This document shows, in pieces, positions 1 to 37,654 of a stretch of DNA of 37,654 nt. The stretch spans positions 1-37,654 of the IMG/VR virus record IMGVR_UViG_3300006086_000015; one strand, written 5' to 3'. Position 1 is the stretch's first letter, and the number at the start of each line of letters is the position of its first letter. The position numbers and the translations under genes were made by a program. The stretch comes from a virus. The notes under the pieces are model-generated. The model saw only the letters and a program-made list of their open reading frames with translations. It ran no database searches and was not told the DNA's origin.

Positions 1-21
1 TTCGTAAAAAGAAGATGACAT
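1..21 (-). CDS. 5' end of a host gene (partial)
   Basis: An ATG at 21-19 on the minus strand is preceded by a GGAG ribosome binding site (30-27) with a 5-base spacer. It reads M-S-S-S-F-Y-E before leaving the window. A TAGAAT -10-like hexamer lies at 53-48. The gene lies just downstream of the hairpin terminator at 81-108, so it is a separate transcription unit on the same strand as the interrupted thiolase gene. Seven codons are too few to identify the product. The start is supported only by the ribosome binding site and the context. Confidence 0.4.
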
Positions 22-80
22 AGCCACTCCAAATCAATGAAGGCGGCATTCTAACAGAAGATGGGGAGCTAACCAGCAAT

Positions 81-108
81 AAAAAACTCGACCGAAGCCG
101 AGTTTTTT
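81..108 (-). terminator. Rho-independent terminator, probably of the host thiolase gene
   Basis: The 10-bp arms AAAAAACTCG (81-90) and CGAGTTTTTT (99-108) flank a short loop. Read on the minus strand, this is a GC stem followed by a T tract, and the A tract on the other side would also let it work in the plus direction. It lies outside the prophage left end. With the prophage removed it would sit about 20 bp after the thiolase stop codon, which suggests it is the displaced thiolase terminator. Confidence 0.8.
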
Positions 109-114
109 ACGTGA

Positions 115-120
115 ATTTAC
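115..120. repeat. Left copy of 6-bp target site duplication
   Basis: ATTTAC immediately precedes the proposed left end (TGAAGG...). The same six bases follow the proposed right end at 37545-37550. Mu itself duplicates 5 bp; six is what the sequence shows here if the ends are placed at 121 and 37544. Confidence 0.75.
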
Positions 121-185
121 TGAAGGGAACTGAGATAAATACCACAAGGATGTGAGATAAATGTGGGATATACAGGGAGATAAGG
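121..185. promoter_or_regulatory. Left end transposase-binding repeats
   Basis: GAGATAA occurs at 132-138, 154-160 and 177-183, a 22-23 bp spacing of about two helical turns. The first two copies extend to GATAAAT (134-140 and 156-162); the third is GATAAGG. The first GATAAAT starts 13 bp inside the terminal TG. The right end has the same motif inverted, at the same 13-bp offset and 22-bp spacing. This is how MuA- or TnsB-like transposase sites are arranged. Binding itself is inferred. Confidence 0.75.
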
Positions 186-250
186 GGATTTAGTGGGATG
201 GGATTGTGAAAAGGCGTTTCAACGTGGGCAACGGGTACAGACTGCCCATA

Positions 251-601
251 TTAGTCGAATAATTTAGGTTGGCGCTCGTCAACATAGATCTTCCTAGCCC
301 GGTCGATGATCCTGTAAATAGCTCTAGTAGTCACGCCATACTCCTTCGCCAACTCCCAATGGTTGCGGCCATTAAATTTCTGGTAGATATCCTGATCGCG
401 CTGAGTAAGGTGAAACTTCACATCCTTTGGGAAGGAGATTTGCTGGCCACCCCAGTGCTCAGCCATGGCATTGGCGATATACCAGCCCAGCTGCTCGGCC
501 TTCTCCGCAGGCAATTCAAACTCCTTACTCATATCGGCAACACAGGATGCCAGATCCTGCCATAGCTCATGGCGGCGCTTAGCTGTCTGGGATTGATTCA
601 C
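251..601 (-). CDS. mor: Mor-type transcription activator
   Basis: This 116-residue protein has the Mor/C family layout. An N-terminal helical dimerisation part contains the WGGQQISFPKD segment (about residues 50-60). A C-terminal helix-turn-helix follows, with RDQDIYQKFNG (about 68-78) and the recognition region EYGVTTRAIYRIIDRARK (about 86-103). In Mu, Mor binds DNA and recruits RNA polymerase to the middle promoter. Here it is the last gene of the leftward early operon, only about 130 bp from the prophage end. Its ATG overlaps the gemA stop by four bases (ATGA). No separate C gene is visible, so this protein may control late transcription directly. Confidence 0.88.
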   Translation of the reverse strand: MNQSQTAKRRHELWQDLASCVADMSKEFELPAEKAEQLGWYIANAMAEHWGGQQISFPKDVKFHLTQRDQDIYQKFNGRNHWELAKEYGVTTRAIYRIIDRARKIYVDERQPKLFD

Positions 602-1068
602 TTCTCGCCCTCCACTCGGTTAAGCCACTTTTTCAGGTTTTCAATCACACGGCTGGCTTGGCGGTTATCCAGCCACTGCAGTGCCTCTATTTTCACCATT
701 CGGCATACAAACTTACCCAACGCCGCCTCAGAAGGATCGCGTACAGCACCAACCTCATGCAGTCTCAACCAAAGGTGGCGAATTAGCTTACTTTGAGCAT
801 CATCTGCCATATTTTTGGTGCTTCTGACGGGTTTCCACGTACTTTTAGGGCTTTTTGGAACAACCTTAAAGCCCTTCTTTTTGAGCAATTCCAAAACCAC
901 CTTGAGTTTTGGAATGGTCAAATCCTTGCTTGATGTAGCACCTTCCAATGTCGGTGTGTTAGCAAGCATGGCGCGATAAGAATCATCATCCATGCCCAAT
1001 TCACGGCGGCCAACATGGATTAACCGAATCAATCGAGTACGCTCATCTGTTTTAGTGATTGCCACCAT
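598..1068 (-). CDS. gemA: GemA/Gp16 family protein (DUF1018)
   Basis: The 156-residue product has the GemA/Gp16 signature. Its N-terminal segment RTRLIRLIHVGRRELGMDDD is followed by DSYRAML, and the C-terminal half contains a conserved helical region (SKLIRHLWLRLHEVGAV, ALQWLDNRQASRVIENLKKW). In Mu, GemA (gp16) affects host gene expression and replication; the mechanism is poorly known. I start at the ATG at 1068-1066 because AGGTG stands six bases upstream. A longer reading frame to 1095 has no such site. It sits between a small membrane protein gene and mor, with ATGA coupling to mor. Confidence 0.88.
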   Translation of the reverse strand: MVAITKTDERTRLIRLIHVGRRELGMDDDSYRAMLANTPTLEGATSSKDLTIPKLKVVLELLKKKGFKVVPKSPKSTWKPVRSTKNMADDAQSKLIRHLWLRLHEVGAVRDPSEAALGKFVCRMVKIEALQWLDNRQASRVIENLKKWLNRVEGEK

Positions 1069-1082
1069 AGTTATCACCTGAA

Positions 1083-1208
1083 TTATCGGCAGCACACAAA
1101 ACCAGCGGTATTGGGTATGTCATTTGCCCAACCGTAAATGACCAGCAACACAAACAAACCCAACATAAGATTGCCAACAAATTTGAAAAGCTTGCCTAAT
1201 GTTTTCAC
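1083..1208 (-). CDS. Small membrane protein, 41 aa
   Basis: A short reading frame begins with GTG, overlapping the stop of the upstream zinc-finger gene (GTGA), and ends 14 bases before the gemA start. It encodes a basic N-terminus (MKTLGKLFKFVGN), one hydrophobic segment (LMLGLFVLLVIYGWA, about residues 14-28) and a tail ending in FVCCR. The tight overlap with its neighbour and the single transmembrane helix support a real gene. I do not recognise a family. It may be a small early phage membrane peptide; nothing shows its role. Confidence 0.6.
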   Translation of the reverse strand: MKTLGKLFKFVGNLMLGLFVLLVIYGWANDIPNTAGFVCCR

Positions 1209-1432
1209 CGTACACGCCCCATTTTGAACTTGCCTTTATCTTCATTCAGCTGCGCACAAAAACAGCAGGTCTGAATACCGGGTAACGCTATGCGGCGTTT
1301 CTCTTCAATAGGATCGCCACATTCCTCGCAGTCAACAGCACTAACACCTGTAGTGGTTTTCGGCCTATTTGCCAAAATCACCGCCAAGTTATCCTCTTCA
1401 ATTTGTGAAGCTCTATCTGCATCGTCACTCAT
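1205..1432 (-). CDS. DksA/TraR-type C4 zinc finger protein
   Basis: This 75-residue protein has the TraR/DksA zinc finger: C-E-E-C (about residues 35-38) and C-C-F-C (about 56-59), separated by the typical PIEEKRRIALPGIQT stretch. The acidic N-terminal helix is short, as in TraR-like phage and plasmid proteins rather than full-length DksA. Family members bind the RNA polymerase secondary channel and change promoter use without ppGpp; that role here is inferred from the family. It lies in the early operon just downstream of the DUF3164 gene and overlaps the next small gene by four bases. Confidence 0.85.
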   Translation of the reverse strand: MSDDADRASQIEEDNLAVILANRPKTTTGVSAVDCEECGDPIEEKRRIALPGIQTCCFCAQLNEDKGKFKMGRVR

Positions 1433-1441
1433 GTCTATTCC

Positions 1442-2059
1442 TTAAACTGCCGCTATATCCAACGGAATTAACTTGTACTCATCCGTCATACCAACGCGCT
1501 CATACACACGCACATAAGTGGTAGAACCGCTAACTTGCAGTGCATCGCTAATCGCTTCCATTGCACGTTTCCAACGCTCATCCTGAATATTGTGGCGGCG
1601 CAGCGCGAGGACACGTGCTGTGCGCAACTCACCATTGCGGTCAGTGCGAAATGCATCATTCACCAGCACAATTAATCCGGGGTGAGCATCTTTGCTCCAA
1701 TCTTGCAGACATTCATCAATCAAGGCCTTGGCCGCATGCAAGCGTTCATCAAAGCTCACGCAATCCGCATTAACACGCTGAACCTTGTAACGGCCATCGT
1801 GAGAAAATAACGTCACATTGCCTTTTTTACCGCCTTGCCGCACACCGTATTGTTCCAACGATAAATCCAAGAAGGCTTCGATATCGCCAAACAAACTGGC
1901 CTTTAATTGCCCCAGTTGGTAACTCAAAAATCTGGCGCTGCCGACTATTTGTTTCACCAAATGATCGCGCTCCATATCAATAGGCTTAATGCTTTCGATG
2001 GGCACCAAGTGCCCCTTCGCATTTTCCATAAAGCCATCGGGAATTTGTTTTTCAGTCAT
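1442..2059 (-). CDS. DUF3164 family early phage protein
   Basis: The 205-residue sequence matches the DUF3164 pattern of transposable phages. It opens with GFMENAKGHLVPIESIKP and DMERDHLVKQIV. A middle part has GGKKGNVTLFSHDGRYKVQR. The C-terminal part carries NDAFRTDRNGELRTARVLALRR. No enzymatic motif is visible and the biochemical role is unknown. It is consistently an early-operon gene near the transposition genes in related phages. An AGAGGT ribosome binding site stands upstream of the ATG. Confidence 0.85.
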   Translation of the reverse strand: MTEKQIPDGFMENAKGHLVPIESIKPIDMERDHLVKQIVGSARFLSYQLGQLKASLFGDIEAFLDLSLEQYGVRQGGKKGNVTLFSHDGRYKVQRVNADCVSFDERLHAAKALIDECLQDWSKDAHPGLIVLVNDAFRTDRNGELRTARVLALRRHNIQDERWKRAMEAISDALQVSGSTTYVRVYERVGMTDEYKLIPLDIAAV

Positions 2060-2081
2060 AGCACCTCTCCGGTTATTAAAT

Positions 2082-2294
2082 TTAAGTACGCTTTACTGAA
2101 GCCTGAAAATTCAGTGAGGCGGCAATACGGTTTGCATGCGTGCATTCGCCTTCAATGGCACGCAGTACGCTGCAGGCCAAAGGCCATTCGTTGCACGTAA
2201 TATGTTTTGATAACTTCTCCAAATGAAGGCGCAGCATTTTTTCTGCCGATTCGATATCGTTCTTGCTGTACCCAAAGACTTGTTGCGTACCCAT
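2082..2294 (-). CDS. Hypothetical early protein, 70 aa
   Basis: A small predicted soluble protein starting at the ATG that overlaps the upstream stop (TAATG), a typical coupled start in this operon. It is largely helical, with the segment NDIESAEKMLRLHLEKLSKH and a basic C-terminus (ASVKRT). No motif is recognised. A longer frame in another register (2152-2364) is a shadow. The placement between the 101-aa gene and the DUF3164 gene, same strand and close spacing, is the main support. Confidence 0.65.
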   Translation of the reverse strand: MGTQQVFGYSKNDIESAEKMLRLHLEKLSKHITCNEWPLACSVLRAIEGECTHANRIAASLNFQASVKRT

Positions 2295-2599
2295 TAATGC
2301 CCCTTAGGAGGTTGCTTAACCTCAGTGATAAAAAATGGTCGTAGCCACTGCACATAAACCCCAAACAGTTTGAATTGCATTACAACAAAGCGCCCTTGAT
2401 TAGTATTCACAACGGTTGTTTCACGGGCCAAAATACGCTTACAACTGGGTGTGTTTTTAAGTTGCACAACAGCGGCTGAATCTGTAATAGAAATGGCTTG
2501 CACCTGATGGTGTTCGCGCTCCAACTCTTTTATGCAGCGGTGAACGGCGTCCGCACGCTGCAATAAAATAGAAGGCGCTTTTTCAGCAGCAGCTTCCAT
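2294..2599 (-). CDS. Hypothetical early protein, 101 aa
   Basis: The start codon overlaps the stop of the MuB-like gene (TAATG), so translation is probably coupled to it. The N-terminal half is a charged helix (KAPSILLQRADAVHRCIKELEREHHQ). The C-terminal half looks beta-rich (RFVVMQFKLFGVYVQWLRPFF). I do not recognise the family. Its position directly after the transposition ATPase is shared by uncharacterised small genes in B3-type phages, but nothing in the sequence points to a specific role. Confidence 0.7.
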   Translation of the reverse strand: MEAAAEKAPSILLQRADAVHRCIKELEREHHQVQAISITDSAAVVQLKNTPSCKRILARETTVVNTNQGRFVVMQFKLFGVYVQWLRPFFITEVKQPPKGH

Positions 2600-3777
2600 T
2601 AAGCGACCTCATCAATAACAGCGGCGTCAATCACCGGCACACCAATGCTTGCAGCAATATTCATCGCTGCAAGCATGAAATTACCCACGGCGAGTGGATA
2701 AAGCTGGCTTTCTTTAGATTTGGAAATAAGGCGTTTTGTAATTTGCGTGATGCCGCTTTGATCAATCACTTCATTCAGATTTTTGCCCACACGTTTGAAG
2801 CGGTATGCCAGAAACTCTTCGAGCAGCTGTGGGGCCATTGGGCGCAAATGCGCAACTTCACAGCGTTGTACAACCTCGCGCACTTCTGCATTGCGTTCGC
2901 TTAACTTGATCATCAACTCAGGCTGGCCGATGAGGATTACGCTCACCAATTTCGTGAAGCCAATTTGTAATTCGAGAATGCGTTTTAAATGCTTGAGCGA
3001 TGTGATGGGCATTGAATGCGCTTCTTCAATGACAAGGCAATGGCTATAGCCAGCTTGGTGCGAACTGATCAATGCGTTATGTAATTGCTTGAAACGTGCC
3101 TCTGGTGAAATACGCACTGGAGAGTTGGGCGCAAGGTTACGCAATATGGATTCCGCAACGTGCGCGCTTTTGAGCATCGTGCCTTTATGATCGGTTTCCT
3201 CTGCGGCAAGCACATAAGGTTTGATTACAATGATTGGCAGCTTGTCGCTGTGTATACGCTGCTCCAAATCAGTGAGCACCGTGGTTTTACCGCTGCCACT
3301 TTCACCAACCACCGCAAGAAAACCACCGTGCTTAGCAGTGGTAAGCATGCACTCTCGCACGTAACGAATGTCGGGGCTAACCCACATATCCTCAACACTT
3401 GCCAAATCATCAAACGGATTGCGAACGAGTGAAAAATGGCGCTTTGCTTCGGGGGTTAATGATTGTCTACGTAGCAGCATATGGTCGTCCTCCTCGGACT
3501 TTGTTTTATTGGAAGTGGGTGTTATCGGTTGCGGTACTGACTGCAAACGCACTACAGCTTTGGTTTCAACTACATCAAATACAGATTCATTGGCTGCATC
3601 GTAAGGTTGTAAAAATTCCAATATTTTTTGGCGCAACTGCGTAGCAAGATTGGCTGATTTTGGCCATAAGTTGTGATTTAATAATTGCGCGATAGCGGCG
3701 TTACTAACATCACAATAAATGGCGAGTTTGGTCTGCAAAATACCTAATTCGTTTAAGGTTTCTTTTAACGCAAGCAT
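2599..3777 (-). CDS. MuB-like transposition ATPase (AAA family)
   Basis: This 392-residue protein delivers target DNA to the transposase in Mu-type transposition. Residues 1-55 resemble the MuB N-terminal HTH domain (LAIYCDVSNAAIAQLLN). A linker follows, then an AAA core with Walker A GESGSGKT (158-165, K164) and Walker B LVIEEAH (248-254). The stretch VILIGQPEL (about 285) fits a sensor 1-like region. The ATG has GGAG seven bases upstream. It lies immediately downstream of the transposase gene, the same order as A-B in Mu. It should bind DNA with ATP and stimulate strand transfer; that is family knowledge. Confidence 0.93.
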   Translation of the reverse strand: MLALKETLNELGILQTKLAIYCDVSNAAIAQLLNHNLWPKSANLATQLRQKILEFLQPYDAANESVFDVVETKAVVRLQSVPQPITPTSNKTKSEEDDHMLLRRQSLTPEAKRHFSLVRNPFDDLASVEDMWVSPDIRYVRECMLTTAKHGGFLAVVGESGSGKTTVLTDLEQRIHSDKLPIIVIKPYVLAAEETDHKGTMLKSAHVAESILRNLAPNSPVRISPEARFKQLHNALISSHQAGYSHCLVIEEAHSMPITSLKHLKRILELQIGFTKLVSVILIGQPELMIKLSERNAEVREVVQRCEVAHLRPMAPQLLEEFLAYRFKRVGKNLNEVIDQSGITQITKRLISKSKESQLYPLAVGNFMLAAMNIAASIGVPVIDAAVIDEVA

Positions 3778-3832
3778 GATGTAACTCCATATTGTCGGGG
3801 CAACTGCTTGATACCCATGAAGGCCCGCTGGC

Positions 3833-5599
3833 CTATTTAATTAAACGCAGCGGTGTAACATTCACCTGCTGCAGTTGTTGAGCAATCGCGCTCAATTCTT
3901 CTTCTGGCACACCATTGGGATAACGCTGGCTCAGCCAAGCAAAATGTTCAGAACCGTTCCAAAAACCGTCAGGATGCGCAGCCAAGCGTCTTGCAGCTGC
4001 AGCTATGGTTAAGGGCTTATATTCAACGGTAGGCGCAACTACATCGCTTGCAGTGCCACGCTTGGGCAAGTAATCCACCAGCTGTGTGTCGGTAACATTT
4101 TTCATAGGATCTATGCGGCCACCGAATGGCACTTTTTTGCCTTTACGATTTTGCTTTGCTTCTTCATCGGTGGATGCATCCATCACCAAGCGCTCAACCG
4201 CTTTGCGGTTTTTATCAACAGCAGAATCTGCATGGCGCTTGTATTCCTCACCAAAAATGGGTGCATTAATGGGGAACCCAAATTCGTCTTTCTTGATGGG
4301 TTCGATAACGTGGATGACTTTTTTGCCTTCATCGTCAGCGGTAATAATTTGAACGCTGCCATCGTTGCGCCATGGGTTCATGGTTACTAATACGGTCTCT
4401 TTAACTTCAACACTAGGCACAGACTTCACGTCGTATTCTTGGCCTTTAAAGTCAATAGTTAATTGGGTTGATACCACTCGCGTTTGAGGTGCCGAATAAC
4501 TCAGTTCGCGCATCACGTTTGCGGGAGGTGCAATAATTAATTGGGATTCAGTGATGCGCGCCCACACTGCATAGCGAGGTTGCTTTGTGCGAGAATGGTT
4601 TTGTGTTGCGTTGAACCAACGCATCCACGCCCACGCACTCTCATTCAACTCATCAATGCTGGTGGGTGGGTTTTGCATGTACTTAATGCGGTGTTCAAAT
4701 TCGCATTCAACAATATCGTTCGTCTTTTCAACGGTGCCTTTTGCCCAAGGTTGGCCGGGCTGATTTACTTGCAATTCAATGTTTAATGCTTCACATAAAT
4801 TCTTGAAAACAGCGCCAGTGTTCGCGCTACCTGGGTCAACAACAACCATGCGTGGAATGCCATGCATAGGGTCTTTGGGGTGGCGCTTTTGTGTTGCGGG
4901 AATAAAGCTATCAACCAAGTTTTTGCCGGTCTCTGCACCGGGTACGTAGTGCAAATAAAATGCTGAGCTGGTGTGATCGCTAATCACGTAGCGCCACACG
5001 CGCTCTTTTTCAACGCGAATAATGTTTTCAGGTTTGTTTTTGTAGAATTCTTTTTCACTCATCACCTGCAGTGCTTCACCTTTTTTGTGAGGAAGGTAAT
5101 ACAACACACACAGTGATGGGTCGATTTGCCACACATGGTTCGGGTGCAAACTCGCCATGGTCATTTTTGCAGTGGGTCTGCAAAGTTGTTCTGGATGCAA
5201 ACGGAATGTGTATAAGGCGCGGCTCACTGCACCGTCACTTAACAAACGAACTTCGCCGGTGCTCTTGTCAACATGTTCAGCGCGCACAGCGCCATTTGCG
5301 CGTAAGATTTCCAATGCGGATTTAACACTCGCCAAACGCTTTTCATTTTTGCGCGAACTTTCAACCATGTACGCGCTAATAATTTTTGCTTCTTCAAAGC
5401 TCAAACTTGTTGAGCCAGAATCGCTGCGGCGTTTGCGTTGTTTCACAATGACAACCTCTTTCAATTTACGGTGCAGTGTCGCAAGCGACATTCCCATATC
5501 GTCAGCCGCTTTCTGATAAACGGCGTTCTTTTGCCCGTGGCCCGCTGCATCGGCAGCGCGAGCAACGGACTGTAGAGCCTCTATCAGTGCTGGATTCAT
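3833..5599 (-). CDS. MuA-like DDE transposase
   Basis: A 588-residue transposase that cuts and joins the phage ends. An N-terminal HTH-like part (about 25-50, QKAADDMGMSLATLHRKL) is followed by an integrase core. The catalytic residues visible are D160 (WQIDPS), D255 (VVVDPGSAN) and E291 (KGTVEKTND), with 35 residues between the second D and E. A C-terminal beta-barrel-like region (about 390-450) follows. I choose the ATG at 5599 because it overlaps the upstream stop (TAATG). A GTG at 5614 would add five residues. The likely binding sites are the GATAAAT repeats at both prophage ends. Confidence 0.95.
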   Translation of the reverse strand: MNPALIEALQSVARAADAAGHGQKNAVYQKAADDMGMSLATLHRKLKEVVIVKQRKRRSDSGSTSLSFEEAKIISAYMVESSRKNEKRLASVKSALEILRANGAVRAEHVDKSTGEVRLLSDGAVSRALYTFRLHPEQLCRPTAKMTMASLHPNHVWQIDPSLCVLYYLPHKKGEALQVMSEKEFYKNKPENIIRVEKERVWRYVISDHTSSAFYLHYVPGAETGKNLVDSFIPATQKRHPKDPMHGIPRMVVVDPGSANTGAVFKNLCEALNIELQVNQPGQPWAKGTVEKTNDIVECEFEHRIKYMQNPPTSIDELNESAWAWMRWFNATQNHSRTKQPRYAVWARITESQLIIAPPANVMRELSYSAPQTRVVSTQLTIDFKGQEYDVKSVPSVEVKETVLVTMNPWRNDGSVQIITADDEGKKVIHVIEPIKKDEFGFPINAPIFGEEYKRHADSAVDKNRKAVERLVMDASTDEEAKQNRKGKKVPFGGRIDPMKNVTDTQLVDYLPKRGTASDVVAPTVEYKPLTIAAAARRLAAHPDGFWNGSEHFAWLSQRYPNGVPEEELSAIAQQLQQVNVTPLRLIK

Positions 5600-6501
5600 T
5601 ACTGGTTTTCCCACTCCATGCCTTGCGTGCCGAATTCGGTTTGCAAGAATTGAACTGCGTCATGAAGTAATTGAATTTGCGAATCGATAAAGGCTTGGTG
5701 GTCATCACCGCTGTGCTTTCTTAAAAGCTCAAGGGCATTTGAGAAATTAGTGCGCAGTTCTTCGTCAATACCGATTTGCAATGAAGCAACCTCAGCGCAA
5801 AGTTGTTTGGCCTTTTCGTCTTTCGGTAGCTTCTTGATCAGCACGGCCTTTTCTTGCAGTTGGGCGATGCGTTTTTGGTTATCAGCTGCAACTGCATCTT
5901 TGGCTTCAAGGTCGGCTTTTGCTTCATCAAGTTGCTTGGTGACGGTTTCTTTTTCTTTTGCACTTTTAACAATGATTTGCTCAATGAACTCGGCAAGGTC
6001 ATCTTTGTTTTTGGTGGCAACTGCTTGCTGGATTAATGCCTGAGAATCGTCAGGCAAGTTGCGGATAGCGCGCATGGTGCTTGGGCCAAGGCCAACTGTA
6101 CGCATAGATTCAAACAGCTCTGGGCCAAGCGAATTAAGGTTCTTTAAGTCGAGGTCTACCGATTCGCGTGAACGCCCTTCAATTGCGGTGCAGTACTCTT
6201 CCCAAGTGGTAATGATTACAACTTTTCCATCAATTTCAGTCGTAAAATTTTTATAACCCTTTGATTCTTTTAGGTTTTGCAAATCAACCAAATCGGCAAC
6301 CGTTACCAGTTTTTGAACCATGGATGCCATTTGGCGGCGACCAATACGTTGATTAATCACAGCTGAGGCTTTTTCATGTTCTCCCTGTGCGGCTTGAATA
6401 ATTGCTGCGCCAGTTTGTTGCGAGCGATTGATTGCTTCCGCTGTTTCAGCTGGTATTGCTGGCGCAACTTCAATCTCTTTTTTTGTTGGTGTGCGAGACA
6501 T
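5599..6501 (-). CDS. Hypothetical early protein with coiled coil, 300 aa
   Basis: The gene lies directly upstream of the transposase gene and is coupled to it by TAATG. AGAGGAA precedes its ATG. The N-terminal third is Ala- and Gln-rich. The middle part includes TWEEYCTAIEGRSRESVDLDL (about 100-120), followed by a short HTH-like stretch (GLGPSTMRAIRNLPDD). Residues about 180-250 are a charged coiled coil (KEKETVTKQLDEAKADLEAK). Similar proteins occur at this place in B3-type phages without a known function. A DNA-binding or replication-accessory role is possible but unproven. Confidence 0.78.
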   Translation of the reverse strand: MSRTPTKKEIEVAPAIPAETAEAINRSQQTGAAIIQAAQGEHEKASAVINQRIGRRQMASMVQKLVTVADLVDLQNLKESKGYKNFTTEIDGKVVIITTWEEYCTAIEGRSRESVDLDLKNLNSLGPELFESMRTVGLGPSTMRAIRNLPDDSQALIQQAVATKNKDDLAEFIEQIIVKSAKEKETVTKQLDEAKADLEAKDAVAADNQKRIAQLQEKAVLIKKLPKDEKAKQLCAEVASLQIGIDEELRTNFSNALELLRKHSGDDHQAFIDSQIQLLHDAVQFLQTEFGTQGMEWENQ

Positions 6502-6528
6502 ATCTATTCCTCTTTGGTTTGTTGTTTA

Positions 6529-6840
6529 TTACTGGGAACCAGCCAAAACGCGCTGAGTTATTTCATCAATACGCGATTGAGCGCGGCTCATTTCGTTGGT
6601 GTATGCCGTAGCAATTTGCAGCATCATCACGCTGTGCGCGTAACGACCTGAATCAAGTTTTATTGCCAGCCCCGATTCAATCAGCGTGTTCAAGCAGCGG
6701 TTAACGGTGGACGGGCTTTCGCCCAAATGTTTGCTAAGTTCCCCATTACTCAAGCCGGTTAATACGTGACCGCGAAGCGCGATCAGCACGCGTAAAACTT
6801 TTGCACCGCTGTCACTGGTCCTACCTTTCTCGCCAATCAT
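6529..6840 (-). CDS. IclR-type winged-helix DNA-binding protein
   Basis: The 103-residue protein is essentially one HTH domain. The segment LTGLSNGELSKHLGESPSTVNRCLNTLIESGLAIKLDSGRY (about residues 27-67) matches the winged helix of IclR-type regulators, and SVMMLQIATAYTNEM fits the helix after it. No ligand-binding domain is present. Its ATG overlaps the upstream stop (ATGA). Proteins like this are common in the early operons of transposable Pseudomonas phages and presumably regulate transcription or transposition; the target is unknown. Confidence 0.82.
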   Translation of the reverse strand: MIGEKGRTSDSGAKVLRVLIALRGHVLTGLSNGELSKHLGESPSTVNRCLNTLIESGLAIKLDSGRYAHSVMMLQIATAYTNEMSRAQSRIDEITQRVLAGSQ

Positions 6841-7022
6841 TTTTTTACTTTCGCCTTTTGTTTTGCTACTTGATAAGCAGCCCTTGGGTTTATTTGGAAG
6901 TCACATTGATCTGTTTCGGCGCTGACTCCTTGTGGGACACGGTTTATTTGGCCACCTCTTTTCAAAAATTCCGCAGTGCGTAAAACGATGCGTTCGCTTT
7001 CTTCTTGATGTTTAGTTTTCAC
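6837..7022 (-). CDS. Small basic early protein, 61 aa
   Basis: A GTG start is preceded by a strong GGGGAGGT ribosome binding site, and the end overlaps the next gene by four bases. The product is charged and Lys-rich at both ends (MKTKHQEESERIV, KQKAKVKK), with PRAAYQVAKQKAK near the C-terminus. No known domain is visible. The ribosome binding site and the coupled junction support expression; the function is unknown. Confidence 0.65.
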   Translation of the reverse strand: MKTKHQEESERIVLRTAEFLKRGGQINRVPQGVSAETDQCDFQINPRAAYQVAKQKAKVKK

Positions 7023-7039
7023 TTTTACCTCCCCTATAC

Positions 7040-7324
7040 TTATGCTGCTGCCTCACTTTGCGCAGCACGGTGACCTTGCAAAAATTCGTCAACCTGCGTC
7101 GCAGATTCATCGCCCAACCAAATAGAGGTGTTGTCGTCCAGCTCCAGTACAAACGGCGAAAGCGTGCTGGTTTCATCCAAGGTGACTTGTGCTGCCGTTG
7201 CAGTAATGCAAATTCCATTAGGTTCGTAATTGGTTTCCAGTGTTAAAAACGCAGGGTTGTGGTGCGATGTGAGCACCCAACTCATGCCTGCCGCATCAGT
7301 AAAAATTAATTGCTTGCTATTCAT
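7040..7324 (-). CDS. Hypothetical early protein, 94 aa
   Basis: The ATG lies within the last codons of the upstream gene (8-base overlap), with AGGAG six bases before it. The protein is acidic and looks beta-rich (FTDAAGMSWVLTSHHNPAFLT, SPFVLELDDNTSIWLGDE), with a helical Ala-rich tail. No family recognised. The ribosome binding site and operon position support a real gene. Confidence 0.7.
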   Translation of the reverse strand: MNSKQLIFTDAAGMSWVLTSHHNPAFLTLETNYEPNGICITATAAQVTLDETSTLSPFVLELDDNTSIWLGDESATQVDEFLQGHRAAQSEAAA

Positions 7325-7799
7325 CGCTATCTCCTAACTCAAGTTGTGGGTGTTGGTGGTGCGCAACGTTCCCTTTGTGCCAAGCTAGCGCTTCCATGCT
7401 GTGGGTTATCGCGGCGAGCGTTACCTCAGCTTCCGCATCGCCGCGATAAAAACTAATAAGTTGGCCAACCACTTCATGAAGTTGTTCTTGTAATTGATGA
7501 ACGTCGCTGGGTTTGAGGTTTCGGCCCGTTGGCATATCAACCACCAACTTGTTATTTCTTATAGACAGCCACCGACTGACAAAATCGATACCACAGGCTG
7601 TTTCATAAGCAGGAATCAACACCGCCGGTATGCGCCCAGTATTAATCCACTTGTAGAGCACCCAGTGATCAGCCTCACCCATGCGCTCGGCAATCCGCTC
7701 CACGCTCAGGTGGTGCTTTTCCCTCGCGTAGTCTTTGCACCATTCCATCGCCTGCCTGAGGCTATTGGGTTGCACCTTTTTCCAATTCTTCCTACCCAT
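7317..7799 (-). CDS. HTH-containing early protein, 160 aa
   Basis: I start at the ATG at 7799-7797 because AGGAG stands seven bases upstream. A TTG at 7841 would give a 14-residue extension with no such site. The N-terminal part (PNSLRQAMEWCKDYAREKHH) is followed by a helix-turn-helix (LSVERIAERMGEADHWVLYKWINTGRIPAVLIPAYETACGI, about 30-70). The C-terminal half is helical and acidic. Similar proteins (SLxxAxxxxxxHAREKHNLSVxRIA pattern) occur in the early operons of transposable phages. A regulatory DNA-binding role is likely, with unknown target. Confidence 0.75.
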   Translation of the reverse strand: MGRKNWKKVQPNSLRQAMEWCKDYAREKHHLSVERIAERMGEADHWVLYKWINTGRIPAVLIPAYETACGIDFVSRWLSIRNNKLVVDMPTGRNLKPSDVHQLQEQLHEVVGQLISFYRGDAEAEVTLAAITHSMEALAWHKGNVAHHQHPQLELGDSDE

Positions 7800-7915
7800 T
7801 GGATGGCTCCTAAAATGGCGCTTAAGCCTTTTTCCAAACAAAAATTGTTTTTGCTTCTGGGCAAAGCCGTTCCGCCTAACGTAAAGTTTGTGTTAAATTC
7901 CTCGACAGGAGAGCC

Positions 7916-8296
7916 CTATGGCCGAACTCGATCAACACCAAGCGATACAATCACTTCGCGCACAGTTAAACGCGCTTGCTCAAGTTGTTTTGCATGCTGT
8001 TGCAGCGCTTGAAGTGAATGGGTTAATTGATGGTCAAGGTTTTGAAGCTGCGCTACGTCTGCAGCAGTGGCCGAAGCCAATAAACGATGAGGCTCAGTTT
8101 GTAATGGCGGAGCTGTGTGACTTGTTGGCCAGTGCGCGTAACCAGCGCCAACTAAGGTCGCTTGAGCGTTAAAGCCGTAATCGTTGGTAATGGGAAATTG
8201 AACTGTTTTGCCCGCAAACTCGCGGACTAACTCCGTGCTGATTTGCGTGCCAAGCAGTTCAACCAAGCGGCCTAACAATAGGGTAAATGGGCTCAT
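7916..8296 (-). CDS. Early protein with Mor-N-terminus-like segment, 126 aa
   Basis: The ATG follows the upstream gene by nine bases with AAGGA at a 6-base spacing. Residues about 7-37 (LGRLVELLGTQISTELVREF, then AGKTVQFPITNDYG) resemble the dimerisation part of Mor/C activators, but no C-terminal HTH follows. Instead there is a long amphipathic helix (DVAQLQNLDHQLTHSLQALQ...). It could be a Mor-like partner or regulator; this resemblance is weak and by eye. An 84-codon frame on the plus strand (7918-8172) lies entirely opposite it and also has a good ribosome binding site, so strand choice rests mainly on operon continuity. Confidence 0.6.
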   Translation of the reverse strand: MSPFTLLLGRLVELLGTQISTELVREFAGKTVQFPITNDYGFNAQATLVGAGYAHWPTSHTAPPLQTEPHRLLASATAADVAQLQNLDHQLTHSLQALQQHAKQLEQARLTVREVIVSLGVDRVRP

Positions 8297-8305
8297 GGCT
8301 AATCC

Positions 8306-8512
8306 TTAAGCGGCTAGAGGTTCAGACGATTTAATGCCCAGCGCTACAGCTATTTCGTGCGCTTTGCCGTAGTTAGCTTTATCAAAGCCGTTCAAGACGC
8401 GGTACACCGCATTTCGGGTATAACCGTGTTCTTCAGCCCATTGGGTAACAGTAATACCGGCAGCGCGAAAGCGTTGTTTGACCTGGGTAGGGGTCAGTAA
8501 CCGAGTGGCCAT
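8306..8512 (-). CDS. Ner/Cro-like HTH protein, first gene of early operon
   Basis: A 68-residue protein that is one HTH domain: VKQRFRAAGITVTQWAEEHG (about 11-30), followed by YTRNAVYRVLNGFDKANYGKA. AAGGAG stands eight bases before the ATG. It is divergent from the repressor and is the first gene under the operator-covered promoter at 8573-8601. In Mu the corresponding gene, ner, turns down early and repressor transcription. That role is inferred here from position and size. Confidence 0.82.
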   Translation of the reverse strand: MATRLLTPTQVKQRFRAAGITVTQWAEEHGYTRNAVYRVLNGFDKANYGKAHEIAVALGIKSSEPLAA

Positions 8513-8561
8513 GGCAGTGGCTCCTTATGTTGCTGAATGATGTTTAATAGATAATTGAGTT

Positions 8562-8590
8562 TTGTTGAGGTGATTATGGGACATTAATGT
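8562..8590 (+). promoter_or_regulatory. Predicted repressor promoter
   Basis: TTGTTG (8562-8567) and TAATGT (8585-8590), separated by 17 bases, form a plausible sigma-70 promoter pointing at the repressor gene. The operator palindrome covers its -10 region, which would allow autoregulation. The match to consensus is moderate and no transcript data are available. Confidence 0.45.
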
Positions 8591-8601
8591 CCCATTAGCA
8601 A
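8573..8601 (-). promoter_or_regulatory. Predicted early promoter of the leftward operon
   Basis: On the minus strand, TTGCTA (8601-8596) and CATAAT (8578-8573) are separated by exactly 17 bases. The spacer is almost entirely the 20-bp palindrome, so a bound repressor would block RNA polymerase. Transcription would start near 8566 and reach the first ATG at 8512 after about 55 bases. Confidence 0.6.
8576..8595. promoter_or_regulatory. Perfect 20-bp palindromic operator
   Basis: ATGGGACATTAATGTCCCAT is a perfect inverted repeat in the 98-bp gap between the divergent Ner-like and repressor genes. It overlaps the spacer of the leftward early promoter and the -10 of the proposed repressor promoter. 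A dimeric XRE-type repressor encoded 16 bp away is the natural ligand. Binding is inferred. Confidence 0.75.
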
Positions 8602-8610
8602 GGGGTGTCT

Positions 8611-9057
8611 ATGTCTCACTTTTCGATGGGTAGCAGAATTAGGGCTGTCCGAGGGGAGCTTGGTGTTAGCGAGTTTGCTGACAAGCTTGAAATAAACCGT
8701 AAAACCGTGACTCGTTGGGAGGCCGATGAAGGCATCCCTGACGGCGACTCATTGATTTTGTTGTACCAAGGTTTTGGTGCAGATCCGCTTTGGATATTGC
8801 TAGGAGAAGGTTCAGCACCTGAAATAAATTCAGCTGAGCAGGTGTTGCTTTCTAACTATCGAATCTGTTCCATAGAAGCCAAAAAAAATTTATTACAGAC
8901 AAGCTCTTTGTTGGCTGCTGGTGTCGAAGTTAGTAAACCCGTAGTAAATACGGGAAACAAAGTAGTTCAAAACTTCAATAAAGTTGGGCAAAGCTATACA
9001 GGTGATTTAGTTATCGGCAGCCCATTAGATAGTGATTTTTTTAAAGACGACAAATAG
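8611..9057 (+). CDS. XRE-type prophage repressor
   Basis: The 148-residue protein has an N-terminal HTH (about 8-65): SRIRAVRGELGVSEFADKLE, then INRKTVTRWEADEGIPDGDS, ending in WILLGEG. There is no S24 peptidase domain, so RecA-stimulated self-cleavage is unlikely. The C-terminal tail (about 115-136, VVQNFNKVGQSYTGDLVIG) resembles a motif in the next two proteins. I start at the ATG at 8611 (AAGGGG five bases upstream); a GTG at 8605 lies within that site. It is transcribed away from the early operon and probably acts on the palindrome at 8576-8595. Confidence 0.85.
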   Translation: MSHFSMGSRIRAVRGELGVSEFADKLEINRKTVTRWEADEGIPDGDSLILLYQGFGADPLWILLGEGSAPEINSAEQVLLSNYRICSIEAKKNLLQTSSLLAAGVEVSKPVVNTGNKVVQNFNKVGQSYTGDLVIGSPLDSDFFKDDK

Positions 9058-9075
9058 TGGTTTATGGAGCGGTAG

Positions 9076-9678
9076 ATGGTCGATGAAAGAAAAAACAACG
9101 ATGAATCAAAAGTAATTCATCAACATTTTTACGAGAAGGTGAATGTGGTTGCCGGTGGAGACATTAAAGGTATAGATCTGCAATTAGTTGAAACCAAGAA
9201 CACCCCACTGGGTTCTAAAAAAAATTATTCAAATGTGGATGAAGAAAAAAATTACTTCAAAAAATCAAAAATGAGAGGCACTACTGCACCATCGAGAATT
9301 GGGCTTGAGTTGTTGCTTGAGGAAAACATAAGCACAGAAACTGTAGCAAGAGCTTGGAATAAAGGGTTTCTTTGGTTTAACGACAGCCACCAATTTGAGG
9401 TTGATCTTAATCCAAATCATCCAAGGATAGGAATGGCAAGTGTGTTTTTGGCCGCGCTTTTTGGCATAGCACCCTCAATCCTGTGGGAAATTATCGCGCC
9501 AGCCGGTTATCATCTAACACCACATCAGAGAGATGTGCTTCTTATAATAAATGCGATTACATTCAGCATGTCTATATTTTTTGCATGGCGTGGTATGCGC
9601 AGGCTTGTACCATTTCTGGCAGCTAAGCGAGCGGCTATTTTTATTCCAAAGATTAATGAGATGCTTAGGAATAAGTAG
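9076..9678 (+). CDS. Two-TM membrane protein with VAGGDI motif, cargo gene
   Basis: A 200-residue protein starting 18 bases after the repressor stop, with GGAG before the ATG. Residues 16-30 (QHFYEKVNVVAGGDI) carry a motif shared with the next gene and loosely with the repressor tail. A polar linker follows, then transmembrane segments at about 118-140 and 152-171 and a basic C-terminus (MRRLVPFLAAKRAAIF). The gene is AT-rich compared with the structural genes. It may form an operon with the repressor and be expressed in the lysogen. Superinfection exclusion or another membrane-acting conversion function is possible; I recognise no family. Confidence 0.7.
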   Translation: MVDERKNNDESKVIHQHFYEKVNVVAGGDIKGIDLQLVETKNTPLGSKKNYSNVDEEKNYFKKSKMRGTTAPSRIGLELLLEENISTETVARAWNKGFLWFNDSHQFEVDLNPNHPRIGMASVFLAALFGIAPSILWEIIAPAGYHLTPHQRDVLLIINAITFSMSIFFAWRGMRRLVPFLAAKRAAIFIPKINEMLRNK

Positions 9679-9753
9679 GTAGGAAGCGGGCAAATGAAAG
9701 GCACCTTGGTAGAAATTACGATTTTTCAAATAATCATTTAGTAGGAGCTTGTT

Positions 9754-10206
9754 TTGGACGATAGATTAGATGGCGATGGTCAAGATACAGATAATACTAA
9801 CGAATATACGCAAAATTTTCATGGAAATGTTGGTCAAGTCGCTGGCGGCAACATAAACATAACTAATCACATATATGAAAAGGGAGTGGATCATAATGCC
9901 CTTACTGACGCGCAGCTTCGTCAGAGGAAGGCGGAATTTAAAAGGCGTTTATTTAAAGTGAGGAAATTGTTTTTGTTCTCTTGGCCTGTTTTGGCGCTGC
10001 CAATTTATATGGTTTTAACGATCTGTTTCGTTTTTAGTGGATTGCTATTTTCTGTACCAGCTTATCTTTTCTTGGCGTGGGCATTGGGGATGATAGTAAT
10101 TGCTGGGTTTATTGTCGAAAAGCGAAAACAGTATGGCCCACTGATATTTTACTATAAAAATGAAGTTGCACGCATCGATTACCATTTAACGCATAGAAGT
10201 ATTTAA
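9754..10206 (+). CDS. Two-TM membrane protein with VAGGNI motif, cargo gene
   Basis: A 150-residue protein starting at TTG, chosen because AGGAG lies six bases upstream; no ATG fits. Its N-terminus is acidic (DDRLDGDGQDTDNTNEY), followed by QNFHGNVGQVAGGNINI (residues 20-36). A charged helix (about 50-70) and two hydrophobic segments (about 72-98 and 100-121) come next. The plan matches the upstream gene: motif first, then linker and membrane hairpin. The two may be diverged paralogues or partners. Function unknown; a membrane effector in lysogenic conversion is a hypothesis. Confidence 0.7.
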   Translation: MDDRLDGDGQDTDNTNEYTQNFHGNVGQVAGGNINITNHIYEKGVDHNALTDAQLRQRKAEFKRRLFKVRKLFLFSWPVLALPIYMVLTICFVFSGLLFSVPAYLFLAWALGMIVIAGFIVEKRKQYGPLIFYYKNEVARIDYHLTHRSI

Positions 10207-10240
10207 TTGCTCTTTTTAACAATAAACACATGGAGTTTTT

Positions 10241-10738
10241 ATGATCAAGAGAATTTTTCTATTGCTTTCTATTCCAGTTGTTACGCTGCCTACATATGCA
10301 AGTGATATTAAACCAGTACCTGATCAATGGGATGTTGCAGTTATTAAGGATGAATTTACAGATCAGCAACAAACATTTGCGTTTGTCGCCTCGACTGAAG
10401 GAAAAGAGAAAGGCGTAATAGTGGTAGCTTGCTTTGCAAGAGGGCAAATAGAAACCAAAATCAGTACAGGTGCTTATATTGGTAGCAAAGATATCCCAAA
10501 TAATATGCTCTACCGTGTAGATGATGACCCTGCTGTTACATCTACTATGACTCCATCCAAGAGGGTGGTTTTTTCTGATAAGTACAGTGAGCAATTTTTA
10601 CAAGACATAAAGCAAAACTACAAAGATCACGTAAATGTTCAATTAACCGATTTTGAGTTTAATACGACCAAAGCGAAGTTCACATTAAAAAATGCAAGTG
10701 AGTCTATCAAAAAGGTAGTAGATGCCTGCGGTATGTAA
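10241..10738 (+). CDS. Exported hypothetical protein, 165 aa
   Basis: The N-terminus MIKRIFLLLSIPVVTLPTYA is a clear Sec signal peptide with likely cleavage after the A at residue 20, so the mature protein is periplasmic. The rest has KGVIVVACFARGQIETKIS and ends with VDACGM, leaving two cysteines (in VACF and DACG) that could pair. GGAG lies five bases before the ATG. A terminator follows directly at 10754. This looks like a self-contained phage cargo gene (moron) expressed from the lysogen. No family recognised. Confidence 0.72.
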   Translation: MIKRIFLLLSIPVVTLPTYASDIKPVPDQWDVAVIKDEFTDQQQTFAFVASTEGKEKGVIVVACFARGQIETKISTGAYIGSKDIPNNMLYRVDDDPAVTSTMTPSKRVVFSDKYSEQFLQDIKQNYKDHVNVQLTDFEFNTTKAKFTLKNASESIKKVVDACGM

Positions 10739-10753
10739 ATTTGCGCTGAACCA

Positions 10754-10780
10754 AAGCCGCGTTCCTGCGGCTTTTTTATT
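10754..10780 (+). terminator. Rho-independent terminator after the exported protein gene
   Basis: AAGCCGC (10754-10760) pairs with GCGGCTT (10767-10773) around the loop GTTCCT, followed by a run of T. It separates the repressor-side cargo genes from the three-gene cassette starting at 10802. Confidence 0.85.
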
Positions 10781-10801
10781 GTTTGATTAAATGGAGTATT
10801 T

Positions 10802-11668
10802 ATGACTGATCCGATCGTTACAAAATTTTGTGTGGTTTATGATGGCCCAGCCCACGTTGATCATGAAATAAATATTATGACGCTTGGCGCATCACTTACC
10901 TCACTAGGCAATGTGATAAAAGAGGCGAATGAACTTATAAACGGATCTGACATGTTAGAAGTTCGCGTAAACGCGGATTTTATCGAAGGGTCATTTGGTT
11001 TTGTTGTTGAGCTAATTCAAAACTATCAAGATGCGAAAGATGTATTGGATTACCTTGGCTTTACTGCCGTACATTTAATTGAAGGGGCGGCAGCTACGGG
11101 GTCAGTGATAGGGGCACTTCAGTGGCTACGTGGCCGCGATATTATTGCAATCGAAGATAATGCCCAAGACGACAACTTAGTAACTTTAAGCGTTGATGGT
11201 GAAGAAATATCAGCTCCGAGAGACATTGCAGAATTAGTTGCTAAACCTGCATTCAGGAAATCGGTCGAAGGGCTTATTGCCAAGCCATTGGAGAGTCCTG
11301 GAACGACATCGTTTTCAATATTGAAAACCCCAAAATCTAATACTCCAATGTTGAAAATTGAGAAGCCTGAAATTAGTTCCTTTCGGGAGCTAAAGGTATT
11401 GCCAACTGAGGATGAAAAAACAACTGAAGAAAAGATAAAATTCACTGCCGCTAATATTAAAGGGAAGCGTGGGTGGAAGGCAGAGATAAATGGTAAAGAA
11501 CAAACCCTCAAAATGCATGATGACGCATTTATTGAGCGGCTCTCAAATCGAACAGAAGCGTATCTATTTGGCAAAACTTTTACTGTAGCTCTAAAAACAA
11601 CAACAACAACTCGCTTGTCGAAAGCATCTAAGGTCTATACTGTAACAAAGGTTTACCACGAGTCTTAG
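10802..11668 (+). CDS. Uncharacterised cargo protein, first gene of three-gene cassette
   Basis: A 288-residue soluble protein. Its N-terminal part, FCVVYDGPAHVDHEINIMTL then ASLTSLGNVIKEANELIN, resembles a widespread uncharacterised family I recall with a [FV]xVxYDGPAL...HxMDV...EAN pattern. A short hydrophobic stretch (LIEGAAATGSVIGALQWL, about 90-107) precedes a variable linker. The C-terminal domain (about 215-288) looks beta-rich (KRGWKAEINGKEQTLKMHDD, LFGKTFTVALKTTTTTRLS). GGAG precedes the ATG. It opens an apparent operon with two membrane proteins. Defence or exclusion is plausible from context only. Confidence 0.7.
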   Translation: MTDPIVTKFCVVYDGPAHVDHEINIMTLGASLTSLGNVIKEANELINGSDMLEVRVNADFIEGSFGFVVELIQNYQDAKDVLDYLGFTAVHLIEGAAATGSVIGALQWLRGRDIIAIEDNAQDDNLVTLSVDGEEISAPRDIAELVAKPAFRKSVEGLIAKPLESPGTTSFSILKTPKSNTPMLKIEKPEISSFRELKVLPTEDEKTTEEKIKFTAANIKGKRGWKAEINGKEQTLKMHDDAFIERLSNRTEAYLFGKTFTVALKTTTTTRLSKASKVYTVTKVYHES

Positions 11669-11687
11669 CCCAAGTGAGGCAAACGAA

Positions 11688-11927
11688 ATGCTTTCAACGT
11701 TTTTTTTGGTGGCTGTATATATAGGTTGCTTCGTAGTAGTAGCCTATATATTTTCCATCATTGCCAGAAAGACATTAATACTCTTATTTGGAGAAAATAT
11801 TAATGTTACGTACATAGATATCAATGGAAATACTCAGAAGCGAAGAATTCGTGCAAATAACGATGAGGACTTAATTGACGTATTACGTGAATTAAAATCT
11901 AACGCGCGTAGAAAAAAGGCCATGTAA
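11688..11927 (+). CDS. Small single-TM membrane protein, 79 aa
   Basis: The gene starts 19 bases after the previous stop with GAGG upstream. Residues about 2-30 are a hydrophobic helix (STFFLVAVYIGCFVVVAYIF). A short cytoplasmic part follows (INVTYIDINGNTQKRRIRA, then NDEDLIDVLRELKSNARRKK). The ATG of the next gene follows its stop directly. Likely co-expressed with the flanking genes as a membrane component of the cassette. Family not recognised. Confidence 0.65.
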   Translation: MLSTFFLVAVYIGCFVVVAYIFSIIARKTLILLFGENINVTYIDINGNTQKRRIRANNDEDLIDVLRELKSNARRKKAM

Positions 11928-12320
11928 ATGGAAGAAACTACGTCAACCAGAGCTAAAAAGCTTAAGGCTACTGTAACTACGTCAGCTGGCGTAGGTACGA
12001 TCGGAGCCTTACTTTTAGGAGTTATCGCCAAATATGCTGATGCCAATACAAAAGAGATCCTTACTCTAGCAGTTCCTTTTGTCAGCGTTTGGATTTTAGC
12101 TATAGGTACATGGTTAGTGGCCGTAGGGAAATGGCTAGGTATCGCTTATGGGTTTGACGAGCCTACCGTTGTAAAGCTTCGAAGACAAACAAAAAAATAC
12201 AGGAAGAAGCTGTTAAAAGAGCTGAACGGCAAATCAACATCTGAAGAAAACAAGGCTAAAATTAGAGCTCGCTTAGATGAATTACAAATGGTTGAACTTG
12301 AATCCTATGAGATCAAATAA
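11928..12320 (+). CDS. Two-TM membrane protein, 130 aa, last gene of cassette
   Basis: The ATG directly follows the upstream stop codon. Hydrophobic segments lie at about 17-36 (TTSAGVGTIGALLLGVIAKY) and 44-67 (ILTLAVPFVSVWILAIGTWL...). A long charged helix follows (RRQTKKYRKKLLKELNGKST, SEENKAKIRARLDELQMVEL). The pattern, a membrane hairpin with a cytoplasmic coiled coil, suits a partner of the 79-aa membrane protein and the 288-aa soluble protein. Function unknown. Confidence 0.65.
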   Translation: MEETTSTRAKKLKATVTTSAGVGTIGALLLGVIAKYADANTKEILTLAVPFVSVWILAIGTWLVAVGKWLGIAYGFDEPTVVKLRRQTKKYRKKLLKELNGKSTSEENKAKIRARLDELQMVELESYEIK

Positions 12321-12425
12321 GTTCTGACATCAGCAATATCTCACAAAAGATTAAGATATTCGCTACTACTCTATAACGATAGTAGCCGGTAACATGGCTT
12401 CTCCGCTATTCAAAAGGAATTAAAA

Positions 12426-12614
12426 ATGCTTTCACTCACTAGGAATGTCAACGAATCAATAATGCTCCACACTAGCGATGGCCCAATTTAGATTATTATT
12501 CGTCGAGTTAACGGACAACAGGTTCGGGTTGGCATAATTGCTTCGCAACAAGTAAATATTGTCAGAAAAGAAATTGATCATTTGGCCGTAGTCGCTACAA
12601 CCTCCAGCTCTTAA
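12426..12614 (+). pseudogene. csrA: csrA/rsmA-like gene with in-frame amber codon
   Basis: Reading from the ATG at 12426 (AAGGA seven bases upstream) gives MLSLTRNVNESIMLHTSDGP-I, then TAG at codon 22, then IIIRRVNGQQVRVGIIASQQ and VNIVRKEIDHLAVV to a TAA at 12612. This is a near full-length CsrA (62 sense codons if read through), with the family's MLxLTRxVxESIM start and GxQVRxGI core. The amber falls in the second strand, where CsrA commonly has Lys, so AAG to TAG would explain it. CsrA binds GGA-containing mRNAs and acts as a dimer; a 21-residue fragment cannot. A sequencing error or suppression is possible. Confidence 0.8.
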
Positions 12615-12635
12615 CATTATCATGGTCGATAAATA

Positions 12636-12782
12636 TCATGACCATGCCCACCTCTTACAGTAATTCACAATGTGAACATAGTAATAAGTTAACGCAAAAG
12701 CGCCGGTTGTAAGGCAATTGTGCAAGGCATTGAGTGTCTCACAAATTGAGCTAATGGCATCGCGTAAAACTGCTTTTGTCAT
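12636..12782 (-). CDS. Hypothetical small protein, 48 aa
   Basis: An ATG at 12782-12780 has GGAG six bases upstream, the site lying over the end of the preceding gene. The product, beginning MTKAVLRDAISSICETLNAL and ending YCKRWAWS, is a short helical protein with three cysteines and no known domain. It is the last gene of the leftward cluster that starts at 14029. The coupled start is the main support. Its end is close to the csrA remnant, with which it converges. Confidence 0.5.
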   Translation of the reverse strand: MTKAVLRDAISSICETLNALHNCLTTGAFALTYYYVHIVNYCKRWAWS

Positions 12783-12785
12783 AAT

Positions 12786-12995
12786 TTACTCCGTTGTGAT
12801 CTTTTTCATAATATCCGCCACAGCATTGTTTACGCCCTGTATAAACACCCGTTCTTTGACATCTTGCTCACAGCGCCAATCATGCTGACGAACCAATTTT
12901 TTGAAAGCAATATTGAATGATCGCGTGGTTTTCTTGGGTGGTATTGAAATCACGGCACCACAATGCTGACATCTTACTGTTGCTGAGACGATCAT
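12786..12995 (-). CDS. Small putative zinc-binding protein, 69 aa
   Basis: The start overlaps the upstream stop (ATGA). C9 and C12 (CQHC) and later H38 and C42 (HDWRC) could form a CCHC zinc site. A basic middle segment (PPKKTTRSFNIAFKKLVRQ) may contact nucleic acid. Family not recognised. Part of the leftward five-gene cluster. Confidence 0.62.
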   Translation of the reverse strand: MIVSATVRCQHCGAVISIPPKKTTRSFNIAFKKLVRQHDWRCEQDVKERVFIQGVNNAVADIMKKITTE

Positions 12996-13219
12996 GGGGT
13001 TTCACTTGCCTGTTTTAGCAATGTTAATAATTTGTCATTAAAAAGCTTTTGCTTTTGTAGTTCTTGATAGATCGTTTCCCAATAACGGGATGCTACTGTG
13101 TAATCCATATTGATGCGATGAACCGCAGTTTTGTGTTCTATATAAGCCACAAATACTTCCTTTAGTGCCCATAGTAGAAACACCAAACCAACCATTATTG
13201 TAAATTCATAACCGGTCAT
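12992..13219 (-). CDS. Small membrane protein with coiled-coil tail, 75 aa
   Basis: AGGAGG stands four bases before the ATG. Residues about 5-27 are a transmembrane helix (EFTIMVGLVFLLWALKEVFV). The rest is a charged amphipathic helix (YWETIYQELQKQKLFNDKLL). It could interact with the lysis or host envelope machinery; nothing specific is visible. Confidence 0.65.
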   Translation of the reverse strand: MTGYEFTIMVGLVFLLWALKEVFVAYIEHKTAVHRINMDYTVASRYWETIYQELQKQKLFNDKLLTLLKQASETP

Positions 13220-13227
13220 GTTGCCTC

Positions 13228-13458
13228 CTAAAATTCATGAGCATGGGTGCTGCTACCATGAGTGCGTGCGCGGCAGTAGGTATGCGTTTGGGTTGTGTTG
13301 GAAAACAGGTGTTTACCTTGGTTTGGTGTTTTGCCATCGCATGCGGCAATCCACAATGTAACCATTGGCACTAAGTTAATGCACAAACGTTTGTTGTATG
13401 GTGACCAGTGAATACCAATCCACCAACTTTCAGCCCTGAAAAGTAAACCGAATTTCAT
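13228..13458 (-). CDS. Hypothetical phage protein, 76 aa
   Basis: The ATG has GGAG eight bases upstream. The N-terminal half, MKFGLLFRAESWWIGIHWSP then YNKRLCINLVPMVTLWI, matches the style of small phage proteins I have seen in several tailed phages (WxGxHxSxYNxRxCINxxPxVT pattern), none with a known role. The C-terminal part is low in structure with several His and Thr. Member of the leftward cluster. Confidence 0.62.
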   Translation of the reverse strand: MKFGLLFRAESWWIGIHWSPYNKRLCINLVPMVTLWIAACDGKTPNQGKHLFSNTTQTHTYCRARTHGSSTHAHEF

Positions 13459-13528
13459 AGAAGTTTCTCCATCAAAAAAGCAGCTAATTAAAGATGCTTT
13501 TTGTTTGCTGATACTTGATTGCTATTTT

Positions 13529-14029
13529 TTACAGTGGCAGCTCTGCGAGTTTGCTTTTGAGTAAATAGCCCTCTAATGACCAAATTTTCTGTTTAGCATT
13601 TTCACGGGCAATCTTTCGCCCAATCTCCTCATCAAAATTGGAAGGTGATGCGCAAGCACTTTCGCCGGTAACTTGGAAGCCGTTTTGTAGGGTCAAACAG
13701 CAGACGGTCAAAGTGGTATTAGGGAAAACATAATATTGCTCACTCGCAATCGTTGCTTCGATATGGTCAGGTGTAATGCGTGGAGCGTTCAAACCTTTCG
13801 CTTGTATTTGCTGCTCAATGGTAGTGTCTGTCGTTTCAAGGGAAGTTTTTTCAAACTCCTGAACGCTAATAACTCGATTGTCATAAATGTAGCGCTCGGC
13901 TGATTGGCCATCTTCCAGCACAATCTCCTCAATAACCTTGCCTTGCCCACTGCCCAATTGCTCTACAAGCAAAGCGCTGACGGCTTTTGTTGCTGCACAA
14001 CATGCAGTAATAATTACTTTGGTAGTCAT
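13529..14029 (-). CDS. Gp49-like phage protein
   Basis: The 166-residue protein ends in a Gp49-type domain (about 95-160): RITPDHIEATIASEQYYVFP, then LTVCCLTLQNGFQVTGESAC, DEEIGRKIARENAKQKIWSL and EGYLL. Its N-terminal part (TTKVIITACCAATKAVSALL) is separate and unassigned. The ATG at 14029 is chosen because AGAGG lies seven bases upstream; a frame from 14068 lacks such a site. The family is common in phages, often beside lysis genes, with no established function. It is divergent from the late operon. Confidence 0.78.
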   Translation of the reverse strand: MTTKVIITACCAATKAVSALLVEQLGSGQGKVIEEIVLEDGQSAERYIYDNRVISVQEFEKTSLETTDTTIEQQIQAKGLNAPRITPDHIEATIASEQYYVFPNTTLTVCCLTLQNGFQVTGESACASPSNFDEEIGRKIARENAKQKIWSLEGYLLKSKLAELPL

Positions 14030-14112
14030 AGATAAACCTCTTGGTTGATAATTAATTGACGCCACCACATCATCACCAGTTATCCACGCTACGTCTTTTG
14101 ACGCTGTTCAAA

Positions 14113-14139
14113 TTACTTATTCCCACCACTTACTTATTC
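14113..14139 (+). promoter_or_regulatory. Direct repeats ahead of the late operon
   Basis: TTACTTATTC occurs at 14113-14122 and again at 14130-14139, with a related TTCACTTATC at 14170-14179. They lie in the divergent gap between the Gp49-like gene and the holin gene, where the late promoter should be. They could bind the Mor-type activator; this is a position-based guess. Confidence 0.35.
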
Positions 14140-14190
14140 TGAACTCTCTTTAGTTTCTGAAGCCATTCATTCACTTATCGAGGGTTGTTT

Positions 14191-14544
14191 ATGTTAGAAA
14201 AATTGAGTCAATCCCTTCCGCGTTTTTCAGGGTGGATTATTGCTGCCATTGCCTTGTTGGTTGTTTTGCTTTTTATCTCACCCCAACAGTTGGATGTTGT
14301 TGCCTACAAGTTGGCGTTGATATCGGTAGCTGCAGTAGTTGGCTATTGGTTAGACCGTTCACTATTCCCTTATGCCCGCCCCGATAGCTACCTAAAAAAG
14401 CATTGGCATTTAGGTACCGATGAACCGGAAGGCTTAGCTGACTTTGAAGTGGTGGGTGGTTATTACCAAATATTTGCCGTAGCCATGTTACGCCGAGCGT
14501 TGGTTATTCTTGCCGTTGTAATCGGCGTAGCCCTTGGTCTTTAG
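14191..14544 (+). CDS. Putative holin
   Basis: A 117-residue membrane protein with hydrophobic segments at about 14-30, 37-53 and 97-116, and the linker SLFPYARPDSYLKKHWHLGT. This layout is that of the putative holins of B3-type transposable phages. Holins form lesions in the inner membrane that start lysis. The ATG at 14191 follows AGGG by six bases; a TTG at 14185 lies too close to that site. It is the first gene of the rightward late operon and precedes the transglycosylase. Confidence 0.72.
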   Translation: MLEKLSQSLPRFSGWIIAAIALLVVLLFISPQQLDVVAYKLALISVAAVVGYWLDRSLFPYARPDSYLKKHWHLGTDEPEGLADFEVVGGYYQIFAVAMLRRALVILAVVIGVALGL

Positions 14545-14555
14545 GGTATTTAATC

Positions 14556-15197
14556 ATGGTAAAAAAACTTGGAGCTTGGGTGGTGTTTGCGTTAATCGCA
14601 TTACACCCGATTTATTCCCTCGCGGCTGATGTAGTGCCACGCACTGCACAGCAGCATAAAGATACCTTAATACGTACTGCGCATTCTATGTGGGGACTTG
14701 ATGCACCCACGGCTACATTTGCTGCGCAAATTCATCAGGAAAGTTTGTGGCGGGAAGATGCAAAGTCACCGGTAGGTGCGCAAGGTATCGCGCAATTTAT
14801 GCCGACTACCGCTACATGGTTGTCTGGTGTTTACCCTTCGCAATTAGGTGATGCGCAACCGTTTAATGCCGCGTGGTCATTGCGCGCAATGGTGCTGTAT
14901 GACTACGAACTTTATAACCAGAACCAAGCTGGCTCCACCTGTGATCGGTGGGCATTAACGCTTGCAGCCTATAACGGCGGGCAAGGCTGGGTGAACCGTG
15001 ATCGCAAACTGGCGTTAGCTAAAGGAGCTGATGGGCTGGCTTGGTTTGATCACATCGAGCGCTTCAATGTGGGGCGCTCAGTTTCAAATTTTACCGAAAA
15101 CCGAAATTACCCCCGCGCTATTTTGCTGCGTTGGGAGCCGCTGTATGTGGCAAACAACTGGGGTAATGGTGTGTGTGCTGCGAGGTATCAATTTTGA
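14556..15197 (+). CDS. Lytic transglycosylase endolysin (SLT fold)
   Basis: A 213-residue protein with an N-terminal signal-like helix (VKKLGAWVVFALIALHPIYS) followed by AAD. The SLT motif is complete: catalytic E62 in QIHQESLWRED, then GAQGIAQFMPTTA, and AAYNGG further on. It cleaves peptidoglycan glycan strands in the periplasm. The signal sequence suggests Sec export or a signal-arrest-release form rather than strict holin-dependent release. It overlaps the Rz gene at its stop. Confidence 0.9.
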   Translation: MVKKLGAWVVFALIALHPIYSLAADVVPRTAQQHKDTLIRTAHSMWGLDAPTATFAAQIHQESLWREDAKSPVGAQGIAQFMPTTATWLSGVYPSQLGDAQPFNAAWSLRAMVLYDYELYNQNQAGSTCDRWALTLAAYNGGQGWVNRDRKLALAKGADGLAWFDHIERFNVGRSVSNFTENRNYPRAILLRWEPLYVANNWGNGVCAARYQF

Positions 15198-15610
15198 GCC
15201 AAATTATCGCAGCTATTGTGTTTCTCATTGCATTGGTTGGGTGGCATTACTACGACAAAAGCAATGCGGTAGACGCAGCCTATGCACGCGGACTAACGGC
15301 GGCACAGGTAAAAAACCAACAGCAACACATTACCGATTTAACGGCCATTATTGAAAGTACTCAAACCTTGGTTAATCACGCTGAAATGGTTAGCCAAAAA
15401 ATTGAGCAATCAATTAATACCCGCGAATCAGCCGACCAAAAAACTACACAGGAGATACAGCGTGCGTTATCTCGTACTTCTAATGCTCGTGTTAATTGCC
15501 AGTTTGATACTGATGTCATGCAGCAGATCACCACCGCGCGTGATCGTGCAAACCAAGCCGCTGCCTTCGGCATTAGCTATCCAGTGCCCACCGGTACCCG
15601 CACCGATTGA
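15194..15610 (+). CDS. Rz: Rz-like inner-membrane spanin
   Basis: The start is TTG overlapping the transglycosylase stop (TTGA) with GAGGT seven bases upstream, giving 138 residues. It has an N-terminal transmembrane helix (SQIIAAIVFLIALVGWHYYD) and a long periplasmic coiled coil (QQQHITDLTAIIESTQTLVN and on). This is the i-spanin form; with Rz1 it fuses inner and outer membranes at the end of lysis. The gene encloses the start of Rz1 in the +1 frame. Confidence 0.82.
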   Translation: MSQIIAAIVFLIALVGWHYYDKSNAVDAAYARGLTAAQVKNQQQHITDLTAIIESTQTLVNHAEMVSQKIEQSINTRESADQKTTQEIQRALSRTSNARVNCQFDTDVMQQITTARDRANQAAAFGISYPVPTGTRTD

Positions 15611-15791
15611 TAACAGTTGCGATGCAACGGCCATTACGCTCAAAACGTTGTATGACAGCTACGCACTCTGTGCCGGGCGTTATGCCGATTTGTTAACCCA
15701 CGTAGGGGCAAATGATGATAGCCAAAAAAACGCTACACGCAGCGCTACAATCCACGCACCACCCACAGCTCAAGATTACAAAGTGCAGTGA
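15462..15791 (+). CDS. Rz1: Rz1-like outer-membrane lipoprotein spanin
   Basis: A GTG start with AGGAG seven bases upstream gives 109 residues. The N-terminus MRYLVLLMLVLIASLILMSC is a lipoprotein signal with Cys20 as the acylation site. A Pro-rich segment follows (SPPRVIVQTKPLPS, CPPVPAPI), as in o-spanins. It starts inside Rz in another frame and extends 181 bases past its stop, so it is partly overlapped rather than fully embedded. The C-terminal part (TLYDSYALCAGRYADLL) is helical. A longer frame from 15351 has no ribosome binding site. Confidence 0.82.
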   Translation: MRYLVLLMLVLIASLILMSCSRSPPRVIVQTKPLPSALAIQCPPVPAPIDNSCDATAITLKTLYDSYALCAGRYADLLTHVGANDDSQKNATRSATIHAPPTAQDYKVQ

Positions 15792-15954
15792 TAGCAGAAT
15801 GTGGTATGCCGACATGGTGGGTAAAACAGTGCCTTGTTTGCGAAAAATTGAAGAGGGGTTTTTAAGCTTGGAACCCAGCGGCTACGTGAACATAATTTTA
15901 AAAGATGATGTTGAAATCATCCCGTTAACAACAGAGGTTACGCAGTGCATTTAG
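15715..15954 (+). CDS. Hypothetical late protein, 79 aa
   Basis: The core CSDSRMWYADMVGKTVPCLR then KIEEGFLSLEPSGYVNIILK resembles a small conserved protein found near the lysis genes of many tailed phages, without a known role. I take the second ATG (15715), six bases after AGGGG; a start three bases earlier is possible. It overlaps the Rz1 end and the next gene by ten bases. Confidence 0.68.
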   Translation: MIAKKTLHAALQSTHHPQLKITKCSDSRMWYADMVGKTVPCLRKIEEGFLSLEPSGYVNIILKDDVEIIPLTTEVTQCI

Positions 15955-16277
15955 ATACATGGCAAGTGATTTTATTTTGCATTGCGTTAGTCAGCGCATT
16001 TGCGGCGCTGATTAAATTTCTATTTGTTCAGTTTGATAAAGGGCTGGATAAACGCTTTGAAAATATGGGTAAGCGCTTAGATGGTATGGAGGCAGACTCC
16101 AAAGATTGGCTGCGCATAGAGCGGGAGTTTTTACAGTTTAAGGCAGACCTGCCAGTGCACTATGTACGCCGTGAAGACTATGTGCGTGGGCAAACGGTAC
16201 TTGAGGCCAAGCTCGATGCGGTATTCACAAAAATAGAAAATATTCAGCTGAAAGGAGCTGCGCCAAATGAACATTGA
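15945..16277 (+). CDS. Membrane-anchored DUF2730-like protein
   Basis: A GTG start (AGAGG seven bases upstream) gives 110 residues. An N-terminal transmembrane helix (WQVILFCIALVSAFAALIKF) is followed by a coiled-coil region with REFLQFKADLPVHYVRREDY and VRGQTVLEAKLDAVFTKIEN. This is typical of the Mu gp25-type small protein encoded before the terminase genes. Its role in packaging or morphogenesis is unknown. It overlaps the next gene by 11 bases. Confidence 0.78.
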   Translation: MHLDTWQVILFCIALVSAFAALIKFLFVQFDKGLDKRFENMGKRLDGMEADSKDWLRIEREFLQFKADLPVHYVRREDYVRGQTVLEAKLDAVFTKIENIQLKGAAPNEH

Positions 16278-16581
16278 TCACAGTAAAGTCCGCCGTGAAT
16301 CTATGCGTTGGTACATTTTGCTTACGCTTAATAATGCACGCCCCAATGACACTAATGAGAATTTGGTGCTACAGACCATTCAAGGCATTTATCCAGATGC
16401 AACGGCTTTGGAGGTGCGCAAAGAGCTGGATTACTTGAGCGCACGCTTATTGGTGGAAGTGAAAAAAGAACCGAGTGGCATTTGGTATGCCGATCTCACG
16501 GCGCTGGGTGTGGATGTGGCCGAATACACGGTAGACGTTCATCCTGGTATTGCACGCCCCACTAAATATTGGGCGGGTTAA
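16267..16581 (+). CDS. Mu gp26-like hypothetical protein
   Basis: This 104-residue protein begins MNIDHSKVRRESMRWYILLT and has a winged-helix-like pattern (LVLQTIQGIYPDATALEVRK, LDYLSARLLVEV). It ends with GIARPTKYW. Proteins of this type sit between the DUF2730-like and DUF3486 genes in transposable phages and resemble Mu gp26. It may help DNA packaging; this is inferred from position. AAAGGAG precedes the ATG. Confidence 0.75.
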   Translation: MNIDHSKVRRESMRWYILLTLNNARPNDTNENLVLQTIQGIYPDATALEVRKELDYLSARLLVEVKKEPSGIWYADLTALGVDVAEYTVDVHPGIARPTKYWAG

Positions 16582-16584
16582 GCC

Positions 16585-17106
16585 ATGCCGCCACGCAGCA
16601 AAGTTCATCAACTTCCCGCTGAAGTCAAAGCATGGCTTGATCAAGCCTTAGCTGAAAATAATTTTAGCGATTACCAGCTACTCTCATCGGAGCTGGCACT
16701 ACGCGGCCACGCGATTAGCAAAAGCGCTCTCAACCGTTATGGGCAAGATTTTGAATCGCGTTTATCTGCACTCAAAGTCGCCAGTGAACAAGCCCGTGCC
16801 GTGGTCACCGCTGCCCCTGATGAAGAAGGTTCAGTGAATGAAGCACTGATGCGTTTGGTGCAAGAGCATTTGTTTAAATTGCTCATGACCGATGGCGACC
16901 AGTTTGATTTACCCAAGGTGGCCAAGGCGGTTGCGGAGTTAGGCCGTGCGTCTATCGCACAGAAAAAGTGGACTGCTGAACACAGAGCTGCTGCGCGTGC
17001 GGAGTTATTGGAAGAGCAGCGCAAGAAATTGGACAGTATGGGTAGCAAAGGTGGTGTTACCGAAGAAACCAAGCTGATTATTCGTGAAGCCTTGGGGATT
17101 GTTTAA
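16585..17106 (+). CDS. DUF3486 protein, likely small terminase (Mu gp27-like)
   Basis: The 173-residue protein has the DUF3486 pattern: PPRSKVHQLPAEVKAWLDQA, then LALRGHAISKSALNRYGQDF, an HTH-like start with a long C-terminal helical part. In Mu, gp27 is considered the small terminase partner of gp28. It would recognise the pac region at the phage end and load the large subunit. The stop overlaps the next start (TAATG). Confidence 0.85.
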   Translation: MPPRSKVHQLPAEVKAWLDQALAENNFSDYQLLSSELALRGHAISKSALNRYGQDFESRLSALKVASEQARAVVTAAPDEEGSVNEALMRLVQEHLFKLLMTDGDQFDLPKVAKAVAELGRASIAQKKWTAEHRAAARAELLEEQRKKLDSMGSKGGVTEETKLIIREALGIV

Positions 17107-17258
17107 TGCGCTGGACATATCGAAATATTTTAATAACACCTTTTGTCTTGATATTTATTCCTGTGACGTTGCTTGCATGGTTTCTATGTTGGCTATTTGA
17201 GCGCCTTTCTGTCGTGGCTCAATGGGTATATGACAATACCCCTCGGTGGAAACTATGA
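17106..17258 (+). CDS. 50-aa membrane protein between the terminase genes
   Basis: The ATG overlaps the DUF3486 stop (TAATG) and the stop overlaps the large terminase ATG (ATGA). The product begins MRWTYRNILITPFVLIFIPV and has one long hydrophobic stretch (about 9-32) with a Trp-rich remainder ending PRWKL. The two coupled junctions strongly suggest a real gene. No family is recognised, and the role of a membrane peptide here is unclear. Confidence 0.68.
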   Translation: MRWTYRNILITPFVLIFIPVTLLAWFLCWLFERLSVVAQWVYDNTPRWKL

Positions 17259-18652
17259 AACTTAAGGGCAATGCAAAAGTAATCCCTGCTAATCCAGAAG
17301 CCATTTTTCTACCTTTTCAGGCGGCATGGATTAAAGACGACAGCCGTTTAAAGTTAATGGAAAAAGCTCGCCAAATTGGGTTGAGCTGGTCAACCGCTTA
17401 TGCCGCCACCGAACGCACCGCTGCCGAAGGTGCGAGGCATGATCAATGGGTCAGTAGCCGCGATGATTTACAGGCTCGGCTGTTTATTGAAGACTGCAAA
17501 ATGTGGGCAGGCATTATGAACTTGGCCGCAAAAGATTTGGGCGAAATGGTCATAGACCCTAAAGACCGCATCACGGCCTATGTTCAACAGTACGCCAGCG
17601 GCAAGCGCATTCACAGCATGAGCAGTAATCCAGACGCACAAGCAGGTAAACGTGGTGGGCGCGTGCTGGACGAATTCGCGCTACACCCAGACCCTCGCAA
17701 GTTGTGGTCAATTGCTTACCCTGGTATTACATGGGGCGGCAATTTAGAAGTTATTTCAACTCACCGTGGGAGTCATAATTTTTTTAATCAGTTAGTGCGT
17801 GAGATTAAAGAAAACGGTAACCCCAAAAAAATTAGCTTGCATACAGTCACATTACAAATGGCCTTAGATCATGGCTTTTTGTACAAGTTACAACAGATGC
17901 TTCCTGCCGATGATGAACGCCAAGCAATGGATGAAGCCGCTTATTTTGATTTTATTCGTGCCGGTTGTGCAGATGAAGAATCCTTTCAGCAAGAGTTTAT
18001 GTGTAACCCTGCCGATGATGATGTGGCCTTTTTGGAATATGACCTGATTGCCTCGGCAGAATACCCAACCTCTACCGATTGGCAACAAATGGAAAATGGT
18101 GCGCTGTATGTAGGCATTGATATTGGCCGCAAACAAGATCTAACCGTGCTCTGGGTGTTAGAAAAATTAGGCGATGTGCTCTACACCCGCCATATAGAAA
18201 CCATGCATAACATGCGTAAAAGTGACCAAGAAAAAATAATTTGGCCGTGGTTGGAGCGATGTGATCGTGGGTGTATAGATGCTACTGGTTTAGGTATTGG
18301 TTGGGCTGACGATGCACAGGATAAATTTGGTGAGCATCGAATAGAGGCTGTTACGTTTACACCGCGAGTTAAAGAGGCTTTGGCCTATCCAATTCGCGGG
18401 AAAATGGAAGACAGAAAATTACGCATTCCCTATGACAGCAAAATAAGAGCGGATTTACGTCAAGTGACAAAACAAGTTACCGCAGCTGGAAATATTCGCT
18501 TTACAGCAGAACGTACGCCAGACGGGCACTCAGATAGATTCTGGGCGTTAGGTTTAGCGATACACGCAGCATTACAACCTAGTTCACCCATCGAATTTGA
18601 AGCTTTGGGTACTCAACGCGCCTCCAACTCCTTCGCCGACTATTTGGGATAG
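17255..18652 (+). CDS. Large terminase subunit (Mu gp28-like)
   Basis: The 465-residue DNA-packaging motor has a Walker A-like motif KARQIGLSWST (37-47) of the variant form seen in Mu gp28, and a Walker B GRVLDEF (135-141). The C-terminal nuclease domain shows YVGIDIGR (D289), CIDATGLGIGW (D342) and HSDRFWALGLA (about 435-445), fitting an RNase H fold. The ATG at 17255 overlaps the preceding stop; a GTG at 17246 is less likely. It cuts and translocates DNA into proheads in a headful mode, by analogy with Mu. Confidence 0.92.
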   Translation: MKLKGNAKVIPANPEAIFLPFQAAWIKDDSRLKLMEKARQIGLSWSTAYAATERTAAEGARHDQWVSSRDDLQARLFIEDCKMWAGIMNLAAKDLGEMVIDPKDRITAYVQQYASGKRIHSMSSNPDAQAGKRGGRVLDEFALHPDPRKLWSIAYPGITWGGNLEVISTHRGSHNFFNQLVREIKENGNPKKISLHTVTLQMALDHGFLYKLQQMLPADDERQAMDEAAYFDFIRAGCADEESFQQEFMCNPADDDVAFLEYDLIASAEYPTSTDWQQMENGALYVGIDIGRKQDLTVLWVLEKLGDVLYTRHIETMHNMRKSDQEKIIWPWLERCDRGCIDATGLGIGWADDAQDKFGEHRIEAVTFTPRVKEALAYPIRGKMEDRKLRIPYDSKIRADLRQVTKQVTAAGNIRFTAERTPDGHSDRFWALGLAIHAALQPSSPIEFEALGTQRASNSFADYLG

Positions 18653-18775
18653 CCTGTAAACGATTTATAAATCGATTTAACTGCGTAAATAAACTATTGC
18701 GCACATTCACGCGGCTTTTAATGTGAAGTGCCCAGCGGCCAATTGAAGGCCGGTTTCGAAACCAGAGAAAAACAC

Positions 18776-20239
18776 ATGACCGAGCTACTGCAGCAAGAAC
18801 TGACTAACGAGATTGCTACCGTCGATAAAGACCCGTTCAATTTATTATTTAACGGGTTGATGCGGCCTAACGATGCCACGCTTGCAACTCGTGGTGGCAG
18901 TAAAGGGTTGCGCATTTACGATGAGATCGAAAGAGACTGTCACGCCTTTAGTGTTTTGCAAAAACGCAAGCTAGCACTCATTGCACGCCCTGTAAAAGTT
19001 GAGTCTGCCAGTCCCGCTCTGCGTGATCGCAAAGCGCGCGATGGGGTTGAAGCGTTTCTCAATTCAATTAATTTCGATCAAATTTGTTTGGACTTGTTGG
19101 ATGCCACCCTAAAAGGTTTTTCTGCTGGGGAAATTGTATGGCGTGTTGGCGATGGCATTATTGATGTGTCAGCCATCAAACCCAAAGATCAACGCCGTTT
19201 TGTATTTGATGCGGATAGCAACCCACGCTTACTGAGCCGCAGCAACATGAGCCAAGGTGAGCCGTTGCCTGAACGGAAATTTATTATTCACCGCTATGGT
19301 GCGAAAGATGGAAACCCTTATGGCTTGGGTTTAGGTACCCGCTTATTTTGGCCTGTGTTTTTCAAACGCCAAGGCATTCAATTTTGGCTGACCTTTGCAG
19401 ATAAATTCGGCTCACCCACGGCAGTGGGAAAATATCCCAGTGGTGCATCTAAGCCAGATCAAGATAAATTGCTGGGTGCTCTCAGTGCACTGGCGAATGA
19501 TTCTGGTGTGATTATTCCCGAAGGCATGCTAATTGAGTTTTTAGAGGCCTCGCGCTCTGGCAGTGTAGACACCTATGAAAAGCTGTGCCGGTATATGGAT
19601 GAGGAAATCTCCAAGGCGGTATTAGGCGAAACACTTTCTACCACTATGGGCAGTTATGGCGGCAGCTTCGCGGCCACCAAAACTCATGATGGGGTGCGCA
19701 AAGAGTTAACCGCTGCCGATTGCGATTTATTAAGCGATACCCTCAACGCCACACTGATCAAATGGTTTTGCGAGTTCAATTTTCCCGGTGCGCTACCGCC
19801 AAAAGTAAGCCGCGATTTTAGTGAGCCAGAAGATTTAGAAGCGCGCGCTAAAACCGATAAAACTATTTTTGATATGGGCTTCAAGCCCACTATTGAATAC
19901 ATCCGTGAAAAATACGGTGAAGGCTGGGAGGTGGGTACACCACCAACTTTGCCATCACCACTTGAGCTTACGGATAACAGCGCATCCTTTGCTGAAACAA
20001 CCTTGCCGCCTGCGCAACAAGCCATCGCCACAGGTGCCGACCAGCTCGCCCAACAATACCAAACTGTTTTGGGGGATCGTGTTGACAGCTTGATTGCATT
20101 GTTAGAAGAAACCAATGACTTGGCGTTATTCCGCGAGCGCCTTGTAGAGTTAATTGATGACAACTCTATGGATAAGGCTACCGAGATCATCAAGAACTCA
20201 CGCATTAACGCCAATTTGTTAGGCAAGTTGAATAACTAA
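18776..20239 (+). CDS. Portal protein (DUF935, Mu gp29-like)
   Basis: The 487-residue protein matches the DUF935 portal family, with YDEIERDCHAFSVLQKRKLA (about 60-80), GFSAGEIVW, FIIHRYGAKDGNPYGLGLGT and DKFGSPTAVGKYPSG. It forms the dodecameric vertex for DNA entry and tail attachment. I prefer the ATG at 18776; a GTG at 18728 would add 16 residues, and neither has a strong ribosome binding site. A 14-bp palindrome (18661-18674) lies in the gap before it. Its stop overlaps the gpF-like start. Confidence 0.9.
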   Translation: MTELLQQELTNEIATVDKDPFNLLFNGLMRPNDATLATRGGSKGLRIYDEIERDCHAFSVLQKRKLALIARPVKVESASPALRDRKARDGVEAFLNSINFDQICLDLLDATLKGFSAGEIVWRVGDGIIDVSAIKPKDQRRFVFDADSNPRLLSRSNMSQGEPLPERKFIIHRYGAKDGNPYGLGLGTRLFWPVFFKRQGIQFWLTFADKFGSPTAVGKYPSGASKPDQDKLLGALSALANDSGVIIPEGMLIEFLEASRSGSVDTYEKLCRYMDEEISKAVLGETLSTTMGSYGGSFAATKTHDGVRKELTAADCDLLSDTLNATLIKWFCEFNFPGALPPKVSRDFSEPEDLEARAKTDKTIFDMGFKPTIEYIREKYGEGWEVGTPPTLPSPLELTDNSASFAETTLPPAQQAIATGADQLAQQYQTVLGDRVDSLIALLEETNDLALFRERLVELIDDNSMDKATEIIKNSRINANLLGKLNN

Positions 20240-21516
20240 TGGATATCAACTTTGCTCAACAGCCCGAAGAGGCATTGCGCTACTTTCAAGCGAAAGGCTT
20301 AGCGGCGCAGTACTCGCACCTCGATAATACCGCTGCCGATCACACCCGCGACTTTATGGTCGCCAAGATGATGGACTTGGATTTACTTAGCGATGTAAAA
20401 CAAGCCGTTGATGATGCGCTCACTCACGGCATTGCCTTTGATGATTTTAAAAAGCACCTCACCGAAGTGCTGCAAGAAAAAGGCTGGTGGGGGCAGCAGG
20501 ATATGGTTGACCCGCTCACTGGTGAAACCCGCACGGTGCAACTGGGCAGCCCACGCCGGTTAAAAACTATTTTTGATGTGAACCTCTCCACGTCATATGC
20601 GGCAGGCGCATGGGCAAAAATTGCGGATAACAGCAGCCATTCGCCTTACTTAATGTACAACGCCATAGATGATAGCCGTACCCGCCCATTGCACCGCTCG
20701 TGGGACAACAAAATTTTGCGCTGGAATGATACTTGGTGGAATACCCATTACCCACCCAATGGTTGGCGCTGCCGTTGTTCGGTGATTCAACTCAATGATG
20801 CTGACTTGAAGGATATGGGACGCGCGCCAGATTCAAGCCCAGAGGTAACCACTAAAAAATGGCTTAACCCACGCACTGGCAGTGAAGAAAATATACCGGT
20901 TGGTATTGATCCCGGTTGGGCTTACAACGTGGGGCAAAATTACCTGCAGCAGTTCGCACAGCAATTTGCCGAAAAGGCGGCAGTGGCACCAGCTGATTTG
21001 GGTGCAGCTGTTTTCCTACAAGCTGGTGATGAGGCATTTGCGGCGCTTGACCAGCAATTTGGCAACTGGGTAGATGAAACCTTGGCTCGCGGCCAATCAG
21101 CTAGAAGCTTCGCGTTAGCGGGTGTTTTAGCTCCAACCGATGTGGAGTTTATGGCGGGTTTGGGTATAGCGCCTATCAATGCCGGAATTGTGGTTGAGGA
21201 TAGGCTATTAGTGGGCGCTAAGGCAGACCGCCATACCGCCAAGGGCGATGCACTCAGCAGCGATGACTGGAAAAACCTACCAGCCGCCTTGGCCGCACCT
21301 GAAGTGGTTTTATGGGATGCCTACAACAAAACCATGCTGTACTTATTCCCCGCCAGTGATCGCAAGGGTAAGTTGGCTGTGGAAGTTAACCGTAAAGAGA
21401 AGAAGCAAGGTGTCGTGAACTTAGCAAAATCAGGCTACAAAGTGAAAGCGCAGGATGTAGAGGCACACATTAAGAATGGAGATTACACGGTAGTGCGGGG
21501 CAAATTGGATAAGTGA
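20239..21516 (+). CDS. Head morphogenesis protein (Mu gpF-like) with nuclease-like C-terminal domain
   Basis: A 425-residue protein. Residues about 1-220 are the Mu gpF domain, with DVNLSTSYAAGAWAKIADNS, DDSRTRPLHRSWDNKIL and the HYPPNGWRCRCSVIQLND signature. The C-terminal ~130 residues (VVEDRLLVGAKADRHTAKGD, PEVVLWDAYNKTMLYLFPAS, then KGKLAVEVNRKEKKQ) resemble the PBECR class, phage nuclease-like domains related to barnase, EndoU and colicins that are attached to such morphogenesis proteins. That part may be injected with DNA; this is inferred. The start is TAATG-coupled to the portal gene. Confidence 0.87.
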   Translation: MDINFAQQPEEALRYFQAKGLAAQYSHLDNTAADHTRDFMVAKMMDLDLLSDVKQAVDDALTHGIAFDDFKKHLTEVLQEKGWWGQQDMVDPLTGETRTVQLGSPRRLKTIFDVNLSTSYAAGAWAKIADNSSHSPYLMYNAIDDSRTRPLHRSWDNKILRWNDTWWNTHYPPNGWRCRCSVIQLNDADLKDMGRAPDSSPEVTTKKWLNPRTGSEENIPVGIDPGWAYNVGQNYLQQFAQQFAEKAAVAPADLGAAVFLQAGDEAFAALDQQFGNWVDETLARGQSARSFALAGVLAPTDVEFMAGLGIAPINAGIVVEDRLLVGAKADRHTAKGDALSSDDWKNLPAALAAPEVVLWDAYNKTMLYLFPASDRKGKLAVEVNRKEKKQGVVNLAKSGYKVKAQDVEAHIKNGDYTVVRGKLDK

Positions 21517-21645
21517 GGTGCAGGAGGCCGGCTTCTCCCCTCCATACAAGCGAACACCTAAGTGAACCCTAGCGCAGGCGCGCCGAAAATTTCCTGCTGT
21601 TACACCTCACAATCAGTATAGGCCAATAAATCATCAGGTAGCAAC

Positions 21646-22191
21646 ATGACATCATCCACCATTACCCTTAACGATATAGCCGTACAATCCGCGCTAGCCA
21701 AGCTCTCGCAGGCCATCACCAACAAACAACCGGTGTTAGATGCCATAGGCGCCGATGTTCTTAAGCGTGTACAGATGAATTTTCGCAACAGCCAATCGCC
21801 AGACGGTGTAGCTTGGGCAAAGCTCAAAAAGCGCCAAGGTCAGCCATTATTGGATACTGGCCGTTTACGGAATAGCATCAACTACCAAACCAATGGTGAT
21901 AGTGTCAGCATTGGTACTAACGTGATCTATGCCAAGGTTCACCAGTTCGGCCATACGTTTAATCACGCTGCGCGCACGAAAGAAGTGTTTTTTAAACAAC
22001 ATAGCGATGGCACTATTGGCAATAAATTTGTAAAAGCGAGCAAATCTAATTTTGCTCAAAAGGTAAAGGTGGGCGCACACAGCATTACTATTCCGGCGCG
22101 GCCATATTTACCTACTGAGGGTTTACCGCCAGCATGGCAAAATGCAGTTGTCCGGATTATCCAAAATCATTTACAAGCAGCTATCGACTAG
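21646..22191 (+). CDS. Virion morphogenesis protein (Mu gpG-like)
   Basis: The 181-residue protein has the phage virion morphogenesis pattern: FRNSQSPDGVAWAKLKKRQG, QPLLDTGRLRNSINYQ, IGTNVIYAKVHQFGHTF and PARPYLPTEG. In Mu, gpG is linked to head and tail completion. AGGT precedes the ATG. A 129-bp gap upstream (21517-21645) holds no gene I can support. Confidence 0.87.
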   Translation: MTSSTITLNDIAVQSALAKLSQAITNKQPVLDAIGADVLKRVQMNFRNSQSPDGVAWAKLKKRQGQPLLDTGRLRNSINYQTNGDSVSIGTNVIYAKVHQFGHTFNHAARTKEVFFKQHSDGTIGNKFVKASKSNFAQKVKVGAHSITIPARPYLPTEGLPPAWQNAVVRIIQNHLQAAID

Positions 22192-22298
22192 CTCTCGGTA
22201 ACTGCTCCTGCGTTACTCTACCTCCTGTATCCATACAGTCGTAAAAGTATTGACCCCGTTCAAATTACAATTCCCGCGCAGCAGCCCATCATGGCTGC

Positions 22299-23393
22299 AT
22301 GAAAACACAAAACTCACTCCATATTTTTAAAGCAGGCACGCAAACCGCGATGAGCGGTGCAAGCCTCAATTTCACCGAAGCGGATCTGACTGCCAGTGCA
22401 GCGGCATATGATCCGGCTATTCATGAAGCCCCCATTGTTGTCGGCCACCCCAAAGCGGATGCACCGGCGTATGGCTGGGTTAAATCACTCAGTAGTAACG
22501 GCAGTGAATTATTTGCCGAGCCCAGCCAAGTAGACGCTGCGTTTGCCGAACTGGTAGAAGCTGGCCGCTTTAAGAAAATCTCTGCCTCTTTCTACACCCC
22601 AGATGCATCTGCCAATCCCGTCCCCGGTGTTTATTACTTGCGCCATGTGGGTTTTCTTGGTGCACAACCCCCCGCTGTTAAAGGCTTAAAACAAGTTGAA
22701 TTTGGTGAGGCCGATGAAGGCGTTATCGAATTTGCTGATTGGGATGATGTGGTCAACGCCAGCATGTGGAGGCAATTGCGCGATTGGGTTATTGGCAAAT
22801 TTGGCCTTGAAGAAGCCGACAAAGCCATCCCCACGTGGCAGGTCAGCACTCTCGAACAAGAAGCCCAAAAATCCGATGACGACGACAGCGGCCTAAGCCC
22901 CATGCCTGCCTCATTCGCCGAACCTCAAAACCCCGTACAGGAGAACACCGTGTCCCCCGAAGAAGCCAAACGATTAGCCGCTGAAAACGCCGCGCTGAAA
23001 AGCAAACTTGCCTTTGCTGACCAACAAAAGCGTAACGCTGAGTTCAGCGAGTTTTTAACCGGTCTTGTCGCTGCCGGAAAGGTGTTGCCCTTTGAGCAAG
23101 CCAACCTGTTGAACTTTGCGCAAGCGCTGGATGTGGAACAAACCGTGGAGTTTGGTGAAGGTGATACCAAAGCCACGCACAACCACTTGGAAGCCTTTAA
23201 GCAGTTGTTATCAGCGCGCCCAGTAGTCGTGAATTTTGGCGAGCATGCGAAAGGCGAACCCGAAAAAACTATCGACTTGTCCAATCCTCAAGCCATTAAG
23301 GCAGAAGCTATTGCGTTACAAAAACGCGCCGAAGCCGAAGGTAAAGCCTTGGATTACGCCGAAGCCGTTGTGCAGGTGTGCGCGGCGCAATAG
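22299..23393 (+). CDS. Prohead protease with C-terminal scaffold (Mu gpI-like)
   Basis: This 364-residue protein resembles Mu-like prophage protein I. Its N-terminal protease part includes NFTEADLTASAAAYDPAIHE, APIVVGHPKADAPAYGWVKS, KKISASFYTP and YYLRHVGFLGAQPPAVKG. A linker (about 180-217) leads to a helical scaffold part (about 218-364). The protease matures the prohead and removes the scaffold. No Shine-Dalgarno site is visible; a GCAGCC/GGCTGC hairpin (22281-22298) ends at the ATG. A second start inside gives the free scaffold. Confidence 0.88.
   Translation: MKTQNSLHIFKAGTQTAMSGASLNFTEADLTASAAAYDPAIHEAPIVVGHPKADAPAYGWVKSLSSNGSELFAEPSQVDAAFAELVEAGRFKKISASFYTPDASANPVPGVYYLRHVGFLGAQPPAVKGLKQVEFGEADEGVIEFADWDDVVNASMWRQLRDWVIGKFGLEEADKAIPTWQVSTLEQEAQKSDDDDSGLSPMPASFAEPQNPVQENTVSPEEAKRLAAENAALKSKLAFADQQKRNAEFSEFLTGLVAAGKVLPFEQANLLNFAQALDVEQTVEFGEGDTKATHNHLEAFKQLLSARPVVVNFGEHAKGEPEKTIDLSNPQAIKAEAIALQKRAEAEGKALDYAEAVVQVCAAQ
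22950..23393 (+). CDS. Nested in-frame scaffold protein (Mu gpZ-like)
   Basis: A GTG at 22950 in the protease frame has AGGAG six bases upstream and would give a 147-residue product. It is helical and charged at the start (SPEEAKRLAAENAALKSKLA) and otherwise Ala- and Gln-rich, as expected for a capsid scaffold. In Mu the scaffold Z is made from an internal start in gene I; the same plan is visible here. Confidence 0.75.
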   Translation: MSPEEAKRLAAENAALKSKLAFADQQKRNAEFSEFLTGLVAAGKVLPFEQANLLNFAQALDVEQTVEFGEGDTKATHNHLEAFKQLLSARPVVVNFGEHAKGEPEKTIDLSNPQAIKAEAIALQKRAEAEGKALDYAEAVVQVCAAQ

Positions 23394-23442
23394 CGCCTTT
23401 CCATAAAACGATTGAAACCCATTTTTTACACTGGAGCCAAGC

Positions 23443-23817
23443 ATGAGTAATCCAACTCTCTTAAAAAACATGACCGCAGGCGCGGCCATTAACCAATTCC
23501 GCATTGTGAAGTTTTCAGCAGCGGAAACCATGATTTTAGCGGCGGCGGCTACCGACAACATGATGGGTGTATGTAACGAAGTTTCACCCGCCGCTAACGA
23601 ACGCTTTGATGTGGTGTTGGAAGGTATTGCGTTTGTTGAAGCAGGTGCGGCCTTCGCATTTGGCGCGCCAATCACATCAGATGCAGTAGGCCGTGGTGTA
23701 ACGGCTGCACCAGCCGCCGGTGTGAATAACCGCGTGATTGGTTTTGCGATGGAAGCCGCCACAGCTGCAGGTGATGTGGTGCGTGTGCTGTTACAGCCGG
23801 GCTTTATGCAGGGTTAA
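23443..23817 (+). CDS. Capsid decoration protein (DUF2190-like)
   Basis: The 124-residue protein has the beta-rich pattern of DUF2190 head decoration proteins: NMTAGAAINQFRIVKFSAAE, then DNMMGVCNEVSPAANERFDV, VLEGIAFVEAGAAFAFGAPI and GFAMEAATAAGDVVRVLLQP. It probably binds and stabilises the capsid shell. GGAG lies in the upstream 15 bases. It lies between the protease/scaffold gene and the major capsid gene. Confidence 0.83.
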   Translation: MSNPTLLKNMTAGAAINQFRIVKFSAAETMILAAAATDNMMGVCNEVSPAANERFDVVLEGIAFVEAGAAFAFGAPITSDAVGRGVTAAPAAGVNNRVIGFAMEAATAAGDVVRVLLQPGFMQG

Positions 23818-23873
23818 TTTTTAACGCTGTGGGCATGGCTTGCAGCATCATTTTCTATTGTTAGGAGACAACC

Positions 23874-24830
23874 ATGTCTACAACCGCGTTTCAAGTGAAC
23901 CCCGAACTCAGTGCTGTTGCCATTGGGTTTAAGAACCCTGATGTTACGTTGATCGCCGATATAGTTTTACCGCGTATTACTAAGGGCGGCAAAAAATTCG
24001 CTTACACCAAATACACTGCTGCCGATGCGTACACCATTCCTAGCACCAAAGTTGGCCGTAAATCTGACCCAACTATGGTGGACTTTGGCGGCACGCTCAT
24101 TTATGACGAATGTGTGGATTGGGGCTTGGATGACTTGGTGCCCAACGATGAAATTAAAGCATGGGAAGCCATGCCAAAACCTGCTACCGGTGGCCCAGTA
24201 TCACCCTTGGTAAAAAGTACCAAGTTACTTACCTCATTGGTGCAATTAGATCGTGAACAGCGCGTTGCCAACTTGGTATTTAACGCGGGGAGCTATAGCG
24301 GCACGCAACAAGCCACGCTTTCTGGTACCAGCCAGTGGAGCGATTACACCAACTCCAACCCACTAACCGCGCTTATGACCGCGTTAGATAGTTGCATCGT
24401 TCGCCCCAATAAATTAGTGCTTGGCCAAGCAACTTGGACTGGTTTGCGCCAACACCCGAAAATCGTGCAAGCCATTTACGGTAGCGCCGCCAGTGCGGGT
24501 GTGGTGAGCAAAGAAGCCTTAGCTAGCTTGCTTGAAATTGATGAAGTTATCGTTGGGGCAGGCTTCGTAAACACCGCCACAAAAGGCCAAACCGCCACCT
24601 ACAACCGCTTGTGGGGCAAGCACGCCGCGCTCATTTATGTAAGTAAAGATGCTGCCGATGCCGACCAACCTACCTTTGGTTTTACCGCGCAGTTTGAAGA
24701 CCCCATCGCCGCTGTTATGCCATCCACCAAAGGCTTACGAGGTGGGCAACAACTGCGTGTGGGCGAGTCAGTGAAAGAAGTCATTGCCGCACAAGAAGTG
24801 GGTTACTTCTTCCAAAACGCAGTCGCTTAA
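23874..24830 (+). CDS. Major capsid protein
   Basis: A 318-residue protein with features of the B3/D3112-type major capsid: TLIADIVLPRITKGGKKFAY near residue 25, DECVDWGLDDLVPNDE, SLVQLDREQRVANLVFNAGS, PNKLVLGQATWTGLRQHP and a C-terminal VKEVIAAQEVGYFFQNAVA. An HK97-like fold is expected. AGGAG precedes the ATG. Its place after the decoration gene and before connector genes fits the head module order. Confidence 0.88.
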   Translation: MSTTAFQVNPELSAVAIGFKNPDVTLIADIVLPRITKGGKKFAYTKYTAADAYTIPSTKVGRKSDPTMVDFGGTLIYDECVDWGLDDLVPNDEIKAWEAMPKPATGGPVSPLVKSTKLLTSLVQLDREQRVANLVFNAGSYSGTQQATLSGTSQWSDYTNSNPLTALMTALDSCIVRPNKLVLGQATWTGLRQHPKIVQAIYGSAASAGVVSKEALASLLEIDEVIVGAGFVNTATKGQTATYNRLWGKHAALIYVSKDAADADQPTFGFTAQFEDPIAAVMPSTKGLRGGQQLRVGESVKEVIAAQEVGYFFQNAVA

Positions 24831-24851
24831 TTCATAACTTCTTTAATCGTC

Positions 24852-24871
24852 ATCCTCGCGGAAGCGGGGAT
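24852..24871. repeat. REP-like hairpin after the capsid gene
   Basis: ATCCTCGC (24852-24859) pairs fully with GCGGGGAT (24864-24871), one pair being T-G, around a GGAA loop, within GTCATCCTCGCGGAAGCGGG. It resembles the ATTCCCGCG-AAGCGGGAAT type of dispersed chromosomal repeat. It could limit read-through or protect the capsid mRNA 3' end. Confidence 0.6.
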
Positions 24872-24904
24872 TCACTGCCCTTAATTTTAATCGAGATTAC
24901 TACT

Positions 24905-25132
24905 ATGGCCGCTGCAAAAAAAACCGTTAATGACATTGTAATGATCCTTGTGATCGCGCTCGTTGCAATCGAGCATGATGGCAAACGCTTTGAGGAAGGC
25001 GAGCAATTTGAAATCCCTGCCGATGCGGTAAAGCCTTTGGCGGATGTCAACGCCATTAAGGTCGTAAGTGAAGCATCTGAAGCTACAGCTGCTGCGTCTG
25101 CATCTGAAGCTGCACCTGCTGAGAGGTCGTAA
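24905..25132 (+). CDS. Hypothetical head-region protein, 75 aa
   Basis: Starts at the ATG at 24905; a weak GAG lies upstream. The protein has a KRFEEGEQFEIPADAVKPLA core followed by an Ala/Glu-rich tail (EASEATAAASASEAAPAERS). Small proteins like this follow the capsid gene in several transposable phages. Its stop overlaps the next start. Function unknown. Confidence 0.72.
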   Translation: MAAAKKTVNDIVMILVIALVAIEHDGKRFEEGEQFEIPADAVKPLADVNAIKVVSEASEATAAASASEAAPAERS

Positions 25133-25551
25133 TGACCTACGCCACCCAACAAGATTTGGTTGACCGCTTTGGTAGCGATGAGCTGATTCAGCTCACTGAT
25201 CGCGCCAATGTCGGCACTATTGATAGCACGGTAGTAAACCGTGTATTGGGTGATGCAGATGCAGAAATCAATGGCTATTTAGCGGGGCAATACGCATTGC
25301 CGCTCGCCACCGTGCCTGCTGTGTTGGTGCGGTTGGCTTGCGATATTGCCCGCTATCAACTGAGTGCAGACCGCGTAACCGAAGCCGTGCGTGATCGCTA
25401 TAAAGATTCAGTCGCCATGCTCAGCAAAATTGCACGTGGTGAAGTTCAGTTAGGTGTTGCCACCGGCCAAGCGCCAGCACCCACGGATTCTGGCATTGCG
25501 TATAGCGCGCCAGACCGAGTGTTTAGCAGTAATACCTTGAGTGATTACTGA
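25132..25551 (+). CDS. DUF1320 head-tail connector (Mu gp36-like)
   Basis: The 139-residue protein matches DUF1320: YATQQDLVDRFGSDELIQLT at the start, then DAEINGYLAGQYALPLATVP and RLACDIARYQLSADRVTEAV with RDRYKDSVAMLSKIARGEVQ. In Mu-like phages it is a head completion protein between portal and tail. Start and stop overlap both neighbours, so expression is likely coupled. Confidence 0.88.
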   Translation: MTYATQQDLVDRFGSDELIQLTDRANVGTIDSTVVNRVLGDADAEINGYLAGQYALPLATVPAVLVRLACDIARYQLSADRVTEAVRDRYKDSVAMLSKIARGEVQLGVATGQAPAPTDSGIAYSAPDRVFSSNTLSDY

Positions 25552-25985
25552 TGATGCAAATTTCACCGAGTGTGCTGATTGCCAAGATAAAAGCCGATTG
25601 CCCTTTGTTGGAGTTGGTTGGTGGCAGTCCGGATTTTTCAACCGCTGAATCCACACTCAAAACCAAAATGCCTGCGGCGTTTGTAGTGCCACTGGCCGAG
25701 CAAGCAAGCCCCAACACATCAGCAACTATGTTGGTTAGCCAAAAAATTACCCAGCAGTTTGGGGTGATTTTAGCGGTAAAAAATTTGCGGGATGCCACTG
25801 GCGAGAAAGCCATTGCTGACCTCTACACACTGCGCCAGCAATTGCTCTCCAAACTGGTGGGTTGGATTCCACCCGGTGGTGTGAGTGGAATGGAATTTGG
25901 CGGTGGCCGCGTACTGGATATGAACGACCAAGTGCTCTGGTGGCAAGACGATTTTAACCTCGATACCTATTTTAGGAGTGCCTAA
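25551..25985 (+). CDS. Gp37-like tail completion/terminator protein
   Basis: A 144-residue protein beginning MMQISPSVLIAKIKADCPLL, with AFVVPLAEQASPNT and ITQQFGVILAVKNLRDATGE, then WIPPGGVSGMEFGGGRVLDM. The pattern and position fit the Gp37/tail terminator family of Mu-like siphoviruses. It would cap the tail tube and join it to the head. The ATG overlaps the preceding TGA; a second ATG follows at once. Confidence 0.8.
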   Translation: MMQISPSVLIAKIKADCPLLELVGGSPDFSTAESTLKTKMPAAFVVPLAEQASPNTSATMLVSQKITQQFGVILAVKNLRDATGEKAIADLYTLRQQLLSKLVGWIPPGGVSGMEFGGGRVLDMNDQVLWWQDDFNLDTYFRSA

Positions 25986-25987
25986 GC

Positions 25988-26167
25988 ATGGCCAAGAAAA
26001 ATGAAGTGGCACCCAGTGATGCCGTTGTAGAGCAACAACCAGAAGCAGGCGGTAGTTATACCCGTTGCTCAAATTCGGGTGAGCTGACGTTGGTAGAGCG
26101 CACCGGCCATGACGCTGTAGCTGATGCGGCAACCATTAATGTTGATTCCCCAGAATCTCAGGCTTAG
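25988..26167 (+). CDS. Small tail-region protein, 59 aa
   Basis: The ATG at 25988 follows AGGAG by nine bases, and the frame ends at 26167 just before the tail tube gene. The product includes GGSYTRCSNSGELTLVERTG, a small motif seen at this place in other Mu-like phages, and an acidic tail. The role is unknown, probably linked to tail assembly. Confidence 0.72.
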   Translation: MAKKNEVAPSDAVVEQQPEAGGSYTRCSNSGELTLVERTGHDAVADAATINVDSPESQA

Positions 26168-26177
26168 GAGTTAAACC

Positions 26178-27107
26178 ATGCAATATGCACAGCGTAGCGT
26201 CTTACTGTCGAAAATCGAAACCACCTATGGCGTAGATTCAGTGCCCACAGGCGCAGCGAACGCCGTACTGATTACCAATTTACAAGTTACGCCACTGGAT
26301 CAAGATACCGATGGCCGCAACCTGATTCGCCCATTTTTTGGTAATAGCCAACAATTGCCAACCGCTAACCGTACCTTAGTTGAATTTGATGTGGAGTTAG
26401 CGGGTTCTGGTGCCTTGGGTACAGCGCCAGCCTATGGCCCACTGTTACGCGGTTGTGGCATGGCCGAAGTTATTACGGCCTCTACTAAAGTGGAATATTC
26501 ACCTATTTCAACAGCGTTTGAATCGGTGACTCATTATGTCAACTATGACGGTGTGCTACACAAACTCACTGGCGCACGTGGCACCTTCAGCATTGCGTTA
26601 GATGCTAAACAAATTCCACATATGCACTTCAAGTTTACCGGCATGTTTAACCCTGTCACGGATACCGTATTGCCTACGGTAACCCTCACCGCTTGGCAAC
26701 AGCCATTGGCCGTTCTGACTGGTCAAACCAGTGGTTTCACTTTGCATGGCTTTTCAGCAGCGGTATTGCAGTCGCTCAGTATTGATATGGCAATCAGCGT
26801 TGCTCACCGCGCCCTTGTGAACTCAGAAGCGGTAATCATTAATGACCGCGCCCCTGCGGGCAAAGTAGTCATTGAAGCCGTTGCCGTGGCGACTAAAGAC
26901 TTTTGGACGCTGGCGAAGAATGCCACCTTGGGTGCGCTCTCCATTGTTCATGGTACTACGGCAGGTAATACCGTTCAGATTGATGCACCACAGGTTCAGC
27001 TCAGTAAACCCAGCTACAGCGATATGGACAAAATTCGCATGCTCAATATGGATTTAATCCTTAACCCCAGTAGCGGTAACGACGAGATCAAAATCACGGT
27101 TAAGTAA
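26178..27107 (+). CDS. Major tail tube protein
   Basis: The 309-residue protein starts MQYAQRSVLLSKIETTYGVD, a typical siphovirus tube opening, and continues with beta-rich segments (VEFDVELAGSGALGTAPAYG, ARGTFSIALDAKQIPHMHFK, TLHGFSAAVLQSLSIDMAIS). No sheath gene lies next to it, which supports a non-contractile tail. AGGAG precedes the ATG. It polymerises into the tail shaft. Confidence 0.87.
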   Translation: MQYAQRSVLLSKIETTYGVDSVPTGAANAVLITNLQVTPLDQDTDGRNLIRPFFGNSQQLPTANRTLVEFDVELAGSGALGTAPAYGPLLRGCGMAEVITASTKVEYSPISTAFESVTHYVNYDGVLHKLTGARGTFSIALDAKQIPHMHFKFTGMFNPVTDTVLPTVTLTAWQQPLAVLTGQTSGFTLHGFSAAVLQSLSIDMAISVAHRALVNSEAVIINDRAPAGKVVIEAVAVATKDFWTLAKNATLGALSIVHGTTAGNTVQIDAPQVQLSKPSYSDMDKIRMLNMDLILNPSSGNDEIKITVK

Positions 27108-27149
27108 TTTTTTTGCCCATTAACAACACTTTTTCACTTGGAGCAACAC

Positions 27150-27518
27150 ATGTTCAAACTCGCACCCTCAGATCGTTTTACCTACCCGGTAACCGTAGAA
27201 ACCATTGTTAATGGCGGCGCAACCCGCAAAGATAAATTCAGCGTGACCTTCGCGCGTTTAAGTACAACTGAAGTCACGGATTGGGTAGATCGTATTATCG
27301 AAGCTGGACGTGAAGGCACTGAAACAGCCGTTCAAACCGCCCGCGATTTAGCCCATAAAGTAGTGCTGGATTGGCAAGAAGTACTGGGTGATGACGGCAC
27401 CCCCGTACCGTTTTCAACAGACATGCTGAGCCAAGCGCTAGAAATCCACCCGTTCCCAACCTCTATCGCCAGCGCATGGTTAGAAGCGGTAAACGGTGGT
27501 GCTAAAAGAAAAAACTAG
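27150..27518 (+). CDS. Tail assembly chaperone G
   Basis: The 122-residue protein begins MFKLAPSDRFTYPVTVETIV and has the pattern of a siphovirus tail assembly chaperone between tube and tape measure. The ATG at 27150 is chosen because GGAG lies six bases upstream. It ends with KRKN-stop, where the codons AGA-AAA-AAC contain the heptamer A AAA AAC (27509-27515) directly before TAG. This predicts a -1 frameshift into the next frame. Confidence 0.85.
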   Translation: MFKLAPSDRFTYPVTVETIVNGGATRKDKFSVTFARLSTTEVTDWVDRIIEAGREGTETAVQTARDLAHKVVLDWQEVLGDDGTPVPFSTDMLSQALEIHPFPTSIASAWLEAVNGGAKRKN

Positions 27519-27904
27519 AAGCCGCTGCTCACTATTGGGCAGCAGGTTCACCCAATCAAACTCAGAGTGTTGAGGATGATTTAACACTCATGGGCTTGGG
27601 TGATTCGCAAGAAGTTATGGAATGGCTAAACGCGATCAACCAAGTAACAAGGACAGCAAATGCTGATATGGAAATCCTGTCAGAAAACCTCACCACCGTT
27701 GAGGCGTTTTTAGCGGTACAAACCAATTGGATCATCTTGGCTGGTTTGGGGGGCATAGTTTACCACGGCATCAATTACACCCAGCTGCACAGTGTATTCG
27801 CGATGATGAATATCCCCAGAAAAGAATGGCCAGCACTGTTTAGTGATATCCGTATTATGGAGCAGGCAGCACTCCCACTTCTTAACCAAAAAGCCCAAAA
27901 ATAG
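27515..27904 (+). CDS. T part of the frameshifted G-T tail chaperone
   Basis: After a -1 slip at 27509-27515 translation would continue LEAAAHYWAAGSPNQTQSVE and DDLTLMGLGDSQEVMEWLNA to a stop at 27904, adding 129 residues and giving a fusion of about 251. The extension is open from the slip point, so the longest in-frame ATG (27590) need not be used. In lambda-like tails the GT fusion binds tape measure and tube proteins. The C-terminal part has a hydrophobic stretch (WIILAGLGGIVYHGINY). Confidence 0.8.
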   Translation, partial: LEAAAHYWAAGSPNQTQSVEDDLTLMGLGDSQEVMEWLNAINQVTRTANADMEILSENLTTVEAFLAVQTNWIILAGLGGIVYHGINYTQLHSVFAMMNIPRKEWPALFSDIRIMEQAALPLLNQKAQK

Positions 27905-27911
27905 GTTTGTT

Positions 27912-30900
27912 ATGGCGCTCAATCTGGAAATTCTACTTAAGTTACTCGGAACGGATCGAGCCGCCACTGACTTAAATGGCGTTGCGGATAGTGTTAAGCG
28001 TGTTGGTAACGAATCTAAAAACGCTAGCGACCAAATGGCCAGCGGTACCAGCGCCATTGCTGAGCAGCTAGAGCGAATGCAAAAGTTCGCGCTTGGTTTT
28101 ATCGCCTTTGAAAAGCTCACCGAATATGCCAGCAAAACGATTGAGTTAGCGGATAGCTGGACAAACCTCAATGCCAAAATGGTATTGGCCACAGGTAACG
28201 CCGCTGCTGCGAAAGAAGTTACCGCACAACTGTTTGATGTTGCCCAAAACCTGCGTGTACCACTGGACGAAACCGCAAAACTGTTTGGACGTTTGGTGCC
28301 TGCGCTGAAAGAATTTGGCGGCGGCACCAATGAGGCCATGCGTTTAACCCAAGAATTGAGCATGTCGCTCAAGCTCAGCGGTGCAACCACGGCAGAAGCC
28401 GGTGCGGCCATGCTGCAATTCAGCCAAGCCATGAGTGCAGGTGCGCTGCGCGGCGAAGAATTCAACTCCATGGCCGATGCTGCCCCACGCTTTTTAAAGG
28501 CATTGTCTGATGGTATGGGCGTATCACGCGGTGCACTCAAAAGCCTAGCCGAGCAAGGTAAATTAACAACGGATGTAGTTTATGACGCATTATCCAAACA
28601 GCTCCCCGTATTAAAAGATGAGTTCGGCAAACTGCCGCTCACCGTAGGTGATGCATGGACAAAAATGGGTAACGCCGCCATGAAAGCCGTGGGCGAAACA
28701 GATACCGCTGCAGGCGGTACGCATCATTTGGCGTTGGCCCTAGAGGCAGTTGCTAACAACCTGCCCATGCTGATTGATGGCGTCATCCGTATCACAGAAG
28801 TCACTCTGGCGTACTTTGCTGTAGTTAAAGGCGGCCCCATGCTCATGGAGGCCTTAGCCTTGGCTCAAGGTGCGCTAACGTATAGCCTTGCTACTCTTGG
28901 CTTGGCAATGGAGTTGAGCACCAACAAGTGGGAGTTATTTACTACCAATTTATCAAACTCCAAAGGCGTATTTGCGGAATGTGCAACTGGGCTTGGCGCA
29001 CTCAAGGTGGCAGGTAGCCTGATGATGGCCGCTTTTGTTGGCTGGGAAATTGGTTCTTGGTTATCTGAAAATTTTGTAGAAGCGCGGATTGCCGGTATTG
29101 CTTTTGTAAATGCGATGTTACAGGGTTGGGAGTACATCAAATACGCTGCTGAAGTGGCATTTTTGACGATAAAAGCTGCATGGGATGCTCAACATGGAGA
29201 CTTTTCTGGAATCACTAACTTTACCCAAAAATTGGGTGAGCTTTCTGCTGCCCATGAAAAAGAATTGAAATTAATAAGCTCTACCACTGATGCGATGATT
29301 GAGGATGAAGTTGCCCGCACCAACGCCACGAATGCCACCAAAAATCAAACCGAAGCCAGCGACAAACTCAACAACACTGCCAATCAAACTGCCAAACAAG
29401 CCAAGGATATGCATGATGCCTATGACCGTTTTACGAAAAAACTGATTGAGCATACCGATGAGTTGAAAGACACCATCGCAGGTCATGCACATTTAACCGA
29501 AACACAAAAGGTGGCAATTCAGGTAAGTGAATTTCTTAATAGTTCAGGCCAAAAACTCACCCAGACTGAAAAAGATAAGCTGCAAAGTTTAATTGCCAGT
29601 GCCAACGGTCTTGAGTCACAAAGTGCCGCCATGCTGGTGGCCGATGGAAAGTACAAATCCCTGACTAGCTCTATTGAGAGCCAGATCACCCGACTAAAAG
29701 AACAGGCTGCTGGCCATGACAAGCTCACCGAATCGCAAAAGCTCACTATTGCTGCCACGGATCTGTTGGCTAAATCGGGGAATAATCTGACTACTGCACA
29801 GCGCGCATTACTTGAACAACTGATAGGCACCATGACCGGCCTGCAGAGTCAAACAGATGCTGAAGAGAAGGCAACCAAGGCTCGTGAAGAACATACTAAA
29901 AAAGTAGAGGAAGGCTTAAGAACCTTACAAACCAGCCTTGAAAAAGCCGTTGAAGAACAATACACCATTGGTAAAACGGCGGCGCAGGTACGCCAACTTG
30001 AGTTGGCCCGTGATCGCGAAACTCTCGCCACGCTTAATGCCACCCAAGCGCGTGAGGGATGCTCACAAGCATTGGATGCTGATATTGAGGCCATGAAAAA
30101 ACGTATTAGCTTAGAAGAGCAATTAGATACTCAGCTAACCACCAATGAAGGCCTTAAAAAGCAACAAGACCAAATCAAAGCCAACACTGAATCTTGGACT
30201 AAGTTTGCCGATGATATTGGTAAAGACTTTACCGATGGCTTTCAACGCATGCTGGAAAACGGCAAATCCGGCTGGGATTCATTCACTAGCTCAATCCGCA
30301 ACACCTTCCAAAAAGAGCTGGTGCAGTGGCTTTACAGCGCCTTTGCAAAGCCTATTGTTGTGAGCATGGTGGCTGGTTTTTCTGGCGGGGCCTCTGCAGG
30401 CACTACGACTGGCGCGAGCGGTTTAAGCAGTCTTATGAATCTCTTTGGTGGTGGCTCTGGTGGTGGAATCACTGGCTCAGTTGGAAGTGGGCTGATGTCT
30501 TTGGGCAATATGGTTGGTAGCACTTCCATATTAGGTTTTGGTGCTGGAATGAATGCCGGTGCTGGGGCGGCAGGGACTGCGGCTGGTTATGGCTCCATGG
30601 CAGGTAGTGTACTTAGTGTTGCTGGGCCCGTAGCCGCGTATTTGGCAGCGGGAACAGCCTTATATAAAGGTATTTCCGGCGAGTTCTCAACCGGAAATAC
30701 CGGAAAAATAATTGGCTTGCTCACAGGTGGAATTGGTGGTGGCTTATTTAACCGTGCCTTTGGTATGGGTGAGAAAAAAGTAAGTAGCTTTGGTGTTGAA
30801 GGTACTTTCTCAGGTTCTGATTTCAATGGTCAGAATTACGCAAACTGGAAACAGAAAGGGGGATGGTTTAAAAGTGATAAGAAAGGCACTAACTACTCCT

Positions 30901-31925
30901 CGCTCGATAGCTCTATGGAAAGTACCTTTGATGATGGCTTTTCTGCACTGAAACAAAGTCTTGCTGGCTACGCAACAAGTTTGGGTTTGGCAACGACTAC
31001 TATCACGGGTTACAGCAAGCAAATTAAGCTGGAGTTAACCGATGATGCGGCTAGCAACACCCAAAAAATTACTGACCTGTTCAGCAGTATGGGCGATGAA
31101 ATGGCGAATGGCCTCATCCCCAATATGGCTGATTTTGCGCTGCAGGGGGAAACATCGGCTACAACCTTGCAACGTTTGGCCGGTGTATTTGATGCCACTA
31201 ATGCTGCTGCATCACTCTTGGGTGCTAACTTTGAAACTGCCTTTAGTGGCATTGGTTTAAGCAGTGCTAAGGCTCGCCAATCGCTCATTGATTTAAGTGG
31301 CGGTCTGGAAGCGTTCAGCCAAAAAGTCGCCTTTTACTACGATAACTTTTACAGCGATCAAGAGAAAGGCGCGCGTTCGTTTGCAGAACTTGATGCTAAG
31401 TTGGATAAGTTAGGTATCAGTGTTGATTTAACCAAAGATGCCTTCCGCGCAAAAATGGAAGATGTCAATATCACGCAAAACCCAGAGCAATATGCGGCGC
31501 TGTTAGATTTGGCGCCCTTGTTTACACAGGTACTGCAAAACCTTGGAGATTCCGCTGCAGGTAAAAAAATCGGTGTAGGTGTTGATGCCACCGGCCTGAG
31601 TGACAAACAATTGGCAGATATTAATCAATCAGCGGACAGCTGGTTTAGCACCTATCAACCCCAAATACAGGCGCAAACGGATCAAGCAGCCGCTACGACT
31701 GACGCCATTGTAAATTTAACCAATGTGTCAGCCACCGCATCTGAGGCGGTACGTGCCGCGATTGCGGACGGCAATAGTCAGTTGGCGCAAATTCTTGCAG
31801 CCATAGGGGCAAGTGGCATGAGTGCAGAAGCCCAAGGCCGCGCCATCGCTGCAGCAATTGCCAGCATGGGCAAAACAACCGTCAGTGCTGTTGAAACTGC
31901 CGTAGCCAGTGGGCAACGTAATTGA
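27912..31925 (+). CDS. Tape measure protein
   Basis: A 1337-residue protein, the longest in the window, that sets tail length. It starts MALNLEILLKLLGTDRAATD at the ATG at 27912 (AGG six bases upstream); an upstream frame to 27843 lies in the T gene. A tape-measure N-terminal region (about 80-260) is followed by hydrophobic helices, and then by two related copies of a segment (GHxxLTExQKxxI...SGxxLTxxxxxLxxLI) about 77 residues apart, near 29481 and 29712. A Gly-rich membrane-like stretch (about 810-930) follows. It ends with the TGA overlapping the next start. Confidence 0.92.
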   Translation: MALNLEILLKLLGTDRAATDLNGVADSVKRVGNESKNASDQMASGTSAIAEQLERMQKFALGFIAFEKLTEYASKTIELADSWTNLNAKMVLATGNAAAAKEVTAQLFDVAQNLRVPLDETAKLFGRLVPALKEFGGGTNEAMRLTQELSMSLKLSGATTAEAGAAMLQFSQAMSAGALRGEEFNSMADAAPRFLKALSDGMGVSRGALKSLAEQGKLTTDVVYDALSKQLPVLKDEFGKLPLTVGDAWTKMGNAAMKAVGETDTAAGGTHHLALALEAVANNLPMLIDGVIRITEVTLAYFAVVKGGPMLMEALALAQGALTYSLATLGLAMELSTNKWELFTTNLSNSKGVFAECATGLGALKVAGSLMMAAFVGWEIGSWLSENFVEARIAGIAFVNAMLQGWEYIKYAAEVAFLTIKAAWDAQHGDFSGITNFTQKLGELSAAHEKELKLISSTTDAMIEDEVARTNATNATKNQTEASDKLNNTANQTAKQAKDMHDAYDRFTKKLIEHTDELKDTIAGHAHLTETQKVAIQVSEFLNSSGQKLTQTEKDKLQSLIASANGLESQSAAMLVADGKYKSLTSSIESQITRLKEQAAGHDKLTESQKLTIAATDLLAKSGNNLTTAQRALLEQLIGTMTGLQSQTDAEEKATKAREEHTKKVEEGLRTLQTSLEKAVEEQYTIGKTAAQVRQLELARDRETLATLNATQAREGCSQALDADIEAMKKRISLEEQLDTQLTTNEGLKKQQDQIKANTESWTKFADDIGKDFTDGFQRMLENGKSGWDSFTSSIRNTFQKELVQWLYSAFAKPIVVSMVAGFSGGASAGTTTGASGLSSLMNLFGGGSGGGITGSVGSGLMSLGNMVGSTSILGFGAGMNAGAGAAGTAAGYGSMAGSVLSVAGPVAAYLAAGTALYKGISGEFSTGNTGKIIGLLTGGIGGGLFNRAFGMGEKKVSSFGVEGTFSGSDFNGQNYANWKQKGGWFKSDKKGTNYSSLDSSMESTFDDGFSALKQSLAGYATSLGLATTTITGYSKQIKLELTDDAASNTQKITDLFSSMGDEMANGLIPNMADFALQGETSATTLQRLAGVFDATNAAASLLGANFETAFSGIGLSSAKARQSLIDLSGGLEAFSQKVAFYYDNFYSDQEKGARSFAELDAKLDKLGISVDLTKDAFRAKMEDVNITQNPEQYAALLDLAPLFTQVLQNLGDSAAGKKIGVGVDATGLSDKQLADINQSADSWFSTYQPQIQAQTDQAAATTDAIVNLTNVSATASEAVRAAIADGNSQLAQILAAIGASGMSAEAQGRAIAAAIASMGKTTVSAVETAVASGQRN

Positions 31926-33394
31926 TTACCGATGCGCAATATTCTGCTTGGTTAGCGCTGGACGGTGAGATCCGCTGCGTGCTGATTGAGGCTGATGTGT
32001 ATAGCGGCGGCTCAGTTATGCAGCGCTATATGTCTAATATTGCCTTTGCATCTTCACCGGGTGATTCACCGGCCAACACCAACTACGATGATATTGTTAT
32101 TTCGGTGCCGCGCTTCAAGGCTGGGATTGCTGAAGCCTTGGGTGGCAATACGCAAGTAAGCTATGGCGAGATAGATATCGACAACTCCAGCGGCGCCCGC
32201 GATGCGTGGTTAAACGATGCATGGGATGGCCGTGCTGTGCGTATGTACTTGGGTGCCCCCTCATGGGCAAAGGCCGACTTCCGCCAAATTCTCGCGGGCA
32301 TCGCCGTTGATATTGTGGCCAAAGACAGCAACACGCTAACCCTAAAAATCAGTGATAAGCAGCAGCTACTCAACGGCCAAATTCAAAAAAATTTACTGGG
32401 CGGCTCAACGGCAAATGCGCAAAAAAATATCCCACTGACCTTCGGTGAGGTATACAACATTGAGCCGCTATTAATAGACGCCGCTACCCGCCAATATCAA
32501 CTACACGATGGCCAAATTGAAGCCATCACCACGGTTTACGACAACGGTAAATCGGTTGCCTTTACGCCCAATTTAACTACCGGCACCTTCACCTTGAGTG
32601 CGGCACCGGTTGGCCGCGTCACTGCTGATGCCAAAGGTTGCAAGCTGGGCGGAACCTACATCAATAAAGTGGCTGATATTATTCAGCGCATTCTCACGGT
32701 GCGTACTTCATTAACCACCGGCGATTTGGATACCGCTACCTTTACCGCCTTAAACACTCTCTGCGCGCAGACCGTTGGTATCTATATTGGTGAGCGCCGC
32801 AATACCTTAGATGTACTGGATGAACTTATCAAAACCATTGGCGGCTTTTACGGTTTTGGTCGCGCTGGCTTGTTTAAAGTTGGCCGACTGGATGCCCCCA
32901 GCGGCTCACCGGTAATTGATTTAGTCGCCGATGATATTGAAGAATTTGGATTAACCGTAAAATCCAGAACGCTCCCGATTGCGACCGTTCGCCTTGGTTA
33001 TAAACGCAATTGGACACTGCAACCAGACGGTTTAGACAGTAGCGTAACCATCGCCCGCCGTGCCGAATTAGCCGATCAATACCAAGTTGTATCAGCGACC
33101 AATACTGGCATTGGCACCACCTTTTTAACCCCGCTTTCTCCCGATGTTGTCGGCACCTTGTTGGTGTCTCAAAGCGATGCGCAAACTGAGGCCAATCGCC
33201 GTGCAACACTCGCCTCCCAACTGCGTTATCGCTATGTCGCTCGGTGCTTTACCGCCGCCGCTAGAATTGAACTCGGTCAAGTGATCCGCCTTACCCATCC
33301 TCGCTATTCTTTCGCCATAGGTGCTCTTGCTGTGGTGGTTGATATTGATGAATCCCCAACCAGCAATGAGTCGGTTTTAGAACTTTGGTTGTGA
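31922..33394 (+). CDS. Distal tail / tail tip protein
   Basis: A 490-residue protein, starting at TTG overlapping the tape measure stop; no better start is visible. It is beta-rich (VLIEADVYSGGSVMQRYMSN, SVPRFKAGIAEALGGNTQVS, LPIATVRLGYKRNWTLQPD). The order after tape measure and the general pattern fit the tail hub or distal tail proteins of D3112/B3-type phages. Specific family assignment is uncertain. Confidence 0.75.
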   Translation: MITDAQYSAWLALDGEIRCVLIEADVYSGGSVMQRYMSNIAFASSPGDSPANTNYDDIVISVPRFKAGIAEALGGNTQVSYGEIDIDNSSGARDAWLNDAWDGRAVRMYLGAPSWAKADFRQILAGIAVDIVAKDSNTLTLKISDKQQLLNGQIQKNLLGGSTANAQKNIPLTFGEVYNIEPLLIDAATRQYQLHDGQIEAITTVYDNGKSVAFTPNLTTGTFTLSAAPVGRVTADAKGCKLGGTYINKVADIIQRILTVRTSLTTGDLDTATFTALNTLCAQTVGIYIGERRNTLDVLDELIKTIGGFYGFGRAGLFKVGRLDAPSGSPVIDLVADDIEEFGLTVKSRTLPIATVRLGYKRNWTLQPDGLDSSVTIARRAELADQYQVVSATNTGIGTTFLTPLSPDVVGTLLVSQSDAQTEANRRATLASQLRYRYVARCFTAAARIELGQVIRLTHPRYSFAIGALAVVVDIDESPTSNESVLELWL

Positions 33395-33403
33395 GTATTC
33401 ACA

Positions 33404-34222
33404 GTGAGAATGATTACGGTAAATGAGGGGGATGCAGCAACCATTACTGCAATACCCGCCGCCGTTGCCACCATGCCCACCACCAATTTACAAAACCCTT
33501 TTCGCTCCAAAATGCGCTGCGCCACACTCACCAATCAAGTGATAAAGCTGGTGTGGCCAAGTACAAAAATTCTCAGTGGTTTAGCGTTATTGCGGCACAA
33601 CCTAACCAGTCAAGCCACATGGCAAGTACAAATTTATTCGGATGCCGCCGCAACCCTATTGGTGTGGGATTCGGGTGCGCAACTGGCCTGCCCAGCAAAG
33701 GCGTTGGGGGATTTAAGTTGGGGTATTGAACCCTTGGGTGCCTCTGTATTTACCGGCTGGGCTTACGCATTTAGCACCATGTGGTTTGCACCAGTAGCGG
33801 GTATGGTCGTAGTGATTACGCTCTCAGATTCAGCGAATCCCGATGGTTTTTTACAGGCCGCAAGGTTGTTTATTGGCAACTATATCGAACCCATCAATGG
33901 CCCAAGTTACGGACTGAAATTGAAGTGGACTGAATCAACCCGCCAGCGCCGAACAGACGGCGGCAGTCTTCGCAGTGATGCGACAGAACCCTATCGCTCA
34001 CTCACCGTTTCATTGGATTGGTTAGATGAAACTGACCGCCCAAGGCTGTTAGAGGTTGGGCGTTTAGTTGGGCTGAGAAAAGACATTTTTTTAAGTATTT
34101 ACCCAGGTAAAGGTGGTGCGCTAGAGCGCGATAACACCATGCAATGCAAGTTCACCAACGACATAGAACTCACCACAAGCGTAGGCCGTTACACCGCGCC
34201 TTTGACGTTACAGGAGGCATAA
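33404..34222 (+). CDS. Tail protein, B3/D3112 type
   Basis: The 272-residue protein is beta-rich, with LSGLALLRHNLTSQATWQVQ, SWGIEPLGASVFTGWAYAF and TRQRRTDGGSLRSDATEPYR. It may be a minor tail tip component. A GTG start at 33404 is given; an ATG two codons later is equally possible. It is close to both neighbours, and its stop touches the next ribosome binding site (AGGAGG). Confidence 0.72.
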   Translation: MRMITVNEGDAATITAIPAAVATMPTTNLQNPFRSKMRCATLTNQVIKLVWPSTKILSGLALLRHNLTSQATWQVQIYSDAAATLLVWDSGAQLACPAKALGDLSWGIEPLGASVFTGWAYAFSTMWFAPVAGMVVVITLSDSANPDGFLQAARLFIGNYIEPINGPSYGLKLKWTESTRQRRTDGGSLRSDATEPYRSLTVSLDWLDETDRPRLLEVGRLVGLRKDIFLSIYPGKGGALERDNTMQCKFTNDIELTTSVGRYTAPLTLQEA

Positions 34223-34651
34223 ATGGCGAACTGGTCAGACATTAGTTTTGCCGCAACGCAAACAGACTACATAGCGCGCTTAGAACTGCTGCGCACTCGC
34301 TCGCAAGCCGTTGCTACCGAGGTGGAAAATGCGCGTGGTGGACAAGCGGATCTTATTACCCGCATTCAGCAGTGCATGGTGATGAGTGTTGGTTTTACGC
34401 AAGACGTGAACGCCAATAACAACAGAATCCGCAATGTTCCAACTGCTATCTACAACGATGAAGCGATCAATAAAGCCTACGGTGATGCCATCAAAGCTTA
34501 TGCAGATGGCTTGGCATTTGCCGCCGCTCTACCAGCCCAAGCCGGTGGTTATGGTTTAGGTATTTCAACCGATGGCACTACCGCCGCATGGGGGCTATCG
34601 GTGCCTGATGCTATCGCGATTTTAAATTCATTCGGCTATTTCAACAGTTAA
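34223..34651 (+). CDS. Hypothetical tail-associated protein, 142 aa
   Basis: A strong AGGAGG stands five bases before the ATG. The first half is helical (DYIARLELLRTRSQAVATEV). The middle has VGFTQDVNANNNRIRNVPTA, a phrase common in phage fibre proteins, where it opens a fibre shaft. It may be a small tail fibre component or adaptor. No further domain is recognised. Confidence 0.68.
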   Translation: MANWSDISFAATQTDYIARLELLRTRSQAVATEVENARGGQADLITRIQQCMVMSVGFTQDVNANNNRIRNVPTAIYNDEAINKAYGDAIKAYADGLAFAAALPAQAGGYGLGISTDGTTAAWGLSVPDAIAILNSFGYFNS

Positions 34652-34668
34652 AGAGCGAGAGGGCTTTT

Positions 34669-35367
34669 ATGTCAAATGCATTGTGGGGAGTGGTACCGGC
34701 AGAATTCGACGGCGGTACTGCCACGGTTGGTTTTAATGCAAATAATGGCACAGTCGCCAAGATTTTGCTGGATGTTTTGGCGCCAGCATCGGCCGTGTTA
34801 ACCGGCACACCATCCCCCCTGTTTTTGGGCGGCGGGTCAATCTTTGACATAGTTGCTACCAGTAGCGATGCGGCTGCAAAAGATATTTTGCTGTGGCATT
34901 GCAGAGTAATGTCCACTCCCAGCGTACTGTTAACAACGACGGCTAACACTCTGGGGAGGGCAACTGGCACTTGGGTATCAGAGGGCTACCAAGTGGGTGA
35001 AACTCTGATGTTATTTGGTACATCTGGCAATGGAAATTCTGGACAAGATGGTATTCCGTGCATGATTACTAGCATCGTAAATCAGGTAATTACGTTTCAA
35101 GGTACACCCTTGGCTGCTAGTGCTGGTCTCACGTCTGGTACCCGTGTTTGCAAGGCGTATAACTGGCAGCGCCAGACGGTAACCGCAGGTTCTGGCATTA
35201 CATCCGGCGTTGCAAGCCAGCAGATCTTGGGTGGGAGTAATGATGGCTCGACTGTGAGAAGCGAACGCAAAATCGGCAAAAACGACATTATTGCCGTATC
35301 TATGCAGGCTGCTGTTTCAGCGCTCCCCGCACAGGTTGTCGTTAACGCTCAATATGCACGTTATTAG
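34669..35367 (+). CDS. Hypothetical tail or receptor-associated protein, 232 aa
   Basis: A beta-rich, Gly/Ser/Thr-rich protein (NALWGVVPAEFDGGTATVGF, then TTTANTLGRATGTWVSEGYQ and TAGSGITSGVASQQILGGSN). GAGAGGG precedes the ATG. It lies between the 142-aa protein and the BNR-repeat protein and probably belongs to the tail tip. Family not recognised. Confidence 0.68.
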   Translation: MSNALWGVVPAEFDGGTATVGFNANNGTVAKILLDVLAPASAVLTGTPSPLFLGGGSIFDIVATSSDAAAKDILLWHCRVMSTPSVLLTTTANTLGRATGTWVSEGYQVGETLMLFGTSGNGNSGQDGIPCMITSIVNQVITFQGTPLAASAGLTSGTRVCKAYNWQRQTVTAGSGITSGVASQQILGGSNDGSTVRSERKIGKNDIIAVSMQAAVSALPAQVVVNAQYARY

Positions 35368-35376
35368 GGTTAAGTT

Positions 35377-36663
35377 ATGCAAGGTCAAAGTGTAGGTTTA
35401 CCCAGTAAGACCACATCATCTTTTAGAGCGGGTGATATGAAATTCATGTCACCTTACTGCCCGATTATGTTTGATGATGAGGGCGGCACATGGTTGAAAA
35501 CGGGGAACTTCTCAACGTGGAGTTCCCGCTACCAACGCCTTCTTAAAAATAATAAAGGCTTTTGTGTTCGCGATTTACCAACCGCTGTTGCGTGTCCATT
35601 CACGAGTTATAGCAGTGGTAATAATATCTACTATCAAGGTGGTAACTACTACTATGTGGGTGGTAACGGTTCTTCGGGTGGCAGTGAGGCTGGACAAGGG
35701 GCAGATTTGAGCTTTAGCGGCACATCGCTTAGTGCAGGCTTAACGGCCATCACGTTTGCATCCTGCTCTATGATGATGGGAACTGTCATCACTGTGGGTG
35801 GAAGTCCAAATGGCGGTATTATTGGCGTGGCCAGTTCTGCCAGCGGGGCTGCATTCGCAGCAGTGACGGGGGTGCCTGTCAGTACTAACATTGCAAACAT
35901 GGTATCCAATACCGCAGGTACGTTAGGCCTCTGTATTCCACTAGGCGGCGTCTCTAATGGTGCTATCTACACAACTACCAATGGCTCTGCGTTTACTTCT
36001 CGTGTTGGTGCAGGTGGTACCTCTGGGTTCATCAATGGCACCTATTGGTCGCCCTGTGCAGCAGCTTTCTTGTTTGTTGGCAGCAACTTCATCAATAAGA
36101 CAACTGATGGCTACACACAGACAGCCTGCTCAATCCCGGCTGGTTTTACGTTTACATCAAGCGACTCGTGGAAGCTAAGAGCCGCAAGCTCATCAACATC
36201 AACAGTGATCATCATGACTGATGGCCGCTTGCTGAGAACCACAGACGGCGTTAATTTCACCATCATAGATCCTGTAGCATTTGGCGCATTACCTATTGGC
36301 ACTGGTGCGGCAAAAGCCAGCTGGGACGGTTCTCGTTATGTCATTTTTGTAAGGCGAACAGCATCAGGTTCGCCCACATTCCTGTGTTCCGATGATGACG
36401 GGGTGACTTGGTATGATTCATTGGCCTACGAGGATGTTTCTTTATCGTCTGCGGCTTATGTGAATGTGTTGTCTCTATCGTTCGTAAACGGGAAGCAGAT
36501 AGCAAGTTGCTCCATATCAGGGGGCTCAACAGTGACCAGAACTTACGATTTAACGGGCATCGTTGGGCGTTCTGTCCAACCAACCAAAGTGGGGTTGGCG
36601 GTGCAGGCTGGCAACGGTGGCACCACATTTCCGCTCACTGGCTATATAAAGGTGGCATCATGA
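35377..36663 (+). CDS. BNR-repeat tail protein, candidate receptor-binding protein
   Basis: A 428-residue protein with several Asp-box-like repeats: YTTTNGSAFT (about 198-207), NKTTDGYTQT, LRTTDGVNFT and CSDDDGVTWYD. These suggest a beta-propeller of the BNR type, as in sialidase-like and glycan-binding proteins. The N-terminal 80 residues (SFRAGDMKFMSPYCPIMFDD) may attach it to the tail, and a Gly/Tyr-rich stretch (YYQGGNYYYVGGNGSSGGSE) forms a linker. The last gene region before the end module fits a receptor-binding role; ligand unknown. Confidence 0.75.
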   Translation: MQGQSVGLPSKTTSSFRAGDMKFMSPYCPIMFDDEGGTWLKTGNFSTWSSRYQRLLKNNKGFCVRDLPTAVACPFTSYSSGNNIYYQGGNYYYVGGNGSSGGSEAGQGADLSFSGTSLSAGLTAITFASCSMMMGTVITVGGSPNGGIIGVASSASGAAFAAVTGVPVSTNIANMVSNTAGTLGLCIPLGGVSNGAIYTTTNGSAFTSRVGAGGTSGFINGTYWSPCAAAFLFVGSNFINKTTDGYTQTACSIPAGFTFTSSDSWKLRAASSSTSTVIIMTDGRLLRTTDGVNFTIIDPVAFGALPIGTGAAKASWDGSRYVIFVRRTASGSPTFLCSDDDGVTWYDSLAYEDVSLSSAAYVNVLSLSFVNGKQIASCSISGGSTVTRTYDLTGIVGRSVQPTKVGLAVQAGNGGTTFPLTGYIKVAS

Positions 36664-36989
36664 GTTATCAAATTTTTACACCACCACCAGCGCCGGTTCA
36701 AACATACGACACAACGTGGCTACTTGATGTTGGCGCTTTCTTTGATCGCTTTGGTGCGGTCAAAATGGCAATTCTTACCAGCACTGACACAACAGTGAAA
36801 GCTATCGTCACAGATGCGATGAGTCGTAAGTGGATTGATCTTAAACGAACCGACTTGGCTCAAGCATTAAACTCACTGGTCGGGCTGCTGAGTGCGCAGG
36901 GGATGACAGCTGCATTACGAGACTCCATTATTAACACGCCCGCTGCACCCAATGAGCAGTTAGCGCTAATCAAGCTCTACTTTAGCTGA
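36660..36989 (+). CDS. Hypothetical tail-end protein, 109 aa
   Basis: The ATG overlaps the previous stop (ATGA). The protein starts SYQIFTPPPAPVQTYDTTWL and is otherwise helical (KAIVTDAMSRKWIDLKRTDL, SLVGLLSAQGMTAALRDSII). It may be a chaperone or small accessory of the preceding receptor-binding protein, a common arrangement in phages; this is inferred only from order. A longer frame from 36507 is within the previous gene. Confidence 0.68.
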   Translation: MSYQIFTPPPAPVQTYDTTWLLDVGAFFDRFGAVKMAILTSTDTTVKAIVTDAMSRKWIDLKRTDLAQALNSLVGLLSAQGMTAALRDSIINTPAAPNEQLALIKLYFS

Positions 36990-36997
36990 GGCTGGAT

Positions 36998-37420
36998 ATG
37001 AAAGTTATCTACTGCGCGAATAACTCAATTGGCTCTTGGCTGATCCGCCTCTTCACATGGTCACGCTTCAGTCATACCGTTTATGTTGAAGACGATACCC
37101 ATGTTATCGACTCGACACTTCAACATGGTGGTGTACGGCGGCGGTTGCTAGCAGATATCTACAGTCAGTACCCAACCATTGCCGAGGTGACAATTGATTT
37201 GCCCGATGAGCAAGCGGCATTGGAGTTTGCGCGAGCACAGATTGGTAAACCCTATGATCAGACAGCCATTTTAGGGTTTGTCTTCCACCGAAACTGGGCT
37301 GAAGATGATTCGTGGTTCTGTAGTGAGTTAATTGAAGCAGTGGCTGTTGCAGGCAAGCGGCTGCGATTCAGAGATGGGTTGTACCGAATCTCGCCAGAAC
37401 TTAGTTATACCGTGATTTAA
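36998..37420 (+). CDS. Permuted NlpC/P60-type (YiiX-like) peptidase
   Basis: A 140-residue protein whose motif order is that of circularly permuted NlpC/P60 enzymes: FSHTVYV (H26) first, then WFCSELI (C108, E110), with QIGKPYDQTA between. Such enzymes cleave peptide or amide bonds, in peptidoglycan or in acyl substrates. In a tail module it could help DNA entry through the cell wall. It is the last late gene, ahead of the terminator at 37480. Confidence 0.8.
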   Translation: MKVIYCANNSIGSWLIRLFTWSRFSHTVYVEDDTHVIDSTLQHGGVRRRLLADIYSQYPTIAEVTIDLPDEQAALEFARAQIGKPYDQTAILGFVFHRNWAEDDSWFCSELIEAVAVAGKRLRFRDGLYRISPELSYTVI

Positions 37421-37479
37421 AGAGAGGGTGACAACACAAGGTGTACTAGGCATTTGCTAGAATGGAATTTGTTTTCAAT

Positions 37480-37508
37480 GGGGGCAAGAGATTGCCCCCT
37501 TTATTTAT
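37480..37508 (+). terminator. Strong terminator of the late operon
   Basis: GGGGGCAA (37480-37487) pairs perfectly with TTGCCCCC (37492-37499) around the tetraloop GAGA, followed by TTTATTTAT. It ends the rightward late transcript just inside the right prophage end. Its T tract overlaps the inner right-end transposase repeat. Confidence 0.9.
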
Positions 37509-37544
37509 CGCGCAGATGACGCAAATTTATCGCGCGCGGCATCA
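37503..37544. promoter_or_regulatory. Right end transposase-binding repeats
   Basis: ATTTATCGCGC occurs at 37503-37513 and 37525-37535, a 22-bp spacing. The core ATTTATC is the inverse of the GATAAAT repeats at the left end. The outer copy ends 13 bp before the terminal TCA at 37542-37544, matching the 13-bp offset on the left. This symmetry defines the right prophage end. Confidence 0.75.
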
Positions 37545-37550
37545 ATTTAC
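37545..37550. repeat. Right copy of 6-bp target site duplication
   Basis: ATTTAC follows the proposed right terminus directly, equal to the six bases at 115-120. An A before both copies allows a 7-base reading if the right end is moved one base. Confidence 0.75.
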
Positions 37551-37559
37551 CGAATTAAA

Positions 37560-37654
<95 letters not shown>

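Follow-up and report, generated by a model that had tools for sequence, protein, structure and literature searches.

Prophage repressors of the kind examined in this study appear to be coupled to the genes directly behind them by exchangeable protein modules. Comparison of many loci shows that the predicted repressor carries an exchangeable C-terminal module behind its DNA-binding domain, either a short motif (F or N) or a helical domain (H). One or more directly downstream genes on the same strand encode putative partners, in which a matching N-terminal module is followed by a swappable body: a two-TM hairpin, a zinc ribbon with a TM segment, or a Flk/antirepressor-C-like domain with a C-terminal TM segment, as predicted from the translations. 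By the same comparison, tail and partner modules were apparently gained, lost and switched together. The best explanation, which we hold with moderate confidence, is a repressor-coupled membrane-partner module in which exchangeable docking would link the repressor to Rex-like lysogeny effectors.

The repressor locus of the window phage

The window, that is, the whole stretch of 37,654 nucleotides analyzed here, is a transposable phage of the B3/JD18-like type. It encodes a MuA-type transposase (3833-5614, minus strand) and an AAA protein (2599-3777, minus strand). In the best segment, the transposase is 68% identical to that of the nearest viral contig and 60-63% identical to those of prophages in Gilvimarinus, in Marinimicrobium and in one Cellvibrionaceae MAG; from this kinship, a marine gammaproteobacterial host is likely. 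The early region contains an XRE/CI-type lysogeny repressor gene (8605..9057, plus strand; PF01381, E 2.3e-6), for which an alternative start at the ATG at 8611 is possible. A perfect 20-bp palindrome just before it (8576..8595) is probably the operator, and a gene for a gp16-family HTH protein (8306..8512, minus strand; phrog_925, E 1.1e-30) lies divergent from the repressor. Over residues 7-104, the repressor shares 52.5% identity with that of phage H72, in which the tail motif is missing. No usable close relatives of the repressor and the two proteins encoded behind it were found in the viral contigs searched. The sole match to them there (L001) was rejected because it is short and lies in a 161-aa ORF in which the motif is absent, and a DicA-type repressor match (L004) also lacks the tail motif by eye.

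The original prediction was that one motif is shared by the end of the repressor and the beginnings of two membrane proteins, here called partners A and B. ORF translation placed all three segments where they had been predicted. The repressor carries the docking motif QNFNKVGQSYTGD at residues 122-134 (8968..9006, plus strand); it is of a divergent F type, as judged from alignment within the window and from family evidence. Partner A (9076..9678, plus strand) begins with the divergent F-type motif QHFYEKVNVVAGGDI at residues 16-30 (9121..9165), followed by a linker and a two-TM hairpin that is indicated by hydropathy; no relatives of A were found, including among the 86 partners described below. 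Partner B (9754..10206, plus strand, TTG start) has the F-type motif QNFHGNVGQVAGGNI at residues 20-34 (9811..9855), supported by the tail-only HMM and the FAM1 alignment, then a linker and a membrane hairpin at about residues 71-121 (9964..10116; limits by eye). The hydrophobic sequence and an AF2 model with helices at residues 52-74, 77-95 and 103-149 agree with the predicted order of motif, linker and hairpin, and B is a member of the FAM1 family of partners. Neither A nor B has a Pfam, PHROGs or PADLOC match, searches that remote RexA relatives could escape, and the 9754 protein (B) has no match in phage records.

Within the window, the sharing of the motif stood in part. In 2000 shuffles, uncorrected for several tests, the repressor tail resembled B (p 0.02; B was the best of 134 window ORFs) and A resembled B (p 0.006), while the similarity of the repressor tail to A was at chance level (p 0.46). 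B scores 21.3 bits with the F HMM derived from the repressor tails of relatives; the window repressor tail and A fall below the threshold of the motif HMMs from those tails. The motif evidence within the window is by itself marginal, and it is the comparative data that settle the reality of the motif.

Covariation of repressor tails and downstream modules

Relatives were collected by transposase alignment so that the motif would not be selected for: the best 80 of 231 confirmed loci from bacterial genomes and the best 80 of 581 from viral contigs. With ten annotated phages, H72 and the window, these 160 loci made up a sample of 172. The ten phages were hand-picked from 58 transposase matches, and the Ps59 motif was already known at picking; H72 entered through its repressor, not its transposase. 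Loci L001, L003, L004 and L005 were left out ahead of this count. A repressor was detected in 154 of the 172 loci, and the 18 without one were excluded from the counts.

Two short motifs were recognized, with the consensus QxFxGxVGQVAxGDI for the F type and VxGxGNRVAGRDF for the N type. In phage B3, the repressor ends with ISVTGDGNRTAGRDFHERKE and the following gene, ORF20, begins with MNIEVTGSNNIVAGRDFIEN; in a Pseudomonas prophage (L026), the repressor tail QTFHGPVGQAVEGGVTN is followed by a gene with MSQEFRGHVGQVAAGDIQN. Tailless relatives such as H72 have no motif partner. HMMs made from tails only, with 25 repressor tails as seeds (12 F-type and 13 N-type), were run at 10 bits or more against the 23,072 ORFs of the 172 loci. 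They matched 61 repressors, 25 of them by construction as seeds, and 70 other ORFs, of which 66 lie on the same strand no more than 3 kb downstream of the repressor; in three of the remaining four, the match is again to the partner gene, whose ORF had been started too far upstream. The set of 86 partners comprises 73 found by HMM and 13 added by eye. In 67 of the 86, the ORF starts within -60 to +60 nt of the repressor stop (median 4 nt), so the partners would be expected on the lysogenic transcript. Several partners with the same motif type occur in some loci.

The H class, with a helical repressor tail and a distinct partner N-terminal module, was found in 20 loci. Its HMMs were built from the H loci, so that recovery of 20 of the 20 at 12 bits and 18 at 20 bits is by construction and only the rarity of the module elsewhere is informative: outside the H loci, it appeared in two N-class partners (L015 and L162) and one spurious ORF.

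The tails matched their own partners. For the permutation test, six loci without a partner ORF were excluded and 96 of 148 were retained as nonredundant. Tail similarity to the own partner averaged 33.3, compared with 24.35 for permuted partners (sd 0.77, z 11.6; 10,000 permutations). For the presence test and the class table, six loci with less than 1 kb of downstream sequence were excluded, two of them among the 96. The presence of the motif in the tail was strongly linked with its presence in the downstream gene: in the 94 nonredundant loci, both occurred in 52, the tail motif only in six, the partner motif only in five, and neither in 31 (Fisher p 8e-14). Among 148 loci, the class table contained 30 F-F, 20 N-N and 18 H-H pairs, two N tails with an H+N partner, eight loci with a tail only, ten with a partner only and 60 with neither; mismatches among the classes F, N and H numbered zero. 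The six nonredundant tail-only loci, as defined by the F and N HMMs, include two with a diverged motif partner (L085 and L100), two with a short apparent remnant of a partner (L061 and L159), and two in which no partner or remnant was found (L014 and L111). The five nonredundant partner-only loci, the window included, have diverged tails as judged by eye. Within each of the two short-motif classes, tail and partner also covaried more finely (F, n = 18, p < 5e-5; N, n = 19, p 0.005). Unusual tail subtypes had been chosen by eye for similarity, which biases their p value, and this value was set aside.

Phylogeny gave the same picture. In a FastTree tree of 146 MuA transposases (8 of the 154 loci had no transposase sequence and were excluded), the tail class changed at least 38 times and the partner module at least 39 times. 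Of the independent contrasts in which tail presence differed, 20 were supported; the partner followed in 12.4 of them, opposed in 0.2 and stayed the same in 7.3 (averages; median p 0.0005). All six F versus N contrasts agreed (p 0.03), as did all six H versus F/N contrasts (p 0.03). A second sample of 89 loci was obtained by scanning viral contigs with two partner families; ten of these loci are on contigs of the first sample, as judged from contig names. These loci were selected on the partner motif, and hence only the repressor side is informative. In 83 of the 89 loci, the upstream gene encoded an XRE repressor whose tail type agreed with that of the partner, and in none did the types differ; four tails were below the threshold and visibly F-like, and two loci had one member cut by the contig end or without an ORF.

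A chance resemblance had been named as an alternative; the marginal evidence of the window, with its tail versus A comparison at p 0.46, would agree with chance or with a common oligomerization segment that has no partner specificity. The permutation result, the absence of class mismatches, the phylogenetic contrasts and the 83 of 89 loci of the second sample contradict this view, which we now consider highly improbable. The predicted arrangement, in which one protein ends with a motif that its neighbors, most of them anchored in the membrane, have at their start, was borne out by modules that are apparently co-gained, co-lost and matched in type, and the association of the motif with neighboring genes in profile searches extends across genomes.

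The module is not confined to transposable phages. Matched F-type pairs were found with motif peptides in the P2-like phages KS5 and Carl1, and the P2-like Escherichia phage 520873 combines a repressor tail of the N type with an N-type motif that precedes an apparently disrupted partner. These matches indicate that the module crosses phage families. In the portions of the KS5 genome paper considered here, gp11 is named as the repressor and gp12 just as a membrane protein (PMC3091744). Of 5426 complete E. coli genomes, 515 (about 9%) have an intact pair, annotated, among the matches listed, as a helix-turn-helix protein and a membrane protein. WP_000786769 and WP_000290355 are an example of a matched E. 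coli pair. In Pseudomonas, at least 8 of 249 genomes have FAM1 matches (17 candidates per genome were scored). For six of these partners, the repressor ahead of them has an F-type tail, detected by HMM in two cases and by eye in four, the latter with the variant HTFxxVGQYIHGSVNQ; in two of the genomes, a FAM1 body without an F or N motif lies behind an H-class repressor. A plasmid search with one motif peptide yielded a single Burkholderia replicon.

Partner bodies and the nature of the probable contact

The 86 partner bodies formed 14 groups by single linkage. FAM0 is the commonest body (55 of 86) and occurs with both F and N motifs. It resembles host Flk in 10 of 31 partners (NCBIfam NF007987, best 2e-15), and FAM0 bodies also match the antirepressor C-domains phrog_245 (Ant) and phrog_2127 and, weakly, ORF6C; partners A and B of the window have no match to the Ant-type C-domain. 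That the commonest body is like Flk and antirepressor C-domains, not known toxins, is an observation against reading the partners as effectors. FAM1 (11 of 86) is the two-TM body that includes window B, FAM2 combines a zinc ribbon with a two-TM body, and FAM3 comprises the B3 and Ps59 partners. It had been asked of the original prediction whether homologs keep the rest of the protein and not the motif. The opposite was observed in FAM1, where conservation is higher in the motif than in the body (mean major-residue fraction 0.81 versus 0.52, 18 sequences), and in FAM2 (0.80 versus 0.48, 6 sequences); the difference is slight in FAM0 (0.57 versus 0.52, 22 sequences), which mixes motif types.

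Bodies and docking modules are exchanged. The body of L128 (H class) shows 61% identity to the L051 body (F class), and the body of L054 (H) is 86% identical to that of L162, whose repressor tail is N and whose partner bears an N motif with an H-like stretch. Conversely, some repressors differ in tail class although their cores are 68-70% identical (L159 F and L039 H; L125 H and L056 N). Bodies common to several classes and like cores with unlike tails are the strongest argument for a lock and key of tail and N-terminal module. It is likely, as judged from these patterns, that the repressor tail and the partner physically bind each other. Membrane segments as a distinguishing mark of the partners were ruled out by a control: hydrophobic segments were present in 70 of the 86 partners and in 59 of the 75 first downstream ORFs of loci without a motif partner. 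Such segments are equally frequent in motif-less loci and therefore provide no argument.

In the AF2 model of window B, residues 1-40 are unstructured (mean pLDDT 50-60). In that of an E. coli-type FAM0 partner, residues 1-15 have a pLDDT below 50, and two low-confidence strands are placed at 17-23 and 32-38. The bodies of both models consist of confident helices with membrane segments. The predicted disorder of the motif fits a segment that would fold on binding, and both an amyloid and a finite complex would be compatible with it. For the F and N classes, the contact is likely homotypic and probably beta-type, formed by a segment without fixed structure in the monomer. Searches for known structures gave nothing significant: Foldseek with the FAM0 model against the PDB (best E 0.73, SaPI Stl/Sak complex), Foldseek with the 9754 model against viral models (best E 0.27), and a sequence search of the PDB with a partner profile (best E 0.06).

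The contact might go further in the F and N classes, to amyloid signaling proper. The operator-bound repressor would then cluster its tails, seed cross-beta polymerization of the partner motifs and open a membrane pore. This would narrow the best explanation to a particular mechanism, following the logic of BASS, HET-S and RHIM with the repressor in place of the NLR, and we put it forward only tentatively. The position of a short motif at the C-terminal end of one protein and the N-terminal end of the next, the greater similarity within pairs than between pairs, the Gly/Asn-rich motif left unstructured in both AF2 models, and the multiple partners per locus with one motif type all speak for it. 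The RHIM core has the consensus [VI]Q[VILC]GxxNx[MLIV]. None of the 154 tails and none of the 86 partners contains this consensus, and no amyloid-motif model, RHIM included, was among the listed 25 of 32 Pfam families for 28 repressors. Moreover, 8 of 25 distinct F-type tails have a proline, at a variable position, and both proteins are expected in the lysogen, where something would need to keep seeding from starting spontaneously. In the H class, a helical tail achieves the same coupling; this indicates that the principle shared by the classes is coupling rather than amyloid. One tail (L081) has what we presume to be a BASS3-like appearance. Overall, the predicted likeness to amyloid-type signaling motifs was retained for the architecture of a motif repeated in adjacent genes, while the H class, the lack of RHIM and Pfam amyloid matches and the F-tail prolines argue against its strict reading. 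Amyloid-type assembly of F and N would be plausible, and the proposed coupling would not need it.

Proposed function and comparison with known systems

In the favored model of a repressor coupled to membrane partners, repressor and partner would be made in the lysogen from a shared transcript, and the tail would dock on the matching N-terminal module of the partner at the inner membrane. Upon superinfection or induction, the repressor might be recruited, displaced or lost, and the contact would change. The partner would then act on the membrane, resulting in exclusion or abortive infection, or in an altered commitment to lysis. That the partners are Rex-like inner-membrane lysogeny effectors whose activity is set by the repressor is less certain than the binding; it is suggested by the transcript expected in the lysogen and by the anti-phage genes that occupy the same slot in some relatives. 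Ten proteins from the slot behind the repressor, picked by eye, include PD-T4-2 (L049), a GmrSD-type protein (L048) and PDC-S31 (L082). In lambda, according to the available part of one study, rexAB share the cI transcript, RexA and RexB interact with CI in two-hybrid assays, and they affect both exclusion and the switch (PMC11077077). In a P. putida prophage, as described in part of another report, RexB damages membranes, and the kinship of RexA was found only by profile-profile search (PMC12894663). Given the slot cargo and these precedents, a Rex-like membrane effector coupled to the repressor is taken as the most likely function. Variants in which the pair is a guard or toxin-antitoxin system, or tunes the switch, are close behind, and these variants are not mutually exclusive.

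As a toxin-antitoxin or guard pair, the tail would cap a toxic membrane partner that is released when the repressor is lost or inactivated. We think this rather unlikely, even if the order of the genes, HTH gene first and partner second with ends that often overlap or nearly touch, agrees with it. The asymmetry of the loci does so too, since tails persist with only a short apparent remnant of the partner (L061 and L159) and the five nonredundant partner-only loci keep a diverged tail. However, the Flk- and antirepressor-like nature of the commonest body does not suggest a toxin, and ten partners gave no convincing PADLOC match (best E 0.013 and 0.053). No NACHT, NB-ARC or TIR Pfam matches were found in ten partners.

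Alternatively, the membrane partner might tether or remodel the repressor and thereby tune induction to the state of the membrane or envelope, a possible reading but not a probable one. The antirepressor-like C-domains of the commonest body (phrog_245 and phrog_2127, weakly ORF6C) and the contacts of RexA and RexB with CI that shift the lambda switch (the same part of PMC11077077) are in its favor. The tail, moreover, is presumably dispensable for repression, as relatives of the H72 type do without it. Against this reading stand the 60 of 148 loci with neither a tail class nor a partner module, and the defense genes that are slot neighbors in three loci of the ten hand-picked proteins.

In its boldest form, the proposal would be that temperate phages use docking codes that can be exchanged, two or more of which resemble signaling amyloids, to connect the repressor directly to membrane effectors, with the repressor serving as receptor in an immune or death pathway that the phage encodes. 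Bacterial amyloid-type signaling would then extend beyond NLRs and be common in ordinary unicellular Proteobacteria, including the about 9% of complete E. coli genomes. We regard this as doubtful. In the part of it considered, a review of amyloid signaling asks whether bacterial signaling amyloids exist outside NLR pathways (PMC7889193), and the module offers a concrete and widespread candidate. Orphan "hypothetical" and "membrane" proteins behind the repressors of Mu-like and P2-like prophages become one testable system, the C-terminal tail of a phage repressor gains a putative function tied to the neighboring gene, and natural matched and swapped pairs provide material for specificity tests. 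If the partners exclude phages, they may represent a class of lysogeny-linked defense that homology-based catalogs have perhaps missed. A literature search that covered the CC-licensed part of PubMed Central, in part, found no description of such a repressor-membrane protein pair.

The module has features in common with several known systems. In type II toxin-antitoxin systems, an HTH antitoxin has a partner-specific C-terminal tail and its partner gene is adjacent. The pairs described here likewise consist of a DNA-binding protein with a partner-specific C-terminal tail and a partner gene next to it; unlike in those systems, the DNA-binding protein is a phage repressor, the partners are membrane proteins, and the two proteins have similar contact segments. 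The FAM0 body matches NF007987 and phrog_245 and is in this respect similar to Flk and Ant, from which FAM0 differs by its added N-terminal docking motif; the window partners are not FAM0. Bacterial amyloid signaling pairs (BASS) of the NLR-Bell type were reportedly described by Dyrka et al. in 2020. According to sections of the published accounts, such pairs were discovered by the repetition of a motif in adjacent genes (PMC7889193, PMC9815663), and the motif is at the N-terminus of the NLR and the C-terminus of Bell (PMC7889193, PMC8086366, PMC9815663). Similar to BASS, the repressor-partner loci have a short motif in adjacent genes at facing protein ends, several sequence families, a membrane-associated effector side, and motifs that are more similar within than between pairs. 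Unlike BASS, the receptor side is a phage XRE repressor and not an NLR, so that the pair is not an NLR-Bell pair; the repressor has the motif at its C-terminus and the partner at its N-terminus; the partners are two-TM or tail-anchored; and one class is helical. Similar to Rex, a membrane protein gene follows the repressor immediately, in the same orientation, and is expected on the lysogenic transcript. Unlike in Rex, the docking module is part of the repressor itself, and between repressor and partner no RexA-like protein was recognized. In sum, this comparison suggests that the repressor-partner module may be placed with Rex by position, and that it is BASS-like in architecture.

Gene content behind the repressor

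At three of the relative loci compared with the window, the slot that follows the repressor contains genes that are known or candidate anti-phage genes. At L049 the slot holds PD-T4-2 (E 9e-156); two GmrSD-type proteins are located after the partner at L048, and PDC-S31 is located after two partners at L082. This slot may be a defence cargo site of transposable phages. In an enterobacterial relative (L077:6979-7983), the gene directly behind the repressor encodes a nucleoid-associated NA37 protein. At L061, L159 and L177, the tailed repressor is intact and the partner gene is apparently a short or disrupted remnant. In the window, four further genes (10241-12320) separate the repressor module from the lysis genes, namely 10241-10738 (phrog_1848), 10802-11668 (phrog_3243), 11688-11927 and 11928-12320.

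Host proteins matching the commonest partner body

Two host genome loci, L275 and L272, encode proteins whose open frames are 420 aa and 337 aa long, respectively, and which match FAM0, the commonest partner body. These host proteins are probably Flk itself, and the phage partner may be derived from, or may interfere with, this flagellar regulator. In alignment A3 (31 partners), one member gave a lone, weak hit to the NCBIfam family 'anti-phage protein ProA' (E 0.0016).

Tandem repressors, combined modules and other tails

A tandem pair of repressor-like genes, each with an N-type tail, is located upstream of a single N-type partner at L266:4129-4985. In the N-class partners of Ps59 (L015:4328-4924) and L162, the N motif is accompanied by an H-class-like module in the same protein, as if docking modules had been stacked. 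Other Gly/Val-rich tails occur in the repressors at L081:6976-7851 and L034:6977-7366, and in both cases DUF4236 proteins that lack the F or N motif come next; these tails and their neighbours possibly represent a further docking class. The L081 repressor tail, IRIDGTVHGHVVQGDVVQHGPV, looks similar to BASS3, one of the bacterial amyloid signalling motif families of NLR-Bell pairs.

Follow-up and report, generated by a model that had tools for sequence, protein, structure and literature searches.

The window, by which we mean the whole 37,654-nt (37.7 kb) virus record analysed here, is a transposable phage of the B3-like kind. B3-like Pseudomonas phages such as Fc02 and JD18 encode transposases with 46% identity to its own, and its gene order agrees with theirs, running from leftward early genes through a repressor and a rightward accessory interval to the lysis genes. 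The HTH repressor (8605..9057, plus strand; HTH_3 2.3e-6 and PHROG repressor models) forms the left edge of the accessory slot and lies outside the trio that is our subject. Behind it come three accessory genes encoding proteins of 200, 150 and 165 aa (9076..10738, plus strand), an intrinsic terminator-like hairpin (10753..10774, plus strand), and then, on the same strand, gene 1 (10802..11668) for a soluble protein of 288 aa, gene 2 (11688..11927) for a 79-aa protein with a single TM helix at its N-terminus and, in its predicted topology, a small domain in the cytoplasm, and gene 3 (11928..12320) for a 130-aa protein with two TM helices and a charged C-terminal helical hairpin.

The close packing, the upstream terminator and the TM counts of the original prediction were all borne out. 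The gaps measure 19 bp and 0 bp, so that the stop of gene 2 and the start of gene 3 abut, and each gene has a plausible ribosome-binding site (GGAG, GAGG and AAGG, respectively). The hairpin has a 9-bp stem followed by TTTATT, 27 nt 5' of the first ATG, and a hydropathy scan agrees with one and two TM helices. Since the terminator divides the trio from the genes at 9076..10738, the latter are possibly separate cargo. No promoter stood out between the terminator at 10753 and gene 1, the promoter-like matches in the region being at chance level (17 versus 15), and the trio is driven either by read-through or by an unrecognised promoter. As for coding capacity, the longest open frame spans 293 codons, against a maximum of 153 in 1000 dinucleotide shuffles; a 79-codon frame is by itself ordinary, being reached in 279 of the 1000, and the call of gene 2 therefore rests on homology. 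The trio is AT-rich, as had been claimed (GC 40.9, 33.3 and 40.5% versus 47.1% for the window), but low GC extends beyond it over the whole 9.0-13.5 kb accessory segment and thus marks the slot rather than the trio. Just 3' of the trio, at 12426-12614 (plus strand), we noticed by eye a CsrA/RsmA-like frame (MLSLTRNVNESIML...VRVGIIASQQVNIVRKEI) with an in-frame TAG after codon 21, which we take for a broken or interrupted phage copy of this translational regulator.

Gene 1 had been described as a member of a widespread, uncharacterised family. Widespread it is, but not wholly uncharacterised. By hmmscan it matches PHROG 3243 (7e-56), the PADLOC model PDC-S42 (1.9e-37, positions 5-287 of the 302 in the profile) and, above the cut-off, the NCBIfam model NF053583 LAPAL_fam (8e-57). 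The same three models are matched by gp29 of the mycobacteriophage MichelleMyBell, a reported prophage defence protein whose sequence we read from KF986246 (7e-81, 1.6e-16 and 2.5e-53, respectively), and direct profile comparison of the two proteins by hhalign gives 4.9e-13 over 254 columns, at approximately 20% identity. Because the models are shared, the PADLOC candidate, the unnamed PHROG, the NCBIfam "putative phage structural protein" and the reported defence protein are, on these sequence comparisons, one family. Annotation tools already capture part of this link, as the record of a Vibrio phage (PQ189332) annotates its own copy as MMB_gp29_gp30__gp29. Scans of viral and genome contigs with the gene 1 protein returned no relative, and a further scan of genome contigs with its Proteus homologue returned none.

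The NCBIfam name implies that gene 1 encodes a structural protein of the phage, and the match above the cut-off is what speaks for this. The name looks wrong, however, and is unsupported by the contexts in which we saw the family: MichelleMyBell gp29 falls within the same model, gene 1 lies outside the structural block, and no homologue was found in any of 34 sibling contigs, which were identified via the transposase, in the stretch fetched from each, slot included. Family members turn up next to resistance genes on megaplasmids and, in prophages, within the lysogeny or early regions, and a structural role would need to be shared among tailed, transposable and tailless phages. We therefore regard a virion component as extremely improbable.

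The AlphaFold2 (AF2) model of gene 1 is fairly confident (pLDDT 81.7). A PDB structure search with it gave no match at E < 0.001, and with no solved relative at this threshold no enzymatic activity can be proposed. Among viral models the best structural matches were to a set of uncharacterised proteins, one of them from mycobacteriophage Pipsqueaks, and to a DUF6575 protein whose TM-scores were low. A validated defence system of E. coli contains DUF6575 (PMC9519451), but the structural match is too weak and we set this likeness aside. A 2023 survey of Actinobacteria calls gp29-gp30 a predicted (p)ppGpp synthetase (PMC10482375), a description that fits gp29 of phage Phrann (PMC9262239). Pfam finds no RelA/SpoT domain in either MichelleMyBell gp29 or gene 1 of the window, and we consider that the label belongs to the Phrann protein.

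Are genes 2 and 3 true partners of gene 1? One possibility, which we regard as highly unlikely, is that gene 1 defends alone and that the two small downstream ORFs are unrelated neighbours; short membrane ORFs are common, solo members of the family exist, and pairwise scores of the small proteins are weak, hhalign supporting the 2-TM protein against its prophage counterparts (E 2.5e-4) and leaving the 1-TM protein unsupported (E 0.07). The small trio proteins diverge fast. Gene 2 matches phrog_27630 at 1e-5, and when profiles built from seven other trio loci, with the window excluded, were run against all 264 ORFs of the window, genes 2 and 3 each ranked first (E 1.6e-4, with the next ORF at 0.34, and E 1.9e-6, with the next at 0.085). 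These ranks and the abutting genes speak against chance adjacency, as do the order, sizes and topology, which are alike in eight distinct loci spanning two virus realms and plasmids. The AF2 model of gene 3, of low confidence (pLDDT 63), is all helical, with two long N-terminal helices and the C-terminal hairpin, and basic residues that precede the first TM helix and follow the second point to an N-in/C-in orientation.

Lack of conservation as a unit had been named as the finding that would count against the cassette; the trio in fact recurs in seven distinct loci besides the window, always in the order of a soluble protein of about 300 aa, a 1-TM protein of about 80 aa and a 2-TM protein of about 125-160 aa. 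One is carried by the tailless Vibrio phage 10N.286.45.F8_PE001 (PQ189332, genes 4-2; 284, 83 and 161 aa), beside the integrase; this phage belongs to the Vinavirales, its gene 1 homologue is 27% identical to ours, and its two partners are unannotated. Another lies in a Proteus mirabilis prophage and its IMG/VR copy, four are distinct IMG/VR prophage types (L067, L069, L070 and L071), and one is on a Pseudomonas aeruginosa megaplasmid (NZ_CP151648.1, L077 4980-6556; 308, 84 and 139 aa). Gene 1 matches 30 Pseudomonas plasmid records, and the trio was seen in the single one opened. In that multidrug-resistance megaplasmid an integron region and IS6100 lie immediately 5' of the trio. A tree of 22 proteins groups those from trios to one side of a branch (77/76, recovered in 82% of bootstrap trees) and sets the solo proteins apart by another (88/76); the branches of the MichelleMyBell and Vibrio phage proteins are long, so that deep placement is unsure. 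It is conceivable, at slightly short of even chances in our estimate, that the trio forms a membrane immune complex of three components, so far undescribed, and is passed on intact among tailed transposable phages, tailless dsDNA phages, megaplasmids and prophages of other kinds; the gp29/PDC-S42/LAPAL protein would then be a shared sensor whose membrane effectors vary or are absent by lineage.

Solo members are indeed numerous. Enterobacterial prophages carry the gene 1 family without a membrane partner; ORF19 of Lactobacillus phage A2 stands alone between endolysin and integrase, gp27 of Listeria phage 188 adjoins the integrase together with a gene annotated for superinfection immunity, and the member in Bifidobacterium phage PMBT6 adjoins the integrase. 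In E. coli a near-identical solo copy is present in 34 of 5426 genomes and, in the one genome examined in full, is located directly 3' of an S24 repressor, which likewise precedes the solo copy in eight IMG/VR loci. This is the position of rexAB in lambda, just after the repressor. With so many partnerless members, membrane action is not the essential function of gene 1.

The original prediction placed the trio where transposable phages carry lysogenic conversion genes. This holds in that the slot contains a RexA/RexB pair in a sibling contig, L008 (4314-5628, minus strand; PADLOC 4.7e-65 and 3e-21), whose transposase is 77% identical to that of the window; the accessory block, however, reaches further upstream than proposed, to 9076, and the interval filled there by the three accessory genes is shared with RexAB of L008 and accessory gene e4 of Fc02. 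Among 25 siblings with a boundable slot, the interval between repressor and lysis genes holds differing genes. The Fc02 lysogen transcribes the accessory gene that lies directly 3' of its repressor (PMC9936078). The pattern seems best explained by the swapping of defence cargo at a lysogenically expressed site.

Several other features of this region deserve mention. The same slot carries uncharacterised cargo of about 300-360 aa in further siblings (all on the minus strand), belonging to phrog_4506 (L013 3933-4829 and L016 3967-4851) and phrog_6191 (L009 3082-4161 and L019 5857-6834); these are candidate further defence genes. The idea that they are distant gp29 relatives was unsupported, as a sequence link to gene 1 was not found. 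Related short motifs occur in the tail of the repressor and at the N-termini of the proteins encoded next (window 8605-10206, L008 6485-7288, L009 5622-6032 and L022 7268-8231), for example NFHGNVGQVAGGNINITN in the window gene at 9754, EFQGSVGQVAGGNIINI in L008 and FHGSVGQAIEGGAVFN in the L008 repressor, and could serve pairing or oligomerisation; in several siblings the second gene also has C-terminal TM helices. Finally, two antiparallel ORFs overlap almost completely at 7916-8296 (minus strand) and 7918-8172 (plus strand), and both look like ORFs in L008 and L007. The pair is reminiscent of gene 10 and olg1 of Fc02, two exclusion genes that overlap (PMC9936078).

What is known of the reported relative bears on how the cassette may act. 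MichelleMyBell and Phrann prophages reduce plating of phage Tweety by 4-5 orders of magnitude, and the Tweety mutants that escape map to its gene 54 (PMC8549241). Both systems are described as abortive: adsorption and DNA injection are normal, and phage production is thwarted (PMC6426606). A secondary source calls gp29 toxic and considers gp30 a putative membrane protein (PMC11856565). Like the trio, the MichelleMyBell system (MMB_gp29_gp30 in DefenseFinder) places a small 2-TM protein after a gp29-family gene in a temperate phage, between the lysis genes and the integrase or repressor. Unlike the trio, it comes from Actinobacteria and has a single membrane partner, the 67-aa gp30 (phrog_12868), which resembles our 2-TM protein in outline, with no detectable sequence similarity. 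No gp30 homologue was found after gene 1, neither partner in the window matching phrog_12868 and the partner profile scoring E 0.72 against gp30; the trio is therefore a variant that would work like the gp29/gp30 system and not a member of it. PADLOC, for its part, treats PDC-S42 as a single-gene defence candidate, which gene 1 matches over its full length, and offers a model for neither gene 2 nor gene 3.

We believe, with modest confidence, that the trio is a prophage-borne anti-phage cassette of the MichelleMyBell gp29/gp30 kind with two membrane partners, expressed in the lysogen, abortive and membrane-acting, and that it is likely to shield its lysogenic host from other phages. The evidence for this comprises the placement of gene 1 in the gp29 family by three models and profile comparison; the recurrence of the trio in seven other loci, with both small ORFs ranked first by the leave-out profiles; and the slot itself, with RexA/RexB in L008, solo members directly after the repressor in E. 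coli prophages and a transcribed gene in the Fc02 lysogen. The abortive character is carried over from MichelleMyBell. Against this reading, the reported defence is confined to one distant relative, gp30 has no detectable relationship to the small proteins, many members are partnerless, the terminator lies upstream with no evident promoter behind it, and NCBIfam gives the family a structural name.

Superinfection exclusion, in which the two membrane proteins would alter the envelope and block DNA injection while the soluble protein regulates or anchors them, was part of the original prediction and is in our judgement unlikely. Two small membrane proteins in an operon would suit it, a single prophage membrane protein, Charlie gp32, can stop injection (PMC9262239), and in B3-like phages the lysogeny switch is home to other exclusion genes (PMC9936078). 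Yet adsorption and injection proceed with the reported relative, and what the family conserves at its core is the soluble protein, in many cases with no membrane partner, so that on our analysis abortive infection is better supported than a block to DNA entry. A toxin-inhibitor unit appears more doubtful still. Here the membrane proteins would be toxic and gene 1 would restrain them, or the reverse, with phage defence as one outcome and maintenance of the element as another; the tight operon with its abutting genes, the copies on long-lived plasmids and the toxicity ascribed to gp29 in the secondary source would fit, whereas the wide persistence of solo gene 1 argues against its being a mere inhibitor or an unrestrained toxin.

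For an abortive, membrane-acting cassette we envisage a division of labour in which gene 1 senses or controls and gene 3, together with gene 2, disturbs the membrane. The LAPAL-family protein would be retained at the inner membrane together with the two membrane proteins, respond to an event after injection of the incoming phage's DNA, and then release or gate the 2-TM protein; the membrane would become depolarised or leaky and phage production would stop, as for RexA/RexB. The lambda pair works alike in combining a soluble with a membrane component in a prophage slot adjoining the repressor, although RexA and RexB belong to other families: Pfam and PADLOC scans found neither RexA (PF15969) nor the four-TM channel RexB in the trio, whose partners have one and two TM helices, while PADLOC recovered RexA in L008.

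Our analysis joins entries that had stood without cross-reference, namely a defence protein reported from a mycobacteriophage, a candidate in PADLOC, a PHROG without a name and a "structural protein" of NCBIfam. The gp29-gp30 system was described in 2023 as limited to Actinobacteria (PMC10482375), and the range of the gp29 family is here widened to Proteobacteria and to phages of Lactobacillus and Listeria. The family also gains a conserved set of membrane partners, which opens its mechanism to experimental test, and the interval between repressor and lysis genes of B3-like phages is indicated as a slot for defence cargo.
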